From NCBI RefSeq assembly GCF_014651675.1, contig NZ_BMXI01000021.1, positions 1-64,000 on the forward strand: a stretch of DNA of 64,000 bases, read 5' to 3'. Numbering within the stretch: position 1 is the stretch's first letter; every line of letters begins with the position of its first letter. Below, piece by piece: positions 1-64,000 of this stretch. The position numbers and the translations under genes are program-made. The stretch is from Roseibacillus persicicus. GTDB taxonomy: Bacteria > Verrucomicrobiota > Verrucomicrobiia > Verrucomicrobiales > Akkermansiaceae. The notes under the pieces were generated by a model, which saw only the letters and a program-made list of their open reading frames with translations, was not told where the DNA came from and did no database searches.

Positions 1-15
1 CTGATAAAGCACGTC

Positions 16-60
16 CGGCATCTCTGTCGTTTTATTCTTCAAAGCAGCGACAGAGTGCCG
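16..60. repeat. Inverted repeat (hairpin) near left edge
   Basis: The arms at 16-29 and 48-60 are complementary over 13 base pairs with one bulged T, around an 18-base loop. No T-run follows on either strand, so a simple intrinsic terminator is not supported. It lies downstream of the last gene of the polysaccharide locus (minus strand) and could be an RNA processing or termination hairpin, or an insertion-sequence scar. Confidence 0.5.
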
Positions 61-70
61 GAATTTACTG

Positions 71-119
71 ATTTTGAAAAGCTTCCAATTTGTCCACACG
101 GCCTAGAAGCTTTCAAAAT
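71..119. repeat. Palindromic repeat element, copy A
   Basis: Arms 71-85 and 106-119 form a near-perfect inverted repeat around a 20-base loop. The stretch 72-110 is closely similar to 12134-12171, with differences limited to a few substitutions and one single-base indel. The two copies are in the same orientation and bracket the flippase-to-glycosyltransferase block. It may be a dispersed palindromic repeat or an insertion-element end; its function is unknown. Confidence 0.6.
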
Positions 120-279
120 GAATACCCGCTTAAAACCATTAACAGAGAAACCCCAGTGAAAACGCCATATGAAGACCACAAACACAGCCAAATCCCGCAC
201 ATGATCAAGACCAACAAAATACTTATTAGAAGATGGCTTTATTAAAGGTGAAACCCGCTATAAACATTATTCAGGACAC

Positions 280-301
280 AGGAATCAATCAGGAATCAAT
301 C
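280..301. repeat. 11-bp tandem duplication at a gene end
   Basis: Two perfect back-to-back copies of AGGAATCAATC occupy 280-290 and 291-301. The minus-strand stop codon of the glycosyltransferase gene (289-291) lies at their junction, so the duplication creates the stop. With a single copy the reading frame would run on into the following sequence. Confidence 0.8.
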
Positions 302-1347
302 ACTTCTCGAAAGTGAGCTAAATGCTGGTCAACCACTCGTTCAACAGTAAAGTCTTTAGCCCTCTCCAACCCCAATCTTTCCCAGTGAACTCTATACTCC
401 TTATCTAGCAAGAGCCTAACAACGACGCTTCCTAGTTTGTCATCGCCTGCCAAAACTCCCGCCTTTCCTCCTTGAAGAACGTCGCCGGAACCTGGGTTCC
501 CACTGGCGACGACTACCGTCCCCGAAGCCATAGCTTCCACGTAAGCCATTCCAAAACCTTCATAACTACTTGGATAAAGGAAAACCCAAGATTCTCGGTA
601 AAGATTCCCCAAAACCTCATCCGTCACACCACAAAAGAGCTTCACCTGAGGATGCTCAGGACAAGAGTCGGCAAGAAACCACAATTCCGCATCCGGCACC
701 TTTGGGAGAACCTCGTTCACAAAGATCTCATAGGCTAACTCTCCCCGCTTTCGTCCTTTCCAATACCCATTATAAAACACCACCGGAACCTCCGACTTCT
801 TACCAGGATAGAATTTATCAGGGGAATACCCATTTCCTATATAGTGAGGACTCCCAAAAATTTCCTGGGTATCACTGCCCACACAAAGCAACCGATCCGC
901 TAACCGAGCTGAAGAGCATTCTAACAAATTCCCAATTAAAAGAAGAGCCTTACGAAGCACATTGTCTGTATGGGCACACTCTCTCTTGGAAGCCCCATGC
1001 ATCGTTCTCACGACCTTAACTCCTCGACGATTCAAAAAGAACCAATCTTCACCATGAAAATGAATCACATCATAACCTGAGAACTGTTTAAAGTTGAGAA
1101 TGAGAGGATACAAGAAATAGATTCCCAGACGACTTTTGCACAATCGACTCAGAAACCCCGTCCCCACGGGATACCAAACCTCAAAAACATCATCACCATT
1201 ACCACCACTCAGACAACCAACAGTCACAGAACAACCCGGCACTTGAGAAAAGCCTTCCGCAAGGCGTTTCACCGTGACCGACACCCCTCCAGCCTTCTTT
1301 CCTGCGTCGGGCAAACTATGAACCATTTGAAGAATCTTCATACTCAT
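289..1347 (-). CDS. Glycosyltransferase, GT4-like
   Basis: This 352-residue protein looks like a GT-B fold glycosyltransferase of the GT4 (glycosyl group 1) type, transferring a sugar from a nucleotide donor onto a growing glycan at the cytoplasmic membrane face. The N-terminus (KILQMVHSLPDAGKKAGGVS) is the usual acceptor-domain start with a glycine-rich loop. The C-terminal donor-binding domain carries the E-x7-E signature (Glu263 and Glu271, in EGFGMAYVEAMASG). The start could be Met1 or Met3. It is the last gene of the minus-strand polysaccharide locus. The stop sits in an 11-bp tandem duplication, so the last residues may be recently changed. Donor and acceptor cannot be told from sequence. 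Confidence 0.85.
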   Translation of the reverse strand: MSMKILQMVHSLPDAGKKAGGVSVTVKRLAEGFSQVPGCSVTVGCLSGGNGDDVFEVWYPVGTGFLSRLCKSRLGIYFLYPLILNFKQFSGYDVIHFHGEDWFFLNRRGVKVVRTMHGASKRECAHTDNVLRKALLLIGNLLECSSARLADRLLCVGSDTQEIFGSPHYIGNGYSPDKFYPGKKSEVPVVFYNGYWKGRKRGELAYEIFVNEVLPKVPDAELWFLADSCPEHPQVKLFCGVTDEVLGNLYRESWVFLYPSSYEGFGMAYVEAMASGTVVVASGNPGSGDVLQGGKAGVLAGDDKLGSVVVRLLLDKEYRVHWERLGLERAKDFTVERVVDQHLAHFREVIDS

Positions 1348-1365
1348 AAACTAAAGACAGCTTTT

Positions 1366-2067
1366 CTAGAAAGGCCTTTCAAAGCCAAATAGTTCAACAT
1401 CTTTCCCGTAATATTTTTCTACGAAGGACATACTAAAATCATCAAAGTATCTCTCCAAAGGAATTTTCTCATCCATATACTCTCCAGTCTCAGGAACTCG
1501 ACTTTTCGACGGGTTTACCGAATGCTGAAGCTGAATCGAAGGATACCCCAATTCCTCCAACCAAGTCGGCAACTCTTGCATGAAAGATTCAATTCTGAAA
1601 ACCTTGTCTACGACTAATTCCCCCTCTGCACTGGTGACAAACTGGCTTTGAGGAATGACATGACGATAACTATCATAGCCGAGCAAGTAGTTGTCATGAA
1701 TGCTCTTCGGAAAGCCAGAAGTGAGAAATTCTTTAAACGTCCATGGTCTCTTTTTAACAAGCCTCCAATAGGCATTTTCCCCCCTCCAATTATATTCTGA
1801 AACTAAACGCGCCCAAGGACACCTAACGATTGCAAAACTGGGGAACGAAGGCCACTCCTTCCTTGAGAGGTAACCCTTTTTCAACAGCTCCTGTGCGGTC
1901 AAATGGGCTAAGCGTGGAGGTCCTCTCCAAGGCACTCGATTTCTCCCCATTCCATGTTGAGCATTCCTTTTGAATTTATACCGGGAATTTTCAAATGCCT
2001 TCTCAATAGCCGTGCCGGCACATTTAGGAATATGCACAAAAACAAGCTTGGGGTCATAGCTAATCAT
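1366..2067 (-). CDS. Sulfotransferase family 2-like protein
   Basis: Probable PAPS-dependent carbohydrate sulfotransferase of 233 residues. Near the N-terminus it has HIPKCAGTAIEKAF, the 5'-phosphosulfate-binding loop typical of the Sulfotransfer_2 group, and farther on IVRCPWARLVSEY, matching the 3'-phosphate-binding segment. A longer frame to 2112 exists, but its first 15 residues would overlap the upstream gene, and the ATG at 2067 starts right at the conserved core (MISYDPKLVFVHIPK). It lies 4 bases after another sulfotransferase gene, so the two are surely cotranscribed. Its PAPS would come from the cysC/cysD/cysN set about 11 kb upstream. The acceptor sugar is unknown. Confidence 0.85.
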   Translation of the reverse strand: MISYDPKLVFVHIPKCAGTAIEKAFENSRYKFKRNAQHGMGRNRVPWRGPPRLAHLTAQELLKKGYLSRKEWPSFPSFAIVRCPWARLVSEYNWRGENAYWRLVKKRPWTFKEFLTSGFPKSIHDNYLLGYDSYRHVIPQSQFVTSAEGELVVDKVFRIESFMQELPTWLEELGYPSIQLQHSVNPSKSRVPETGEYMDEKIPLERYFDDFSMSFVEKYYGKDVELFGFERPF

Positions 2068-2071
2068 CGTT

Positions 2072-2941
2072 CTAACCTCTGCCCGCAAGTGAAGAAGAAT
2101 ATCCGCAATCACGGTTCAGCTTTTCCAGCCGAGTCGCCAAGAGATGTTTTGACCCTGAGCCCGCAACTTCATTCCAATCCGCTGGCCTCTCATAACCACC
2201 TTTACCTCGTCCAAGAACAGCCGTCGAAGATGGCGAAAATTGAGTCAATCTAATCCATCTTCTTTGCCATTTGCTATGAAGCTTAGGAGGAAGAAGCTCT
2301 TTTCTTCCAATCGCTCTCTCACCTAGAAAACGAGCAATCTCATCCAAAACAAAGATCGGATTTTTGGTCAAATCTTCGTAACGAACGCGCATCAATTTTC
2401 CGGGATTTCTTTCCCCATAATCAGCCCATTCCGAGTAGTGTCGCTCGTAGGAATCAATGGACTCGCCACCATACATCGCGTCAGCCCCCTGAAGAAACCC
2501 GAGCAGGTCGTCGTCATTTCGAGCTGGCAACTCTTGGCGCATGAGCTGATAAGAACAAAGAACCTTCCGAGGATCTCTTACGACATGAATAACCTTCGCC
2601 GCCTGCAGTATTTCCCCAACAAGCTCTCTCTCAGTTTCATCAAAGAAGCCTAAGCTTGGTCCACTATGAGTCTTACAAACGGGGTGCTCTGCAAGCACAA
2701 GACGTTCGAAAGTACGCTCTACCGTATTGGGCCAAGTTGAGAACCTGCTGATTCGGTCAAGGTCAACGAAAGACAACTCTAGATACTGTCCAGGCCAACG
2801 AGGAATACGACATTTCTTAAAATTCCTACGAAGGAAATCAATCATTAGATGAGTTCCTGAGCGCGGAAAGGAAGCCACAATTACTGGGACCACACTTTTT
2901 GCCCTGACTTTGTCAATCGCTTCCAACATATATTTTTTCAC
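2072..2941 (-). CDS. Sulfotransferase (Sulfotransfer_1-like)
   Basis: A 289-residue protein with the classical PAPS-binding motifs: ASFPRSGTH at about residues 23-31 (5'-phosphosulfate loop) and VVRDPRKVLCSY at 120-131 (3'-phosphate segment with Arg and Ser). This is the cytosolic/carbohydrate sulfotransferase type, distinct in motif from its neighbour at 1366-2067. It has no signal peptide or membrane segment, so it should act in the cytoplasm on nucleotide-linked or lipid-linked glycan intermediates. It lies 42 bases downstream of the O-antigen-ligase-like gene. The exact acceptor is not predictable. Confidence 0.88.
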   Translation of the reverse strand: MKKYMLEAIDKVRAKSVVPVIVASFPRSGTHLMIDFLRRNFKKCRIPRWPGQYLELSFVDLDRISRFSTWPNTVERTFERLVLAEHPVCKTHSGPSLGFFDETERELVGEILQAAKVIHVVRDPRKVLCSYQLMRQELPARNDDDLLGFLQGADAMYGGESIDSYERHYSEWADYGERNPGKLMRVRYEDLTKNPIFVLDEIARFLGERAIGRKELLPPKLHSKWQRRWIRLTQFSPSSTAVLGRGKGGYERPADWNEVAGSGSKHLLATRLEKLNRDCGYSSSLAGRG

Positions 2942-2983
2942 CCCTAAGTCACCAAGTAGAACTCTTGAAAGTTAATTCGGCGC

Positions 2984-4483
2984 CTAACCGAGCCCTCGCC
3001 CAGCCTTCTGCGCCAGAGAAACGACTTCAGATTGAGCAACCTCAGTTTCACTCCCTTGCGTTTCGTTCACAGGCTCCCCCACGGCATTCTCTCGAGAGTA
3101 GACAATCGTCGCAAAGACCACCCCTAGACCTGTCGAAAGTAGGTAAGGCATGGGCTGCGCAAAAATCCCCAGACCTCCTGACAAGGATGCTACTGATATC
3201 GCCAAAGTAGTTGGCAATATAAAGCCTGCCAACTTACGATCTGGCCCCTTTTCCATCTTCCAAATCTGGAGGTGAGGATAGAGCATGAAAATAGCTGCTC
3301 CGGCTACAACCATGACCAATACCAAGCCCCCAGCATTGATGAGGATCCGAGTAAAAGCATCGTGAGATTTCACATCCGTTCCGCGACCCATTCCGAACAA
3401 AGTCCAATTCGATGGGTTCGTCAGTTCCATATACCCCTCCAATCGAGGGTTGAAAGTCGAAATCGAATACGCCTCTCCAAAGGTTGACTTCACAAAGGAA
3501 TTCATGTGTGTCATGTTATCTCGTAGATACTCGGCCCCAAAAATCATCGCGAGTAGCAAGCCGCTGCAGACCCCGTATAAGAACAGAGTCTTGAACTTGC
3601 TGCCAATGAGACAAAGTGGAATAATGGTGATAATCGCGATAGTAATTGCACTTTTAATCGCTGATAGAAGAAGGCAGCTGAAGAAAAGGAGTATCACAGT
3701 GATATACACCATTTTTTGCTGGGATTTCACTTGCCCATATTGGTAGTAACAAAAAGCCAATCCGATTGCAAAACCGTAAAACCCTACTCGATTTGATCCG
3801 AAACCGAGCGGACGGGGCATATTGTTAGGGTAATCCGCCCATTCCGCGATACCTGAAGCTGTAGCAAGACCGGATTGGTGATAAGCAACTTGAAAATCTG
3901 CAAATCCGAAGAAGCGTTGCTTGAGAGCCATTACAGCCCATAGAGACATGAGAAACAGTAGAAGATTCATCAGTTTAACGCGGTCTTCCCGAGTGCGATA
4001 CATTCCAACAATTAAACCACCCGAACCAAGGTAGACCCCCGAATTGAAAGCCCACTGCCCTCCTCTCAGTCCTCCCCCCATGCTAATGAAGACTGCACTC
4101 GCAATAATGGCTCCTACGACGTAAAAAACCCATTCTGTCACAATAAACTTGTCGCGACCAACCGTCACTTGGACCAGTCGACCGGCGAAACAGGCTAAGA
4201 GAGCCACCATCACGACCCCCATCACCTCCGCGACCGTCTCGTAGGAGAAGGTCCCGTAATATGTGGCCACCTTCTTGAGGAGGTCGGTTGTCATTGCCTC
4301 GATCATGACGATCATCACCCCCAACTTGGGTCTCACGAAGCAGAACACGGCAACCCCCAAGCCAATCCATTTCGTAGCGTTGGATACCGCGCTACTTGAA
4401 TCAGTCAGGGAACTTTGCATCACCGCCATGGCGGCAACAATTCCGAAGAAAATTACGAGAATGGCTAGAAAGTTTTTTTGCAT
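2984..4483 (-). CDS. O-antigen ligase/polymerase-like membrane protein
   Basis: A 499-residue polytopic membrane protein with roughly ten or more hydrophobic segments and a long soluble loop between late segments (roughly residues 325-375). This layout is typical of the Wzy/WaaL (O-antigen polymerase or ligase) superfamily. A charged C-terminal tail of about 40 residues is rich in Glu. In this locus, next to a flippase, glycosyltransferases and sulfotransferases, the likely job is polymerising or transferring the exported repeat unit on the periplasmic side. Sequence alone does not separate polymerase from ligase. It sits 5 bases after the acyltransferase gene. Confidence 0.7.
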   Translation of the reverse strand: MQKNFLAILVIFFGIVAAMAVMQSSLTDSSSAVSNATKWIGLGVAVFCFVRPKLGVMIVMIEAMTTDLLKKVATYYGTFSYETVAEVMGVVMVALLACFAGRLVQVTVGRDKFIVTEWVFYVVGAIIASAVFISMGGGLRGGQWAFNSGVYLGSGGLIVGMYRTREDRVKLMNLLLFLMSLWAVMALKQRFFGFADFQVAYHQSGLATASGIAEWADYPNNMPRPLGFGSNRVGFYGFAIGLAFCYYQYGQVKSQQKMVYITVILLFFSCLLLSAIKSAITIAIITIIPLCLIGSKFKTLFLYGVCSGLLLAMIFGAEYLRDNMTHMNSFVKSTFGEAYSISTFNPRLEGYMELTNPSNWTLFGMGRGTDVKSHDAFTRILINAGGLVLVMVVAGAAIFMLYPHLQIWKMEKGPDRKLAGFILPTTLAISVASLSGGLGIFAQPMPYLLSTGLGVVFATIVYSRENAVGEPVNETQGSETEVAQSEVVSLAQKAGRGLG

Positions 4484-4488
4484 ATCCT

Positions 4489-5538
4489 TTAATTACGAAA
4501 GTTTCCCCTCGGGGCTACCTTCGCTCCCTCTAGCGGTATTTCAACCAGTTTGATAATAATGGCAGACAAGAGGAACAGAGGAATGAGACTTACCCCGAAT
4601 ACGATAAATCCCGCGAATGGTATAGGTAAAGAACGGTACCATTCCTGGCTCACCAACGCCCTCTCAGTCATCAAGCCAAGGGGAATATGTAGCAAATAAA
4701 TAAGATAGCTATAGCGACCTATTACTTTATCCCACTTTCTCCAGCCACTACTTGGACGCTGGTAATATAGTGCTACCGTCGCCGGAGCGGCTAATACCAC
4801 CGTCAGATAAAGGAAGACAACCTTAAAATTGTGACCTAGATATTCCAAGACAGCAGCCACAATTGCTGCACCGGTGAGAATTCCACACCAAAGAAGACCT
4901 CCACCACCTATGTATCGAATCTTTGTGCGTTCACCAATGTATTCACGCCAATGGTAGCATGCAGCACCCAATGCAAAAGGGAGGGAGCCAGCAGCAATTG
5001 AAAAATACAACGCACCCCAGCCAAGGTTAAGAAAAGGAATAAGAAGCTGACCGCAAACAGCAGCCCCCAACCAGATCATTACTCTCGTTTTGGTCTTTGA
5101 CAGGCCAAAGGCTATCAACGTATACCAAACTAATTCTACAGTCAATGCCCAACTTGGAGGACAAAGCCGCGGATTGACCATCCCCGGCATCACACTGGGA
5201 TAGAACATTGTTACATTACCAATCCACGAACGCACTCCGCTTGGAAAGCCCAAATTCGCGCGAAAGTCAGTGGCTGCTTCAGAACCAGCAAACCAAATAA
5301 TTATTGCCGATATCACAATGCAACACCAATAAACTGGAAACAGCCTAAGGAATCTATTCCTTGCAAAATTGACTCGTCCTTCTCGTGTATATCCATACTT
5401 CTCCACCATAATGAGAGTCATGAGAAAACCACTCAAAAGGTAGAATGAGAAAACAGCCATTGAGCCGATCCCCCCCACGGAGGTCAGATGAAAGAGCGCA
5501 ACCCAAAGAGCTAAAAAAGTCCGATATATCCCAAACAT
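4489..5538 (-). CDS. Acyltransferase 3 family membrane protein
   Basis: A 349-residue integral membrane protein of the acyltransferase_3 (OafA/NodX/ExoZ-like) family, which O-acylates sugars, usually with acetyl or succinyl groups. The N-terminus YRTFLALWVALFHL carries the family's R-x(n)-A-x(n)-H pattern with the catalytic-type histidine at about residue 17, and CPPSWALTVELVWY is the second conserved block (normally WSLSVEEQFY). About ten hydrophobic segments follow. It lies 4 bases after the glycosyltransferase at 5543 and 5 bases before the ligase-like gene, so it is part of one operon and probably decorates the polysaccharide. Confidence 0.85.
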   Translation of the reverse strand: MFGIYRTFLALWVALFHLTSVGGIGSMAVFSFYLLSGFLMTLIMVEKYGYTREGRVNFARNRFLRLFPVYWCCIVISAIIIWFAGSEAATDFRANLGFPSGVRSWIGNVTMFYPSVMPGMVNPRLCPPSWALTVELVWYTLIAFGLSKTKTRVMIWLGAAVCGQLLIPFLNLGWGALYFSIAAGSLPFALGAACYHWREYIGERTKIRYIGGGGLLWCGILTGAAIVAAVLEYLGHNFKVVFLYLTVVLAAPATVALYYQRPSSGWRKWDKVIGRYSYLIYLLHIPLGLMTERALVSQEWYRSLPIPFAGFIVFGVSLIPLFLLSAIIIKLVEIPLEGAKVAPRGNFRN

Positions 5539-5542
5539 AACT

Positions 5543-6649
5543 TTAAAACATTCGTCGTGCAGAGTCGAAAATTTCTTCTAACCGTTCTGCTCGGGAGTTC
5601 CACTGGTGACGACTCATAGAAAATTGCGAATTCTTTTCAAAAATCTCCCGTAAGGTTGACCGTTCTGAGAGCTTAAGAGCCAATCCTTCAGCCATCTCCT
5701 CAACTTCAAAAGGCTTTACCAGCACTCCCAATTCGAAATTCTGGATAATTTCGCCATTGCCGCCCACATCAAAACCAGCAACCAAGCATCCACAAGCCAT
5801 CGCCTCAACCAATGCGTTACTATAATTCTCTGAATTACTAGTATTGAGAAGGACTTCTGACTTTCGATACAATTCAGCCAATTCACTTTGAGTCACACAA
5901 TCGATGAACTCTACCTTTTCTACAATGGCTAGACTCTGAGCCAAAGATAACAGAGAGTCCCGCTCGGGCCCCTCCCCTACCACGACCAACTTTCGAGCTA
6001 GCCCTTGCACTGAAAGCTTCTCAAACACTTCCAGAGCTCGCCCGATTCCTTTTTCCGGAACCTGTCTTCCCACGGCTAACATCAGCCCCTTTTCTTTCTG
6101 GCCTAAATCAGGATAGAACAATTCGTGGTCCAAGCCATTTCGCACGGTCAAGGTCTGCTTATCGGTAGTTCCAAACTTGTTAATGAGTTCCTTTCTCGCG
6201 TAATCGCTTGGCGTTAGAACAAAGGTAGCAGTTCGCGCAGCTTTGGCTATCATTCTACCCCTCCGAAGCCCTCGCAATTGTCCACTCAGGAGTCGGTCCG
6301 TCAATTTCAAACTTTTGAAACCCTGAAGATGGCACTCCATCACAAATGGAATCTTCAATCGATTGCTGCTTTCAAGGAACCGACTATGAATTCCTGAAAC
6401 ACTGTGAATCGTATCAGGAGCCCACTCTTTCAGGATTTCCTCGAACCTTACAAAGTCTTTATTTGTGTAAGAAACTCCCTCGTAAGCAAATAGCCCATTC
6501 ATTGTCCAATCAGTAGGATCACCGGGGGCGGCCACAATGATTTTGTGACCTCGGTCGACGAGAGCTTTGGCACATTTCCAGATATTGAGCACCCCTCCCC
6601 CTTCGCGTTCGATACGACTTCCAGCCCTCGGGATGACTAATATCTTCAT
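5543..6649 (-). CDS. Glycosyltransferase, GT4 family
   Basis: A 368-residue GT-B glycosyltransferase. The N-terminus (KILVIPRAGSRIEREGGGV) has the glycine-rich acceptor loop. The C-terminal half has AVGRQVPEKGIGRALEVFE, a typical GT4 donor-domain start, and the E-x7-E motif in SENYSNALVEAMACG. It probably adds one sugar of the repeat unit from a nucleotide sugar. It follows the FkbM methyltransferase gene by 29 bases and precedes the acyltransferase by 4. Donor specificity is not readable. Confidence 0.9.
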   Translation of the reverse strand: MKILVIPRAGSRIEREGGGVLNIWKCAKALVDRGHKIIVAAPGDPTDWTMNGLFAYEGVSYTNKDFVRFEEILKEWAPDTIHSVSGIHSRFLESSNRLKIPFVMECHLQGFKSLKLTDRLLSGQLRGLRRGRMIAKAARTATFVLTPSDYARKELINKFGTTDKQTLTVRNGLDHELFYPDLGQKEKGLMLAVGRQVPEKGIGRALEVFEKLSVQGLARKLVVVGEGPERDSLLSLAQSLAIVEKVEFIDCVTQSELAELYRKSEVLLNTSNSENYSNALVEAMACGCLVAGFDVGGNGEIIQNFELGVLVKPFEVEEMAEGLALKLSERSTLREIFEKNSQFSMSRHQWNSRAERLEEIFDSARRMF

Positions 6650-6678
6650 TTGCGATAATCGAAAAATAGGAAAACGAA

Positions 6679-7413
6679 CTAGGCCCTGAAAGCAAAAATC
6701 TCATGATCTCCGGCAAAGACCTTTGTTTCAAATCCAAGCTGACGTAGTTTCTCAACCAGAGGAGACGGATCATCACGGTGATACTCGAGAGACCACTGAC
6801 CGATCTTTGCAGCAACCTCGGAAGTCAAATCATCGAGAATCCCCTCCTCAGCACCCTCAATATCCATCTTAAGGTAATCGATGTATCCGAGTTCATATTT
6901 CGTGAACAGGTCTCCCAGCGTGACTTGCTCGACTTCATATCGAATCACTTCCGCATCAACCGGAACCAGCTTGTCTTGATTGATGGTCCCCCATTCATTG
7001 TAAATCGGCACCCCGTCTTCACGTTCCTCACCGCGAATCTCAGTAAAGGTAATAGTTTCACCAGTCTGCACTCCAGTGAGTGCAGAACATTCCAAGACAA
7101 CTTGATTCGAATTCAGAGACACGAGCTTCTCCAGATTCGGAATCAACTGCTTTTGACACTCAACCGAAATGATTTTTGGACCATACGATCCAAACATCTG
7201 AGTCATCAAGGAGGTAAACTCTCCCAAATTTGCCCCAGCATCAACAATCACAACACCAGGTCTTTGAAGGCGACCTAACATGAGCCGATGATGGAACCCG
7301 CTGCCGGTATCAAAGAGAGGGTAATTAAGAGAATTTTTCACCAGCTTTTTAGCCAATAATCGTCTCCGTCTTTTCAAATACCTGCTCCCTCTTGTCTTTA
7401 ACTGCTGCAACAT
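6679..7413 (-). CDS. FkbM-family methyltransferase
   Basis: A 244-residue SAM-dependent methyltransferase of the FkbM type. The SAM-binding Rossmann motif is VVIVDAGANLGEFTSLM, and the FkbM signature YIDYLKMDIEGAEEGIL lies in the second half. Members in polysaccharide loci commonly O-methylate sugars. It starts 8 bases after the 304-residue sulfotransferase gene and belongs to the same transcript. The methylated position and sugar are unknown. Confidence 0.88.
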   Translation of the reverse strand: MLQQLKTRGSRYLKRRRRLLAKKLVKNSLNYPLFDTGSGFHHRLMLGRLQRPGVVIVDAGANLGEFTSLMTQMFGSYGPKIISVECQKQLIPNLEKLVSLNSNQVVLECSALTGVQTGETITFTEIRGEEREDGVPIYNEWGTINQDKLVPVDAEVIRYEVEQVTLGDLFTKYELGYIDYLKMDIEGAEEGILDDLTSEVAAKIGQWSLEYHRDDPSPLVEKLRQLGFETKVFAGDHEIFAFRA

Positions 7414-7421
7414 ATTTTAAC

Positions 7422-8336
7422 TCATCTCTTTTTAGGTTCGCTGACTTCGTAGCCCAACTCTCCTAACTCAATACCCACTATTTCGGACAAACGTCTATTT
7501 GACTCCGAAAAATACCCATCCAAGTCATCTGCCGCACGCCTTGCCCTTTTTCTGAAGGCCCATCGCGCCAAACTTTTAGGTTCAACCAAATCAAAAAACT
7601 TCAACAAGGTAATCAGCTGCTGGCTCCCTTTTACATTGAGGAGCGGTGCGGGAGCGAGATTTGTTCTTCTAAATCGATTTAAAAACCGCAGAAGTCCGAG
7701 ACGTGTGAGTGAAGGATTCACATTTACGCGCTCATCGGAAAAATTGATCACAATCTCCCGCCCGCAGAAAGTCGCCAGCCTTTTCAAAAAATCATCGAAA
7801 TCATTCTTGAGGATTTCATAAGGAAGGGCCAAAACATTTCTTTCGCCGTAAATCTCTTGATACCTTTGAACCTGAAGATCATACTCGAAAAAACTAGGTG
7901 AAAAATATGGCATCCTCTCGTGATTTGGAGGATTCAAGAAGCGCACAAATGACTCGCAACCTCCGTGCTTCAAATACTCAGGATAGAATGAAGCAAAATG
8001 GGAGTATTGCTCTCTGAACACGATCAGAATCTTTGCCTCTGGAAAGATCTCTTTTAGTCGTTGCGCAAGTACCTCCTCATCAAATCCACCTGAAACAGGA
8101 TTACCTAAAAGGCACTCATGAGAAACAATCGGAATCATTTGATTACTCTCATCCGGCAAAGACATCGCTTCCTTGACTGCGTTATGGTCAAAACTTCGCA
8201 ATTCTGGAGCGATAATCAGCTTGGAAATATCGCCATAGTCTAGAATATTAAAAAAGGGTTTCTGAGAAAAACAGCACCTTTGCAGAAAGGTGCTTCCTGT
8301 CTTCGTATGCCCGATATGAATAAGTGGGATAGACAT
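7422..8336 (-). CDS. Sulfotransferase, third in locus
   Basis: A 304-residue sulfotransferase-like protein. HIGHTKTGSTFLQ near the N-terminus is the PAPS 5'-phosphosulfate loop in its K-T-G-S-T form, and ILIVFREQYSHFASFY is the 3'-phosphate-binding segment. The middle and C-terminus are divergent, with an Arg-rich patch (residues about 265-272). There is no signal peptide. Its motif differs from the other four sulfotransferases in the cluster, which suggests a different acceptor position rather than recent duplication. It lies 48 bases after the next sulfotransferase gene. Confidence 0.8.
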   Translation of the reverse strand: MSIPLIHIGHTKTGSTFLQRCCFSQKPFFNILDYGDISKLIIAPELRSFDHNAVKEAMSLPDESNQMIPIVSHECLLGNPVSGGFDEEVLAQRLKEIFPEAKILIVFREQYSHFASFYPEYLKHGGCESFVRFLNPPNHERMPYFSPSFFEYDLQVQRYQEIYGERNVLALPYEILKNDFDDFLKRLATFCGREIVINFSDERVNVNPSLTRLGLLRFLNRFRRTNLAPAPLLNVKGSQQLITLLKFFDLVEPKSLARWAFRKRARRAADDLDGYFSESNRRLSEIVGIELGELGYEVSEPKKR

Positions 8337-8384
8337 TTAATTCTTTGCTTCCTGAGCATCGAAAATAACCGAACTCATAAAATT

Positions 8385-9164
8385 CTAACCGAACAAAGTG
8401 CTATAGAGGATCTCGTCCATTGCATTTTTCTCAGCAAATCGATCAAGCACTCTTTGGGAAAGTTTCTTCTTAACAAGTATTCTCCGAACAAATTGCCCGA
8501 AATCGCCTCTCAAAAGAGAGCGACTGGCACTCCTGATATTCTGATCCACATTTCGGTTCTCGGCCAACCCCTGCACTTGCCAATTCAAAGCAGAGGCAAA
8601 CTCCTTGAGCCAATCCGAATTCTCTACATTATAAATATTTTCAAATTTTGCTAGATTGCTGAGCGCCAATTCGACATCAGCTTGCGTCAATTCACGTTCC
8701 GTGATTCCTATCTCCGAAAACACTCGGGTGAAATAGTTTTCATAACTCCAAAGGCGAGCACTTTGACTACGCCAGAACTTTTCAGGAGCACGAGGAACTT
8801 GTCCTCCCCCACGACAGTAGTGATGCCGATAGGCGGAAAAATATCTTTTCCTTGGGCTTCGTAAACCTGTCACAAGAATAATCTCTTTCCTTTCGACCAA
8901 AGACTGAAAATTTGGACTTCCTTGCTCACTTGCCGTAAAAGTTACGCCCCGAGAGATCAATCCGTCTACGAAAGAATTTAACTCATCTTCTCCATATTCC
9001 CAAATAGGAAGGTGACGCCCACTCTTATCACACGGGTTCCCGTTTCGATGACGCTCAGGAAAAGTTTCCCCATTCAGCCTAGCGAGTTCAACAACCGTCG
9101 ATCCAGCACACTTATGAAGATGCTGAAACCAAATGAGTTTATGATTATTTTCACCCTTTATCAT
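8385..9164 (-). CDS. Sulfotransferase-like protein, fourth in locus
   Basis: A 259-residue protein with a Sulfotransfer_2-like PAPS loop, QHLHKCAGSTVVELARL, near the N-terminus and a second motif, LVTGLRSPRKRYFSAYRHHY, in the position of the 3'-phosphate-binding Arg/Ser. Remaining parts are poorly conserved. It is flanked on both sides by other sulfotransferases. The gene starts 47 bases after the stop of the upstream sulfotransferase in a very A+T-rich spacer. Function as a carbohydrate sulfotransferase is inferred from motifs and context. Confidence 0.75.
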   Translation of the reverse strand: MIKGENNHKLIWFQHLHKCAGSTVVELARLNGETFPERHRNGNPCDKSGRHLPIWEYGEDELNSFVDGLISRGVTFTASEQGSPNFQSLVERKEIILVTGLRSPRKRYFSAYRHHYCRGGGQVPRAPEKFWRSQSARLWSYENYFTRVFSEIGITERELTQADVELALSNLAKFENIYNVENSDWLKEFASALNWQVQGLAENRNVDQNIRSASRSLLRGDFGQFVRRILVKKKLSQRVLDRFAEKNAMDEILYSTLFG

Positions 9165-9211
9165 TACTTTCGACTAAAAATTTATTATCCGACAAAATGT
9201 CTACCTCTAAA

Positions 9212-9988
9212 TTAACGACGAGCAATCACTTTAAGATCCCGTTCTGGAGCCCAAAAACTGTAAAGACAACTTCTCTTTGAATTAATGAAATCTCGCGCAA
9301 TTGAAGACACTTTGAAACTCTTATCGTCAAATATTCCAGCATTATCAGAGCAGGTCTCATACAAACGAATATCGTCGTGAAAGATTTCTTCGACTTTCGC
9401 TCTTGCATCTTGGCTCACTTCAATTCTTTGTGAAGAAGGTGAAACATTTTCCTTTCCTATCGAAATTCTAATACCGAATTCATTCTTAACAAACTCTTCG
9501 ATCTTCTCAAAATTAGGATACTGAAATAGAGTCATTGCAGGAAGACTTCCTGATTTAAGAGCTAGAGCTGTTGATTGTGTTGGAAAGAAACCGCCTTCAA
9601 CTCTCCAATCAAGAAAGTCTTCTAAATTTCCAGAGACAGGCATTCCCTCGTAAAACTGAGCAAATTGACCTTTCAGATGAAATCGCAGGCAATGCTTATA
9701 ATAAGAGGTTACCCATGCAAGAGGTTCTCTAACGACCGCAAATTTCGTCAATTCTGCAAAAATCTCCTCCGGAACTAGCTCCTCAGCAAACGCCATCCCC
9801 GCATGGGGATAATTATCAAAATTGAAAGTTTTCCAAGTTCTAGCGTGAGTGCCCACCTTTCTCCTGATTTTGGATAGTATCGAGCGATTCGGTTGGTTCG
9901 CAAAATCATGCAGCGCCCCCCTAACACTAGTCCCTCCGGATTTCGGAATGTGCACGTATAAAAACTGACTATTTTTTGATAATAGCAT
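9212..9988 (-). CDS. Sulfotransferase-like protein, fifth in locus
   Basis: A 258-residue protein from the ATG at 9988 (MLLSKNSQFLYVHIPKSGGT). The open frame runs to 10057, but that would overlap the 3' end of the flippase gene by 40 bases and adds non-conserved residues. HIPKSGGTSVRGAL is the PAPS 5' loop and FAVVREPLAWVTSYYKH the 3'-phosphate segment of the Sulfotransfer_2 type. The composition is A+T-richer than housekeeping genes in the window. It is probably the first sulfotransferase translated from the flippase-led transcript. Confidence 0.8.
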   Translation of the reverse strand: MLLSKNSQFLYVHIPKSGGTSVRGALHDFANQPNRSILSKIRRKVGTHARTWKTFNFDNYPHAGMAFAEELVPEEIFAELTKFAVVREPLAWVTSYYKHCLRFHLKGQFAQFYEGMPVSGNLEDFLDWRVEGGFFPTQSTALALKSGSLPAMTLFQYPNFEKIEEFVKNEFGIRISIGKENVSPSSQRIEVSQDARAKVEEIFHDDIRLYETCSDNAGIFDDKSFKVSSIARDFINSKRSCLYSFWAPERDLKVIARR

Positions 9989-10017
9989 TGAATTTAGAAC
10001 TAAAACCTCTAACAGAT

Positions 10018-11370
10018 TCAAGCTGAAATTTTCTTTAGATATAAACGGAAGCCACAAAAGGCATTAGCAATCACTACGGGAAGCTTCACCGCTGCAACAA
10101 ACGCTACAAACCATCCTAATAGCAACGACAATCCAACTAAAGGCACTGTTATAAGCATTCCAATTATTGAAGGCTTGAAATCAATATTATACTCAAAGAT
10201 ACGACCTACCGAGTTTGATGAATAAACAAGAAACTCAGCAATGGAACAAATTGTTAAGACAGCAAGAGGCCAGCCATTCAAGATCCCCTTCGAAAAAGAG
10301 AAGTATTTTATTGCAATCGAATAACCCACTAAAAGGATAAGAACACTCACGAAGTAGAGTGATAAACTCAACAGAGCGGTCCGATTTACCGACTTTTGGA
10401 TTTTATCCCAACGCCCTTGAACATAAAACTTAACCCAGAGGGTAAAATTAGCATTCCATAGAGATTGACCCACCTGAGAACAAGTGGTTAGAAGATATCG
10501 AGTAAAGAGATAGTCTCCAACTAGTGCCGGCGAGAAATAAATCGGGAGAAGGTTGACACTTAATCGCTCTACAGAAGTCGCCATTCCTGATGCCAAATTC
10601 TTAAGAACCGGTCCTAATAGGTCTTTGAAAATCGCCATAGAAGGCTCCGCTTTCTCCTGAAAAGTGTTCTTCTTTAGGCGAAGAACACTTATCGCAACGC
10701 AAACACGAAACAAAGCCTCTCCAGCAACATAGACAATTAAAACTCCGGCAAGACCTCCGCCCATTAACAGCGATAATGTACCGCCTAAGTTTTGGAGTAG
10801 AACCCTGAGTAGGTCAATACGATTATTTAAGCTTACTCGTCCTGCGGCCCGTTGGGCTGCTATATAGGAAAAACCGAACGAATTCAAGTAAGGCCGTAAC
10901 GTTCCAAGAAATATGAGTAAATAGAGATAACCGAGATTTGTACTCAATCCACTCCCAGCAATTTTTATGGTTGCTGCATAATTGAGAAAGGCAACAAAGA
11001 GAATCATTACTCCTGCTGCAAAAAACTGCATCCGCTGGAGTGTTTTGAAACAACTCCAGAAAGCTTTCCAATCAGGCTCGTTATTAGGCGAGTTTCTGGA
11101 GACCACATCTCTCCTCTTTTCTGAAAGAGAAGCCTGGCCTCCGATAGCAATCGAAAGAGCCCGGGTAAAGATACTTCCGATCCGGCGAACGACTATATTG
11201 CAAAATACAGCATTACTTAAATAAAGTAAGAACAAAGTTGACTCCCAAACCTCTAGCTGGATCAAGAGAACCGGCATAAACACCAAGAGATTCAGAGGCT
11301 TTGCTGAAAGCGTTGCTAGTTGGGTCGCATTATTGGACTTCCATAATTTTTTAAACATGCCATCAGACAT
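10018..11370 (-). CDS. Polysaccharide flippase (Wzx/MATE-like)
   Basis: A 450-residue polytopic membrane protein with about 12 hydrophobic segments, charged cytoplasmic loops and no signal peptide, as in Wzx-type oligosaccharide flippases of the MOP superfamily. It would move the undecaprenyl-linked repeat unit across the inner membrane. It leads the block of sulfotransferases and glycosyltransferases (minus strand). The roughly 980-base region in front of it carries decayed insertion-element sequence, so this block may have its own promoter rather than reading through from cysN. No single diagnostic motif exists for the family; the call rests on topology and neighbours. Confidence 0.75.
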   Translation of the reverse strand: MSDGMFKKLWKSNNATQLATLSAKPLNLLVFMPVLLIQLEVWESTLFLLYLSNAVFCNIVVRRIGSIFTRALSIAIGGQASLSEKRRDVVSRNSPNNEPDWKAFWSCFKTLQRMQFFAAGVMILFVAFLNYAATIKIAGSGLSTNLGYLYLLIFLGTLRPYLNSFGFSYIAAQRAAGRVSLNNRIDLLRVLLQNLGGTLSLLMGGGLAGVLIVYVAGEALFRVCVAISVLRLKKNTFQEKAEPSMAIFKDLLGPVLKNLASGMATSVERLSVNLLPIYFSPALVGDYLFTRYLLTTCSQVGQSLWNANFTLWVKFYVQGRWDKIQKSVNRTALLSLSLYFVSVLILLVGYSIAIKYFSFSKGILNGWPLAVLTICSIAEFLVYSSNSVGRIFEYNIDFKPSIIGMLITVPLVGLSLLLGWFVAFVAAVKLPVVIANAFCGFRLYLKKISA

Positions 11371-11646
11371 TAATAAACTTGCCAGGTTTTGTTTATTCGA
11401 TTGATTAATTTAACGCTAATTATTAGTCTAGAGAAGGTCAGACATTTTTTAAAATGTTTGCAGAAGCTGGCTTTTTGAGCCATGAAAACGCTTGCTCGTT
11501 TCTTTTACTGGTCTACACGCTAAATCCTGTTTTTTCAAAACTTAGGAGGCTCTGACGCCAACTCTTCACGGTAATCACACTAAAATTATCGCTTAACCTC
11601 TGACCTGATTTTCGGAGTCTACCTCATCACACTTTTCCAAGGCAGT

Positions 11647-11802
11647 TTAAAGAAAGGACAAAGCGGCTGTGGTTTTTCTTCGAGGAATCGTGACGGTGCC
11701 ACCACTCTCAAAAATATAGTTGCGAAGCTCATCGCTATCGTAGCCTCTGGCCCCGATGACAATCTTGTCGCGAACAATGCCTAGCACTTCACTCGCCGCT
11801 TG
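11647..11802 (-). pseudogene. IS5-type transposase fragment
   Basis: Translating the minus strand gives 51 residues between two stops, including VIGARGYDSDELRNYIFES and then TVTIPRRK. This matches the DDE-transposase block of IS5-family elements (D-x-G-Y-D-S-D followed by I-P-x-R). Full transposases are roughly 250-350 residues, so only a piece remains. No terminal inverted repeats or target duplications are evident. It is a remnant of an old insertion between cysN and the flippase gene. Confidence 0.7.
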
Positions 11803-11910
11803 TTATCCCAACTCGATTGCTTGGAACTAATTTGAGGTTGAGGAACTTTCCTTGAGGGTTTGTCACTGCACCAAGTTTCGAATTCCGGCCTCCTTATGTC
11901 TGAGAATTCG

Positions 11911-12010
11911 GAGAAATGGCAGGCATCCAGGTGAAATTTGATGTAAGTGTCATTAGTGACTTTGTAGCGGTCGCGATTGTATTGGCAAACCCTCTTGTCG
12001 AGAAGAGCCC
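11911..12010 (-). pseudogene. Possible transposase C-terminal remnant
   Basis: The minus-strand frame reads KRVCQYNRDRYKVTNDTYIK and continues with FHLDAC. This resembles, weakly, the C-terminal R-R-x-A-T-R-Y-D-K segment of IS5-family transposases. It lies upstream of the 11647-11802 fragment although it matches a more C-terminal part. If real, the debris therefore comes from two copies or a rearranged one. A profile search would be needed to confirm it. Confidence 0.3.
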
Positions 12011-12019
12011 AAAACTAGA

Positions 12020-12037
12020 CCCGTTGGGTCCAACGGG
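12020..12037. repeat. Short perfect palindrome
   Basis: CCCGTTGG (12020-12027) and CCAACGGG (12030-12037) are perfect complements around a 2-base centre. It is not followed by a T-run on either strand. It could be a protein-binding site or part of a decayed mobile element; no function is assigned. Confidence 0.5.
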
Positions 12038-12133
12038 AAAAGAAACGGTGAACGCTGTTTTACTTTCCGTAGTAGCCCGGCAACTGATTTGACGGCGCGC
12101 TGGTTATAAGAACTTGCCAAATTCTACTTATAG

Positions 12134-12171
12134 TTTTGAAAAGCTTTTAATTTGCCTACACGGGCTAAAGC
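12134..12171. repeat. Palindromic repeat element, copy B
   Basis: Closely similar to 72-110 in the same orientation (starting TTTTGAAAAGCTT and ending AAGC). The bases just before it (TGCCAAATTCTACTTA) also resemble those before copy A (TGCCGGAATTTACTGA). The right palindrome arm is less perfect than in copy A. The pair brackets a block of about 12 kb. Confidence 0.6.
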
Positions 12172-12349
12172 AATTCAATAATAAACAAAGTCAATTAATC
12201 TCGAATAAGGGCTTTCGATTGCTTTTCCAAAGATGGGGAAAGTGATAGAACTTCCCCAAGACACTCTCAAATTAACTGCTTTTTCACTTTCGAACTTTCT
12301 TTAGTCTTTTTGTTCTAACACGACAGCCAGTAAAGAACCCGATTAGCAC

Positions 12350-13594
12350 TTAGACGATCATGCCTGCACCAACAGTTTCGTTAGTGCCAGGATCAACAAG
12401 AATGAAGGAGCCTGTGAGTCGATTCTTACGATAATTGTCGTGAAGAAGAGGCGCAGCTGTTCGGAGAGTCACACGTCCAATCTCATTGAGGTTGAGCGAG
12501 ATAGCATCCTCAACCTTGTGCAAGGTATTTACATCTACTTGATAGCGCATTTCACGAATAACGGCCTGAGTCTCGTGGCTGGTATGCTTAATGATGTATT
12601 TACCTCGCGTCTGCATGGGAGTGCTTGAGAACCAACAAACCATTGCCTCAATGTCCTGCTCGACTTTGGGTTGATTGTTTGGTTTTGCAATCATATCGCC
12701 ACGCGAGAGGTCAATTTCATCATTAAGGGTGATGCAAATCGACTGAGGTGCAAACGCTTCCTCAATCTCTTTGCCGTCAAGGTAAATCGACTTGATAGAA
12801 GTCTTGAATCCGGACGGCAACGCAGCGACCTCATCACCAGGACGGAAAACTCCCCCTGCGACCCGACCGGCAAAACCACGGAAGTCATGCCAATTGTCAC
12901 TTTGAGGACGGATAACCCATTGGACGGGAAAACGCGCATCAACGTGGTTCTCTTCTCCGCCGATGTAGACATTCTCCAAGTGATAGAGGAAGGTAGGACC
13001 TTGATACCAATCCATGTTGGTAGATTTATCAACGACGTTATCTCCATTGAGCGCAGAAATCGGAATGGGCTCAATATCAACGATATTTCCTAAGCGAGAG
13101 GCAAAAGACTCGTATTCTGCAACGATCTCGTTGAAGCGCCCTTCCGAATAGTCGACGAGATCCATCTTATTAACAGCAAGGACAACATGCTGAATGCGTA
13201 AGAGGTCTGCGATGAAAGAGTGTCGTTTGGTTTGCTCGATAATGCCCTTGCGAGCGTCCACCAAGATGATGGCCAAATTTGCGGTAGAGGCACCAGTCAC
13301 CATGTTACGCGTGTATTGCACGTGGCCAGGAGTATCGGCGATAATGAATTTCCGCTTAGGAGTGGCAAAATAGCGATAGGCTACGTCAATAGTAATCCCT
13401 TGCTCCCGTTCGGCCTTAAGACCGTCGGTAAGGAGCGCAAGATTGACGTGTTCGTCTCCTTTCTTCTTTGAGCTCTCCTCAATGGCTTCGAGTTGATCCT
13501 CGAAAATAGACTTGGAGTCGTATAGAAGACGACCAATGAGGGTGGATTTTCCGTCGTCAACGGAACCGGCAGTAGTAAATCTGAGTAGGTCCAT
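12350..13594 (-). CDS. cysN: Sulfate adenylyltransferase subunit 1 (GTPase)
   Basis: CysN is the regulatory GTPase subunit of ATP sulfurylase, which with CysD makes adenosine 5'-phosphosulfate (APS) from ATP and sulfate. The 414-residue protein shows all GTPase motifs: GSVDDGKST (P-loop), DTPGH (G3), NKMD (G4) and an SAL G5 motif. The EF-Tu-like beta-barrel domains follow. It is shorter than E. coli CysN (about 475 residues) and has no fused APS-kinase domain; that is a separate gene (cysC). It lies 44 bases after cysD. Placement inside a polysaccharide locus with five sulfotransferases suggests its APS feeds PAPS for glycan sulfation rather than cysteine synthesis. Confidence 0.95.
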
Positions 13595-13638
13595 GAAAGT
13601 GGTATTTTTTTAATAATCTGTGTATGAGAGAGGGACTT

Positions 13639-14544
13639 CTAAAAATATCCTTCTTTTTTACGGTCTTCCATTGCAGTTTCCGAACGCTTGTCGTCAGCCC
13701 GATTTCCACGTTCGGTTTGACGGGCGGCTGCGACTTCATCGATGATTTTTTCGATTGTGTCCGCATCTGACTCAACGGCACCGGTAATGGTCGCGTCACC
13801 CATAGTGCGGAAGCGAATACGCATATTCTTCACTTCTTCACCGTCGCGAGGTTGCACAAATTCAGAAACAGCCAAAATAGTGCCGTTGCGAATGACACAA
13901 TCCCGTTCATGGGCGTAATAGAGACTCGGAAGAACAATACCTTCCCGCTTCATATACATCCAAACATCCATTTCAGTGAAATTGGAAAGAGGAAAAACTC
14001 GGAAATTTTCTCCCTGATGCATGCGACCGTTGAAAAGATTCCAAAGCTCAGGGCGCTGATTCTTGGGATCCCATTGCCCGAAGTCATCGCGATGTGAGAA
14101 GAAACGCTCTTTAGCACGGGCTTTTTCCTCGTCACGACGGCCTCCACCCAGGGCGGCATCGAACTGATGCTCTTCGATGGTATCCAGTAAGGTAATAATC
14201 TGTGCCCGATTACGGGAAGCGTTCACTCCTTTTTCCTCTACGACCCGCCCCTTGTCGATTGACTCTTGGACTGAACCTACAACGAGTCGCGCATTGATTT
14301 TCTCAACAAACTCGTCGCGATAGGTCATCGTTTCGGCAAAGTTGTGACCAGTATCCACATGAACCAAGGGGAATGGTAAACGAGAAGGCCAAAAGGCTTT
14401 CGCAGCTAGGTGAGCCATTACAATGGAATCTTTTCCTCCCGAAAAAAGGAGAGCGGGATTCTCAAATTGGGCTGCGGTTTCGCGGAGAATAAATATTGCT
14501 TCCGCTTCGAGTTGATCTAAGTGACTGAGTGAATAATCAGGCAT
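13639..14544 (-). CDS. cysD: Sulfate adenylyltransferase subunit 2
   Basis: CysD is the catalytic subunit of ATP sulfurylase (ATP plus sulfate to APS plus pyrophosphate). The 301-residue protein has the PP-loop ATP-pyrophosphatase motif LLFSGGKDSIVMAHLA near residue 35 and the family blocks LVHVDTGHNFAETM and GGGRRDEEKARAKER. The length is normal for the family. It sits 8 bases after cysC and 44 before cysN, so the three are cotranscribed. Genes of the assimilatory branch after PAPS (cysH, cysIJ) are not adjacent. Confidence 0.96.
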   Translation of the reverse strand: MPDYSLSHLDQLEAEAIFILRETAAQFENPALLFSGGKDSIVMAHLAAKAFWPSRLPFPLVHVDTGHNFAETMTYRDEFVEKINARLVVGSVQESIDKGRVVEEKGVNASRNRAQIITLLDTIEEHQFDAALGGGRRDEEKARAKERFFSHRDDFGQWDPKNQRPELWNLFNGRMHQGENFRVFPLSNFTEMDVWMYMKREGIVLPSLYYAHERDCVIRNGTILAVSEFVQPRDGEEVKNMRIRFRTMGDATITGAVESDADTIEKIIDEVAAARQTERGNRADDKRSETAMEDRKKEGYF

Positions 14545-14552
14545 CGTTCTTT

Positions 14553-15143
14553 CTATTTGGAGAGTCCGGAAATGAGCGACAGAACTTCTGTGGCGCTTTG
14601 TGTAGGACTAAGTTTTTGAGTATCTAAAATAAGTTCGGCTTCCTCGGGCTCTTCGAAGCTGCTGTCTTTGCCGGTAAAGTTGGCCACTTTGCCATCCGCC
14701 ACTTTGGCGTAAAGACCTTTGGGGTCTCTTCGAGCGCATGTCTCGAAGTCTGCTTTGACATAGATTTCGCGAAAATCTTCGCCCACAATCCCCCGGGCCA
14801 TTTCGCGAAAGCGCCGCAGTGGGGTAATAACCGAAATCAGAGTTATGACGCCCTGAGAAGCAAAGAGCTTGGCGACCTCGGCGGTGCGGCGAACATTTTC
14901 ATTACGAGCTTCATTGGTGAAACCCAAGTCTGCATTCAAACCACTACGGAGGTTGTCACCATCGAGAACAACAGTAAAGCGACCTTGGGCCGCAAGTTGT
15001 TTTTCAACCTCGGTCGCAATCGTCGATTTCCCGGACCCCGACATTCCGTAAAGCCAGAGAACGATGCCGTTCTGACCCAAAAGTTTTTCTTTACCTTTAC
15101 GAGAAACGAAACGCTCGAAATCAGGATGAATATTTTCTGCCAC
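14553..15143 (-). CDS. cysC: Adenylylsulfate kinase (APS kinase)
   Basis: CysC phosphorylates APS at the 3' position to give PAPS, the universal sulfate donor of sulfotransferases. The 196-residue protein has the Walker A motif GMSGSGKSTIA, the D-G-D-N-L-R-x-G-L-N block (DGDNLRSGLNADLGF) and a downstream KADFETCARRDPKGLY segment as in known APS kinases. It starts the cysC-cysD-cysN set, 12 bases after the tandem glycosyltransferase. A dedicated kinase beside five sulfotransferases is strong context for PAPS supply to glycan sulfation. Confidence 0.96.
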   Translation of the reverse strand: MAENIHPDFERFVSRKGKEKLLGQNGIVLWLYGMSGSGKSTIATEVEKQLAAQGRFTVVLDGDNLRSGLNADLGFTNEARNENVRRTAEVAKLFASQGVITLISVITPLRRFREMARGIVGEDFREIYVKADFETCARRDPKGLYAKVADGKVANFTGKDSSFEEPEEAELILDTQKLSPTQSATEVLSLISGLSK

Positions 15144-15155
15144 AATAAAATTCCG

Positions 15156-16835
15156 CTAAAAATTTATACGATAGTTTTTAATGTCTGTCATCTGTTGAAA
15201 AATTCTCCAAACAAAAGTCGAATTATTTATGGAATACCGTCTAAACAGGCGCCGAGGTTCCATCAGCAGACGAAAGAACCATTCAAGCCCGCTTTTCTGC
15301 ATCCACCTAGGTGCTTGTGCAAGATGTCCAGTATGAAAATCAAAAGCGGCGCCTACGCCCAACATTACCAGGCGATGTGGCCAATCTGTAGAGAGACTCG
15401 GATACCTCTTTAGAAGTTCAAACATAAACTTCTCCTGCTTTGGAGTGCTCAAGCCCACCCAAAGAAAATGCGGCCGAGTTTTGTTCAACTCAGCAACGAA
15501 ATCAGACAATTCGTCTTCATTGAGTTCACGGAACGGTGGAGTCAGAGCCCCAACTGCTTTCATGTCCGGATACCAACTCTGCAAGCGAGAAGACAATTCT
15601 TGGGCTATCCCCTCTTTCCCTCCAAAAAAGAAATGCTTCATCCCTTGTCCAGCTGATTTCTCTACCACTCCAAGCATTAGATCCGGTCCATAGACTCTAG
15701 AGATTTGAGCGAACCCATTCCACCTCCCGACCCAAACCATCGGCATTCCATCGGGTGTCGACAGGAAAGAGGAGTTGTGCACTTCTTTTAGATACGGGTC
15801 TCGTTGGGACTCCATAACCCCGTGAACTCCAGTGACAGTCACATATTTTCCGCCCCCTGCCTTGTCTAAGGCGCCATCAATTACAGTTTGGATGGCTTCG
15901 TCGAGGTTGATCGCACTAATGCCAACTCCGAGGACATTGCTCCTCGGCTTAATTTGCAGTGATGCCGCGCGTCTATTACTAGAGTGTGCTCCGACTTCCA
16001 AATGCTCAGATTTCCCATCAAAATTGGTCAGCGTCTCGTCACTTTCCTCGACTATCGTCTGGCAGCCATTCAAACCATCCTGAAACACTTGTTTGCCCAA
16101 TCTCTGAACAAACATGGAATTAAAGACCAAATAGCGCTCCCACAAACGACTAGGCTCTTGCGTTAATCGATAAAACCAAGTGAGCCCGGCCCGCTGCATC
16201 CAGTCTGGGGCATCTTTTTTTGTACCAGCATTGACATCAAAAGCAAATCCTACAGCCAACAAGGCCTTTGCTTTCAATTCAGATTTGAAGCGATTGATCC
16301 AATCTTGCTGTTTCGGCGTGCCCAATCCGACCCAAACAACATCGGGGTTGACCGCATTAATATCAGAAAGAATATCATTCTCTTCGCTTGAACCAAAATA
16401 ACCATTGCGAGATCCAACTACCTTAAAGGCGGGATTCCGCCTATGGATATTTTCCAACAAACGGTCGAGACATTCTTGAGAACCGCCGAGAAAATAGTGA
16501 GTCAAATGCTCCGGCGTACTTTCAATCATATGACTCAAGAAACTAGGCCCATAAACACGGTCCTTCATCTTCCCCCCCCGAAGATTCACCGCCCATGTGA
16601 GGACGGTGCTATCAGGAACAAAGAGATCAACGGATCCAGTCATTCGACGGAACTCTTCATCTGAATCCCGCATCGCCACAATGTGAACATTGGTAAAGTC
16701 TACTGAAAGAGGTTCACTCTGAACCTCTTTGCAGTAGTCTCCCAAATCACAGCCAAGCTTTGCATAGCTTGTCACAGTACAATTTGTACTGATAACTCGC
16801 ACTAATTGCCCGAAACTATGTGCTTTTGACAACAT
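15156..16835 (-). CDS. Tandem two-domain WecG/TagA/CpsF glycosyltransferase
   Basis: This 559-residue protein contains two complete-looking GT26 (WecG/TagA/CpsF) units in one chain. Unit 1 (about 45-250) has VPDST at 73-77 where the family normally has PDG, then RVYGPSFL, VGLGTPKQ (169-176) and the RAGLTWFYRL tail. Unit 2 (about 300-550) has PDGMPMVW (361-368), RVYGPDL, VGLSTPKQ (460-467) and KSGLEWFFRL. GT26 enzymes usually transfer a sugar such as N-acetylmannosaminuronate, N-acetylmannosamine or glucose onto a lipid-linked sugar, and are normally single units of about 240 residues. Either two sugars are added in sequence, or unit 1 has become a partner domain. It lies between gme and cysC. 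Confidence 0.88.
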   Translation of the reverse strand: MLSKAHSFGQLVRVISTNCTVTSYAKLGCDLGDYCKEVQSEPLSVDFTNVHIVAMRDSDEEFRRMTGSVDLFVPDSTVLTWAVNLRGGKMKDRVYGPSFLSHMIESTPEHLTHYFLGGSQECLDRLLENIHRRNPAFKVVGSRNGYFGSSEENDILSDINAVNPDVVWVGLGTPKQQDWINRFKSELKAKALLAVGFAFDVNAGTKKDAPDWMQRAGLTWFYRLTQEPSRLWERYLVFNSMFVQRLGKQVFQDGLNGCQTIVEESDETLTNFDGKSEHLEVGAHSSNRRAASLQIKPRSNVLGVGISAINLDEAIQTVIDGALDKAGGGKYVTVTGVHGVMESQRDPYLKEVHNSSFLSTPDGMPMVWVGRWNGFAQISRVYGPDLMLGVVEKSAGQGMKHFFFGGKEGIAQELSSRLQSWYPDMKAVGALTPPFRELNEDELSDFVAELNKTRPHFLWVGLSTPKQEKFMFELLKRYPSLSTDWPHRLVMLGVGAAFDFHTGHLAQAPRWMQKSGLEWFFRLLMEPRRLFRRYSINNSTFVWRIFQQMTDIKNYRINF

Positions 16836-16897
16836 GAACTGTCTAGCGGCCTTTCAATTCGCCGCTTCTACGCCGGGCACTTCAAGTGCGAAACGAG

Positions 16898-17890
16898 CTA
16901 CTGAACCACAGTCTCGCCCAACTTGCGGCGATCATACTGCTCTTTGATCCAGTGATAGGTCTTCTCCATACCCGTGACCAAGTCGATCTCTGGCTCCCAG
17001 CCGAGCTTCTGCTTAATCATGGTATTGTCGGAGTTGCGACCGCGCACTCCTTGTGGAGCGTCGAGGTTGTAGTTACGCTTCACCTTCACCCCGGCAATAT
17101 TCTCAACGATATCAAGAAGACCGTTGATAGTAACCAATTCACTCCGCCCAAGGTTGAGGGGGTCAGTTACGTCGGATGCCATGAGCTTGTCGATTCCGGT
17201 CACACAGTCATCGATATACATGAAGGAGCGAGTTTGCTCCCCGTCTCCCCAAATCTCCATCTCAAGCTGACCCTTATCGATGCACTCAATGACCTTGCGG
17301 CACATCGCGGCAGGCGCCTTCTCGCGACCACCATCCCATGTTCCGAAGGGTCCATAGACGTTGTGGAAACGGTAAACCTTGGAGATGAAGTTGAAATCTT
17401 CTTCGAAATTCTTACAGAGACGCTCGGAGAACAACTTCTCCCAACCATAACCATTCTCAGGCATTGCTGGATAAGCATCCTCCTCCTTAAGAGCGATAAC
17501 TGCCGCATCAGTTTGCTTGAAATCCGGATAAATGCAGGCGCTGGAGCTGTAGAAATAATCCTTCACGCCCTGCTCCTTGGCAGCCATGAGCATGTGGGTA
17601 TTAATCAAAACACTGAGCATGCAAAGCGAACGGTTATTCTCGATGAATCCCATCCCCCCCATATTACAAGCAAGATTGTAGACCTCATCACAGCCTTCCA
17701 TCACCTTGAAGCAGGCGTCCTTCTCCTCCATATTAGCGGAGATGTTCTCGGCGTCTTCATGAAGCTGATACCACTCACTCAAAGGCTTGATGTCAGCGAT
17801 AACGACTTGGTTGCCGCGTTCGAGATGGCTCTTCGCGAGATGGCCACCGATGAATCCTCCACCGCCGGCGATTAATACTTTCTTACTCAT
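16898..17890 (-). CDS. gme: GDP-mannose 3,5-epimerase-like enzyme
   Basis: A 330-residue extended short-chain dehydrogenase/reductase closely resembling plant GDP-mannose 3,5-epimerase, which converts GDP-D-mannose to GDP-L-galactose (and GDP-L-gulose). The NAD-binding loop is AGGGGFIGG (8-16). The family block NMGGMGFIENN follows, then SSSACIYPDFKQ with the acid/base cysteine Cys119, YGWEK with Tyr148/Lys152, and WDGGREKAPAAMCRK with the catalytic lysine Lys191. The C-terminal GVRGRNSDNTMIKQKLGWEP is also a family hallmark. It is the first biosynthetic gene of the locus after the NusG-like regulator. The substrate assignment is by motif; other epimerases of this fold lack the Cys/Lys pair in this setting. 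Confidence 0.88.
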   Translation of the reverse strand: MSKKVLIAGGGGFIGGHLAKSHLERGNQVVIADIKPLSEWYQLHEDAENISANMEEKDACFKVMEGCDEVYNLACNMGGMGFIENNRSLCMLSVLINTHMLMAAKEQGVKDYFYSSSACIYPDFKQTDAAVIALKEEDAYPAMPENGYGWEKLFSERLCKNFEEDFNFISKVYRFHNVYGPFGTWDGGREKAPAAMCRKVIECIDKGQLEMEIWGDGEQTRSFMYIDDCVTGIDKLMASDVTDPLNLGRSELVTINGLLDIVENIAGVKVKRNYNLDAPQGVRGRNSDNTMIKQKLGWEPEIDLVTGMEKTYHWIKEQYDRRKLGETVVQ

Positions 17891-17910
17891 TAGTTGTCTT
17901 CTGGGGTAAA

Positions 17911-17940
17911 CTGTCAGTCTTTAAGATTGAACTGTCAGGG
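17911..17940. promoter_or_regulatory. Direct repeat AACTGTCAG upstream of gme
   Basis: AACTGTCAG occurs at 17911-17919 and again at 17932-17940, 21 bases apart, which is two helical turns. It lies between the NusG-like gene and gme, about 20-50 bases before the gme start. The spacing suits a dimeric regulator or two stacked operators, but no regulator is assigned and the match could be chance. Confidence 0.35.
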
Positions 17941-18078
17941 GACATTGATTTTACGCATGCGTCCGCCATTGGTCAATCTTCGAAAAAGAGACCTGAGGAA
18001 AGCTTTGCCTATCGCGCAGCACGGCTCCCATAAATAACACTGGGGAGATGAGTTCAATAAAAAATGAACCAAGTTAGG

Positions 18079-18630
18079 TCAGCTGGCTTTTTCCCGGACC
18101 AAGAGAGAGTAAATGTCGAGCTCAACGGGCCGGGTTTCTCCCATCATTTCCAGCAAAACCTGAACTCGCTCTTTCGAGGGCAAGACCTCCACCACAACCC
18201 CCCCTACCCCACGGAACGCCCCGTCGACGAGCTCGACCTCATCACCGACTCCCAACTTCTTCTCGATTGTCAGAATTGCCTCATCTTGCTCCTCAACGGT
18301 AAACTCTTGCCTGAGCTCGCTGACGAACTTTTCTGAAACCGGCGGGAGCACCCTTCCAAATTGCACCGCCCCGCTTACACCGTTCAAATGTAATAAGTCA
18401 CGCAAATGGGTGGGCACGTCAAACTTAGCCAAAAAATATCCAGGAAAGAGTGGCTCTACCCACCAGATAACCCCGCGACGAGTCGGCTTTTTGAATTTGA
18501 TCCGTGGACAAAACACTTCGATTTCACTGCCGAAATGATGCCGCACAGTCGTCGCCGCGATATGCTCTCGCTTGGTCTGGGTCCGGAGACAGTACCATTG
18601 CGGATTATACTCCGGAAGCTCTTCACTCAT
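18079..18630 (-). CDS. NusG paralogue (RfaH/UpxY-like antiterminator)
   Basis: A 183-residue NusG-like protein. The N-terminal NGN domain begins QWYCLRTQTKREHIA and contains PLFPGYFLAKFD, the family core. The C-terminal KOW motif lies in VGDEVELVDGAFRGVGGVVV. Specialised NusG paralogues (RfaH, LoaP, UpxY) travel with long polysaccharide or antibiotic operons and help RNA polymerase read through them. This one directly precedes the roughly 17 kb polysaccharide locus, so the same role is inferred. The ATG at 18630 overlaps the regulator gene's stop (ATGA), which fixes the start; a longer in-frame start at 18684 lies inside that gene. The rpoB-adjacent housekeeping nusG is not in the window. Confidence 0.87.
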   Translation of the reverse strand: MSEELPEYNPQWYCLRTQTKREHIAATTVRHHFGSEIEVFCPRIKFKKPTRRGVIWWVEPLFPGYFLAKFDVPTHLRDLLHLNGVSGAVQFGRVLPPVSEKFVSELRQEFTVEEQDEAILTIEKKLGVGDEVELVDGAFRGVGGVVVEVLPSKERVQVLLEMMGETRPVELDIYSLLVREKAS

Positions 18631-19130
18631 TCTCCTAGAAAACGTTGTAGAATTGGCAATACCATTTGGCCCCGTTGAGACCAACGCTCTAGCTTTCCGA
18701 GACGCTCTTGCACGAAAGCGCGCTGTTCTGGATCCTCTTCCAGCTCTGCAATCGATTGAAGACCATCTAGTTTCGCTTCGCCGCTCCGAAGATGAGGCCT
18801 GACCTGATTTCGAATAAAGCCGCCGACCAGACGCTTGAGATTTAAGTTCGCCTCAAAATAGTTTCGGCGGGAATCAGGTCCTTTCGCCTCGTTGAGAGCT
18901 CCCAGAGCTTTCAGCAAACTCAACCCTTGGCTTGCGGAACCCTTGCTAATACCCAGACGCTCAACGAAATCCGCCTGCGATAGTGGCTTCTGCGAGATAA
19001 AAAGGAGCCCATAGATTTCGCCGACTGAAGGAGGTAATCCCAAGACACGCACTCCATCGCAAAAATAAGCGATTGTGGCGCTCTCCATTTCGGTGAGACC
19101 GGATTCAGAACTAGCAACAGCTTCCGACAT
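18627..19130 (-). CDS. GbsR/MarR-type transcriptional regulator
   Basis: A 167-residue winged-helix protein starting at the ATG at 19130 (MSEAVASSESG). A longer frame to 19232 would run into dnaE. The helix-turn-helix core is FISQKPLSQADFVERLGISK followed by GSASQGLSLLKALGAL, as in the GbsR family, whose members typically respond to small molecules and repress neighbouring genes. It overlaps the NusG-like gene by 4 bases, so regulator and antiterminator are co-made. This pair is a plausible control point for the polysaccharide locus. The ligand is unknown. Confidence 0.8.
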   Translation of the reverse strand: MSEAVASSESGLTEMESATIAYFCDGVRVLGLPPSVGEIYGLLFISQKPLSQADFVERLGISKGSASQGLSLLKALGALNEAKGPDSRRNYFEANLNLKRLVGGFIRNQVRPHLRSGEAKLDGLQSIAELEEDPEQRAFVQERLGKLERWSQRGQMVLPILQRFLGE

Positions 19131-19177
19131 GTCCGGACGCTGGCAAAAAGACTTCAAGAGTTCAATATTTTTTGAAC

Positions 19178-22100
19178 TCAACTCGCCCAACGCCCGATTG
19201 CAGCCTCCAATTCCGGACCAGCTTTGACCCAATATTCCTCCCCCACTTCGACGGTGGCTCTTTTGCCCGCACCATTGAGAACGTGAAGATAAACAGGGGT
19301 GCGCCCAGGATGAAGCGCCAGGACATCCCGAATTTGTTCCAAATCTTTGCGACTGTTTCGAGCAACCCTCACTTGTAGCTCCAAAGCGGCCTTTTTCGCC
19401 CCCGCTTTACTCTTTGCAGGCTTCAGCTCCCGGAATTCACTGCCGGTCAGTCGGCGTTGCTCGGTTCGATCGTCAATATTGATGGCGGCCTTGAATTTAA
19501 TAATCTGGCCCGCCTCCATCAATCCGGCTTCGCGTGCCGGCGAGTAACTCTCCGCCCAGCACATCAACTCCCGGCTCCCGGTGAAATCTTCCACGACGAG
19601 AATCCCGAACGGCTTGCCCATCTTGGTGGTGCGGTGCTCGACGCTGCGAATCATTCCGGCGAAAACGAATCGCTTCCGACGGTCGATCTTGCCCCGCCCG
19701 TCGGTCAAATCCAATTCGTCAACTAGCCCCAACTGCTCAAACTTGTCGGAGTCAATGAGGCCACGGAATTTATCCAGCGGGTGACCTGTGACGTAGAATC
19801 CGAGGAGCTCTTTTTCCTGCTCCAGGCGCTCTTCCTTGGGCCACTCGGCCACCGCCGGCACTCCAGCTTCGGCAGCGGGCTCCGGAGATCCGGCAAAGTC
19901 CATGGTGTCGAAAAGCGCGCCCTGTCCTGCCGCCTTGTCCCGTTGGGCGGAACTAGCAGAAGCGACCACCAGCTCGAGACGCCCACACATTCCGGCCCGG
20001 GTTTCGCCCGTCCAATCGAGAGCCCCCGCCTTTGCGAGATTTTCCAGAATTCGTTTGTTGACGATCTTGGAGTCCAGGCGATTGGTGAAATCCTCCAAAG
20101 AAGCGAAGGGACCGTCCGCCTCGCGGCATTGAATGGAACGCGCCATGGCGGCCTCCCCCACGTTCTTAATCGCGGCCAAACCGTAGCGAATCGCCAGGCG
20201 TCCGCCCGCCTCTTCAGGGGCAAAGCGCAATTGGGAGCGATTCAGATCCGGAGGCAAAATCTCAATCCCCATGCGGTGACATTCCGCGACGAAAACCCCG
20301 ATTTTGTCGGTGTTGTTGATCTCGTTGGAAAGAAGAGCGGCCATGAACTCAACGGGGAAATTCGCCTTCAGATAGGCCGTCCAATAGGAAATGTGCCCGT
20401 AACAAGCGGAGTGGGACTTGTTGAAACCGTAACCCGCAAAGCTGGCAATTTTGTCGAAGATTCGGTTGGCCAGCTTAGCATCGATATCATTGACCTCCTT
20501 GGCACCCTTCACGAACAAATCTCGCTGCTTGGCCATCTCGGAAGCCTTTTTCTTACCCATCGCCCGCCGCAGAATATCCGCACCACCGAGGGTATAACCC
20601 GCGAGGATCTTGGCCGCATTCTGCACCTGCTCCTGATAAATCATGATGCCATAGGTGTCTCCGCAAATGGTCTCCAACAAGGGATGCTCGTAGGCCACTT
20701 TTTTGCGCCCTTCCTTCACCTCAATCATCTCATCGATGAACTGCATCGCACCCGGTCGATAGAGCGCGAGAAGGTCAATAATGTCTTCGATCCTGCGTAC
20801 TCCGTAGCGCTTGCAGGTCTCGGTCATACCACCGGACTCCAGCTGGAAAACCCCCATCGTCTCGCCTCGATCCAAAAGGTCGAAAGTCGGCTGATCCTCG
20901 AGAGAAATCGTGCGGATATCGAAATCGGGGGTGTGCTTGTGGATATGCCCCACCGCATCCTGAATCACGGTCAAGTTTTTCAGTCCCAAAAAGTCCATTT
21001 TCAGCAGCCCCACCTCGGTGATGGCCCCCATGTCGTATTGGGTAACCACCTCACCCTCGTTGCCTCGGGTCAGCGGCACGTGCTCGTCCAGGTCCCGGTC
21101 GCCAATCACCACCCCCGCCGCGTGAATCCCGACGTTTCGGGTCAGGCCTTCGAGCTTCAAGGCGTGGTCCCAGAGCTCGCGATAGGTGCTGCTGCCCTCG
21201 ATCATCTCCCGCAGCTCCTCCTTGGCCTCATATTCGCCCGCCAACTTGACCCCCGGCTTGGTCTCAATCATCTTGGCCAGTTTGTCACCATCGCCGTAGC
21301 TCAGGCCCATCACGCGCGAAATATCCCGCAGGACACTCTTCGCGCCCAAGGTCCCGTAAGTAATGATGTGGGAGACGCAGCGCTCGCCATATTTTTGCCG
21401 CACATACTCGATCACCTCGGCCCGGCGGCTTTGGCAAAAGTCAATATCGACATCGGGAGGGCTCACCCGCTCCGGGTTGAGGAATCGTTCGAACAGGAGC
21501 CCGAACCGCATCGGACAAATATCCGTAATCGCTAGAGTATAAGCAACCAAGGAACCCGCTGCCGAACCACGGCCTGGTCCCACCGGAATCCCCTGGTCCC
21601 GCCCCCATTGAATGAAGTCCGCGGTAATTAGGAAGTAACTGGCGAATCCCAACTGGTTGATAATGCCAATCTCGTAGTCGAGGCGGTCCTCGAGCACCTT
21701 TTGCATTTCCTCCGGCGATTTTTCGAGATACTTGGCCAACTGCTCCAAGCGGCCGTCGGCATAGCGCTCCTCCATGCCCTCTACACAAACTTTTCGAAAA
21801 TACTCCTCCCGGGGCGAACCATCGGGGGCATCGAACTGAGGATACTTTTCGGAACTGGTGGCATCCAGGTGCAGGACCACATTACAGCGCTCCGCAATCT
21901 CCAAGGTCGCATCGCAGGCTCCGGGATAATCGGCAAAAAGCTCCCGCATCTCCTCGGCAGTCTTGAAGTAGACCTCAGGCGAATAGCGCATCCGATCGGA
22001 GTCGAAGAGCAGCTTGCCGGTGCCGATGCAAATCATCACATCGTGAGACTCATGGTCATCACGATTCATGAAGTGAACGTCATTCGCGGCCACGAGCTTG

Positions 22101-22708
22101 AGCCCCCGTTCGGCGGCCAGCTTCACCAAGACCGGGCGCACCGTGTTCTGGTCCTCGAGACCGTGATCGTGAATCTCTACGTAAAAATTCTCTTTCCCGA
22201 AGATCTCCTCCAGCTCGATCAAGGTCTCGCGCGCCTTGTCCTCCTGCCCCTTCAAGATCCATTCGTTCACCGGTCCGCTGATGCAGCCGCTCAAACAAAT
22301 GATGCCCTCCGAGAACTCGCGCAGGACATCCCGATCGACCCTCGGCTTGCCGTAGTAGAGCCCATCGAGGTGCCCCCGGGTGACCAACTTGGTGAGATTC
22401 TGCCAGCCGGTTTCATTCTCGGCTAAGAGGGTCAAGTGGGTCGCTCGCTTGCGCCCGGGAACCTCCTTTTTGTCCTCTAGGGAAAAGGGAGCCAGATAGA
22501 TCTCGCAGCCGAAGATGGGCTTCACTCCCGCCTCCTGGCATTTGAGGAAAAAATTGACCGCCCCGTAAAGGTTTCCGTGGTCGGTCATCGCCACCGCGGG
22601 CATCCCCAATTCCGCAGCCCGCTGGGCCAAATCCTTGATGCGAACCGCTCCGTCGAGAGTCGAATACTCAGTGTGCAAGTGGAGGTGAACAAAGGAATCG
22701 GATGACAT
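19178..22708 (-). CDS. dnaE: DNA polymerase III subunit alpha
   Basis: The replicative polymerase catalytic subunit, 1176 residues. The start is set at the ATG at 22708 (MSSDSFVHLHLHTEYSTLDG), where the PHP domain begins; an open frame extends 77 residues further upstream but is non-conserved. Recognisable parts are the PHP domain with HLHLH, the polymerase core with GPGRGSAAGSLVAY and the catalytic PDVDIDF near residue 420, a helix-hairpin-helix region, and a C-terminal OB-fold (GKPFGILVVEDFTGSRELMC). The length and architecture fit DnaE1. It is transcribed toward the regulator genes, leaving a 47-base gap. Confidence 0.97.
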   Translation of the reverse strand: MSSDSFVHLHLHTEYSTLDGAVRIKDLAQRAAELGMPAVAMTDHGNLYGAVNFFLKCQEAGVKPIFGCEIYLAPFSLEDKKEVPGRKRATHLTLLAENETGWQNLTKLVTRGHLDGLYYGKPRVDRDVLREFSEGIICLSGCISGPVNEWILKGQEDKARETLIELEEIFGKENFYVEIHDHGLEDQNTVRPVLVKLAAERGLKLVAANDVHFMNRDDHESHDVMICIGTGKLLFDSDRMRYSPEVYFKTAEEMRELFADYPGACDATLEIAERCNVVLHLDATSSEKYPQFDAPDGSPREEYFRKVCVEGMEERYADGRLEQLAKYLEKSPEEMQKVLEDRLDYEIGIINQLGFASYFLITADFIQWGRDQGIPVGPGRGSAAGSLVAYTLAITDICPMRFGLLFERFLNPERVSPPDVDIDFCQSRRAEVIEYVRQKYGERCVSHIITYGTLGAKSVLRDISRVMGLSYGDGDKLAKMIETKPGVKLAGEYEAKEELREMIEGSSTYRELWDHALKLEGLTRNVGIHAAGVVIGDRDLDEHVPLTRGNEGEVVTQYDMGAITEVGLLKMDFLGLKNLTVIQDAVGHIHKHTPDFDIRTISLEDQPTFDLLDRGETMGVFQLESGGMTETCKRYGVRRIEDIIDLLALYRPGAMQFIDEMIEVKEGRKKVAYEHPLLETICGDTYGIMIYQEQVQNAAKILAGYTLGGADILRRAMGKKKASEMAKQRDLFVKGAKEVNDIDAKLANRIFDKIASFAGYGFNKSHSACYGHISYWTAYLKANFPVEFMAALLSNEINNTDKIGVFVAECHRMGIEILPPDLNRSQLRFAPEEAGGRLAIRYGLAAIKNVGEAAMARSIQCREADGPFASLEDFTNRLDSKIVNKRILENLAKAGALDWTGETRAGMCGRLELVVASASSAQRDKAAGQGALFDTMDFAGSPEPAAEAGVPAVAEWPKEERLEQEKELLGFYVTGHPLDKFRGLIDSDKFEQLGLVDELDLTDGRGKIDRRKRFVFAGMIRSVEHRTTKMGKPFGILVVEDFTGSRELMCWAESYSPAREAGLMEAGQIIKFKAAINIDDRTEQRRLTGSEFRELKPAKSKAGAKKAALELQVRVARNSRKDLEQIRDVLALHPGRTPVYLHVLNGAGKRATVEVGEEYWVKAGPELEAAIGRWAS

Positions 22709-23144
22709 TGCGATTGAACTTAGTGAACCCACCCCGCGAGGCAAGCACGAGCCTCGGCTTAAATGATCAAGGAGCACGGGCGTCCCCGCCAGTGAACCCT
22801 TGATCAGATGTCGAGGCAGGGCTCTCAAGCTAGAATCAGCTCCTACGAAGCAGGATACCTGCCGCAAAGAGCGGAAAGAGGTCAGTGGCGCACGCCTCCC
22901 GGCGAGGGATTGTACCGGGGTCTTTCCAGACTCCGGCACTACAAGAGACTGGAATGTCTCTTGCCCGTTCCCACGTCAGAGATATGCGTTACTTTCGGGG
23001 AATTGGTTCGTTGGAGCGAGCTGAAAACTCGTGGTCCGTGCCGGAACGAAGGTAGCGCCATGGAGCCAACTTTTCCGCTGCTCATCGATCGATGGCTTGT
23101 CGGTGCTCGACTTGACTGGGGACGCAGATGAACAGGCGAGACGC
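22709..23144. other. Intergenic stretch without a convincing gene
   Basis: This stretch of 436 bases lies between dnaE and the zinc-protease-like gene. Open frames occur on both strands but none has a recognisable protein signature or a clear ribosome-binding site, and they contradict each other. It includes an inverted repeat (22764-22806). The sequence has the look of a dispersed intergenic repeat, but that cannot be shown without the rest of the genome. Confidence 0.6.
22764..22806. repeat. Inverted repeat upstream of dnaE
   Basis: TGATCAAGG (22764-22772) and CCTTGATCA (22798-22806) are perfect 9-bp complementary arms around a 25-base G+C-rich centre. It lies about 60-100 bases before the dnaE start. 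It may be a small palindromic repeat unit (REP/BIME-like) or a leader hairpin; neither is proven. Confidence 0.5.
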
Positions 23145-23693
23145 CTATTCTCCTTGCTGATTTTCTTTGCGCTTTCGCTTCCAGTGCTTGCCAGTGAGAT
23201 CCCCTTGCGAGCCGAGCAAATGACTTTGTGAGGTGTCGACGACAAAGCGACGACTGAGGGCGCGACGACCGATGAGAAGCGGGAAAGTCATCTCCGAGCG
23301 GTCTGCCAGGCTCACCAAGACCGGCCACTCCAATCCCCGTGGAGTGCGAAACTTCGTGCGGAGAAAGTAGCGCTCCCGAGCCTCCCCGTTCGAACTCTTC
23401 ACTCTTTTGCGAAAGGCCACTTCGCACTGACAGGCCACCTCCCGTCCATCCTGGGAGTGGGTGATGAAGCGGACCCACTCCTCATCTTCCCTCATGAAGG
23501 CCTCCACTTGTTCAGCGTGGAGACTGGAACGGTAGGCTCCGGTATCGATTTTCCCGTGCAGGGCCGAAACTCCGAGCTGCGGGAGGCCGATCCATTCACG
23601 ACGACCGATGACCAACATTTCCTTGGGCGAACGGTCCTTTCCCCACACCGCCTCAGCCTGTTTTTCGATTCGGGCAATTCGATAGTCTTTCAT
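23145..23693 (-). CDS. RimK-associated zinc-protease-like protein
   Basis: A 182-residue protein of the family annotated as putative ATP-dependent zinc protease (COG4067-like), often found next to or fused with RimK-type ATP-grasp ligases. The hallmark is KIDTGAYRSSLHAEQV, a D-T-G aspartic-protease-like (retropepsin-fold) active-site loop, with LLIGRRAL in the C-terminal half. The C-terminus is long, basic and not conserved. No rimK gene is adjacent; recN follows upstream by 12 bases on the same strand. The true activity of the family is unsettled. Confidence 0.82.
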   Translation of the reverse strand: MKDYRIARIEKQAEAVWGKDRSPKEMLVIGRREWIGLPQLGVSALHGKIDTGAYRSSLHAEQVEAFMREDEEWVRFITHSQDGREVACQCEVAFRKRVKSSNGEARERYFLRTKFRTPRGLEWPVLVSLADRSEMTFPLLIGRRALSRRFVVDTSQSHLLGSQGDLTGKHWKRKRKENQQGE

Positions 23694-23705
23694 CGCGGTC
23701 AGTTT

Positions 23706-25358
23706 CTACGGTTTTTCCAAAAGTTTGCGAGCCATGGATTTGGCCTCTTTGCCTCCGCTGCCCAGCATGCGCACCAACTCGTTGACCCGCTCATCGCCCG
23801 TGACCTCGCGCAAACGGGAAAAGGTCCGGCCTTTCTCCACCACTTTTTCAACGAGGTAGTGATTGGCTGCCACCGCCGCCACCTGCGGAAAGTGCGTGAT
23901 ACTGACGACTTGGTGCGCCTCACCCAGCCCGGCCATCTTACGACCAACTGCCGCCGCGACCTCGCCACCCACATTGGCATCGATTTCGTCGAAGACCATG
24001 AGGGGGGTATTGTCTTTCTCAGCCAACGAACTCTTCACCGCCAACATCACGCGGGCGAGCTCGCCGCTGGAACCCACCTTGCGCAGGGGCTTGAGGGGTT
24101 CGCCGGGGTTGGGGCCAAATTGAAATTCCACTTCCTCCAAGCCGTGAGGGCCAGCCTCCTTGCGCTTCTGCAACACAGCCTCGAACTCAGCCTGCTTGAA
24201 CCCCAAGTCGCGCAAGTGGACCTTCACTTCCTTGGACAAGCGGGGTGCCCCCCTTTTCCGCAAGCGGCTGAGCTCCCGGCCTGCCGACTGAACCTTCACC
24301 TGCGCCTCATCCATGGCTTGACGCAGCTCGGCAAGACGTTCGCCTCGATTCTCCATGGTATCCAGCTTGGCCGCAGCCGCGTCCCCTGTCGCAACCACGT
24401 CTTCCAGGGTGGGACCATACTTTCGCTTCAAAGACTCAAGAAGGTCGACTCTCTCTTCCAACTCGCGGGCCTCGGCAGGATCGATCTCCAAATCCTCCAA
24501 ATAATCCCTGACACTTCCTTCCAATTCCTCGAGTTCAACCAAAGCGGTTTCCAAGCCCGCGAAGCGTTCTTCGTTGCTCACATCCAATCGCTCAAGCTCG
24601 CGGGCCAATCGCTGCAGTTCGCCCAATTGCCCGACTACCCCACTATCGCCCGACAACAGCGCCACCGCTTCCCCCGACAACTCCGCCAAGCGCGCACCGT
24701 TGGAGACCTGCTGATAGCGCTCTTCCAACCCCTCCATTTCTTCCAAATTAATTTCCGCGCTTTCGATCTCGCCCAACTTGTGGCGAAGGAGCTCCAACTC
24801 GGAGTCACCCGCTTCCTCGGAGCTTCGCAGTTCCTCAAAGCTCTCCCTTGCATCGACGAACTCCCGCCACGCCGCGCGGTATTTGCGCAAGGCCTTATCG
24901 CCATCGGCATAAGCATCCAGCATTCCCAACTGTCGCTCGACCGAGTGCAGGCTCTGTTGCTCCCCCGGTCCATGCAGGTCCACCAGCCGATCCGCGAGCA
25001 ACTTGAGAAGGTTCAAAGTGGCTGGCGAGTCGTTCACAAACTGGCGATTGCCTCTTTCCCCCACAACCCGGCGCACAATGAGCTGGCCGTCCTCACAAGG
25101 AGCCATTCCCGCGTCTTCCAGAAGGGCATCAATCGCGCTTGTATCAGCCAGATCGAAAACCGCCTCGACCGTGCATGCCGTTTCCCCGGTCCGAATCAAC
25201 CCCTTGTCTGCCCGCTCGCCCAACACCAGCTTCAAAGCCCCGACAATCACCGACTTCCCTGCTCCCGTCTCACCGGTCACCCCCACCAGCCCCCGACCGA
25301 CTTCCCACACCAATTGATCGACCAAGGCGAGATTTTGAATTCTTAAAATAGCTAGCAT
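23706..25358 (-). CDS. recN: DNA repair protein RecN
   Basis: An SMC-like ATPase of 550 residues used in recombinational repair of double-strand breaks. The N-terminal Walker A motif is GETGAGKSVIVGAL (about residues 30-43), a long coiled-coil middle (about 150-360) is rich in Glu/Leu, and the C-terminal half has the ABC signature GSSGELARVMLA and Walker B LMVFDEIDANVGG. The length fits the family (about 550). The start MLAILRIQNLALVDQLVW is canonical. Confidence 0.97.
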   Translation of the reverse strand: MLAILRIQNLALVDQLVWEVGRGLVGVTGETGAGKSVIVGALKLVLGERADKGLIRTGETACTVEAVFDLADTSAIDALLEDAGMAPCEDGQLIVRRVVGERGNRQFVNDSPATLNLLKLLADRLVDLHGPGEQQSLHSVERQLGMLDAYADGDKALRKYRAAWREFVDARESFEELRSSEEAGDSELELLRHKLGEIESAEINLEEMEGLEERYQQVSNGARLAELSGEAVALLSGDSGVVGQLGELQRLARELERLDVSNEERFAGLETALVELEELEGSVRDYLEDLEIDPAEARELEERVDLLESLKRKYGPTLEDVVATGDAAAAKLDTMENRGERLAELRQAMDEAQVKVQSAGRELSRLRKRGAPRLSKEVKVHLRDLGFKQAEFEAVLQKRKEAGPHGLEEVEFQFGPNPGEPLKPLRKVGSSGELARVMLAVKSSLAEKDNTPLMVFDEIDANVGGEVAAAVGRKMAGLGEAHQVVSITHFPQVAAVAANHYLVEKVVEKGRTFSRLREVTGDERVNELVRMLGSGGKEAKSMARKLLEKP

Positions 25359-25516
25359 AGCGTTGCGAAATGATTCCGAGCGGGACTATTTCACCTCGCC
25401 TGACACTAGGCAACCCCTCGTAACGACTGTTCAAAAGAAAACCTATCGCAAGCCATACTTTTGAAGCCATTTTAGCCTTTGGCAGCAGGACGCGGCGAGA
25501 TAGCGTCCCTCCGCCC

Positions 25517-25969
25517 ATGTTCCCTGCGAAGAAGCTTCTCTCATCAACCCCACCTTTTGCCCTTCAATTTGGGAAGTACCTGATCTGCGGAGGGACAGCT
25601 TTCACAGTCCACTGGACAATTGTGAATATTCTAGGCCACACCCTCAGCCCCGCGTTCGACGAAAGCCTGGGAGACGAACTTCGCTTCCGACGCTCGGCCA
25701 TCAATAATACGGTGGCCTTCTTTTTCTCCAACACCGTTGCCTATTTCCTCAACGTCCGCTTTGTCTTTCAAAGTGGTCGCTTCAACCGCAAGACGGAGGT
25801 CGGCCTTTTTTTTCTGGCTTCGGCCATTGGATTCTTTCCCGCCCTGTATTCGCTCGACCTCATCATTCGGACTTTCTCTCTGAACACCCACATCGCCAAC
25901 ATCGGATTCCCGGCGGTGGCTGCGATTGGGAATTTCTTTGCGAGAAAGCTGCTCATCTTTCGCCGTTAG
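25517..25969 (+). CDS. GtrA-family membrane protein
   Basis: A 150-residue protein with four hydrophobic segments and the GtrA/DPMS pattern: FGKYLICGGTAFTVHW at the first helix, TVAFFFSNTVAYFLNVRFVF at the second, and a basic C-terminus AIGNFFARKLLIFRR. GtrA proteins are thought to help flip polyprenyl-linked sugars in cell-surface glycan synthesis. It is a single plus-strand gene between recN and a small convergent gene, away from the main polysaccharide locus. Confidence 0.85.
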   Translation: MFPAKKLLSSTPPFALQFGKYLICGGTAFTVHWTIVNILGHTLSPAFDESLGDELRFRRSAINNTVAFFFSNTVAYFLNVRFVFQSGRFNRKTEVGLFFLASAIGFFPALYSLDLIIRTFSLNTHIANIGFPAVAAIGNFFARKLLIFRR

Positions 25970-25981
25970 GCGAGAACCCCT

Positions 25982-26260
25982 TTACTGTAGGGTCCGCTGG
26001 AGAGCGTCGTCGGCATCTCTGGATTCCTCTTCATCGGGTTGCGGAACATCGCCCTCTTTAGCTCTCCCCGCAATTTCCATCTCTCCTCCATCCCGAAGGC
26101 CGCCTTGCTCCAGCGACGTCGAATTTGCTTCTGATTCACGCGAATCCAGCTCTTCAACAACGAACGGAAGGATCAAAGAACCAACCACGCCGACCAGAGA
26201 TATGACTCCCAGTAGAGTCCACCTGCTGCCCATGAAATTCTTTGAATCTTCCTCTGCCAT
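25982..26260 (-). CDS. Small single-span membrane protein, unknown
   Basis: 92 residues: a short N-terminus, one hydrophobic segment (about residues 13-36, RWTLLGVISLVGVVG and onward), then an acidic, low-complexity tail rich in Glu, Asp and Gly. I do not recognise a family. It is convergent with gtrA, with 12 bases between the stops. It could be a genuine small membrane protein or a chance frame; the clear amphipathic layout (membrane segment then acidic tail) favours a real gene. Confidence 0.5.
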   Translation of the reverse strand: MAEEDSKNFMGSRWTLLGVISLVGVVGSLILPFVVEELDSRESEANSTSLEQGGLRDGGEMEIAGRAKEGDVPQPDEEESRDADDALQRTLQ

Positions 26261-26396
26261 CCTGAGTCTCTTTCGACCTGTTAGAATGGCATTATGTCAC
26301 ATAAATTTCAATACCCCTATCTTTTGTAGTATTTTTTTCGACATGATAGAGTTTCGACTATCCCGCCTCGCGCGAAAAAACGAGGAAATCCAAGGC

Positions 26397-27647
26397 TTAT
26401 TGCGGCTCTTTCAACGCCACGGGGACCAAGATGGCGTCTTGCATTCCGTGAATCTTTTTCTTATCCGCCGGGACAATCGTCGCCAAGCAGCCTCCCAACT
26501 TAACTCCTTCTCCAGTAACAAAATAGTAAGGACACAAGCGGGCGCGACCTGCCATGATCTTTACCTCTCCCGAATCGGAGTCAAAGTAGGGATGCTCAAT
26601 CTGCTTCGCCTCGCGAAACTCCTGCATCATCCACGGCTGACTGGTGAAATCCTCGGTCGCTTGCTTGATCAAGCCTGCCCATCGCTCTCCAGGCTCGTCG
26701 TGACCCACGTGAACTCCACGGCTCCCCCACGCCAGTTCACTGAACCCAGAGACCTTGAGCACCAGTTGGCGCTCCTTCTGACTCATGGCTCCCACCTCCG
26801 CCCATGAGTTGACCTCCAATCTCGGCAAAGCGGCCTGGGGAGGCAACGGCTCTGGATCGAGCACCCAGCCCATTGGAATCCACTTTTTCAGCTGCTCGAA
26901 GTGCTTTCCTCGTAATTCCTGCTGCCAAATTGCTTTCAAGCCCGGGGTGTGGAGCAATGCCAGCCACAGCTTCTCTTCGAAGAGTGGCTTCACCGGGGGC
27001 GACAGGTCCCGTTTACCGGAATTCTCCTTCAGGCCGGGAATCGACTCCCAGTCAAACAGCTCAAAGAAGCGATAACCAGCTTCCCCCGCCCACTCTTCCG
27101 CGCGATGGACCGAAGCCTTGCCCATTCTGTCGGCCAACCACTTCATTTCAGGGCGATAGTCGCCGGACTCATCGGACACCCAAATTTTTCCAGACTCCGG
27201 CAAGATGGCTTCCAGCCCTTCCAGCATGCCGTTCTCCCCGCCAAGCACCTCCTTGTAAAGCCCACCCAACCACGCAGTGACCCCCATACCACCCGGCACG
27301 GAATCCAGCTCGGTGATTGCGAAACCGTCTTCGGTCAGGAGCAGGTCCGGCCGAATCACCCGCGGCACCACCTCAGCCTGCTCTCCCTCACGCTGCCAAG
27401 CAGTCATCCACTCCGGCTTCCCCCGGTCGAGAAGGTCCGCTACCCATGGTGCCACTCGACCCTTCGCACTACGGCGATAGATTCGGTCCTGGGCTTCCTG
27501 GAAGCTCGCCAGAACCGCTCCCATTCGTTCCAGCTCGCGAACCTCCTTGCTTTCGAGAAAGAGCGGTTCAGGCGAAAGGTGCCAGCTTTTATCGGCGAAT
27601 AGACCTTCTTCAGGCCAGACTTCTTTGATTTGAGAAAGAGAAACCAT
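26397..27647 (-). CDS. ATP-grasp-like conserved protein
   Basis: A 416-residue cytosolic protein from the ATG at 27647; a GTG ten residues upstream (27677) is possible. The segment RPDLLLTEDGFAITELDSVP followed by GGMG resembles the substrate-side region of circularly permuted ATP-grasp or glutathionylspermidine-synthase-like proteins, and the C-terminal LVLKVSGFSELAWGSRGV looks like the ATP-grasp lysine strand and small loop. It has no signal peptide. It follows ruvA with a short gap. The substrate is unknown; the family assignment rests on pattern resemblance only. Confidence 0.6.
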   Translation of the reverse strand: MVSLSQIKEVWPEEGLFADKSWHLSPEPLFLESKEVRELERMGAVLASFQEAQDRIYRRSAKGRVAPWVADLLDRGKPEWMTAWQREGEQAEVVPRVIRPDLLLTEDGFAITELDSVPGGMGVTAWLGGLYKEVLGGENGMLEGLEAILPESGKIWVSDESGDYRPEMKWLADRMGKASVHRAEEWAGEAGYRFFELFDWESIPGLKENSGKRDLSPPVKPLFEEKLWLALLHTPGLKAIWQQELRGKHFEQLKKWIPMGWVLDPEPLPPQAALPRLEVNSWAEVGAMSQKERQLVLKVSGFSELAWGSRGVHVGHDEPGERWAGLIKQATEDFTSQPWMMQEFREAKQIEHPYFDSDSGEVKIMAGRARLCPYYFVTGEGVKLGGCLATIVPADKKKIHGMQDAILVPVALKEPQ

Positions 27648-27678
27648 AGAGCGTGTGTCGATGAAAAGACTTCGCACC

Positions 27679-28272
27679 TTAACTCAGACCGCGCAAGGCC
27701 TCGCGAATCAAATCATCCACTTCAGCTCCCGGATTGGCCTTACTAGCCGCCGTAATCGATTTGCGCGCCTCAGCTTGCTTGTAACCCAAGGCGATAAGCG
27801 CCAGCTCGGCATCACGCGAAGCATTGGCGACAGCCCCCTCATCGGCAACATTCCAGCTCTCCACCACTCCGACCTTGTCCTTCAACTCCAGGATAATCCG
27901 CTCGGCGGTCTTTTTTCCCAACCCTTTGATCCGGGAAAGCTCTGCCACGTCCGCTCCCACTACGTAGCGTTTAAAATCTTCCACCGGCATCCCGGAGAGA
28001 ATTGCCATCGCGATGGAGGGGCCAATCCCGCTGACTCGCTCGATAAGTAGCAAAAACAAGTCCCGCTCTTCGTCGGTGGCGAACCCGTAAAGATTTTGAA
28101 TATTCTCTCTTACATACATGTAAGTTTTTAAGAAAACTTCAGAACCTTTGAACGGATTGAGCCGATCGAATGTCGAAATCGGCACATGCACCAGATACCC
28201 CACGCCACCACAACCTACCACCAACCGGTTCGGGAGAGCATCCCAAACCTCCCCCTTCAATGCTGCAATCAT
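27679..28272 (-). CDS. ruvA: Holliday junction DNA helicase subunit RuvA
   Basis: RuvA (197 residues) binds four-way junctions and directs the RuvB motor. Domain I is the OB-fold N-terminus (MIAALKGEVWDALPNRLVVG). Domain II has two helix-hairpin-helix motifs, VSGIGPSIAMAILSG and IKGLGKKTAERIILEL. Domain III is the C-terminal UBA-like segment DAELALIALGYKQAEARKSI. ruvB and ruvC are not adjacent. The upstream region is A+T-rich and shared with the divergent small gene at 28455. Confidence 0.96.
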   Translation of the reverse strand: MIAALKGEVWDALPNRLVVGCGGVGYLVHVPISTFDRLNPFKGSEVFLKTYMYVRENIQNLYGFATDEERDLFLLLIERVSGIGPSIAMAILSGMPVEDFKRYVVGADVAELSRIKGLGKKTAERIILELKDKVGVVESWNVADEGAVANASRDAELALIALGYKQAEARKSITAASKANPGAEVDDLIREALRGLS

Positions 28273-28437
28273 TTAAGTAAGCTAAAACATTATTCGGTGA
28301 CGCTCCAAGATTGAATCCCAGTAATGACAACGATTTTTCAAAATCAACTTAAGAAACCTTAAATATTTACTTGATTAACTAATTCTAAAAAATAGGCTAA
28401 GTCTCTTTTTTGAGTCGCTTTTGCCACAAAAATAAAC

Positions 28438-28443
28438 TATAAT
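28438..28443 (+). promoter_or_regulatory. Candidate -10 box (TATAAT)
   Basis: A perfect TATAAT lies 11 bases before the ATG of the 101-residue protein. No good -35 hexamer is seen at 16-18 bases upstream. If used, transcription would start almost at the start codon, giving a very short leader. Treat as a candidate only. Confidence 0.35.
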
Positions 28444-28454
28444 TCAACTCCACT

Positions 28455-28760
28455 ATGGCAACTACGAAACGAACCCGATTCTCCCGTCGACTCCCTGACC
28501 ACGTTACTGACGAACTCGTCACGGTTCTCTCTGCTGATAAGAAATTCTTTGGTTTCAATGAACTTTTTGAAAAGGTCTTCGATCGCTTGAAAGCCCGCAA
28601 CGCAGTAAGCGGTGGCGAAGAAATGCTTCGTCTCCGTGCATATGAGAAATTGCAAAATCTTGTGACTCGCGGCCTCGTTGAAAAGGACGGCAAAGAGTAC
28701 AAGGGTCTCGACAAGGTCATGGACGCTCACAGCGACAACCTTGCCAACCAGCAGGCGTAA
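28455..28760 (+). CDS. Small basic protein, winged-helix-like, unknown
   Basis: 101 residues with a basic N-terminus (MATTKRTRFSRRLPDHVTDE). The middle, FGFNELFEKVFDRLKARNAV then RLRAYEKLQNLVTRGLVEKD, has helices followed by a G-L-V-E-K turn reminiscent of a winged helix. The C-terminus is polar. I do not recognise the family, but the composition and the strong terminator just after it (28803-28832) support an expressed gene. It precedes nuoA by 83 bases with the terminator between, so it is a separate transcript. Confidence 0.7.
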   Translation: MATTKRTRFSRRLPDHVTDELVTVLSADKKFFGFNELFEKVFDRLKARNAVSGGEEMLRLRAYEKLQNLVTRGLVEKDGKEYKGLDKVMDAHSDNLANQQA

Positions 28761-28802
28761 GTTCTCAACTTTCTTTCTGGCGATCTTCCGCCAATCTTTT
28801 AC

Positions 28803-28832
28803 AAAACCCGCGTTGCCCAACGCGGGTTTTTT
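28803..28832 (+). terminator. Intrinsic terminator after the 101-residue gene
   Basis: AAAACCCGCGTTG pairs with CAACGCGGGTTTT over 13 base pairs around a 2-base centre (a 4-6 base loop in practice), and a T-rich tract follows. It stands between the 101-residue gene and nuoA and would stop transcription from the former; nuoA starts only 12 bases later. Confidence 0.88.
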
Positions 28833-28843
28833 CTTTTCAAGCC

Positions 28844-29218
28844 ATGCTCTCCGATTTTTTCCCAGTATTCCTTCAGATTCTCCTCGCTGTCGGCTTCGCC
28901 GTAATCGCATTGGTGATGAGCCTTTACTTGGGCAAACGCGGCAAGGCCCAAGGAGTCAAGAACGACGCCTACGAGTGTGGTATGCTCCCCGTTGGCGATG
29001 GTGCTCCCCGCTTCTCGGTAAAGTTTTACCTCGTAGCCATGCTTTTCGTCATCTTCGATATTGAAGCCGTATTCAGCTACGTTTGGGCCGTGGTGTTCAA
29101 GGACCTGATCCTGGAAGGACACACCATGGTTCTGTGGTCTATGCTCACATTCCTCTCGGTGTTGACTCTCGCCTACCTCTATGCGCTGAAGAAAGGCGCT
29201 CTGAGCTGGAAGTCGTAA
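28844..29218 (+). CDS. nuoA: NADH-quinone oxidoreductase subunit A
   Basis: NuoA (124 residues) is a small membrane subunit of respiratory complex I at the junction with the peripheral arm. It has three hydrophobic segments and the conserved loop YECGMLPVGDGAPRFSVKFY with Glu and Cys, then LFVIFDIEAVFSYVWA with the conserved F-D-x-E. The length is typical. Unusually, no nuoB or other nuo gene follows; the next gene is convergent. The rest of complex I must be elsewhere in the genome, or nuoA is an extra copy. Confidence 0.93.
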   Translation: MLSDFFPVFLQILLAVGFAVIALVMSLYLGKRGKAQGVKNDAYECGMLPVGDGAPRFSVKFYLVAMLFVIFDIEAVFSYVWAVVFKDLILEGHTMVLWSMLTFLSVLTLAYLYALKKGALSWKS

Positions 29219-29236
29219 AGGACAAAGCAGCCCCCA

Positions 29237-30376
29237 TCACCGCACCAAGGGGTTACCGGGAATACGACGTTTCTCTTCAGGCAGCTCCGGCTTGACCTCG
29301 TCGGCTTGAGCGCGCTCTTCCAAGTCGCCGTATTGCTTCTTGGCCAGATCGAGGATCTCGGACACTCGCTCATAGTCCTTGGTTGCGACCACCCCTTGGG
29401 GAGAATCCCCTGCAGACTCTGCGATACGGGCGTAACCAATCGTGATTTCTTCGAGATCCTTGAGCGACTTTTTACCGATTTCCCGAACCAGTAAACGACG
29501 GCTTTCTTTCAAGATCCGAGCTTCTCGCGCAATCTTGGGATCCTTTTCCGCTGCAATGCGGTGAGCTTCGACCTTCTCCTTCCAACCTTCCTTCGCTCTT
29601 ACCGCAGGACTCTCCGCCAGCTCGCGGAGACGCCACCACTTCTCGAAACCGTCTTCCATAGCCAATAGGCTTTTCAAACGTTCCTCGAGCTCATCATCCG
29701 AAGAAACCTGCCCCAATTGCAAGGAGAGCCATTCCATCAAACCGCGGGAACCCGCCTTGGGAAACTTGTGCCCGATACCCCGCCACTCTTCAAAATCGAC
29801 CTCCGCACCCAACTGACGATAAAAAACCAACGCCCGGAGACCAAAGGGGTAGTTGCGATCGTAGCGCCCCACGCCGACGAACACCGGAGTTCCTTTCTTC
29901 AACGGTCTGGGGACACTTTCCACCGAAGTCATGTGACCAGCCCCCAAGATGGCGGCCCCGGCCAGAGTGCTCTCGGACTGCAAAAGCAAACCACTGACCC
30001 ATCCCCCCTTACTAAAGCCGGAGAGATAGATTCGGGAGGGGTCGAGATTGGCACGATCTATCAGGCGGGCTCGAACCTCCTTGAGGACTTTCACCTCATC
30101 CGCCAGACCAGCCGGCGTCTGCACGAAGGTTCCCCGCTTGGCATATCCCATCCCCACTACAATCCAATCATCCTCGCCAGTGTGAGCTCGAATCAACGAA
30201 GTATCGGGACGTCCGTTGGTTCCGTGGTAGTAGAAAACCGCAGGCCAACTCTTGGCCGCATCATGATTTCCAGGCAATGACACCAATATCTCGTCCTCAA
30301 CCCCTGCCACCTTCAGGGTAAATTCTTCTCCCGTGACCGCTGTGAGGGTCAATAACCAGAGTAACCACCTTTTCAT
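29237..30376 (-). CDS. Secreted alpha/beta-hydrolase (esterase-like)
   Basis: A 379-residue protein starting at the ATG at 30376, where a signal peptide begins (MKRWLLWLLTLTAVTG). The open frame runs 24 residues further upstream but without signal character. The nucleophile elbow is LSGFSKGG (G-F-S-K-G), preceded by VFYYHGTNGRPDTS, which supplies the oxyanion strand as in PHB-depolymerase/feruloyl-esterase-like hydrolases. The C-terminal about 150 residues are helical and charged and outside the hydrolase fold. Substrate unknown. It is convergent with nuoA and divergent from rpmB. Confidence 0.78.
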   Translation of the reverse strand: MKRWLLWLLTLTAVTGEEFTLKVAGVEDEILVSLPGNHDAAKSWPAVFYYHGTNGRPDTSLIRAHTGEDDWIVVGMGYAKRGTFVQTPAGLADEVKVLKEVRARLIDRANLDPSRIYLSGFSKGGWVSGLLLQSESTLAGAAILGAGHMTSVESVPRPLKKGTPVFVGVGRYDRNYPFGLRALVFYRQLGAEVDFEEWRGIGHKFPKAGSRGLMEWLSLQLGQVSSDDELEERLKSLLAMEDGFEKWWRLRELAESPAVRAKEGWKEKVEAHRIAAEKDPKIAREARILKESRRLLVREIGKKSLKDLEEITIGYARIAESAGDSPQGVVATKDYERVSEILDLAKKQYGDLEERAQADEVKPELPEEKRRIPGNPLVR

Positions 30377-30462
30377 CCTGTTAAAAAACCACGCTTCGTC
30401 CAGTTTGGCGACGAGATTGCTCTGGAAAGTCAGGGAGGACAAAATCACAGCGTCGAAAAATC

Positions 30463-30491
30463 TTGACCCGTCGCCCGAAAAACCCTTTTCT
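30463..30491 (+). promoter_or_regulatory. Candidate promoter of rpmB
   Basis: TTGACC at 30463-30468 is a good -35-like hexamer; 17 bases later TTTTCT (30486-30491) is a poor -10. It lies in the divergent region before rpmB, about 30 bases from the start codon. Only the -35 match is convincing. Confidence 0.35.
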
Positions 30492-30519
30492 CCCCGCCCC
30501 GCAACACGGGGGAAATTTT

Positions 30520-30783
30520 ATGTCGAGAGTTTGCAGCATCCGAGGTTCGAAGGTTCGCGTTGGTCGTAGGATCCACCGTTCTGGTTTGGCGAAGAAAAAG
30601 GGCGGTATCGGACGCCACGTTACTCAGGTCAACAAGCGGTTGGTTACCCCCAACCTGCACGTTAAGCGCATTTGGGTTCCCGAGCTTGATAAGTTCGTCA
30701 AAGTCAAGCTGACCGCCAAAGCACTCCGCACCATCAACAAGAACGGTGCGTACGTGACCTTGAAAAAGGCAGGCTTGATTTAA
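30520..30783 (+). CDS. rpmB: 50S ribosomal protein L28
   Basis: An 87-residue ribosomal protein of the large subunit. The start is the ATG at 30520 (MSRVCSIRGSKVRVGRRIHR), preceded by a G-rich stretch GGGGGA that can serve as ribosome-binding site; a longer frame from 30463 adds a non-conserved leader. The family core runs through RVGRRIHRSGLAKKKGGIG and KRIWVPELDKFVKVKLTAKA. The Cys residues of zinc-binding L28 forms are not all present. Monocistronic, followed by a terminator. Confidence 0.95.
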   Translation: MSRVCSIRGSKVRVGRRIHRSGLAKKKGGIGRHVTQVNKRLVTPNLHVKRIWVPELDKFVKVKLTAKALRTINKNGAYVTLKKAGLI

Positions 30784-30813
30784 GCCCCAACCTTACCAAT
30801 CACTTTTAAAAAG

Positions 30814-30842
30814 AAGGCGACCTGCAAGAGGTCGTCTTTTTT
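30814..30842 (+). terminator. Intrinsic terminator after rpmB
   Basis: GGCGACCT (30816-30823) and AGGTCGTC pair with one G-U around a GCAAG loop, followed by TTTTTT. It is 31 bases after the rpmB stop and flanked by A-rich sequence on the left, so a reverse-direction role is also possible. Confidence 0.85.
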
Positions 30843-30890
30843 CGTGTCCAGCTCCCTGCTCCCAAAGATTGGCGCTTTGCGTCTATGCGC

Positions 30891-31199
30891 TCACACGCTT
30901 ACCGCTCTTTCCAACAAGCGACTCGCACCCCATATCACCAGGGCCAAGCAAATCAAGCTGACCCAAATGGCCACTCGAGAGCCAACGACACTCTCTTTAC
31001 GACCAAGCTCAACAATGCCACGAATGATCACCCACCCGAAGGGAATAGCCGAGAATACCAGATAGACGGACGGAAGCAGAAGCAATGGGTGCATCGCTCC
31101 CGGTTTGTGAGCGAGAGGGGTGAGATAGAGGAGGAAAGAGACGATCACTAGACCTCCATGGACTAGCAGAATTCGAAGGGACTGCGGAACGCTCTTCAT
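30891..31199 (-). CDS. Small three-span membrane protein, unknown
   Basis: 102 residues with three hydrophobic segments: about residues 9-29, 37-62 and 76-95. Basic residues between and at the ends fit the positive-inside rule. I recognise no family. It lies 15 bases downstream of the potassium-channel gene on the same strand, so it may be translated from the same transcript as kch-like and the lipoprotein. Confidence 0.55.
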   Translation of the reverse strand: MKSVPQSLRILLVHGGLVIVSFLLYLTPLAHKPGAMHPLLLLPSVYLVFSAIPFGWVIIRGIVELGRKESVVGSRVAIWVSLICLALVIWGASRLLERAVSV

Positions 31200-31214
31200 T
31201 TGCTTAAGCCATCC

Positions 31215-32069
31215 TCAACCTTCCAGCTTCTCGCCGCACTTCCGGCAAAAACGGGCGTCGGGGAGGTGTCCACTGGAGCCGCAACCCGGGCAAGCTACGG
31301 TGTATTCCTCCTCCTTTTCGATCGCGTTCGCTACTTCCGAAACAAAAATTCCGGTTGGAACGGCAATAACCGCAAATCCGGATAATGAAGTGAAGACAGT
31401 CAAAAACTTCCCCATCGTGGTCACCGGCGTGATGTCACCATATCCCAGGGTGGTCATCGTCACGACCGCCCAGTAGATGCCTGCGGGAATACTATCGATT
31501 CCCCCACCCTGCCCCTTCTCCAAGATGTAGGCCAGGGTGCCCACGATTGCCGCAAAGATCGCCATCGCCATCAGGAACACGGTGATCTTGGCCCGGCTCG
31601 CATAAATAGAGCGGCCCAAGAGATTGGCTCCATGAACGTGGCTCACCATCTTGAGAACCCTGAACATCCGCAAAAGACGCAAGATCCGAATGACCAGCAG
31701 GGACTGCACCCCCGCCCCCGGAAACAAAAGAGTGAGATAAGTGGGCAAGCACGAGAGCAGGTCCACCACCCCGTAAAAACTCAAAGCATAACGCAGCTTC
31801 CGCCGCACCAACCACAGCCTCACAAGATACTCCGCCGTGAAGAGAATCGTGAAAACCCACTCCAAGGTAAAAAAAAGCGAGCGATGGGACGCTTGAATCG
31901 TCTCGACGCTCTCCAGCATGACGACCACCACACTGACCGCAATCAACCACAGCAGGGCGACGTCAAAGAACTTTCCCGCCGGAGTCTCGGCCTCAAAGAC
32001 GATCTCCCAAATCTTCTGTTTCAGCCCGTTTGCCCCTTCGGCGGACTCCTCTTCGGGTAATCTCATCAC
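31215..32069 (-). CDS. Voltage-gated K+ channel with zinc ribbon
   Basis: A 284-residue Kv-type channel subunit with six membrane segments. The S4 voltage sensor is RILRLLRMFRVLKM (Arg/Lys every third residue), and the pore loop has the selectivity filter TTLGYGD. Tetramers would conduct K+ across the inner membrane. After S6 the tail ends in CPGC (260-263) and CRKC (275-278), a C-x2-C...C-x2-C zinc ribbon not usual in bacterial Kv channels. It overlaps the lipoprotein gene upstream by ATGA. Confidence 0.9.
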   Translation of the reverse strand: MMRLPEEESAEGANGLKQKIWEIVFEAETPAGKFFDVALLWLIAVSVVVVMLESVETIQASHRSLFFTLEWVFTILFTAEYLVRLWLVRRKLRYALSFYGVVDLLSCLPTYLTLLFPGAGVQSLLVIRILRLLRMFRVLKMVSHVHGANLLGRSIYASRAKITVFLMAMAIFAAIVGTLAYILEKGQGGGIDSIPAGIYWAVVTMTTLGYGDITPVTTMGKFLTVFTSLSGFAVIAVPTGIFVSEVANAIEKEEEYTVACPGCGSSGHLPDARFCRKCGEKLEG

Positions 32070-32692
32070 TCGTCCCGACCCAGGAGGCGCTTGCTGTCAT
32101 TCAGAGACATCTTCTCATAATCCTCGTTGTCCATCTTGAGCGGTTGTTGAAAGACCTCACGACGAATATCGGTTTGGACGTTGTTGGACTTCGACATACG
32201 GTAGCCACTCTGCTCGGAGGCGCTCCCCGTACGATAGTTGGAAGTGGCGTAGGCCTTTCCATTCTCAAAGGAAGACGAAGCCTCCTGTGCCTGTTTTTGC
32301 AAAAACCATTCCTGGTCATCCCAACGGTTTGAGGACTTGCCTGAGAATTGAGAACGGTCGAACCCCTTGGTGCCTTGCCAACTCTTCTTCGCGTAGCGAC
32401 TGGCAGCGTATTCCTTTCCTGCCCAACCTCCGCCGATCGTCGTCAGCTGCTTGCCTTCGAAATTGCTTCGCTTGGAGTCTTTGCCTACGCGCCCGTCCTT
32501 ATCCAGGACGACATCGTTTTTGTAGTCGGCATACTTTTTCTCCATCGCCATTTGGCCAGCCGCCTCATCATTGTAGTCGACAATCCGACCGGCGCTCTCG
32601 CTGGCAGTAGGAGCCTTCTTTGAACTCCCACAGGAAGACACGCACAGGGCACCCAAAAGAACCACCAATCGCCATCCCTTCAAGCTTCGCAT
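32066..32692 (-). CDS. Putative lipoprotein, unknown function
   Basis: 208 residues from the ATG at 32692 (MRSLKGWRLVVLLGALCVSS). The signal peptide ends in a lipobox with Cys21 (VSSC), so it should be lipid-anchored. The mature part is polar, rich in Lys, Ser, Gly, Asp and Gln, with repeated aromatic-lysine patterns such as KKYADYKND and KEYAASRYAKKSWQG; it looks loosely structured. No family recognised. Its stop overlaps the channel start (ATGA), indicating coupled translation and perhaps a shared membrane role. Confidence 0.7.
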   Translation of the reverse strand: MRSLKGWRLVVLLGALCVSSCGSSKKAPTASESAGRIVDYNDEAAGQMAMEKKYADYKNDVVLDKDGRVGKDSKRSNFEGKQLTTIGGGWAGKEYAASRYAKKSWQGTKGFDRSQFSGKSSNRWDDQEWFLQKQAQEASSSFENGKAYATSNYRTGSASEQSGYRMSKSNNVQTDIRREVFQQPLKMDNEDYEKMSLNDSKRLLGRDE

Positions 32693-32789
32693 GAGGTCTT
32701 CTAGCACAATCGCCCAGCTCTCCCAAACTTGAAAATTCGCCGCATTTTGGAACAGCTCTACGCAGCCAACCAGGCCTCAGGCGCACGCC

Positions 32790-33023
32790 CTATCGCCAAG
32801 TCCGCGTCACAACCCGCCACCCAAGACGACCGACAAAAGCAGCCAAAAGAGAAATCGGCACCAACAGCCCTCCAGCACTCGCCAGAAGGCCAGAAACGGA
32901 ATCCCCCTCATCCCCCAACAGGGACAGGAGATCAGTCCGCCCCTTCTGGATCATGGTGAGCCCCAGACTAATCAAGCCGGTTGCCAACAATACCCAATCC
33001 AATCGCCAACTCATCGTCCTCAT
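32790..33023 (-). CDS. Small two-span membrane protein, unknown
   Basis: 77 residues from the ATG at 33023, which is preceded at good spacing by AGAGG as ribosome-binding site. A TTG start at 33047 is less likely. There are two hydrophobic segments (about residues 6-22 and 46-64) with a short charged loop and a basic C-terminus (RVVTRTWR). No family recognised. It is divergent from the rhodanese-like gene. Confidence 0.5.
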   Translation of the reverse strand: MRTMSWRLDWVLLATGLISLGLTMIQKGRTDLLSLLGDEGDSVSGLLASAGGLLVPISLLAAFVGRLGWRVVTRTWR

Positions 33024-33122
33024 CAGTTTATCCTCTTTCACTTGCAATATGGAGCGCTAATTTTGGCTTTTCAAAAATCCACATTGGACCTTTCCAAGGC
33101 TTGCCACGATAGTTCCAAACAA

Positions 33123-33668
33123 ATGAACGCCACTCTTCCCGATCCCAATCGCCCCATGCGAGAGCTCTTGGACGAATTTCCCTCCGCCCGCCGCTCCCTT
33201 TTCGCGGCATTCCACATCGGTGGCTGCCAGTCCTGCGCCTTTTCGGAGGACGACTCCCTCGCTGAGGTCTGCCGTCAACACGATCTGGACCTGCAGACCG
33301 TTTCCCAGACCATACTGCAGAGTCACGAGGAGGAGAAAGAACTCCTCCTCTCCCCCCTCGACCTCAAGGGGAAGCTCGACTCAGGAGAAAGCCTGACCCT
33401 GGTCGACACCAGAACCCGGGAGGAGCACGACGCGGTCAAGATCACGCCTTCTCTCCTGATGACCGAGAATACCTTGGCTACCCTCTCCGCAGAGAATCCA
33501 GATCAGCACATCGTTCTCTACGACCATTCGGGCAAATCTGTTCTGGATCATGTCTCCTGGTTTCGGGGACACGGCCTCAAGAACACTCACGCCCTAGCTG
33601 GAGGAATCGACGCCTACGCCCGGGAGGCGGACCAATCCGTGCCAAGATACCGATTGGAGATGGACTAA
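33123..33668 (+). CDS. Rhodanese-like protein, catalytic Cys lost
   Basis: 181 residues from the ATG at 33123; an upstream in-frame start would reach into the region divergent from 33023. The N-terminal part (about 10-60) contains FHIGGCQSCAF, a C-x2-C module like that of the DUF1858/hybrid-cluster-associated domain. The C-terminal about 95 residues are a rhodanese fold (LVDTRTREEHDAVKI ... YDHSGKSVLDHV ... ALAGGIDAY). The active-site loop normally starts with Cys; here it is YDHSGKS with Asp in that place, so sulfurtransferase activity is unlikely. It precedes the RND gene by 79 bases and may be cotranscribed. Confidence 0.8.
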   Translation: MNATLPDPNRPMRELLDEFPSARRSLFAAFHIGGCQSCAFSEDDSLAEVCRQHDLDLQTVSQTILQSHEEEKELLLSPLDLKGKLDSGESLTLVDTRTREEHDAVKITPSLLMTENTLATLSAENPDQHIVLYDHSGKSVLDHVSWFRGHGLKNTHALAGGIDAYAREADQSVPRYRLEMD

Positions 33669-33747
33669 AACCCGCTCCCTGTGTCTTTTTTTCTCCACTT
33701 GATAGCGATCGGCCATCCGCCACGTTTCATTTAGCCAACGCACGCCT

Positions 33748-36700
33748 ATGATCTCCTTTTTCGCCCGGAACGACATCGCCACCAATATCCTGATGGTGGC
33801 GATTCTGATCGTGGCAGGCTGGTTTGCGTTGGAGAAGATTCCTTACGAGATACAACCCAACGAAGTCTTTCAAGAGGTTCGAGTCAACATCAGCTACCGT
33901 GGAGGCAGCCCGGCGGATGTGGAGCGGGATGTCGCCATCCCCGTCGAGCAGGCCCTGGAGGGCTTGGCAGGAGTGAAAAGGTTGCGAACCGAGAGCAATC
34001 GGGGCGGCTGCGAAATTGAGGTGGAAGCCAAGGACGGCGTCGATCCCAAAGAGCTCCTCGAGGAGGTGAAAGCCCGCGTCGATCAGGTCAACACCTTCCC
34101 CTCCGAGATCGAGCGCCCCCGCTATCGCGTGCCTGCCACGGAAGAATGGCGTGAAGTCATCACCATCGCAGTTGTCGGCGACCTCAGTGAACACGATTTG
34201 CTTGAAGCCAGCAGACTGGTCCGGGATCAAGTCGCGGCCCTGCCCGGGGTCTCGAATGCCAAGATTGCCGGCAATTCCCCGGCGGAAATTTCCATCGAGG
34301 CCAAGCCGGACCGGCTGCTTCACTTTGGCCTTTCTCTCAGCAATATCACCGATGCCATCCGCCGCTCCTCCATCGACCTGCCCGCCGGTCAAGTCCAGAC
34401 TCCGGGTGGCAGTGTCCTGATTCGCACCACTGGCCAAGCCTACTCCCGCGAACAATTCGAAGACATCGTGCTCCGTTCCCGGGACGGAGCGGAGATTCGA
34501 TTGGGCGATGTCGCCACCGTGAAAGACGGCTTTGAAGAGAATCAAAAAATCGTCCGCTTCAACGGCGTCCCCTGCCTGCTGGTAGAGGTCTATCGCATCG
34601 GGGATCAGAATGCGCTGGAAATTGCGGACGTTGTCAAAGGTTACGTCAAATCCTCCGCCTCCCGCCTTCCGTCCGGAGTGCACCTGTCCATCTGGGACGA
34701 CGACTCACAAGCTTTGCGCGGCAGACTTTCCACCCTCATCAAGTCTCTCGTTCAAGGCGCCCTGTTGGTCTTGGTTGTATTGGGGCTGTTCCTCCGCCCC
34801 ACGTTGGCTCTCTGGATTCTTTTAGGTATTCCGGTTGCCTTTGCCGGCGGTCTCATCTTCATGCCCATTCTCGGCACCACCATCAACATGATGTCCCTCT
34901 TCGGTTTCATCATCGTCTTGGGAATTGTCGTCGACGATGCGATCGTGACTGGAGAAAATATCTACACCAAGCTTCGCGAGGGGTTGGAACCGACCGACGC
35001 GGCCATTATGGGGACCAAGGAGGTCTCGACGCCCGTCACCTTTGGCATCATCACCACTATTGTCGCCTTCATCCCTCTAATGTTCATGCCGGATTCCTGG
35101 GCCTCCTACACCAAGCCCATTTTGCCGGTAGTCGCTCCTGTTCTGCTCTTTTCCCTCATCGAGTCCAAGCTGATCCTCCCGAGTCACCTGAAGCACCTGA
35201 AGACCAACCGAAACACAACGCGGCTCAATTGGTTCGAGCGTTTTCAGCAAAAGATTTCCCGTAGTCTGGAGTTCTTCGTGGAGAAGGTGTTTCAACCCAT
35301 CCTCAATCTCTGCCTCCACTACCGCTATGCCGCTGTTTCCCTCTTTGCGGCCATTGCCATTGCCTTCGTCGGTTACTGGAAAGGCGGACATTTGGGCTTC
35401 GTGAGCCTTCCTTCCATCGACCGGGATATGATCAATGCCTGGGTTGAACTCCCCCGCGACACCCCAATCGAAGAGACCGACAAAATGGTGGCCCGCATGT
35501 ATCAGGCCGCCCTCCAGCTCCAGGAGGAATACTCCGATCCCACCACCGGCCAATCGCTCATCACCAACATCATCACCTCTACGGGAGGTTGGCATTCCCG
35601 CCCGAACAACGATCCTCAGCAAGGCTCGATTGCCTTTGAGCTTCTCCCTCCGGAAAAACGAGCCGAGCAATTTTCCAAGCTCCGAAATTCTGATATCTCC
35701 GACCGTTATCGGGAAATCATGGGCCCCATTGATGATGAAGTGAGACGCTTCAATATCTTTGGCGAAATGGGTGGCGGTCGCTTTGGTGAAGACTCGGGCC
35801 GCTCGATCGAAGTTCAGGTCCGCGGTCCCCATTCCCCGGAAAAAATCGCTGCCATGGACCAAATCGAAGAACTCTTCGACAGCTACCGAGACCGCGGCAT
35901 CACTTCCACTTGGCATGACGCCGAACGAGGCCGCGAAGAAATTCAGCTCACTCTCAAGCCTCGAGCAACCGAGCTAGGCCTCACTCAACGTGAACTCGCC
36001 TCTCAAGTCCGGGCCGCATTCTTCGGCGAACAAGCCCAACGTATTCAAAGAGAAAGGGATGACATTCGAGTAATGGTGCGTCTGCCGGAAGAGGATCGCG
36101 CCTCGCTCGACACCTTGGACAACTTGGTGCTGCGAGCCCCCAATGGCGCGGAAATCCCCTTCTCTGCGGCCGCCGACATCAAGTTCACCCGCTCCCCGGG
36201 CCGTTTGAAGCGCATCAATGGCCTGCAAGTCAATGAGCTGACCGCCCAAGTGAGAGACGACGAAATCGACGTGATTGGAATCGCGAGGGACGCGGCTCCG
36301 CAGATCGATAAACTCTTGGCCTCCACCAACCTCTCATGGGCCTACACCGGATTCGTCGCTGACGATGGCGAGACCTTGCGACGCACTTCTTTGGGAGGAA
36401 TACTTCTTCTTCTCACCCTCTACGCTCTCCTGGCCATTCCCTTCAAATCGCTCGTGCAGCCCATCTTCGTTCTCCTTGCGATTCCGTTCGGTATCATCGG
36501 CGCTATGCTCGGGCACATCATCATGGACCAGACTCCTTCCTGGCTTTCAGTCTTCGGAATCCTCGCCCTCACTGGGGTGGTCGTGAATGACTCGCTGGTA
36601 TTGGTCGACTTCATCAATCGGCGAAGAGAAAGCGATATGAGCCTTCACGAAGCTGTTCTGCAGGCTGGGTCACGCCGCTTCCGCCCCATTCTGCTCACAT

Positions 36701-36960
36701 CCCTCACGACCTTTGCGGGCCTCATGCCGCTCATCTCGGAACGCTCTTTGCAGGCTCAATTCCTCAAACCGATGGCCATCTCGCTGGCATTCGGTATTCT
36801 CTTTGCAACCTTTATTACGCTGCTACTCATTCCCACGGCCTATCTCATCACGGAGGATATCAAGAGGGCCTTCGGCAGCTTTTACCGTTGGTATCGCAAA
36901 CCGTTTCAAGAGAATCGCTCTCCGACAAAGGTTGCCTCCGAGGAATCATCAGCTCAGTAA
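33748..36960 (+). CDS. RND-type efflux permease (AcrB superfamily)
   Basis: A 1070-residue inner-membrane proton-driven pump subunit. It has 12 membrane segments in two halves, each followed by large periplasmic porter domains. The family marks are FFARNDIATNILMVAILIVA at the start, GIVVDDAIVTGENIY in TM4 (two Asp of the proton relay) and VVNDSLVLVDFINRR in the second half. It belongs to the HAE-1/HAE-2-like RND group. No membrane-fusion protein or outer-membrane channel gene is adjacent, so it must use partners from elsewhere. Substrate unknown. The 379-residue gene follows 9 bases later. Confidence 0.93.
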   Translation: MISFFARNDIATNILMVAILIVAGWFALEKIPYEIQPNEVFQEVRVNISYRGGSPADVERDVAIPVEQALEGLAGVKRLRTESNRGGCEIEVEAKDGVDPKELLEEVKARVDQVNTFPSEIERPRYRVPATEEWREVITIAVVGDLSEHDLLEASRLVRDQVAALPGVSNAKIAGNSPAEISIEAKPDRLLHFGLSLSNITDAIRRSSIDLPAGQVQTPGGSVLIRTTGQAYSREQFEDIVLRSRDGAEIRLGDVATVKDGFEENQKIVRFNGVPCLLVEVYRIGDQNALEIADVVKGYVKSSASRLPSGVHLSIWDDDSQALRGRLSTLIKSLVQGALLVLVVLGLFLRPTLALWILLGIPVAFAGGLIFMPILGTTINMMSLFGFIIVLGIVVDDAIVTGENIYTKLREGLEPTDAAIMGTKEVSTPVTFGIITTIVAFIPLMFMPDSWASYTKPILPVVAPVLLFSLIESKLILPSHLKHLKTNRNTTRLNWFERFQQKISRSLEFFVEKVFQPILNLCLHYRYAAVSLFAAIAIAFVGYWKGGHLGFVSLPSIDRDMINAWVELPRDTPIEETDKMVARMYQAALQLQEEYSDPTTGQSLITNIITSTGGWHSRPNNDPQQGSIAFELLPPEKRAEQFSKLRNSDISDRYREIMGPIDDEVRRFNIFGEMGGGRFGEDSGRSIEVQVRGPHSPEKIAAMDQIEELFDSYRDRGITSTWHDAERGREEIQLTLKPRATELGLTQRELASQVRAAFFGEQAQRIQRERDDIRVMVRLPEEDRASLDTLDNLVLRAPNGAEIPFSAAADIKFTRSPGRLKRINGLQVNELTAQVRDDEIDVIGIARDAAPQIDKLLASTNLSWAYTGFVADDGETLRRTSLGGILLLLTLYALLAIPFKSLVQPIFVLLAIPFGIIGAMLGHIIMDQTPSWLSVFGILALTGVVVNDSLVLVDFINRRRESDMSLHEAVLQAGSRRFRPILLTSLTTFAGLMPLISERSLQAQFLKPMAISLAFGILFATFITLLLIPTAYLITEDIKRAFGSFYRWYRKPFQENRSPTKVASEESSAQ

Positions 36961-36969
36961 AAGCCCTCA

Positions 36970-38109
36970 ATGAAACCCCTTCCCCTTCTCATCGCCCTGT
37001 GCGGTCTCGCTCTCGTGGGCGGCATCATCCTCGTTCAGACTCGGCCTACCCCACCCGAGCAAGCTATGGATTCCGCGCCCCAGGCGCCTTTGCCGTCCAA
37101 CTTTGAGGAACTTGATGAGCCTCTTCCTCCCATTCCCCGCCCTCCTCTTCTGGAAGAAGACCTCGTCCCCGATCCCCAGCTGGTGGCACTGGTGGAGGAA
37201 CACTTGGGAATGAGCTTCACCGAGTCGCCGGTCTTTGAGCCAGTCGATGCCGAAACCATCATCAAAGTCGTCAGTGAGGGCGTAACCGCGACTCTCAGTT
37301 CGGAAGGGAAAGACACGCTGAATACCATTTGCCAACGTATCGGCGCATTGCCCTCCTTTCAACCTCTCGACCAAACCGTCATCACAATTCTAGCTGGCGA
37401 GGTGCGTGGAGTCATCACTCCTACGCGTAACCTCATCATGCACGACTTCCAGAGCAGCTCCCCTCCCGAGCAGGCTGCTCTCGTTAATCTTCTCGCCCAG
37501 CGTTTGCTTTCCCAGCGCTTTCCAGCACCCGCCTCCTCCGCAAGCGTTGATCAAATTCTAGCCCGGCACTTCGCGGTCCAAACTCTCGCTCTTTCAGTGG
37601 AAAAGGAATTTCGGAAAACGTTGCCCGCCTACCCTCCGTCTCTCAATGAGAACATTCGCGAAAGCATTCTGTTAGGTCTTCCCGCATTCTTCCACGAACT
37701 CTCCACCTTCGGTGAATTCCACCTGTTAGACCAGCTCACCGGCACAAAGGTCGCGGAAGCTTACTCCGCAGTCAGGAGTGAGTCCTCGACCCCGTCGCGC
37801 GCCCTCCTGGCCTTTCCCTTCACCCAACCTGTATCCGAGGGTCCCAGCGATCTCGGAGCGATTCCACTGTATCTCCTTCTCCTCGAAGGCTCGGACCCAA
37901 CCAGCGCCCGAACTCTATCGAAAAACCTCGTGGGCGACGAGGCCAGGCTCGCCGAAGGAGCGCTCACCTGGACTCTCCGCTTCAGTAGCGAGCAGAGCCC
38001 GCCCCGCGTCGCTGAAGCCTTGCGCAGCTACTTCTCCCTTCGCGACCCCGAACGCAAGGTGTCCATCGAGGTTCGCGGGGAAGAGATTATTCTCGTCGTC
38101 CGCCCCTAG
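36970..38109 (+). CDS. Membrane-anchored protein, unknown function
   Basis: 379 residues. One hydrophobic N-terminal segment (about 3-23, PLPLLIALCGLALVGGIILV) acts as signal or anchor, followed by a Pro/Glu-rich linker (about 26-65). The rest is a helical, mostly soluble domain, probably periplasmic. I recognise no family. It starts 9 bases after the RND gene, so a function with that pump is plausible but unproven. Its stop overlaps the convergent nadK stop: the four bases CTAG (38106-38109) serve both strands. Confidence 0.65.
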   Translation: MKPLPLLIALCGLALVGGIILVQTRPTPPEQAMDSAPQAPLPSNFEELDEPLPPIPRPPLLEEDLVPDPQLVALVEEHLGMSFTESPVFEPVDAETIIKVVSEGVTATLSSEGKDTLNTICQRIGALPSFQPLDQTVITILAGEVRGVITPTRNLIMHDFQSSSPPEQAALVNLLAQRLLSQRFPAPASSASVDQILARHFAVQTLALSVEKEFRKTLPAYPPSLNENIRESILLGLPAFFHELSTFGEFHLLDQLTGTKVAEAYSAVRSESSTPSRALLAFPFTQPVSEGPSDLGAIPLYLLLLEGSDPTSARTLSKNLVGDEARLAEGALTWTLRFSSEQSPPRVAEALRSYFSLRDPERKVSIEVRGEEIILVVRP

Positions 38110-38957
38110 AGGCCCCCGCCGCTCCACAAGAGCTTTTTGCGAAGGGTTTCGTAAAAGGAGTGACCGGGCAAGCGCACCACACGCAGTGGATTCGGAGCCT
38201 TGTCCACCACCACGACGCTATCCGGTGCAACCCGTAAGATATCGCGTCCATCCACAGTGAAAAGAATTGGCTCGGGGCTATCTCCACTCGGCGACAACTC
38301 GACTACCGAATCATCCCCAATGACCAGAGCCCGCCCGCTCAAGGTGTGGGGGCAAATTGGAGTCATCACCATCACCTCCGCCCGGGGCCCAACCAAAGGT
38401 CCTCCTGCAGCCAGTGAATAGGCCGTCGAACCTGTCGGAGTCGCGACAATCAGTCCATCGGCGCGATACTCATTCAAAATCTCCCCATCCACCTTGGCCT
38501 CCAGGGAAACCAAACGCCCGGTTTCTCCCCGCATCAGAACCACCTCATTGAGGGCGAGAAACTCGTGCTCTTTGCCACCCTCCTCCCGCATCCGAACCCG
38601 CAACATACTGCGCTCGACCTGCAGATGGAGTCCTCCGGTGACCACTTCCGCCAACTGATCCACATCCTCATCCTGACAAGCCGTCAGAAAGCCCAAATGC
38701 CCGATATTTACCCCCGCCACCGGAACCGGAGCGCCGCCCATGCGGTGAAGGGTCTCGAGAAAGGTGCCGTCTCCACCGATGGAAATCACCAAATCCGCCC
38801 CCTCCCAGAATCTCTTCACCCCAGGTCGTCCGACCACCGCCCCTCCTTCCTCATCGAGGGTGACTGTCCACCCACGCTTCTCAAAGGCAGCGCAAACCCG
38901 CCCAAATGCATCCGCCACATCAGGCTTCCGCGGATTCACAAATACCCCTAAATTCAT
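38106..38957 (-). CDS. nadK: NAD kinase
   Basis: NadK makes NADP+ from NAD+ and ATP. The 283-residue protein has the ATP-binding loop SIGGDGTFLETLHRMGG with the diagnostic G-G-D-G, NIGHLGFLTACQDED, and the conserved catalytic/binding segment TPTGSTAYSLAAGGPLV. The start is the ATG at 38957 (MNLGVFVNPRKPDVADAFGR); the longer frame to 39011 would overlap tlyA. It lies 28 bases after the tlyA gene on the same strand. Confidence 0.95.
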   Translation of the reverse strand: MNLGVFVNPRKPDVADAFGRVCAAFEKRGWTVTLDEEGGAVVGRPGVKRFWEGADLVISIGGDGTFLETLHRMGGAPVPVAGVNIGHLGFLTACQDEDVDQLAEVVTGGLHLQVERSMLRVRMREEGGKEHEFLALNEVVLMRGETGRLVSLEAKVDGEILNEYRADGLIVATPTGSTAYSLAAGGPLVGPRAEVMVMTPICPHTLSGRALVIGDDSVVELSPSGDSPEPILFTVDGRDILRVAPDSVVVVDKAPNPLRVVRLPGHSFYETLRKKLLWSGGGL

Positions 38958-38985
38958 CGAACTTCGATTGTGCCCTAAATTTGTC

Positions 38986-39708
38986 TTAAAACCACCCCAA
39001 GAATTCGACATTTCCGTCTGTTCCCTGAATTGGACTTTCCATCACTCCACGCCACTCGCGGCCAGACTCTTCCACCACGAAGTTGCGAATCTTATCAACC
39101 GCCTTCTGACGAAGGCTTTCCTCTCTAACAATTCCACCCTTGGACACTTCATCACGGGACAACTCGAACTGCGGTTTGATCAATGCCACAACCTGACCTC
39201 CCTCTTTCAAAACCGAAAACACCGCCGGCAACACCTTGGTCATCGAGATAAATGAGAGGTCCAGAACCGCGATATCGACCCGCTCCCCGAGATCACTTTC
39301 GGTCAGGTAACGAGAGTTGAACTTCTCCTTCACCACGACTCTCGGGTCCGTTCGCAGTTTGTAAACGAGCTGATTGGTACCCACGTCCACCGCATGGACC
39401 CGCGACGCCCCACGCTGCAAGAGGCAATCGGTAAAGCCCCCCGTGGAGGAGCCGGTATCGAGACAAACGAAATCTGTCACATCGATTCCAAAATGCTCGA
39501 GCGCGCCCTCCAACTTGAGCCCACCCCGACCGACGAACTTGGGTTTCTCCCTGATGCTCAGATCCGCATCAGGGGCGACTTTACTGGACGCCTTGCTCAC
39601 CCGCTCCGTGCCGAGAAACACTTCTCCGGCCATCACCAGGCGCTTGGCGACCTCCCGCGACTCACACAGCCCACGGGAAACTAACAAACTATCCACTCGT
39701 TCTTTCAC
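38986..39708 (-). CDS. tlyA: TlyA-family rRNA 2'-O-methyltransferase
   Basis: 240 residues. The N-terminal S4 RNA-binding domain is ERVDSLLVSRGLCESREVAK, followed by a FtsJ-like methyltransferase domain with the SAM motif DTGSSTGGFTDCLL and the conserved VALIKPQFE segment. Members methylate the 2'-hydroxyl of specific cytidines in 16S/23S rRNA and affect capreomycin sensitivity; some are called hemolysin A. The start overlaps the LOG-family gene stop by ATGA. Exact rRNA target is not inferred here. Confidence 0.93.
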   Translation of the reverse strand: MKERVDSLLVSRGLCESREVAKRLVMAGEVFLGTERVSKASSKVAPDADLSIREKPKFVGRGGLKLEGALEHFGIDVTDFVCLDTGSSTGGFTDCLLQRGASRVHAVDVGTNQLVYKLRTDPRVVVKEKFNSRYLTESDLGERVDIAVLDLSFISMTKVLPAVFSVLKEGGQVVALIKPQFELSRDEVSKGGIVREESLRQKAVDKIRNFVVEESGREWRGVMESPIQGTDGNVEFLGWF

Positions 39709-40808
39709 GCTTCGTTGATGGCATTGATGAGCAGGCGCAAGCGCCCGAAACTGCCGCGACGATGGCGGAAAACCAGCCGGGGCAGACCCAGCAACTCGGG
39801 CTCGTCTTCCTCATCGGGCAAAGAACCACACAGCTCCATCGACCCCGACTTCACGATATCGGCAAACTCCAGCTGCAAGCGCGAGAGATACTCTTCGCCC
39901 AGATCCTGCCGGAGGCGAATCACCAGCTTGTCTCCCACATACCGGTAGGAATGAAAGACCCGGTAGAAGCCCGTGATCTCCGCCACTGCCACCTCCACAT
40001 CATCAGTAACTTTAAAAAGGGCGAAATCGTGATCGGAGATCAGCTTCAGACGTTGGAGATGCTCTTGGATAAACTGGTTCCAGAACTTCCAATAAGTTCC
40101 TCCCGGCGCATCTAACAATACAATGGGATAGACAGTAGCCTTGCCCGTTTGGATTAAGGTCAAAGCTTCGAAAATCTCGTCCATGGTGCCAAAACCACCG
40201 GGACACCCCACCGCGGCATCGACTTCTTTGACGAAAGCCAGTTTGCGGGTGAAAAAGTAATTGTAATCGATGAGCTTCGGGTCACCGGCAATGAACTCAT
40301 TCGCGCAGGCTTCGAAGGGCAGAGTGATATTTAGACCAAAGGAATCATCCCTGCCCGCACCCTCATTACCCGCCGCCATGATCCCCGGACCTGCTCCGGT
40401 CACCGACATGAAGCCCTCCTCCCTCATCCGCCGCGCGAATTGCACCGCAGTCTGGTATTCCGGCTCCTCAGGCTTGGTCCGGGCCGACCCGTAGATGGCA
40501 ACTTTGCGACAATTGCGATAGGGATGAAAAACTTCCTCGGACACCCTCATCTCTTTCAGAGCACGGTTCATGAGCTTGAAGTTCGACTCGCTCACCCGAC
40601 CCCTTGCGATGCGAACCGCAGTCGTAATCATCTCGGCTAACAAACAGGGATTGCCGTCATCCTCGATCTCATTGGCCAGGGCCATAATCTTGTCGTCAAG
40701 CGTTCGCTCTCCAGTGGTCCCCACGAACGAACAAGACATCGAACGGGTCATTCCCGCCGTAAAGTCTCGTTCAGCAGGAATCTTGCTCGGCTGTACATGC
40801 TGTGCCAT
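39705..40808 (-). CDS. LOG-family (lysine decarboxylase-like) protein
   Basis: 367 residues from the ATG at 40808 (MAQHVQPSKIPAERDF). The Rossmann-like LOG domain has IYGSARTKPEEPEYQT, VTGAGPGIMAAGNEGAGR and the catalytic-type motif PGGFGTMDEIFEALTLIQTG with Arg/Glu. LOG proteins are nucleotide 5'-monophosphate phosphoribohydrolases (cytokinin-activating type) or PpnN-like nucleosidases. It is longer than plain LOG proteins (about 190-200), with extra N- and C-terminal parts as in the larger TIGR00730-type proteins. It forms an operon with tlyA and nadK. Confidence 0.88.
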   Translation of the reverse strand: MAQHVQPSKIPAERDFTAGMTRSMSCSFVGTTGERTLDDKIMALANEIEDDGNPCLLAEMITTAVRIARGRVSESNFKLMNRALKEMRVSEEVFHPYRNCRKVAIYGSARTKPEEPEYQTAVQFARRMREEGFMSVTGAGPGIMAAGNEGAGRDDSFGLNITLPFEACANEFIAGDPKLIDYNYFFTRKLAFVKEVDAAVGCPGGFGTMDEIFEALTLIQTGKATVYPIVLLDAPGGTYWKFWNQFIQEHLQRLKLISDHDFALFKVTDDVEVAVAEITGFYRVFHSYRYVGDKLVIRLRQDLGEEYLSRLQLEFADIVKSGSMELCGSLPDEEDEPELLGLPRLVFRHRRGSFGRLRLLINAINEA

Positions 40809-40932
40809 GGAAAGAACAATGAAGGGCAGGCGAATTTCGGCAAGGGTCTTGTGAGTATTTGCCCAACCACCGCTTCCAAGCTTTCCCTTCATCTAGGGTG
40901 GATCTTTCCTCATGCTCGGTCATGTTAGGGAC

Positions 40933-42228
40933 ATGAATCTGGCCGCGCTTCCTTCGGTTGAAAAGCTTTCGCAACGACTTGCCCAGCAATCCCAGCTGCC
41001 CAAATCCCTCGTCACCGGCTTTATCAAACGCCAGCTCAGCCCTTTTCGAGAAAGACTAATGGCAGGTGAAGAGCTCACGCGCGAAGAAATAGAAAGCGGG
41101 ATCACGGATGCTTTGGAAACCTTCGAAAGCTCGCGCCTGCAACCCGTCCTGAACGGGACCGGCATCCTGATTCACACCAATCTCGGTCGCGCCCCCCTCG
41201 GCCACCGTGCGGCCCAGGCAGTCTACGATGTCGCCACCAACTACTGTAATCTCGAGATTGACCTCACAACCGGCAAACGCGGGAAAAGAGGCGCCTTTCT
41301 CGAAGAAGCCCTCGCCATTCTCGTCGATGCCGAAGCCGCAACCGTGGTGAACAATTGCGCGGCCTCCCTCGTCCTCACCCTGCGCGCCCTGATTGCGGAA
41401 GGTAAAAACGAAGTCATTGTTTCACGAGGCGAACTCGTGGAAATCGGTGGCGGCTTCCGCATCCCGGACATCCTCGAGACCTCGGGAGCCAAACTTGTCG
41501 AAGTAGGTGCCACCAACAAGACCCACCTGCGCGATTACGAACAGGCAATCACGGACAGAACCGCCCTCATCCTGAAGGTTCATCGCTCCAACTTCTTCCT
41601 CGGTGGTTTCACCGGCGAACCCGAGCTGGAGGAGCTCTTCGACTTGGCTAAAACCCACCACATTCCCCTCGTGGAAGACTTGGGATCCGGCGCGCTCATG
41701 AACACGGACCAACTCGCCCCCATCGAGCACGAACCCCGCCCGCAAGAGCAGCTGGGCAAAGGAATCGAACTCGTGCTTTTTTCGGGAGACAAGCTTCTTG
41801 GAGGCCCCCAGGCGGGCATCATTGCAGGCCGCGCGGACTTGGTTGAGAAAATCAAGCGCGAGCCCTTCTATCGCGCGGTCCGCCCCGACAAGATGATTCT
41901 TACCGCTCTTCAGGAGGTCGTGATCGACTACCTCACTATCAAGGATGACCCCACCCGCATCGACTTGGTTCCCGTGCTTCAAATGCTCAACGAAAGTCCC
42001 GAAGACCTCCGGAGGAAAGCGGCAGATCTGCAGCAACGAATCAGCGAACCCTCGGAGATCGTGGAGACCACGGGCGCTACCGGAGGAGGAACAATGCCAA
42101 AGAGCCAATTCCCCTCGGTGGCGGTGCGCACTGCCAAGAAGCCGGACCTGCCGCACCTCTTTACGCGGGTGGAAGATGACCAGCATCACATCGACCCGCG
42201 GACTCTCCGGCAACCCGAGCGGGAATAG
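40933..42228 (+). CDS. selA: L-seryl-tRNA(Sec) selenium transferase
   Basis: SelA is a PLP enzyme converting seryl-tRNA(Sec) to selenocysteinyl-tRNA(Sec). The protein is 431 residues from the ATG at 40933 (MNLAALPSVEKLSQRL) or 438 from 40912. It shows NGTGILIHTNLGRAPL, TVVNNCAASLVLTLRAL, VHRSNFFLGGFTGEP and the PLP-lysine block FSGDKLLGGPQAGII. The length is close to the family norm (about 460). selB, selD and the Sec tRNA are not in the window. It is followed 29 bases later by a gene with an in-frame TGA, so the pair is almost certainly an operon of Sec synthesis and Sec use. Confidence 0.96.
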   Translation: MNLAALPSVEKLSQRLAQQSQLPKSLVTGFIKRQLSPFRERLMAGEELTREEIESGITDALETFESSRLQPVLNGTGILIHTNLGRAPLGHRAAQAVYDVATNYCNLEIDLTTGKRGKRGAFLEEALAILVDAEAATVVNNCAASLVLTLRALIAEGKNEVIVSRGELVEIGGGFRIPDILETSGAKLVEVGATNKTHLRDYEQAITDRTALILKVHRSNFFLGGFTGEPELEELFDLAKTHHIPLVEDLGSGALMNTDQLAPIEHEPRPQEQLGKGIELVLFSGDKLLGGPQAGIIAGRADLVEKIKREPFYRAVRPDKMILTALQEVVIDYLTIKDDPTRIDLVPVLQMLNESPEDLRRKAADLQQRISEPSEIVETTGATGGGTMPKSQFPSVAVRTAKKPDLPHLFTRVEDDQHHIDPRTLRQPERE

Positions 42229-42257
42229 TTTCCCGCCTCCACTCGTCTGATTTCGAG

Positions 42258-43133
42258 ATGAAGCTTCTCCTCCCCTTTCTATTTTCCACCCTCGTGGCTT
42301 GTTCGACTCCCAACCCTCCCACCCCGCCCGAAATTGGGGCTGTCCGTTGGCAAACGGATCATGACAAGGCTCTCGCCGAAGCTTCCAGAACAGGGAAACC
42401 CGTCTTTCTCCTCTTTCAAGAAGTCCCGGGATGAGGCCCTTGCAAAGTCTTCGGGTCCGAAGTCCTCAGCCATCCCTTGGTAGTCGAATCCATCGAAACG
42501 GATTTCATTCCCCTCCTCGTTCGCAATAACAAGCCCGGCCGAGAGGCTGAACTGTTGGAAAAGTATCACGAGCCCTCCTGGAACTTTCCCGTCGTCCGTT
42601 TTCTCAATGGCGAAGGAAGCGACCTCCTGCCCCGGCGCGACAAACTTTTCAAAGTTCCCCAGCTGCTTCCCCGCATGACAGAAGCCCTCGCGCTCTCGAA
42701 AAAGACTTCGCAAATTCTGCCCCTGGTCCAACCCGGGACCATTCGCCCCGGTCTCATCGCTCTGTCACAACATTGTTTCTGGACGGGCGAATTGGAAATT
42801 GGAGGCATCGAGGGAGTCGTAGAGACCGAAGCCGGATGGCTCAAGGGCTCGGAGGTGACCTTGGTCTATTTCGATAAAGACAAAATCACGGAAGAGAGTT
42901 TGGTAAAAATGGCCAAGGAAGATTCGTGTGCGGATGAAGTCTTTCGAGGTGCCGCTCTAAAAGGCTATCGCCCGGCGAAAGAAGCGGATCAGAAGCGACA
43001 GCTGCAAGGGACCGCTTTCGCCAAGTTGACTGACTTGACGGCCTATCAAAAGACGAAGCTCAACGCCTTTGCTCGCAGCGAGCCCGAGAAGGCGAAGCGC
43101 TATCTGACGCCCAGACAGCGGGAGAAGCTTTGA
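42258..43133 (+). CDS. Selenoprotein: thioredoxin-like lipoprotein (VPGU type)
   Basis: From the ATG at 42258 the frame runs 291 codons to 43133 with one in-frame TGA at codon 59 (42432-42434). Around it the protein reads FLLFQEVPG-U-GPCKVFGSEV, i.e. a U-x-x-C redox motif (Sec59, Cys62) where thioredoxins have C-G-P-C. The N-terminus is a lipoprotein signal with Cys15 (STLVAC). The family resembles the VPGUxxT thioredoxin-like (seleno)proteins, which continue with LSHPLVVESIETDFIPLLVR as here. The C-terminal part with HCFW (Cys173) and a VSYF-like strand resembles an MsrA-like module. It lies 29 bases after selA. A gene caller stopping at TGA would report only a fragment beginning near 42477. 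A pseudogene or sequencing error is the main alternative. Confidence 0.87.
42432..42468 (+). promoter_or_regulatory. SECIS-like hairpin after the Sec codon
   Basis: Right after the TGA (42432-42434), GTCTTCG (42447-42453) pairs with CGAAGTC (42458-42464), with one T-T mismatch, around the loop GGTC (42454-42457). TGAG (42432-42435) can pair with CTCA (42465-42468) at the base. Bacterial SECIS elements sit within the coding region just after the UGA, have an apical loop with G and U, and often a nearby unpaired U; the loop here is about 20 bases from the UGA. The 5' internal loop of 11 bases is large, so folding should be checked. Confidence 0.65.
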
Positions 43134-43188
43134 ACGGTGCCGTGTTACCGAAGAAACTCTCCCGCGAGTTTCCAAGCGAGGCATCCTT

Positions 43189-43980
43189 CTACCAGAGACC
43201 GAGCTTTCCAGTCGCGACCGCATACCAGCCCATCAGGAAGTTCGCGACGCCGTGCATCACGATGCAAGCTCCCAAACTCTTGGTCCAAATCGCGACCAGA
43301 TACATCGTGGTCCCAAACGCGATGGCTCCAGCGTAATCGATGGGAGCATGCGCGACCATAAAGGCCAAGGTGGTCACCCCATAGGTCAACCAGCTCGGCT
43401 TGCCGAAAGGCACTTTCCAATAATGCCCCTCGGGTTTGAGCAACCAGCGCATCAGGAAGCCACGCCAGAAAATCTCCTCCACCAGCGACACCACCACCAC
43501 CGCACGGAAGAAGCGCAAAGTCAGCGAAGTCCAATCCGCAGCGGAATCGAAAGCGAGTGGATTGGCACCGAACATTCGGGCATCGAATCCATCCAGTCTC
43601 TCCTGCACCCCCAGCTTCTTCATCCATCCCGGAACTTCCGAGTCCGAGGCAAACCCCATCCACTCGTAGGTCTGAGTGGGCAGCAGCCAAAAGCCAATAC
43701 CAACCGCCCCCATCACCGCGCCAATCGCGATTCCTTTGATCGACCAATTGAAGTCGTAGTGTTTCCACCAAAAGATCAAGAGACCCAGGCAAAGCAAAGT
43801 CTGGGCAGGATAGATCCACTGGTCGGGATCACGGCGCCACCAGGACAGGTCGGAATGGTCGCGGAAAAAATCGTCGAACATCCCGACGACAAATCCCATG
43901 CCACCCATAAAGATCAGAAAGGCCATCAAGGGCACCACGTGCGCGAGATTCTTATCCTCTCTGATCTTCTTGAAATCCAT
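43189..43980 (-). CDS. CPBP-family intramembrane protease
   Basis: A 263-residue membrane protein of the CPBP/ABI (CAAX-protease and bacteriocin-processing) family. It has about seven hydrophobic segments and the three hallmark motifs: VEEIFWRGFLMRW (E-E-x3-R), FMVAHAPIDY and CIVMHGVANFLMGW (second His/Asn motif). Such proteases cleave within the membrane; some relatives occur beside exosortase systems (no exosortase is in this window). Substrate unknown. It follows the aminotransferase by 14 bases on the same strand. Confidence 0.87.
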   Translation of the reverse strand: MDFKKIREDKNLAHVVPLMAFLIFMGGMGFVVGMFDDFFRDHSDLSWWRRDPDQWIYPAQTLLCLGLLIFWWKHYDFNWSIKGIAIGAVMGAVGIGFWLLPTQTYEWMGFASDSEVPGWMKKLGVQERLDGFDARMFGANPLAFDSAADWTSLTLRFFRAVVVVSLVEEIFWRGFLMRWLLKPEGHYWKVPFGKPSWLTYGVTTLAFMVAHAPIDYAGAIAFGTTMYLVAIWTKSLGACIVMHGVANFLMGWYAVATGKLGLW

Positions 43981-43994
43981 TCCGACAGGGTCTC

Positions 43995-45167
43995 CTAAAG
44001 TCGTCCTACGAAGGCTTCCATCTTATCCATCGCCAATTCCAGTTGGTCAAAGGCGGTGGCATAGCAGCAACGGAGGAAACCTTCCCCTCCTTCGCCAAAG
44101 GCATTGCCAGGGACGGCGGCGACGTTCTCTTCCTCCAGAAGCTTCATCGCAAAGTCCTTACTGCTGAGGCCAAACTTGGTGATATCGGGAAAGACATAGA
44201 AGGCTCCCCCGGGCGAGTGACACTCCAGCCCCATTTCATTGAGACGGCGAACCATAAAGTCGCGGCGGCGTTTGTAGTCCAGACGCATCTTTTCTACGAC
44301 TTCCATAGTAGCTGGATTTTCCAACGCTTCCAGCGCGGCAGCCTGACTGGTGATGGGCGCGCAGAGCATGGAATACTGGTGAATCTTCATCATGGCCTCG
44401 GTCAACGGCGCAGGCGCACAGGAGTAACCGAGACGGAATCCAGTCATCGCAAAGGCCTTGGAAAAACCATGCAACAGAATCGTCCGCTCGCGCATGCCGG
44501 GTAGGCTGGCGATGCTGACGTGCTTCTCGTCGTCGTAGCGAAGCTCGGAATAAATCTCGTCGGTCAAGACAATGAGGTCATGCTCGATGGCCACCTTCGC
44601 AATGCCTTCCAACTGCTCGCGAGAGCAGACCGCACCGGTCGGGTTGGTGGGAAAGTTCAGCATCAGCACCCGCGAGCGATCGGTTACCGCCGCCTTCACC
44701 GCTTCGGGAGTTAGCGCAAATCCGTCTTCCTTGCGGGTGGTTACCTCCACCGCCTTGCCATGCGCCATCACCACGCTGGGCGAGTAAGAGACATAACAAG
44801 GAGCATGATAAATCACTTCGTCCCCGGGATTGAGCAAAGCACGCAAGGCCAAGTCGAGAGCCTCACTCACCCCCACGGTGATCAGCACCTCACTCGCCGC
44901 GTCGTAGTCGACGTCGAAGAAGTTGGAGCAATACTTGGAGATCGCCTTGCGCAGACTCAGCAAACCGAGATTGGAGGTGTAGCTGGTCTGGCCTTTTTCC
45001 AAAGAATAGATAGCGGCCTCGCGAATATTCCAAGGGGTCGGGAAGTCGGGCTCCCCCACTCCCAGGGAGATGACATCGTCGCGCCCGATCACGAGCTCGA
45101 AGAAATCACGGATACCCGAGCGCGGGACCTTGCCAACTTGGTCGGAAATTTTTTCAGCGTAATTCAT
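43995..45167 (-). CDS. Class I/II pyridoxal-phosphate aminotransferase
   Basis: 390 residues, fold type I. The start IREAAIYSLEKGQTSYTSNL leads into the small domain, NFPTNPTGAVCSREQLEGIA is the conserved NPTG block, and HGFSKAFAMTGFRLGY carries the PLP-binding lysine. This is the aspartate/aromatic aminotransferase-like group; the exact substrate cannot be read. It overlaps the Lrp/AsnC regulator by ATGA, so the regulator probably controls or senses its amino-acid substrate. Confidence 0.9.
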   Translation of the reverse strand: MNYAEKISDQVGKVPRSGIRDFFELVIGRDDVISLGVGEPDFPTPWNIREAAIYSLEKGQTSYTSNLGLLSLRKAISKYCSNFFDVDYDAASEVLITVGVSEALDLALRALLNPGDEVIYHAPCYVSYSPSVVMAHGKAVEVTTRKEDGFALTPEAVKAAVTDRSRVLMLNFPTNPTGAVCSREQLEGIAKVAIEHDLIVLTDEIYSELRYDDEKHVSIASLPGMRERTILLHGFSKAFAMTGFRLGYSCAPAPLTEAMMKIHQYSMLCAPITSQAAALEALENPATMEVVEKMRLDYKRRRDFMVRRLNEMGLECHSPGGAFYVFPDITKFGLSSKDFAMKLLEEENVAAVPGNAFGEGGEGFLRCCYATAFDQLELAMDKMEAFVGRL

Positions 45168-45649
45168 GGTGTTACGGGCAGGCGTTCCCCTTCGGTCTCG
45201 CTGGTAAACAGAAAGCCGTTTTCTTTGTAAGTTTTCAATCGGAAGTGGGTCGCGGTCGAGAGAACCCCTTCCATCGAGCTGAGCTTTTCGCTGACGAAGC
45301 GAGCCACCGACATCAGGTCGGCACCGCTCACCAGCACCATGAGATCATATCCCCCACTGGCCAAATAGCAGCTTTCCACCTGTTCGAACTTGGCAATACG
45401 GCTGGCCAAGCGGTCGAAACCACCACCGCGCTCGGGGGTCAGCTTCACTTCGATGAAGGCAGAGACTCCTGCATCAGCCGCTTTTTCGGTATTCACGACT
45501 GCCTGGTAGCCCAGAATGAGACCATCCGCCTCCCATGCCGCCACCTTGGCGCGCACATCGGATTCGGAGATAGAAAACCTTTCCGCCAGGGTCGCCAATG
45601 ATTGACGGCCCTCGCGCCTCAATACTTCCAGCATCGGGTCAAGCGACAT
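45164..45649 (-). CDS. Lrp/AsnC-family transcriptional regulator
   Basis: 161 residues from the ATG at 45649 (MSLDPMLEVLRREGRQSLAT). The N-terminal winged helix has ERFSISESDVRAKVAAWEAD, and the C-terminal RAM ligand domain is VSAFIEVKLTPERGGGFDRL then VESCYLASGGYDLMVLVSG. Lrp/AsnC proteins bind amino acids. The stop overlaps the aminotransferase start, so they are translated together. The longer frame from 45694 is not supported by conservation. Confidence 0.9.
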   Translation of the reverse strand: MSLDPMLEVLRREGRQSLATLAERFSISESDVRAKVAAWEADGLILGYQAVVNTEKAADAGVSAFIEVKLTPERGGGFDRLASRIAKFEQVESCYLASGGYDLMVLVSGADLMSVARFVSEKLSSMEGVLSTATHFRLKTYKENGFLFTSETEGERLPVTP

Positions 45650-45727
45650 GGCTGGCAAATAGACCGCCTCAACCGACAAGTCGAGCCCCAACAATGGCTT
45701 GCGATTTAGATAACCCGGCGAAAAAGC

Positions 45728-46582
45728 CTAGCCGTGGCGACCTTGTGCCGTAGTCCACTTGCCACGCTGCACGGGCTCTCCGAAAACCAAGCCTTCTTTC
45801 TCTCCGGCTTCGCGCACGGCCGGCCACTGGGCATTGAGAATTCCGGAAACAATCAAGGTCCCCTCCGCTTGCAGCCACTTGGCAATCCGGGGCATGGCCG
45901 CGATAAGCACATCGGAAAAAAGATTGGCAATGAGCACCTCGGCCTGACGGGCGGGCTCCCACTCGAAGACATCCCCCACCTCGACCTTGACGCTCTCATC
46001 CTCCAGTGAGAGACCATTGCGTTCACAATTTCGGCGCGCGACAAGGATGGCGGCTTCGTCGTAATCGACCGCATCAATCGCAAGCGCCCCCAGATGTCTC
46101 GCGGCGATGGCAAGTAGTCCGGAACCTGTCCCGAGATCGAGAAAGTTCCAGTCCGTGCCTTTCCGGCGATGGGCCTCATCCACCAGAAGTCGCAGACAAT
46201 TGGCGGTAGTCGGATGGTCGCCGGTACCAAAGGCCATTTCGGGCGGCACGGAGATGACCAATCGGTCGGAAAAGTCTTTGCGAAGCTGATCCAGTTTAGG
46301 TCCATCGCCTTCCATGGTCACCACGATTTCACTACGGATCTTCAGGGGCGGCTTCACCACCGCGGACTTGGCCACCCAATTCTCTTGAGCAATTTTGCGG
46401 ACCGAACCTCCCCAGTATTCACGCAGCTTTTCAGCCTCTTCCTGGGTCTCGTTGTAAACCTCCACGCGCAAATTGGCCCCGCCCTTCATCAAGGTAATGA
46501 CCGCATTCTGATTTCCATAGAAGCGTTCTTCCCAAGCATCCATCCACTTGACCGACGATAGCTTTGACCAAACCCAAATCAT
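45728..46582 (-). CDS. prmA: Ribosomal protein L11 methyltransferase
   Basis: PrmA (284 residues) methylates ribosomal protein L11 with SAM. Key blocks are MAFGTGDHPTTANCLRLLVD (family mark), FLDLGTGSGLLAIAARHLGA (SAM site) and AEVLIANLFSDVL, where the usual N-I-L-A reads I-A-N-L. The N-terminal L11-binding domain is divergent. The start may be internal (for example Met14). It lies between the birA and Lrp genes on the minus strand. Confidence 0.9.
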   Translation of the reverse strand: MIWVWSKLSSVKWMDAWEERFYGNQNAVITLMKGGANLRVEVYNETQEEAEKLREYWGGSVRKIAQENWVAKSAVVKPPLKIRSEIVVTMEGDGPKLDQLRKDFSDRLVISVPPEMAFGTGDHPTTANCLRLLVDEAHRRKGTDWNFLDLGTGSGLLAIAARHLGALAIDAVDYDEAAILVARRNCERNGLSLEDESVKVEVGDVFEWEPARQAEVLIANLFSDVLIAAMPRIAKWLQAEGTLIVSGILNAQWPAVREAGEKEGLVFGEPVQRGKWTTAQGRHG

Positions 46583-46639
46583 TCCCTCACCCTAACCTTA
46601 GGAAAGAGTCAGGACGAATTCAAAATTCACTCTCTTCGT

Positions 46640-47386
46640 TTAAAGAAGAGGTCGGATCTGGTCCGCGGCGAAATACCGTTCCACCTTCCCGCCATTCCTC
46701 ACCAACAATTCTCCGCCGTCCCCGATTCCTTGGCAAAAGCCTTCCCGTCTGTCTTGGCCAACCAGGAACTCGATCTTCTTTCCCTCCAGAGCACAGCGCT
46801 CCCGCAGCATCTCGACCAAATAGGGGAAGTCGGTTGCGATCAAACGCGCGTAGTTCACGAAAGCCGCTTCAACCCCGAGCAAGTATGTCTCTCTTGCCAG
46901 TTCGCCCGCCCCCTCGGTTTCCAGCGAAGTCGCCACCTCCCTTAGCTCCTGGGGTAAGTCTGCCTGTCCCACATTGAAACCAATCCCGACCACGGCGAAA
47001 TCCTTCTCCGCCTCCATCAGAATGCCGCAAACTTTTCGCCCCCCAATAAGGACATCATTGGGCCACTTGACCTCAGGAAAGAGACCCGCAGCCTCGATAG
47101 CCTTTGCCACCGCCAGTCCAGCCACCAAAGACAAACGGGGCCAAAGGGCACGCTCAAACTGAGGCCTCAATAGCATGGAAAAAGCCAAACCCTTGCCCTC
47201 GCCACAGAACCAGGAAGCTCCCCTCCTTCCCCGCCCGGCAAGCTGCCGCTCGGCTACGATGACAGAGCCGTCAATCGCTCCAGACTGCCCCAAACGCAGA
47301 GCCTCTTCGTTGGTCGAGCCGATTTCTTCAAAGTAGTGAAGCCTCTCCCCCAACTGCCCGCGCAGCACTGCCAAGTCGTAGGACAT
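46640..47386 (-). CDS. birA: Biotin-protein ligase, group I
   Basis: 248 residues. The conserved ATP/biotin loop is GRGRRGASWFCGEGKG, followed by VKWPNDVLIGGRKVCGILME and VVGIGFNVGQ. There is no N-terminal helix-turn-helix, so it biotinylates carriers but should not act as the bio repressor, unlike E. coli BirA. It lies 5 bases after nadC on the same strand; bioB is at 50286 on the plus strand. Confidence 0.94.
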   Translation of the reverse strand: MSYDLAVLRGQLGERLHYFEEIGSTNEEALRLGQSGAIDGSVIVAERQLAGRGRRGASWFCGEGKGLAFSMLLRPQFERALWPRLSLVAGLAVAKAIEAAGLFPEVKWPNDVLIGGRKVCGILMEAEKDFAVVGIGFNVGQADLPQELREVATSLETEGAGELARETYLLGVEAAFVNYARLIATDFPYLVEMLRERCALEGKKIEFLVGQDRREGFCQGIGDGGELLVRNGGKVERYFAADQIRPLL

Positions 47387-47391
47387 GACCG

Positions 47392-48240
47392 CTACTTCTC
47401 CTCGACGAAGTCCAAGCCCAGATCAAGCCCAACTGCGGAATGAGTAACCGCCCCCACTGAAATGTAGTCGACTCCAGTCTCGGCAATTCCCCGCACGGTG
47501 GTGAGATTGACACCTCCACTGGCTTCCAGCGAAGGACTGGCCCCTTTCCGCATTTGCACGGCCTCTCTCAACTCCCCCAGGGTCATATTATCTAGCAAAA
47601 TGTAATCAACTCCGGTGAGTGAGAGAAAGTCCTTCACCTGCTCCAGGTGGTCCGCTTCCAACTCAACCCCGACGCCCGGATGGTCCTTCTTGAGAGCCAC
47701 AATCGCCTGCTGGAGATATTCCAGCTTCCCTTCCGCCACGAGGTGATTGTCCTTCACCATCGCCCGGTCATACAGCCCCATCCGATGATTCGTTCCTCCG
47801 CCCGCCAGCACCGCGGCTTTTTCCAACAAACGCCAGCCCGGGGTAGTCTTTCGCGTATCCAGGATGCGGGCATCGGTCCCGCTCACCGCCTTCACAAATC
47901 GGCTCGTCAACGTGGCCACCCCACTCAAGCGCTGCAGAAAATTGAGCGCGGTTCGTTCTGCGGTCAAGATTGCACGGGAAGGACCGGAGACCTCAATCAC
48001 GAGCGCCCCATGGGAGACCTTCGAACCATCCTCCAGCATCACCCGAACCTCAATCTCGTCGCTCACGCGGCGAAAGACCTCGGCCGCCACTTCCGTGCCA
48101 GCCAAAACCCCATCTTCGCGCGCATTGATATAGGCCCGGGATCGCCGATCGGCGGGCACGAAATAGGTCGAAGTGACATCACCCGGGCCGATGTCTTCGG
48201 CGAGAGCAAGATCGATCAATTGAGAAACGGCAGCGTCCAT
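47392..48240 (-). CDS. nadC: Quinolinate phosphoribosyltransferase
   Basis: NadC (282 residues) makes nicotinate mononucleotide from quinolinate and PRPP in NAD synthesis. The N-terminus IDLALAEDIGPGDVTSTYFV, the block LNFLQRLSGVATLTSRFVKA and the PRPP/quinolinate sites DTRKTTPGWRLLEKAAVLAG and GGTNHRMGLYDRAMVKDNHL are all present. Length is typical. nadK and the sirtuin, also NAD-linked, lie in the same window but this gene forms an operon with birA and perhaps the sirtuin. Confidence 0.96.
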   Translation of the reverse strand: MDAAVSQLIDLALAEDIGPGDVTSTYFVPADRRSRAYINAREDGVLAGTEVAAEVFRRVSDEIEVRVMLEDGSKVSHGALVIEVSGPSRAILTAERTALNFLQRLSGVATLTSRFVKAVSGTDARILDTRKTTPGWRLLEKAAVLAGGGTNHRMGLYDRAMVKDNHLVAEGKLEYLQQAIVALKKDHPGVGVELEADHLEQVKDFLSLTGVDYILLDNMTLGELREAVQMRKGASPSLEASGGVNLTTVRGIAETGVDYISVGAVTHSAVGLDLGLDFVEEK

Positions 48241-48305
48241 GCCCCTTCATTTGAGCGGAAGGAAGGGAAAGCTCCAAGCCCGAATCCCTCTCGAATGCTC
48301 ATAAG

Positions 48306-49001
48306 TTAATCAGCGAGGATCTCCTCAACCCATTCCCCCACCTTCACGCTCGCGGGTCCCTCGCGGACTTCGTCGAAATTTCCCGAGTTATCGGTCCGGA
48401 CCAGATTCAATTCCAAAGTTCTCGCTCCGGACAATCGGGCAAGGTTCACGAAATTTCCCGCAGGATAAACCGCCCCTGAAGTCCCGATCGCCACAAACAG
48501 ATCACAATCCGAGAGCACTCCATCTATCTTTTCCAAAAAATAAGGCATTTCCCCGAACCAGACGATATCAGGCCTCATCCCGCCTGTTTGCTCGCACTCG
48601 CTACAACGGTCGTCTTGGCTCAAATCCTCGCTGCAATCCGAAACCGCCCCACACCACTCACAACGCTTCTTCAACAACTGCCCATGCATATGCCAAACCG
48701 AAGGACAGCCTCCCCGCTCGTGCAAATCATCCACATTCTGAGTCACGATCGTAACCTCGTGAAGGGACGAGGCCATCAATGCCCCCAAAGCCCGATGGGC
48801 CGCGTTTGGCGCGACCTCGGCCAGATCGCGTCTTCGCTGGTTGTAGAATTGATGAACCAAAGATGCATTGCGACCAAAGGCCTCGGGAGTCGCCACGTCC
48901 TCCACGCGATGCCCTTCCCATAGTCCACCATCATCACGAAAAGTCTTCAACCCGGACTCCGCTGAAATACCGGCACCAGTCAGAATCACAATCTTGGCCA
49001 T
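48306..49001 (-). CDS. cobB: NAD-dependent protein deacylase (sirtuin)
   Basis: A 231-residue class III sirtuin. The NAD-binding start is KIVILTGAGISAESGLKTFR, then TQNVDDLHERGG with the catalytic-type His later (WHMHGQLL), and four zinc Cys as CEWCGAV and CSECEQTG. IVWFGEMPYF completes the family signature. The residues seen in the class III (Ala/Tyr/Arg) desuccinylase set are not clearly decided here. It is divergent from prfB and 65 bases upstream of nadC. Confidence 0.93.
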   Translation of the reverse strand: MAKIVILTGAGISAESGLKTFRDDGGLWEGHRVEDVATPEAFGRNASLVHQFYNQRRRDLAEVAPNAAHRALGALMASSLHEVTIVTQNVDDLHERGGCPSVWHMHGQLLKKRCEWCGAVSDCSEDLSQDDRCSECEQTGGMRPDIVWFGEMPYFLEKIDGVLSDCDLFVAIGTSGAVYPAGNFVNLARLSGARTLELNLVRTDNSGNFDEVREGPASVKVGEWVEEILAD

Positions 49002-49115
49002 CCGCCTTTGATATCACTGGAATTTGACTTGGCAAGAACCACGCCGATTCTTCCATTCCCAGCTACAATTCAACCTTGAACGGAGTGCGCTCCTCACCTA
49101 CCACCTGCCCGCACC

Positions 49116-50229
49116 ATGTCCGAAACTCATTCCATCGCTGACCTCCTGGCGTTTGACATCGACTCCCTCACGGAGCGCTTGTCGGAACTCAGGAGGTATC
49201 TTTGACATCCCAACTTTACAAGACCAGCTCGCCAATCTCGAACAGCGAATGGCAGAGCCCGAGTTCTGGGACAATCAGGCCGAAGCCCAAAGCACCATCA
49301 CGGAAAAGAACGGCGTAGCCGGCAAGGTCGAGCCCTTCCTCAAACTCGAATCCCGCTTGGAAGACTTGGCCGCATCCATCGAATTGGCCAAGGAGTTTGA
49401 AGACCTTGATTCCGCGAGAGAAGCAGCTGACGAATTCATCGCGATCGGCAAGGGACTGGACTCTTTTGAACTCATCACCCTTCTCGATCAACCCGCCGAT
49501 CCTAATAATGCTTACCTGAACATTCAGGCAGGCGCTGGTGGAACCGAAGCCTGCGACTGGGCCTCCATGCTCCTGCGAATGTATACCCGCTGGGCGGAGG
49601 ACAAGGGCTTCAAGGTAACGACTCTGGACTACCAGGAAGGTGATGGAGCCGGCATCTCGGGCGTCTCTCTTCTGATTGAAGGTCAATATGCTTATGGCTA
49701 CTTGAAGCAAGAGCGCGGCGTGCATCGGCTCGTCCGCATTTCCCCCTTCGACGCCGCAGGCAAACGCCACACCTCCTTCGCCGCCGTTGACGTCACCCCC
49801 GAGGTGGACATGACGATCGAGATTGATATTCCGGATTCCGATGTTGAAATTTCGACCGCGCGCTCCGGCGGCAAAGGAGGTCAAAATGTGAACAAGGTGG
49901 AGACCGCAGTGATTCTAAAACACCTGCCCACCGGCATCATGATCCGCTCCACTCAAGAGCGCTCCCAGCTACGCAACCGCGAGCTGGCCTGGCAAATCCT
50001 CAAGGCCAAGCTCTACCAAATCGAAGAAGAGAAACAAATGGCCGAGGCCGACCGGACTTACTCCGAAAAAGGCGAAATCGGATGGGGGAGCCAAATCCGC
50101 TCCTATGTCTTCCAACCCTATCAAATGGTCAAAGACCTGCGCACTGGATATGAGACTGGCAATATCCAATCCGTCATGGATGGCGACCTCAACGGCTTCA
50201 TCGAAGCCATGCTCAGACACCAGAGTTAG
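49116..50229 (+). CDS. prfB: Peptide chain release factor 2, programmed frameshift
   Basis: RF2 terminates translation at UGA and UAA. The start is the ATG at 49116; 29 codons later the frame hits TGA (49203-49205) in CTT TGA C and translation shifts +1, continuing at 49204 to 50229, for 370 residues in all. The second part has the SPF stop-recognition tripeptide ([10 protein letters not shown]) and the GGQ catalytic motif ([11 protein letters not shown]). The joined length fits RF2. TACAAT at 49064-49069 is a candidate -10 box. RF2 recognises UGA, so its level is interesting beside the Sec UGA at 42432, though that link is only an idea. Confidence 0.97.
49191..49206 (+). promoter_or_regulatory. 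prfB +1 frameshift signal
   Basis: AGGAGG (49191-49196) is a Shine-Dalgarno-like stimulator three bases before CTTTGAC (49200-49206). In the zero frame this is CTT TGA C; slipping one base gives CTT-T-GAC, leucine then aspartate. This is the conserved RF2 autoregulatory site: a low RF2 level slows termination and favours the shift. Confidence 0.95.
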
Positions 50230-50285
50230 ACCAATAATACCTCTCCACAGTTTCCTTTTTTTGCACTAGTCTCCCCTATCCACTC

Positions 50286-51293
50286 ATGACCTACGACGAG
50301 CTCAACGCCCTCTATCAGCTTCCTCTTTTCGAACTTCTCAAGAAATCCCGTGAAGTTCACGAAGCCAACTGGCCCGAAAACGAAGTTCAGCTTTGCACCC
50401 TGCTTTCCATTAAGACAGGTGGTTGTTCGGAAGACTGCTCCTACTGCGCGCAATCAGCTCGCTACAAATCCGGAGTCGATGCCGATCGGCTGATGGAATG
50501 TGATGATGTGATGGCCAGAGCCCGTGCTGCCCGAGAGAGTGGCTCTACCCGCTTCTGTATGGGAGCGGCTTGGCGCGGAGTTCGCAGTGGCACCAAGCGC
50601 TTCGAGCAAGTGCTCGACATCGTGCGCAACGTTTCCGAACTGGGCATGGAGGTTTGCGTCACGCTCGGCCAACTTGGCCCTGAGGAAGCGGCCGCCTTGA
50701 AGGAAGCCGGAGTCACCGCCTACAATCACAACATCGACACTTCTCCAGAGCACTACCCGGAGATTGTCACCACGCACACCTTTGACGACCGCCTTCAAAC
50801 CATCCGCAACGTGCAGGATGCCGGCATGTCAGTCTGCTGCGGAGGAATCCTGGGCTTGGGAGAAACCACCGAAGACCGCTTGAAGATGATTGAAGTCATC
50901 TCGTCCTTCAATCCTCCCCCCGAATCCATCCCCATCAACAAGTTGATGCCCATGCCCGGCACTCCAATGGCGGAAAATCAAGGGGTGGACGTCTTTGAAC
51001 TCGTCCGCATTATCGCAGTTACCCGCATCGCGGTCCCAGCAGGCAAGGTCCGTCTTTCCGCCGGCCGCACTCATCTTTCCGAGGAAGCTCAAGCCCTCTG
51101 CTTCTTCGCCGGGGCCAATTCGATCTTCTACGGCGACAAGCTTCTCACCGCCGCCAACCCGGCAGTGGAAAAGGACCTGAACCTGATATCCAAGCTCGGT
51201 CTTTCCACCCAACAGCCGAATCGGGACCGGCCCGCGCCCTCCGCGAAAGAGGATGCCCCCCTCCAGCCAGCGCTCGCACCCGCGTCCCAGTAG
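50286..51293 (+). CDS. bioB: Biotin synthase
   Basis: BioB (335 residues) is a radical-SAM enzyme inserting sulfur into dethiobiotin. The radical-SAM cluster is Cys47, Cys51, Cys54 in KTGGCSEDCSYCAQ, and YNHNIDTSPEHYPEI plus RLSAGRTHLSEEAQALCFFA are BioB blocks. The C-terminus has a Pro/Ala-rich tail of about 20 residues. No other bio gene is next to it; birA is about 3 kb away on the other strand. Confidence 0.96.
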   Translation: MTYDELNALYQLPLFELLKKSREVHEANWPENEVQLCTLLSIKTGGCSEDCSYCAQSARYKSGVDADRLMECDDVMARARAARESGSTRFCMGAAWRGVRSGTKRFEQVLDIVRNVSELGMEVCVTLGQLGPEEAAALKEAGVTAYNHNIDTSPEHYPEIVTTHTFDDRLQTIRNVQDAGMSVCCGGILGLGETTEDRLKMIEVISSFNPPPESIPINKLMPMPGTPMAENQGVDVFELVRIIAVTRIAVPAGKVRLSAGRTHLSEEAQALCFFAGANSIFYGDKLLTAANPAVEKDLNLISKLGLSTQQPNRDRPAPSAKEDAPLQPALAPASQ

Positions 51294-51311
51294 CTCATTC
51301 CTCACCCGACG

Positions 51312-51776
51312 ATGAAGTCCCTGCATGTCTCCGTGCCCGATCAACGGGTTCGGCTATTCAATGACGGACAGATGATTCTGGAGCTTCCAGTGTCTACCTC
51401 CAGGTTTGGATTGGGCACCGAGGAAGGCTCCAATCGCACCCCCCTGGGCAGCTTTCGCATTTGTGAAAAATACGGAGCCCGCGCTCCGGAAGGAACAATC
51501 TTCAAAGGTCGAAAGCCAATCGGCTACTGGTCAGCGGATGAGGAATCCGAAGAAGACCTGGTCCTCACCCGCATCTTCCGTCTGGAGAGCGACGACCCCG
51601 AGACCAGCAATACCTATCAGCGATACATCTACTTCCATGGCACCAATCAGGAGCAGAAGATTGGCTCCCCCGCTTCCCACGGTTGCATTAGGCTCAGCAA
51701 TCGTGCCATCGCAGACCTCTATCCTCTCGTGCCGGTAGGCACCCCTGTTTATATCTCGAACAATCCATTCTCATGA
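51312..51776 (+). CDS. L,D-transpeptidase (YkuD domain)
   Basis: 154 residues. The YkuD catalytic site is ASHGCIRLSN with His123 and Cys125, and RFGLGTEEGSNRTPLGSF is the family start. Enzymes of this fold make 3-3 crosslinks or anchor lipoproteins to peptidoglycan. There is no visible signal peptide, which is unusual for an enzyme of the periplasm, so export or a cytosolic role is open. It overlaps the phosphatase gene by ATGA. Confidence 0.85.
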   Translation: MKSLHVSVPDQRVRLFNDGQMILELPVSTSRFGLGTEEGSNRTPLGSFRICEKYGARAPEGTIFKGRKPIGYWSADEESEEDLVLTRIFRLESDDPETSNTYQRYIYFHGTNQEQKIGSPASHGCIRLSNRAIADLYPLVPVGTPVYISNNPFS

Positions 51777-52444
51777 ACAAACTTCTCTTTCTCGATTGTG
51801 ACTCAACCCTTTGCGCAATCGAAGGCGTCGACGAACTCGCAGCCCTCCGCGGCCCCCAGGCTGAAAACGAGGTCATCAAATTGACAAATCAGGCAATGGA
51901 CGGAACCGTTCCAATCGACGAAGTTTTCGGGAGGCGCTTGGATCTCATTTTACCCAGCCGGGAGATGTGCAAACAGGTGGGAGAACTATATATCAAAAGA
52001 CTTTCCCCTGGTGTAGTTAACGCATTGACCCTCCTAAGAGAACGAGGATGGGAGCCTATTATCATTTCGGGAGGTTTTACCCCTGTCATTGAGCCTGTAG
52101 CTGACCTATTGAACATCTCAAAGATTTATGCGGTCGACCTCTATTTCAATGAAGACGGCAGCTACCGCGGATTCAACGCGGAAGCGCCTACTGCCCGCAA
52201 CGGTGGCAAACCAGATATCATCCGGGACCTCGTCAGCGATATCACCCCCTCTCAAACTGTCATGTTGGGAGATGGCATTTCAGATTTAGAAACAAATAGT
52301 GTGGTAGATTTGTTTATTGGATATGGTGGAGTAATCAGCAGGGAAGCTGTCAAAAAGCAAGCAACTGCCTTTATTAAGTCGTTCGATGAGCTTCCATCCA
52401 CCATCGAAAACTATCTTTCGGAGACCCCGTCAAGTTGCGAATAG
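51773..52444 (+). CDS. HAD-family phosphoserine phosphatase-like
   Basis: 223 residues with the HAD motifs: FLDCDSTLC (nucleophile Asp8 and acid Asp10), ISGGFTPVIEP (motif II with Ser) and MLGDGISDLETN (motif IV). The order and spacing fit SerB-type phosphoserine phosphatases, in which L-serine is made from phosphoserine. Other small HAD phosphatases remain possible. It overlaps the transpeptidase gene stop, so they are cotranscribed. Confidence 0.82.
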   Translation: MNKLLFLDCDSTLCAIEGVDELAALRGPQAENEVIKLTNQAMDGTVPIDEVFGRRLDLILPSREMCKQVGELYIKRLSPGVVNALTLLRERGWEPIIISGGFTPVIEPVADLLNISKIYAVDLYFNEDGSYRGFNAEAPTARNGGKPDIIRDLVSDITPSQTVMLGDGISDLETNSVVDLFIGYGGVISREAVKKQATAFIKSFDELPSTIENYLSETPSSCE

Positions 52445-52495
52445 ATAATTTCTCCTTGCACTATAGTCAAATCGGCCGTTTACTTCCCGCCCCAC

Positions 52496-52831
52496 ATGGC
52501 AAAGAAGAAAACAACTAAAGGAAAGCGTTACACCGCAGAAGAAAAGCAGGAAGTCATCGACTATGTTGCTTCTGTAGACGCAGAGAAGGGTCGCGGAGGC
52601 GTTGCCGCCGCTGCTCGTAAATTCGGAATTACTCCACTAACCATTACAGCTTGGAAAAAGCGTGCTGGCGGCTCTTCAGCCCCCTCCGCTGCCAAAGGCG
52701 GTTCTCGTGGAGCTACTGCTCAATCACGTGTTCTGCACCGTCTTGGCGAAATCCTCGACGAGATTGAAGCTGGCAAAGCGAAGATTGCTGCTCTTGAAAA
52801 GGAGTACGCGAAGCTAAAGAAGAAGGTTTAA
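52496..52831 (+). CDS. HTH protein with coiled-coil tail
   Basis: 111 residues. Residues about 8-58 (KRYTAEEKQEVIDYVASVDA then GVAAAARKFGITPLTITAWK) form a helix-turn-helix of the transposase orfA / homeodomain-like type, followed by a Gly/Ala/Ser linker and a C-terminal heptad-like helix (EILDEIEAGKAKIAALEKEY). No DDE catalytic part is adjacent, so it is not an active transposase; it may be a domesticated DNA-binding or nucleoid-associated protein. A TATAGT box lies about 30 bases upstream and a terminator follows, so it is a one-gene unit. Confidence 0.72.
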   Translation: MAKKKTTKGKRYTAEEKQEVIDYVASVDAEKGRGGVAAAARKFGITPLTITAWKKRAGGSSAPSAAKGGSRGATAQSRVLHRLGEILDEIEAGKAKIAALEKEYAKLKKKV

Positions 52832-52861
52832 TCCCCTTCCAACAAAGCAACACTATTTGAG

Positions 52862-52894
52862 AACAGGCAGTCCAGAATTGGTCTGCCTGTTTTC
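52862..52894 (+). terminator. Intrinsic terminator after the HTH gene
   Basis: AACAGGCAG (52862-52870) pairs with CTGCCTGTT (52883-52891) around a 12-base loop, followed by TTC within a short T-rich stretch. It lies 31 bases after the stop and before the convergent dacA-like gene, whose 3' end it may also serve. Confidence 0.8.
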
Positions 52895-52910
52895 ACGTCT
52901 AGCGATCAGC

Positions 52911-53816
52911 TTAGCGCTCCAGGCTCCACCGCAGAAGAGCCTCAGACTCCTTGTAGAGCGTGGATTCGTTGCTTGCTCCCAAGACGACGACTATCGTCAA
53001 GCGGCCGTCCAATTCACCGCTGGAGACCAAACAGCGTCCAGAAGCATTGGTTGTTCCAGTCTTCATTCCGGTGCAGTAAGAGACTTTACTCAGTAACTGA
53101 TTAGTATTCGTCAAGGTCTTGCTGTCACCGCTCGGGCGAGTAAAAGTATAACTCTTCGTCCGCACGAAATCGCGTAAAACCGATGACTGATATGCCTCCC
53201 GCGCAAGAATTCCGATGTCTCTGGCGGAGGAATACTGCCCTTCCTCGGTCAATCCGTGTGGATTCATAAAGAACGAGTTACGCATCCCAAGGGATACCGC
53301 CTTGGTGTTCATTCGGGAGACAAACGCCGCCTCACTCCCCGCCACGTCACGCGCGAGAGCCTTGGCGACATCATTGCCGCTCTTGACCATCAGGGCCTTG
53401 ACGAGAGCGGCACGGGTGTAGGTCTCGTTGGGGCGAATGTAGACCTTGGAGGGCTCCACCTGGGTATCTGACAGCTCGACCGTCACCGGATCGCTGAGGG
53501 GCCCGCTCTCCAGCGTCACCAGAGCGGTCAGAAGCTTCTGAGTGGAAGCAACCGCGCGCCGCTCGTCGGGATTCTTTGCTGCCAAAATTCGGCCCGTCAC
53601 CCCGTCCATGACCAATGCCGCCTTGGCAGTAATGGGAGGAACCGGCTTGGAAGGCAAAAGATTGACCGGAGGGTCGACCGCCGGAGCTAGCACGGGCGCG
53701 GGTGAAGGAGATATTTGTCCTTGTCGGACTTGCGGAGGATAGCTTGCAGGCACGGGGGCACATGCATTCAGTCCCATTAAACCAACCAATCCCAATATTG
53801 CTATCTGCCTCTGCAT
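52911..53816 (-). CDS. D-alanyl-D-alanine carboxypeptidase, lipoprotein
   Basis: A serine-type DD-peptidase (S11, DacA-like) of 301 residues from the ATG at 53816. The signal ends in a lipobox with Cys19 (LNAC), so it is lipid-anchored, unlike DacA with its C-terminal helix. The three penicillin-binding motifs are present: S91-T-Q-K94 (SxxK), S146-G-N148 (SxN) and K252-T-G254. A Pro-rich linker (about 28-60) separates the anchor from the domain. It trims the fifth D-alanine of peptidoglycan stem peptides. Confidence 0.92.
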   Translation of the reverse strand: MQRQIAILGLVGLMGLNACAPVPASYPPQVRQGQISPSPAPVLAPAVDPPVNLLPSKPVPPITAKAALVMDGVTGRILAAKNPDERRAVASTQKLLTALVTLESGPLSDPVTVELSDTQVEPSKVYIRPNETYTRAALVKALMVKSGNDVAKALARDVAGSEAAFVSRMNTKAVSLGMRNSFFMNPHGLTEEGQYSSARDIGILAREAYQSSVLRDFVRTKSYTFTRPSGDSKTLTNTNQLLSKVSYCTGMKTGTTNASGRCLVSSGELDGRLTIVVVLGASNESTLYKESEALLRWSLER

Positions 53817-53884
53817 CGCCGCGGAACCTCTCATTACCTGACTCTGACGGAAAGCGCGAAAAGAGTCTTCAATCGATTTGCGCC

Positions 53885-55285
53885 CTAGTCGGACTCCCCA
53901 CCTGCCTCCGAAAGACTCTCTAAATACGCCTTGGCCGCCCGGGGGTGAATCTGATCTTTGATTGGGTAAAAAGGCGACTCCGAGGGATAAAGACTCATCA
54001 AAGGTCGACCCTCACGTGAACTGTTCCAGTAATGTGGAAGTATGGTGTGATCAACGGTATCCCCCTCGCCCCCGTTGTAAAACTCGAACAGACAAGCGTA
54101 GGCCACCTCATTTTCACGAAACCAGTCGATAGCTCCGGCAATGAAATAGGGATTATCATCACCTCCGTAACCGATGGACTTCAGCTTGGTTCCATCTTCG
54201 GAATTTCGCTGGAGGACAAAATTTGCCCACGGCCCCCACTCGCTAACCGCCAGTGGCAGCCTCTTGCTATCGGCAAATTCCTTGAAAAAACGCAGCCCGT
54301 AGGTTCGGGACTCCCCTTCTTTTGCAAGGTGTCCCCGCCCTTCGAATACTTTTTTCTGAAGAGCCAGAAAGGCCCTCTTTTGCTTCTCAGGATGCAGATT
54401 CCAATAACTGACCATCGATTCACGCTCAATTTCGATATCTTCATCCGACCGATAGTAGCACTCTCCATCGGCATCATAGAGGTCGACACTCATGAACTCC
54501 GCCAAAATTTTATCCTTCTGATCAGCAGGGTCGGCAAAGTTGAGGTCCGGATATTCAGGAAAGGCCTTGCTCGGATCAAAGTGGTCAAAACCCAAAGTGC
54601 AATTCCACACCCAGGTGAACCTTGGATTGACCTCCTCCATCGTCAGGTAGACAAATTTCCAGCAGTCCTTGAACTCCTCTGCGGTGCCTGCGTTTGAGCC
54701 CTCGGGCTCAATCCCCCACGGGAACCAGTCTCCGGTTAATTCCCACCCCAAGCGCAATCGCGCATCCGCCAATCCCGCCTCGACCAAAGCCTTGGCCAAG
54801 GCTCGAAAGGCTTGCTTGGCCTCGGTGTGATGACGATTTGCCTCCTCGCCCATCTGCCACCGGTCCTCCACTAGAGAGGCTCCCCGCAAATCTCCTTCCG
54901 TCCCCTCCATTCGATTTGGAAAAAGAGGAATCGCCATCTCAACCACATAGTCGGAGAGCGAGCCCCGCGGCCCTCCCACATACTCCTCCTCCCCCTCGCT
55001 ACTTTCCAAGACCCCATTCCCGTCAAAAGCATTGCCCCACCGCTTCAGCTGCTGGGCAATGGCTCCCTTGGGCTCTTCGTCTTTCCATGAAAGAGCCTCT
55101 CGATACACCGACCATGTCTCTGCGGAAAGGTTGTCTCCGATCACCCCCGCCTGTTGGTCGGTGAACTTTTCCCACTCTACCAGAACCGCAAAGTTCGATG
55201 GATTCACGTTGGGCCCATGCAAGGGATCAGCAACAGCAGGAACCAAGCTGGCCACCCAACCAAGCGCTAGTAGAGCTCGCTTCAT
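53885..55285 (-). CDS. Secreted GH26-like glycoside hydrolase
   Basis: 466 residues with a signal peptide (MKRALLALGWVASLVPAVA). LRLGWELTGDWFPWG carries a likely acid/base Glu in the GH26 R-x-x-W-E style, and LAVSEWGPWANFVL a likely nucleophile Glu on a later strand. GH26 enzymes are mainly beta-mannanases; related members cut other glucans or xylans. It is probably outer-surface or periplasmic. It lies only 3 bases from holB on the same strand. The family is assigned by motif shape, so a different clan GH-A family remains possible. Confidence 0.7.
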   Translation of the reverse strand: MKRALLALGWVASLVPAVADPLHGPNVNPSNFAVLVEWEKFTDQQAGVIGDNLSAETWSVYREALSWKDEEPKGAIAQQLKRWGNAFDGNGVLESSEGEEEYVGGPRGSLSDYVVEMAIPLFPNRMEGTEGDLRGASLVEDRWQMGEEANRHHTEAKQAFRALAKALVEAGLADARLRLGWELTGDWFPWGIEPEGSNAGTAEEFKDCWKFVYLTMEEVNPRFTWVWNCTLGFDHFDPSKAFPEYPDLNFADPADQKDKILAEFMSVDLYDADGECYYRSDEDIEIERESMVSYWNLHPEKQKRAFLALQKKVFEGRGHLAKEGESRTYGLRFFKEFADSKRLPLAVSEWGPWANFVLQRNSEDGTKLKSIGYGGDDNPYFIAGAIDWFRENEVAYACLFEFYNGGEGDTVDHTILPHYWNSSREGRPLMSLYPSESPFYPIKDQIHPRAAKAYLESLSEAGGESD

Positions 55286-55288
55286 ACT

Positions 55289-56302
55289 TCAGGAAAAAGC
55301 GCACAACAGGCAGGTCTCCAGCACCAACGTCTCCTGCGCATTGGTTTCCTGCAGAGCCACCAAGTCCTTGAGCGCATCGGTGCGGCGCAACAGAGAGGGC
55401 AAATCCTGGCTCCCGCCGAAGCTCTTGGTGAACTCTTTCTGCCGGGGCAAGTCAAAGCGGTCACCCCCGAATTTGGAACGAACGGCATCTCCCATCCAAG
55501 CAGTCAACCACTGCACCAAGGCAGTCTTGGCTTCCACCAGTTCTCCCGCCAGCTCGGCTTTCATCGCTTCCTCGCGCTCTTCGAGCCACTTGCCCTCACT
55601 CGAATTCTTGTAGTGCGCAACTTCAGCCTTCAGCTCGTCGGCGAAGACCTTCTCGCGCTCCTTTTTCCAAGCGGCCAAAATGTCTTCAAAGACCGCCTTA
55701 ATCCCCAACGCCCCCCAGACGCTCGGTCCGTGGCTTGCGATCCCTGCCAGGGCACGCTCCAGCTCGTGAGTCCGCTCCGCCAAACGCTCCTCCATTCCCC
55801 GTCGATTGGTCAGAGAGATCTCCACGCAGCGGGAAAGAATCGTCGGCAAGAGCCGTGCCGGAGAGGCGGTGAGCAGGAGCAAAAGACAATCCGGCGGAGG
55901 CTCTTCCAAAGTTTTCAGGAAGGCGTTCGCCGCCTCTTCTCCCATCCGGTCGGCATCGACCACCACCCCGACCTTCCAGGTTCCCTCCGGAGCGGCAAGG
56001 TGAAAGGGTTTTTCGATTTCCCGCATCTGCTCAACCTTGATTCGTCGCGAGCGGGACTTTGGACGCACAATCCGAACAAATTCCCCCTCCAGCTGGTCCA
56101 AAGTCTTCTGCTCCTCCACCACCGGTTCTCCCCAGAGATCCGCTCCAGCGTCCGCTGGCTTGTTCAGATGCTGAATCAAGTTTGCCGCCAACTCCGCCTT
56201 CCCACTGCCCGCAGGACCACTCAGTATCAAGGCATGCGCCAACCGACCCCGCTCGTGGGCGGATTCCAGGAGTCCTTGCGCGTCCTCTAACTTCATCGGC
56301 AT
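55289..56302 (-). CDS. holB: DNA polymerase III delta'-like clamp loader subunit
   Basis: 337 residues from the ATG at 56302 (MPMKLEDAQGLLESAHERGR); the longer frame to 56392 adds a basic leader. The N-terminal AAA+ fold has the Walker A-like loop ALILSGPAGSGKAE, with Ala in place of the usual Thr/Ser, and VDADRMGEEAANAFLKTLEE, the clamp-loader 'S-R-C'-type region; LLTASPARLLPTILSRCVEI follows. The length and neighbourhood fit delta' (HolB). The Walker site change fits a non-hydrolysing subunit. It is divergent from fabH. Confidence 0.85.
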   Translation of the reverse strand: MPMKLEDAQGLLESAHERGRLAHALILSGPAGSGKAELAANLIQHLNKPADAGADLWGEPVVEEQKTLDQLEGEFVRIVRPKSRSRRIKVEQMREIEKPFHLAAPEGTWKVGVVVDADRMGEEAANAFLKTLEEPPPDCLLLLLTASPARLLPTILSRCVEISLTNRRGMEERLAERTHELERALAGIASHGPSVWGALGIKAVFEDILAAWKKEREKVFADELKAEVAHYKNSSEGKWLEEREEAMKAELAGELVEAKTALVQWLTAWMGDAVRSKFGGDRFDLPRQKEFTKSFGGSQDLPSLLRRTDALKDLVALQETNAQETLVLETCLLCAFS

Positions 56303-56484
56303 GGTCAGAAGATTGGCCAAAGCCGCAGTCGATTCAATTTTTCTTTCAGAATCAAAAGCGATTGCCGGGAGACCCTCCCACTTGCGCTTCAAAACAAAGC
56401 CACCCTCATTTCACAAATCCGGATTCTCTGGCGGACTCCCCTCTTGCCAGATCGACCATCAAGGCCGAAGCTCTCGCCACACAC

Positions 56485-57498
56485 ATGAGCAAAACGACCA
56501 GTAAACCCGAGTCCCAGGTCCCCGTGATGATCGCTGGCACGGGGAGTTACCTTCCGGAAAAAATTCTCACCAACGCTGATCTTGAATCTCTGGTAGACAC
56601 TTCAGATGAATGGATTACCAGCCGCACCGGCATCAAGGAGCGCCGAATCGCGGCAGAGGGCGAATTCACGTCCCACATGGCGACCAAGGCGGCGGAAAAG
56701 GCCCTCGAACAGGCGAAGATCGACCCCTCGGACCTCGACCTCATCATCGTCGCAACAATCACCCCCGACACCTTGACCCCAGCCACCGCCTGCTATGTGC
56801 AGCAGAACCTGGGGAGCCGCAAGGCCGTGGCATTTGACATCTCGGCCGCTTGCTCAGGCTTTCTTTACGCCATGAAGATTGCCAAACGACTAATCTCGGA
56901 CGGCGCTTTCCAGAACGCTCTCATCATCGGGGCTGAGAAACTCTCTTCATTCGTCAACTGGGAAGACCGCAACACCTGTATTCTCTTCGGAGACGGAGCT
57001 GGCGCGGCCGTCTTGAGACGCTCGGAAGAAGGAGAAGGAAACATCATTGCCACCGATATTGGCACCGACGGAGCGCAAACCCATCTCCTCAACATCCCCG
57101 GAGGAGGCTCAGCCTGCCCCATCACGATCGAAAACGCCGATCAGCGCCTCGCCTCGCTGGCGATGCTGGGCAAGGAAGTCTTCAAACATGCGGTCACCCG
57201 TATGAAGCAATCGGCCGAGACCGTGCTGGAACGCGCCAACATTGCACCCGAGGATGTCAAACTGGTCATCCCCCACCAAGCCAATCTCCGCATCATTGGA
57301 GCCATCGCCGACCGGCTGACCGTGCCGACAGAGCGCGTCTTCACCAATTTGCAAAAATACGGCAACACCTCGGCCGCCGCCGTTGCCATCGCTTTGGATG
57401 AAGCCCATCGTTCGGGACGATTCGAGCGCGGAGACAAAATTGTCCTCGTGGTCTTCGGAGCCGGCCTCACTTGGGCCGCTGCGGCCATTGAGTGGTAA
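56485..57498 (+). CDS. fabH: 3-oxoacyl-ACP synthase III
   Basis: FabH (337 residues) starts fatty-acid synthesis by condensing acetyl-CoA with malonyl-ACP. The start is the ATG at 56485, where the protein begins to match (MSKTTSKPESQVPVMIAGTG). Upstream in-frame codons run into the divergent holB region. The catalytic triad is Cys123 (ISAACSGFLYAM), His264 (PHQANLRIIG) and Asn294 (KYGNTSAAAV). The FGDGAGAAVL block is also canonical. Confidence 0.96.
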   Translation: MSKTTSKPESQVPVMIAGTGSYLPEKILTNADLESLVDTSDEWITSRTGIKERRIAAEGEFTSHMATKAAEKALEQAKIDPSDLDLIIVATITPDTLTPATACYVQQNLGSRKAVAFDISAACSGFLYAMKIAKRLISDGAFQNALIIGAEKLSSFVNWEDRNTCILFGDGAGAAVLRRSEEGEGNIIATDIGTDGAQTHLLNIPGGGSACPITIENADQRLASLAMLGKEVFKHAVTRMKQSAETVLERANIAPEDVKLVIPHQANLRIIGAIADRLTVPTERVFTNLQKYGNTSAAAVAIALDEAHRSGRFERGDKIVLVVFGAGLTWAAAAIEW

Positions 57499-57528
57499 GC
57501 ACGAGCTCCCAAGCAATCAGAGATTTCA

Positions 57529-57560
57529 GCGCGGGGACGGCGAGTCCCCGCTTTTTTTGC
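57529..57560 (+). terminator. Intrinsic terminator after fabH
   Basis: GCGGGGAC and GTCCCCGC pair over 8 base pairs around a GGCGA loop, followed by seven T residues. It lies about 35 bases after the fabH stop, and the convergent MBL gene ends at 57578 so only the plus-strand direction is clear. Confidence 0.9.
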
Positions 57561-57577
57561 CCTCGTTTCAGGCCTTG

Positions 57578-58978
57578 TTAAAACTCGACCGTCTGGCCGA
57601 GCACTCCAACTTCCACCTCTCCATCATGAATCTCCCGCAGAGCATCACACAGCGCCTCGGACCGGGAGGGCTCACCATGAATCAGCCAGACCTTCTTCTT
57701 GGGCCCGGAGGTTGCCTGAAAATAGTCTAACAACTCCGAGTGATCCGCGTGACCGGAGAAGGAGTCCACAATGTCGATTTTCGCCTTAACGGTGTATTCA
57801 TCGCCAAAGATTTTCACCTTATCCCAACCCTCACGGAGTTTCCATCCAAGGGTTTGTTCGGCGCAATAACCGACGAAGAAAATTGTGTTGCGGGGATTGC
57901 CCACCCCGTTCTTCAAATGATGAAGAATGCGGCCAGCCTCGCACATTCCCGAAGCAGAGATGATGATGCACTGGTCTTCGCGCTCGTTGAGAGCTTTCGA
58001 CTTTTCTACCGAACGAATGAGAGTGAGCCCTTCGAAGCCAAAGGGGTCCCTCCTTTCGTGAAGGAATTCGTAGACTTCATCGTTGAAGCACTCGGGATGA
58101 AGCCGGAAAATCTCGGTGGCATTGGTCGCCAGCGGGCTATCCACGTAGACATCGACGGTGGGAATCTTCTTCTCTTCGAAGAGTTGGTGCAGCACATAGA
58201 GAATCTGCTGGGTTCGCTCGACTGCGAAACACGGAATGATCACCTTTCCACCCCGCTTGAGCGCGCGATTGAGAACTTCCGCCACCTTGTCGTCAGCCCC
58301 CGTGCCCAGCTCGTGCTCGCGTCCGCCATAAGTGCTTTCCATCAGCATAAAGTCGATGTCCGTGCCCGGCACTGGGTCACGTAAAATGTCGTTATCCCCC
58401 CGCCCGACATCGCCGGAAAAGAGGAATCGCTTGGTCTGGCCGTCGGCTTCGTCTTCCACCTCTAACAGCACCTGCGCACTTCCGAGAATGTGTCCCGCAT
58501 CAATGAAGGTCAGCTTGACCCCGTTCGCGATCAGCATGGGTCGGTTGTAGCCCAAGTTCACGAACTGGCGCAGACATTTCTCGGCATCGATTTCATTGTA
58601 AAGAGGCTCCACCAAGGGCTGATTCTGCCGCTTGCGATGCTTGTTGAGCCACTTGGTATCACTGGTCTGAATGCGAGCGGAATCCGGCAACATGATGGCG
58701 CACAAATCGCGGGTGGCGAAGGTCGCAAAGATGTTTCCCGCGAAGCCCTTCTTGCACAGATTCGGCAAATTACCCGCGTGGTCAATGTGGGCGTGGGAGA
58801 GAACTACGGAATCAATAGTAGCTGGATCAAAGTGGGGAAAACAGCAGTTCACCTCGAAGGCATCCTTCCGCCGCCCCTGATACAAGCCGCAATCCAGCAG
58901 AATGCGTTGTCCGTTCACTTCCAACAAGTGCTGGGAACCCGTCGTCGTCCCAGCCGCGCCACAAAACGTCAATTTCAT
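57578..58978 (-). CDS. MBL/beta-CASP family RNase-like hydrolase
   Basis: 466 residues from the ATG at 58978 (MKLTFCGAAGTTTGSQHLLE). The metallo-beta-lactamase motif H-x-H-x-D-H is LSHAHIDHAGNLPNL, and DAGHILGSAQVLLEVED is the next metal-binding block. The beta-CASP insert and the RNA-specificity tail (IVDSFSGHADHSELLDYF) place it with the CPSF73/YSH1-like RNA nuclease group. The true role in this bacterium, RNA processing or a small-molecule hydrolase, is not known. Confidence 0.9.
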   Translation of the reverse strand: MKLTFCGAAGTTTGSQHLLEVNGQRILLDCGLYQGRRKDAFEVNCCFPHFDPATIDSVVLSHAHIDHAGNLPNLCKKGFAGNIFATFATRDLCAIMLPDSARIQTSDTKWLNKHRKRQNQPLVEPLYNEIDAEKCLRQFVNLGYNRPMLIANGVKLTFIDAGHILGSAQVLLEVEDEADGQTKRFLFSGDVGRGDNDILRDPVPGTDIDFMLMESTYGGREHELGTGADDKVAEVLNRALKRGGKVIIPCFAVERTQQILYVLHQLFEEKKIPTVDVYVDSPLATNATEIFRLHPECFNDEVYEFLHERRDPFGFEGLTLIRSVEKSKALNEREDQCIIISASGMCEAGRILHHLKNGVGNPRNTIFFVGYCAEQTLGWKLREGWDKVKIFGDEYTVKAKIDIVDSFSGHADHSELLDYFQATSGPKKKVWLIHGEPSRSEALCDALREIHDGEVEVGVLGQTVEF

Positions 58979-59091
58979 CCCTAACAAGCTACCAGTTCAC
59001 ACCCACCCTCCAAGTGGAAAAGATGTCGCGGACAATCCAATTTCGAAATTGGGCTATTTACACCACGGCATCTTTCGAGAAACGCTGACTT

Positions 59092-59511
59092 ATGCAAAGC
59101 CAGCGCCCATTTCACCTCGCCTATTCCATCTCTGATCTGGAAGCGACGAGAAAGTTCTACGGAAAGATTCTCGGTTGCCGGGAAGGCCGGAGCACGGAAC
59201 AGTGGATCGACTTCGACTTTTGGGGAAACCAACTTTCCCTCCACCTCGGCACCTTTGTGGAGTCCTCCACCGAATCCCAGGTGGCCGGCAAGTCCGTGCC
59301 CATGCCCCACTTCGGCGCGGTTCTGGAGTGGCATGAATTCCACGCCTTGGCGAGTCGGCTGAAGGACGCCGGAAGCGAGTTCATCGAAGACCCGCAAATC
59401 CGCTTCGCAGACGAACCCGGCGAACAAGCGACTTTCTTTGTCAAAGACCCCTCCGGAAACGCGCTTGAGTTCAAGAGCTTCAAGAATCCGGAGGGTCTGT
59501 TCGAAAAGTAG
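59092..59511 (+). CDS. VOC-superfamily (glyoxalase-like) protein
   Basis: 139 residues. The beta-alpha-beta-beta-beta repeat begins RPFHLAYSISDLEATRKFY, with His as first metal ligand, and ends FFVKDPSGNALEFKSFKNP with the last Glu ligand. It fits the bleomycin-resistance/dioxygenase/glyoxalase group, likely an extradiol-type or lyase enzyme of unknown substrate. It is a single gene convergent with the symporter; their stops are 3 bases apart. Confidence 0.85.
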   Translation: MQSQRPFHLAYSISDLEATRKFYGKILGCREGRSTEQWIDFDFWGNQLSLHLGTFVESSTESQVAGKSVPMPHFGAVLEWHEFHALASRLKDAGSEFIEDPQIRFADEPGEQATFFVKDPSGNALEFKSFKNPEGLFEK

Positions 59512-59514
59512 CGT

Positions 59515-61353
59515 CTACCCTTCCTCCCCTTCACCCAAGGCCGCCCGCGGGTAACGAACTTTCTCCACGATGTCGGCAACCTCTTGCGGAGGTGCGGGGG
59601 TGACGCGCGAGACGATGACGGCCACCACCACGTTCAACAACATTCCGAGCGTGCCGATTCCTTCCGGAGAAATACCGAAAAGCCAGTTCTCGGTCGTATT
59701 TGCCATCGTCGGGATGCCCAAGCTGTCGATGAGCTGCGGGAATTTAAAGTAGATGATGTAAGAGGCGGTGAAAAGAAGGCCCACCACCATCCCCGCAACT
59801 GCTCCTTGCATCGTGGTTCGCTTGGTGAAAATCCCCAGGATAATCGCGGGGAAAAACGAACTAGCCGCTAGACCGAAAGCGAAGGCCACCACCTCGGCCA
59901 CAAAGCCCGGAGGCTTGATCCCGAAGTAACCCGCGACCACCACCGCAACCGCAGCGCCGCCGCGAGCCCAGATCAACTCCTGCTTCTCGCTCATGTTGGG
60001 CGCGAAGGTCGTCTTGACCAAGTCGTGCGCAACCGAAGTGGAAATCACGAGCAAGAGACCCGCCGCTGTCGAGAGCGCGGCCGCCAGCCCACCCGCTGCC
60101 ACCAGACCGATGACCCAATTGGGAAGCTTTCCGATCTCCGGGTTCGCCAGAACCATGATGTCGCGGTCGATGTAGAGCTCGTTGTCGTTGTCGGTGGGGG
60201 TGTTTTTCAACAAGCGCTGCCCCACTGATCCGCGAACCTTTTCACCCTGCTCGTCCTCTTGAAAGGCGGGCAAGGCCTTGGGCGCGTCGGGCATTTTTTC
60301 AAAGGCCGGCCCGCGTCCGGTATACTGGATCTTGCCATCTCCATTCTTATCCTCCCAAGCAATCAGACCGGTGTTCTCCCAATTCCCAAACCAGCTCGGC
60401 AGGTCCTTGTAGTTGGCGTCCTTCACGGTATTCAACAGGTTGGTGCGCGCAAAGACCGCGACCGCAGGAGCGGCGGTGTAGAGAATGGCGATCAGGAGAA
60501 GAGCCCAAAGAGCCGAATTCCGCGCCGCACTGGCCTTTTTCACGGTATAGAAACGCACAATCACGTGGGGCAATCCCGCCGTGCCACACATCAGCGCAGC
60601 AGTGATGAAGAAGACGTCCACGGTAGGTTTCACCCCTTCCGTGTAGCGATTGAAACCCAGCTCCTCGCTCAGGCCATCAAGCTTGGACAAAAGACTCACG
60701 GTCTCACCGGGCGTCGTGCCGCCAAAGCCCAGCTGAGGAATCGGATTCCCCGCCATCTGAATCGACAGGAAAATGGCTGGCACCATGAAGGCAAAAATGA
60801 GCACGCAATACTGCGCCACCTGCGTATAGGTGATGCCTTTCATCCCCCCAAGCACCGCGTAAAACAGCACAATCACCATCCCGATGACCACCCCGGTCTC
60901 CACCTCAACTTCCAAGAAGCGGGAGAACACCACCCCCACCCCGCGCATTTGGCCGGCGACGTAGGTGAAGCTAATGAAAATGGCGCAAAAGACCGCCACC
61001 AGACGAGCGGTGCGCGAATAATAACGATCGCCGATGAAGTCCGGGACCGTAAACTTGCCAAAGCGCCTGAGATACGGCGCCAGCAAGAGCGCCAGCAGCA
61101 CGTAGCCGCCCGTCCAGCCCATCAGATAGACCGAACCATCGCGCCCCGCGAACGAGATAATTCCCGCCATCGAGATGAAGGAGGCCGCGCTCATCCAGTC
61201 CGCCGCCGTCGCCATTCCATTGGCCAAGGCCGGCACTCCTTTGCCAGCGACATAGAACTCGCTGGTCGAGCCCGCACGGGACCAAATCGCGATCCCGATA
61301 TAAAGAGCGAAGGTGAGACCAACCAACAAATAGGTCCAAAATTGCACGTCCAT
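59515..61353 (-). CDS. Sodium:solute symporter (acetate-permease-like)
   Basis: A 612-residue SSS-family symporter with about 13 membrane segments and the conserved YVAGKGVPALANGMATAADW start. It is of the ActP-like/monocarboxylate group that pairs with a DUF4212 subunit. Between membrane segments near residue 335 a soluble loop contains DKNGDGKIQY, an EF-hand-like Ca2+ loop, which is unusual for the family. The start overlaps the DUF4212 gene stop by one base. The substrate may be acetate or a similar monocarboxylate. Confidence 0.9.
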   Translation of the reverse strand: MDVQFWTYLLVGLTFALYIGIAIWSRAGSTSEFYVAGKGVPALANGMATAADWMSAASFISMAGIISFAGRDGSVYLMGWTGGYVLLALLLAPYLRRFGKFTVPDFIGDRYYSRTARLVAVFCAIFISFTYVAGQMRGVGVVFSRFLEVEVETGVVIGMVIVLFYAVLGGMKGITYTQVAQYCVLIFAFMVPAIFLSIQMAGNPIPQLGFGGTTPGETVSLLSKLDGLSEELGFNRYTEGVKPTVDVFFITAALMCGTAGLPHVIVRFYTVKKASAARNSALWALLLIAILYTAAPAVAVFARTNLLNTVKDANYKDLPSWFGNWENTGLIAWEDKNGDGKIQYTGRGPAFEKMPDAPKALPAFQEDEQGEKVRGSVGQRLLKNTPTDNDNELYIDRDIMVLANPEIGKLPNWVIGLVAAGGLAAALSTAAGLLLVISTSVAHDLVKTTFAPNMSEKQELIWARGGAAVAVVVAGYFGIKPPGFVAEVVAFAFGLAASSFFPAIILGIFTKRTTMQGAVAGMVVGLLFTASYIIYFKFPQLIDSLGIPTMANTTENWLFGISPEGIGTLGMLLNVVVAVIVSRVTPAPPQEVADIVEKVRYPRAALGEGEEG

Positions 61354-61643
61354 TACTGTTCGCCCTTTCCTTCCAAAAGTTGCTTATCGAGACGGTTCAT
61401 CACCACCACATAAATGGCGATCAAGACGACGAAGACGTAAATGCTCCCTTGCTGGGCGAACCAGAAACCCAGCTTAAAGCCAGTTCCGGGAATCGTAATC
61501 TTATCGAGAGCGTCGACCCACAAGATGCCACAGCCATAAGAGGCTAAAAACCAAACCGACAGGAGCCCTGCCAGCCACTTGAGATTGGACCGCCAATAGC
61601 GGTCGCGCGCATCTTTTGATACCTTTTTAGCCGAATCACTCAT
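61353..61643 (-). CDS. DUF4212 small symporter subunit
   Basis: 96 residues from the ATG at 61643 (MSDSAKKVSKDARDRYWRSN). It has two hydrophobic segments (about 25-45 and 65-85) and the family pattern WFLASYGCGILWVDALDKI then GFWFAQQGSIYVFVVLIAIY. DUF4212 proteins are encoded just before SSS symporters and are probably needed for them. The upstream open frame to 61946 is non-conserved, so the ATG at 61643 is preferred. Confidence 0.88.
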   Translation of the reverse strand: MSDSAKKVSKDARDRYWRSNLKWLAGLLSVWFLASYGCGILWVDALDKITIPGTGFKLGFWFAQQGSIYVFVVLIAIYVVVMNRLDKQLLEGKGEQ

Positions 61644-61762
61644 TGCAAACCTAGTCGTAACAAGCCTGCCAACCATCTGGCAACGCCCTTTCACGCCACC
61701 TGCCTGGACTCGCCTTTCATGGAAAAGAATTTGCGGTCTTTTGAATAGGGAGGCCTTTATCC

Positions 61763-62395
61763 TCAAAAGACCTGCCAGAGCATCAGAATCGCCAGCAACC
61801 ACAGTCCTCCCCCAAATCCGAGATCCAGCCATTTGCCCAGCTTTTCGTAGACCGCCCGCACGTTTCCTTTTTGTAAAATTGCGACCCAGAGCCCCCACAG
61901 AAAAAGTCCCTCCAACACAATCGTCGCCCACAGCAGGATTGGCCACCAGGCATCATGCTCTCCTTTCAAAAAGACCGTGGTGATGCCAGCGAAGAAAATC
62001 ACCACTTTGGGATTCAGGAGATTGCAAAGAAGCCCCTGCACAAACCACGAACCCTTCTCACCTCCCTTCTCAGCCTCACCTAAAGCTCCTGAATTGAGCC
62101 GAACGAAAGACCGGAACATTTGCCACCCCAGCCAGAAGAGATAACCCGCCGCCACCACGCCAAGAACCTTCTCCCATGTGCCCCCCTGCCTAAGTAAGGC
62201 GGTCACTCCCCCAATTGCCAATGCGGCGTGGAGACACAGCCCGGTCACAATTCCGAGCGTCACCTGCCATCCCGCGCTTCGTCCGCTCTTTAACGAAGTC
62301 CGGGTCAGCAGAATCATATCTGGCCCGGGACTGAACTGCCCCAGAGCCATCACTGCGGCGAACATCCCCCAGTCAGCCAGCCAATGCGGAGCCAT
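61763..62395 (-). CDS. LysE-family amino-acid exporter
   Basis: A 210-residue inner-membrane protein with six hydrophobic segments and the LysE/RhtB start GQFSPGPDMILLTRTSLKSG. GIVTGLCLHAALAIGG and LLCNLLNPKVVIFFAG are other family blocks. Members export lysine, threonine, homoserine or related amino acids. The start ATG at 62395 avoids the upstream overlap; the frame continues to 62428. It lies 7 bases after the cytochrome gene stop. Confidence 0.88.
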   Translation of the reverse strand: MAPHWLADWGMFAAVMALGQFSPGPDMILLTRTSLKSGRSAGWQVTLGIVTGLCLHAALAIGGVTALLRQGGTWEKVLGVVAAGYLFWLGWQMFRSFVRLNSGALGEAEKGGEKGSWFVQGLLCNLLNPKVVIFFAGITTVFLKGEHDAWWPILLWATIVLEGLFLWGLWVAILQKGNVRAVYEKLGKWLDLGFGGGLWLLAILMLWQVF

Positions 62396-62402
62396 CTTGC
62401 CT

Positions 62403-62720
62403 TTAACGCAGGTTGGCTGCGCGAACATAGTTCACGACTGCCGCATTCTCACTCGTGGAAAGCCCCGCATTGCCAGACATGCCATCCACCACCGGATGCC
62501 AAACTCCCTCGATTTGGCCTTTGGGCAATCTCGCTTCGTGGCACTCCATGCACTTGCGGCTAAAGACCCAGTAACCTTCCCCCATTTCATCAAGGCTAAT
62601 GCCAGCCTTTGCCGCCAGCTCCGGACGAGGCTGGGGCAGACCACTTTCATCCAGCCCCGTAGGCCCACAACCCACGAGACAAGCAAAGACAGCAAAAAGA
62701 ACGAAAACCAACGGTTTCAT
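62403..62720 (-). CDS. Small c-type cytochrome lipoprotein
   Basis: 105 residues from the ATG at 62720 (MKPLVFVLFAVFACLVGC). The lipobox ends in Cys18 (LVGC), and a single heme-binding C-x2-C-H motif lies at 57-61 (CMECH). The C-terminal half (VVDGMSGNAGLSTSENAAVV) has Met candidates for the distal heme ligand. It could carry electrons in the periplasm. Partner unknown; the neighbour is the LysE exporter, with no respiratory operon next to it. Confidence 0.8.
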   Translation of the reverse strand: MKPLVFVLFAVFACLVGCGPTGLDESGLPQPRPELAAKAGISLDEMGEGYWVFSRKCMECHEARLPKGQIEGVWHPVVDGMSGNAGLSTSENAAVVNYVRAANLR

Positions 62721-62855
62721 GCCCGTCTTTAGCAAGCCCCAACCCCAAACAACACCTCAATTTGTCTCAACTTGAGACAGCCAAAAAGGACCTGTCGGCA
62801 CATCGAACGCATTCCGCGCTAGCCACCCGCGGAGAAAGCCCCTAAATCCCTTCGG

Positions 62856-64000
62856 GTGCACGCGCTCTACGTTGAAAAACGCCCTGAACACAATCAGCCC
62901 GCCCGAACTCTCCTCGCCGACTTGCGCGAGACCCTCGACTTGCCGCAAATCAGCGACTTGCGCATTCTCCAGCGCTATTTCGTCGATGGATTGAGCGACG
63001 AGCACTTCGCGCAAGCCCGCGAACTCATTTTTTCCGAGCCCTTCACGGAGGTCACCTTCGACGAACTCCCTGCCGCGACCCACCGCTTCGCGATTGAATT
63101 TTTGCCCGGTCAATTCGACCAACGCGCCGATTCCGCCGCCCAATGCGTTGCCATTTTGACCGGAGAAGAAGCTCCCCCCCTGACTTCCGCGCAGGTCTAT
63201 CTCCTGGAGGGTGACCTTTCCGCCGAGCAAATCGAAAGCGTTAAGAGCTACCTCATCAACCCCGTGGACTCCCACGAGGCCAGCCTCGAGATTCCCGCCA
63301 CCCTCACTCCCCCCACCAAAGAACCCGCCGACGTCGCAATCTTGATCGGCTTCATCGCCAAGTCGGAGGACGAACTGGCCGAGTTGCAGAACGAGCTCGG
63401 GCTCGCCATGACCCTGGCGGACCTCGCCCACACCCAGAGTTATTTCCGTGACGAGGAACAGCGTGACCCCTCCCTCACCGAGATCAAGTTGCTCGACACC
63501 TACTGGTCCGACCACTGCCGCCACACCACCTTCCTGACCAAGATTGAGGAAGTGACCTTCGGCGAAAACACGGAGACTATTCGTGCTACCTACGAACAGT
63601 ATCAGAAGACTCGCGAAGCGCTCTACGGAGCCGATACCGAGCGCCCCGAAACCATGATGGACCTCGCCATCATCGCGGCCAAGGAGCTGAAAAAATCCGG
63701 CGAGCTCGACAACCTCGAGATCTCGGAGGAGATCAATGCCGCCTCCATCATCGTGGAGATCCCCATCCAGCGCGATGGCGAGAAAGTGCGCGAGGAATAC
63801 CTCATCCAGTTTAAAAACGAAACCCACAACCACCCCACCGAGATCGAGCCTTTCGGCGGCGCCGCGACCTGTCTGGGCGGCTGCATTCGCGACCCCCTTT
63901 CCGGCCGTGCCTACGTCTATCAGGCCATGCGGGTGACCGGAGCGTGGGACCCCCGCACTCCCTTCGGCGAAACGATGGCGAACAAGTTGCCGCAGCGAAA
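62856..64000 (+). CDS. purL: Phosphoribosylformylglycinamidine synthase, 5' part
   Basis: PurL makes FGAM from FGAR, glutamine and ATP in purine synthesis. The first 381 codons are in the window; the 3' part is cut by the right edge. The GTG start at 62856 opens VHALYVEKRPEHNQPARTLL, exactly the start of the long clade-II (clostridial-type) PurL, which includes the PurS-like N-domain. The catalytic linker block LLDTYWSDHCRHTTFLTK and the ATP-binding FKNETHNHPTEIEPFGGAAT are clear. Antisense open frames here are shadows. Confidence 0.95.
   Translation, partial: MHALYVEKRPEHNQPARTLLADLRETLDLPQISDLRILQRYFVDGLSDEHFAQARELIFSEPFTEVTFDELPAATHRFAIEFLPGQFDQRADSAAQCVAILTGEEAPPLTSAQVYLLEGDLSAEQIESVKSYLINPVDSHEASLEIPATLTPPTKEPADVAILIGFIAKSEDELAELQNELGLAMTLADLAHTQSYFRDEEQRDPSLTEIKLLDTYWSDHCRHTTFLTKIEEVTFGENTETIRATYEQYQKTREALYGADTERPETMMDLAIIAAKELKKSGELDNLEISEEINAASIIVEIPIQRDGEKVREEYLIQFKNETHNHPTEIEPFGGAATCLGGCIRDPLSGRAYVYQAMRVTGAWDPRTPFGETMANKLPQR

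Follow-up and report, generated by a model that had tools for sequence, protein, structure and literature searches.

The window, a 64,000-nucleotide stretch of Roseibacillus persicicus DNA (contig NZ_BMXI01000021.1, positions 1 to 64,000), carries a gene at 42258-43133 that very probably encodes a two-domain selenoprotein, and the internal TGA of this gene (42432-42434) almost certainly inserts selenocysteine. Judged from sequence and a structure model, the most likely product is a Sec-thioredoxin that is exported, anchored by a lipid and joined in one chain to a trimmed MsrA-like domain. The gene, the conservation of its UGA, the SECIS, the decoding machinery, the folds and the conserved residues are supported by sequence and by comparison. 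The gene is a fresh member of the catalogued NF041383 selenoprotein family, and its C-terminal half is an MsrA-like domain that was overlooked by an earlier note on this DNA.

Read through with TGA as U, the frame 42258-43133 (plus strand, as are all window features given here) spans 291 residues and a stop. Its sole internal TGA is codon 59, within FLLFQEVPG-U-GPC, and would place U59 as the first residue of a U-G-P-C redox motif whose resolving Cys62 (42441-42443) is invariant in alignments A1 and A2. Upstream lies selA, encoding L-seryl-tRNA(Sec) selenium transferase (40912-42228; TIGR00474, 459.1 bits, cut-off 267.9), and 29 bases (42229-42257) separate its end from the start of the gene. 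The N-terminus has a predicted signal peptide (42258-42302) with the lipobox LVAC, recognised by eye from the translation, in which Cys15 is encoded by 42300-42302. The earlier note had given the coordinates of the gene and of its TGA, the VPG-U-GPC position of the TGA, the 29-base distance from selA and the lipoprotein signal, and each was borne out. It had also anticipated that annotation would give only a fragment from about 42477; under table 11 the only ORF of at least 80 aa in the frame of the gene is indeed a TTG-started ORF of 218 aa from this position. The full frame nevertheless stands above chance, because a profile match covers residues 25-290 across the TGA and the same codon is TGA in the relatives L058 and L034. 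Selection is purifying on both sides of the TGA when compared with L058, whose gene is incomplete as it is cut off by a contig end (pN 0.27 before and 0.215 after; pS 0.63 and 0.76, respectively).

The whole protein, with TGA read as U, matches NF041383, the NCBIfam "VPGUxxT family thioredoxin-like (seleno)protein, type 2" (Trx_VPGUxxT_two), with 325.7 bits against a cut-off of 275, aligning residues 25-290 with positions 1-286 of 287 in the profile. Searching the joined protein had been suggested in the earlier note, and its VPGUxxT-type label proved correct as a family name, but the motif actually present is UxxC rather than UxxT. The family trait of U or C after VPG is seen here as VPGU, and 80/80 of the named relatives that were kept have U or C at this place. 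In the accessible part of PMC13188914, NF041383 is listed as a selenoprotein family with the motif VPGU, formerly OS_HP5, and therefore the family itself is already known. OS_HP5 is listed without family or motif in the accessible part of PMC9312934 and is not named in that of PMC2398784. The NCBI type of the NF041383 model is "exception", and an annotation pipeline that uses this model presumably need not miss such genes. The suggestion that the gene is missed by gene calling consequently holds for naive ORF calling, but an NCBIfam model for the (seleno)protein already exists.

All four of selA, selB, selD and tRNA-Sec are present in the source genome (G000, 97.48% complete). selB is found on contig C3 (324.1 bits, cut-off 242.25), selD on C13 (374 bits, cut-off 125) and tRNA-Sec on C16 (L012; 59.6 bits, gathering score 47), where ARAGORN reports SeC with the anticodon tca. 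The Rfam tRNA-Sec search is unspecific: a second match in G000 (L013, 47.9 bits) is a tRNA-Ser by ARAGORN, and the gathering score was exceeded in 5/14 control genomes. The tRNA-Sec call therefore rests on L012, where the Rfam search and ARAGORN agree. Within the window the Rfam scan gave 0 matches, and ARAGORN gave 0 tRNAs because the tRNA-Sec sits on another contig. Looking elsewhere in the genome for selB, selD and tRNA-Sec had been put forward in the earlier note, and all were found. We also observed that selD encodes a selenoprotein in its own right, its in-frame TGA falling in SSCAGU (G000:C13:136723-137652, L009). A further selenoprotein gene of G000 encodes an MsrA with GLGUFW (G000:C15:156638-157033; L130:1039-1434), and a similar MsrA with U occurs in G332 (L039).

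A total of 384 genomes of the class and 14 control genomes were searched with the family profile, giving matches above the cut-off in 14 class genomes and in none of the controls. Together with G371, G248, G307 and G352, those 14 make up the 18 class genomes with the strongest matches, in which the equivalent of codon 59 is TGA in 7 and Cys in 11. SelB exceeds its cut-off in 7/7 TGA genomes vs 0/11 Cys genomes, and the same counts were obtained for SelA (exact one-sided p 3e-5, kinship not corrected). Among named genomes, 414 stretches encode relatives. In the best 80 of these 414 the site is U in 9, C in 71 and nothing else, counts that may favour Cys members as one of the two search patterns held Cys at the site. 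Seventy-one of the 80 were read by pattern (62 C, 9 U), with one mis-hit and eight pattern misses read by eye, all as C. This agrees with the expectation in the earlier note that homologues have U or C here, and the in-frame UGA aligns with Cys or Sec of homologues, as is the criterion for a bacterial selenoprotein. The closest of the best 80 of 414 is L058, from an uncultured Roseibacillus sp., which is 68% identical and reads VPGUGPC; the same codon is TGA in L058, L034 and 12 further loci.

These comparisons weigh on two readings in which no selenocysteine would be made. That codon 59 marks the break of a pseudogene, or that its TGA is a sequencing error for TGC or TGT, would suit the Cys found at this codon in 71 of the best 80 of 414 relatives and the fragment that table 11 yields, but we consider it highly improbable. 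It is refuted, as far as comparison can do so, by the shared TGA in L058, L034 and 12 more loci and by the match of TGA with the Sec machinery (both SelA and SelB above cut-off in 7/7 vs 0/11), and purifying selection either side of the TGA also argues against it. We give just as little credence to UGA being a true terminator, leaving a 58-aa exported peptide, with the TTG at 42477 starting a separate C-terminal protein. Whilst a mechanical ORF does run from 42477, it would start inside the thioredoxin fold and past the redox motif; moreover, Cys-type relatives continue through the codon in one frame, and a hairpin goes with the TGA.

In the favoured reading, with selenocysteine inserted at codon 59, the UGA at 42432-42434 would be decoded by the genome's own SelA, SelB, SelD and tRNA-Sec, and the hairpin at 42447-42464 would be the SECIS. 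This candidate, GUCUUCG-GGUC-CGAAGUC, lies at a spacing of 19 from the TGA and has 7-nt arms, in which 6/7 positions are paired with one U-U mismatch, around the loop GGUC (42454-42457). The SECIS-like hairpin reported in the earlier note is thus present, but folding 42432-42480, the check proposed there, gave a structure (-10.2 kcal/mol) no stronger than those of shuffles (z 0.67, not significant), and 75/200 synonymous-codon versions gave an equally or more stable fold. The SECIS model in the accessible part of PMC13188914 has a loop of 3-9 nt with G in the first two places, a stem of 4-16 bp, a spacing of 16-37 nt and an energy of at most -7.5 kcal/mol. The window hairpin fits this model in loop, stem and spacing, and against the energy limit it reaches -7.0 kcal/mol in a constrained fold and the above -10.2 kcal/mol for 42432-42480.

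The candidate SECIS is convincing only through comparison across the family, not from the window hairpin alone. We surveyed 15 distinct TGA loci, some of which are near copies (e.g. L035/L036), and 42 Cys loci, the latter a part of their set. Mean hairpin energy in the U loci was -9.8 kcal/mol vs -4.1 for synonymous-codon versions, and in the C loci -5.0 vs -4.6. Nine of 15 U loci, the window not among them, fell at or under 10/200 synonymous versions, and 4/42 C loci at or under 3/60. An energy of -7.5 kcal/mol or lower was reached by 12/15 U loci and 10/42 Cys loci, and energy alone is a poor separator of the two. A GGUC or AGGU loop on 5 to 7 contiguous pairs was seen in 15/15 U loci vs 1/42 Cys loci, the loop types and registers having been picked after viewing the U set. 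The GGUC loop lies at a spacing of 18 or 19 (in L102 it is drawn as UGGUCA at 17) and the AGGU loop at 25; a conserved Gly codon partly dictates the GG of the loop, an effect already allowed for in the synonymous-codon control. In the U loci 102/105 stem cells are paired, and compensatory change is evident as 2-4 pair types at 11/14 stem positions, with the 18 and 19 registers pooled. One Cys member, L028 (G154:C8), has a 7-pair AGGU-loop hairpin at the SECIS position, which is perhaps a fossil SECIS or chance.

The gene has selA as its immediate neighbour in three cases: the window, L058 (where SelA is 85% identical) and G371 (L034/L134; SelA 79% identical), a genome of the same genus. Gene and selA lie on separate contigs in G268, G302, G248, G307 and G352. 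By tblastn over short flanks of 0.2-5 kb, the window SelA matched at 0/71 Cys loci and, among the TGA loci, only at L058 and L034/L134. A general neighbourhood with selA is ruled out within these flanks, and the link, so far as these data show, characterises one genome group of three related genomes. When ORFs from the 80 named loci were clustered, the query family emerged with some lineage-bound neighbours, none of which explains function. We noted in four Thermodesulfobacteriota loci (L073, L100, L103 and L105) a conserved ORF with CNMSCPVC near the Cys-type gene, radical-SAM-like by eye.

AlphaFold2 run on A2 (53 sequences) gave a model with pLDDT 93.3 and pTM 0.86, in which two domains can be recognised. 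The thioredoxin-like domain comprises approximately residues 25-145 (42330-42692), with a Pfam Thioredoxin_7 match at residues 30-117, and model residues 28-150 resemble DsbD-gamma, DsbH and similar thioredoxin folds (Z 12-15). The trimmed MsrA-like domain comprises residues 163-291 (42744-43130), which superpose on Clostridium oremlandii MsrA 4lwj (VIA-align) with Z 14.0 and rmsd 2.3 over 127 residues. Using hhalign, the second half was compared with six MsrA sequences (12 loci were tried, of which six yielded sequence), giving 98.8% over 59 columns. Here Cys173 (42774-42776, within a CFW motif) and Glu199 (42852-42854) pair with the nucleophile position and the conserved Glu of MsrA, including the genome's own, counterparts that we take to be the catalytic residues. 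Cys173 is invariant in 53/53 A2 members and Glu199 nearly so. In the same alignment the window protein has a 13-residue gap after the GY motif and ahead of the catalytic Glu, where MsrA carries a Tyr-bearing segment; this Tyr presumably has a functional role. The PMSR profile (PF01625) scores the window protein under the cut-off (15.3 bits vs 23.7, E 0.025) and has E <= 0.01 in 52/53 A2 members, the window protein being the exception. A search largely of openly accessible papers, and hence weak evidence, found no description of the MsrA-like half of the family. A search of the same scope found no literature on selenoprotein thioredoxin/MsrA-like fusions, nor any linking Roseibacillus with selenocysteine.

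The two halves also occur in other arrangements. Thioredoxin-only versions with TGA are found at L035, L036 and L037, and in G352 a different contig gives a profile match of its own to the second half. That the halves are found both fused and apart suggests that they work together. L034 (G371:C150; in A1, outside A2) keeps VPGUGPC and has SGPW in place of CFW; its start, as read, lacks a signal peptide, and it sits on a long branch (1.7). The second active site is apparently dispensable in this protein. The MsrA-like half alone, with CFW present and a signal-like N-terminus, was observed at L038 (G316:C5).

On the mechanism that we propose, the protein would be exported and lipid-anchored, its N-terminal half acting as a DsbD-gamma-like thioredoxin with the redox centre U59-G-P-C62 and its C-terminal half as a shortened MsrA-like domain with a nucleophilic Cys173 and Glu199. 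A membrane DsbD-type reductase may donate electrons to the Sec-thioredoxin half, and one DsbD_TM match (66.4 bits) is present in G000. The Sec-thioredoxin half would then reduce Cys173, once oxidised, in the MsrA-like half of the same chain; this second half may act outside the cytoplasm on a sulfoxide, sulfenate or disulfide. Here we infer the insertion of selenocysteine itself, the location, the electron flow and the substrate. We rate the path from U59/C62 to C173, i.e. a Trx-to-MsrA cycle, somewhere between tentative and evenly balanced. A rival shares the selenoprotein part of this account and differs over the role of the second half, which would no longer be an enzyme but would bind substrate for, or lend structure to, a general Sec-thioredoxin reducing the disulfides of other exported proteins. 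The want of the MsrA Tyr-bearing segment, the loss of CFW in L034 with its TGA kept and the thioredoxin-only TGA versions all speak for such a role. However, a scaffold would not need the invariant Cys173 and nearly invariant Glu199 of A2, and the stand-alone second domain at L038 retains CFW. We regard the non-enzymatic role as quite plausible, if a little short of even.

We placed 66 members (15 U, 51 C) on a tree with the Sec/Cys position masked, its rows coming from Verrucomicrobiota, Planctomycetota, Thermodesulfobacteriota, Acidobacteriota, Actinomycetota, Bacteroidota, Myxococcota and Binatota. The Sec/Cys label requires 5 changes (bootstrap 4-6), of which well-supported branches force at least 2, and the two hairpin placements require 2 changes among the U rows. 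Therefore, it is likely that switching between Cys and Sec has been repeated, whichever its direction. Returning to the enzymatic reading in its fullest form, we tentatively propose an exported, self-contained sulfoxide reductase of new design, in which a Sec/Cys-thioredoxin would recycle a minimal MsrA on the same chain, the codon would have switched between lineages and the two SECIS places would be as expected from separate gains of Sec.

Taken together, the gene offers a clean selenoprotein case, open to checking, from a Verrucomicrobia-type genome, and naive gene calling would split it in two. VPGUxxT type 2, a family with a name and no function, gains a testable one, thioredoxin plus MsrA-like. 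With the family already known, what is usefully added is the recognition of an MsrA-like half and the comparison of Sec and Cys members, and the 15 TGA members with their two SECIS positions should be useful for the study of Cys/Sec interchange.

In comparison with known systems, all 53 A2 members match NF041383 and have the same U/C site; UGPC is found in the window protein and the two TGA relatives nearest to it, whereas most others have [UC]xGC, and the family name is silent on the MsrA-like half. NF041382 (Trx_VPGUxxT_one) matches only the thioredoxin half, residues 17-144, with 100.1 bits against a cut-off of 350, leaving the C-terminal half unmatched. With the DsbD C-terminal domain and DsbH (1uc7, 2fwe and 2ju5; Z 12.1, 13.2 and 13.9, respectively) the protein has in common the fold and a CxxC-type centre, but it has Sec for the first Cys, and the gene is without the DsbD membrane domain. 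Although it lacks the Tyr-bearing segment of MsrA, and 127 residues align with the 205-residue chain of 4lwj, the window protein has in common with MsrA (PF01625) the fold of residues 163-291, the Cys of CFW and the Glu.
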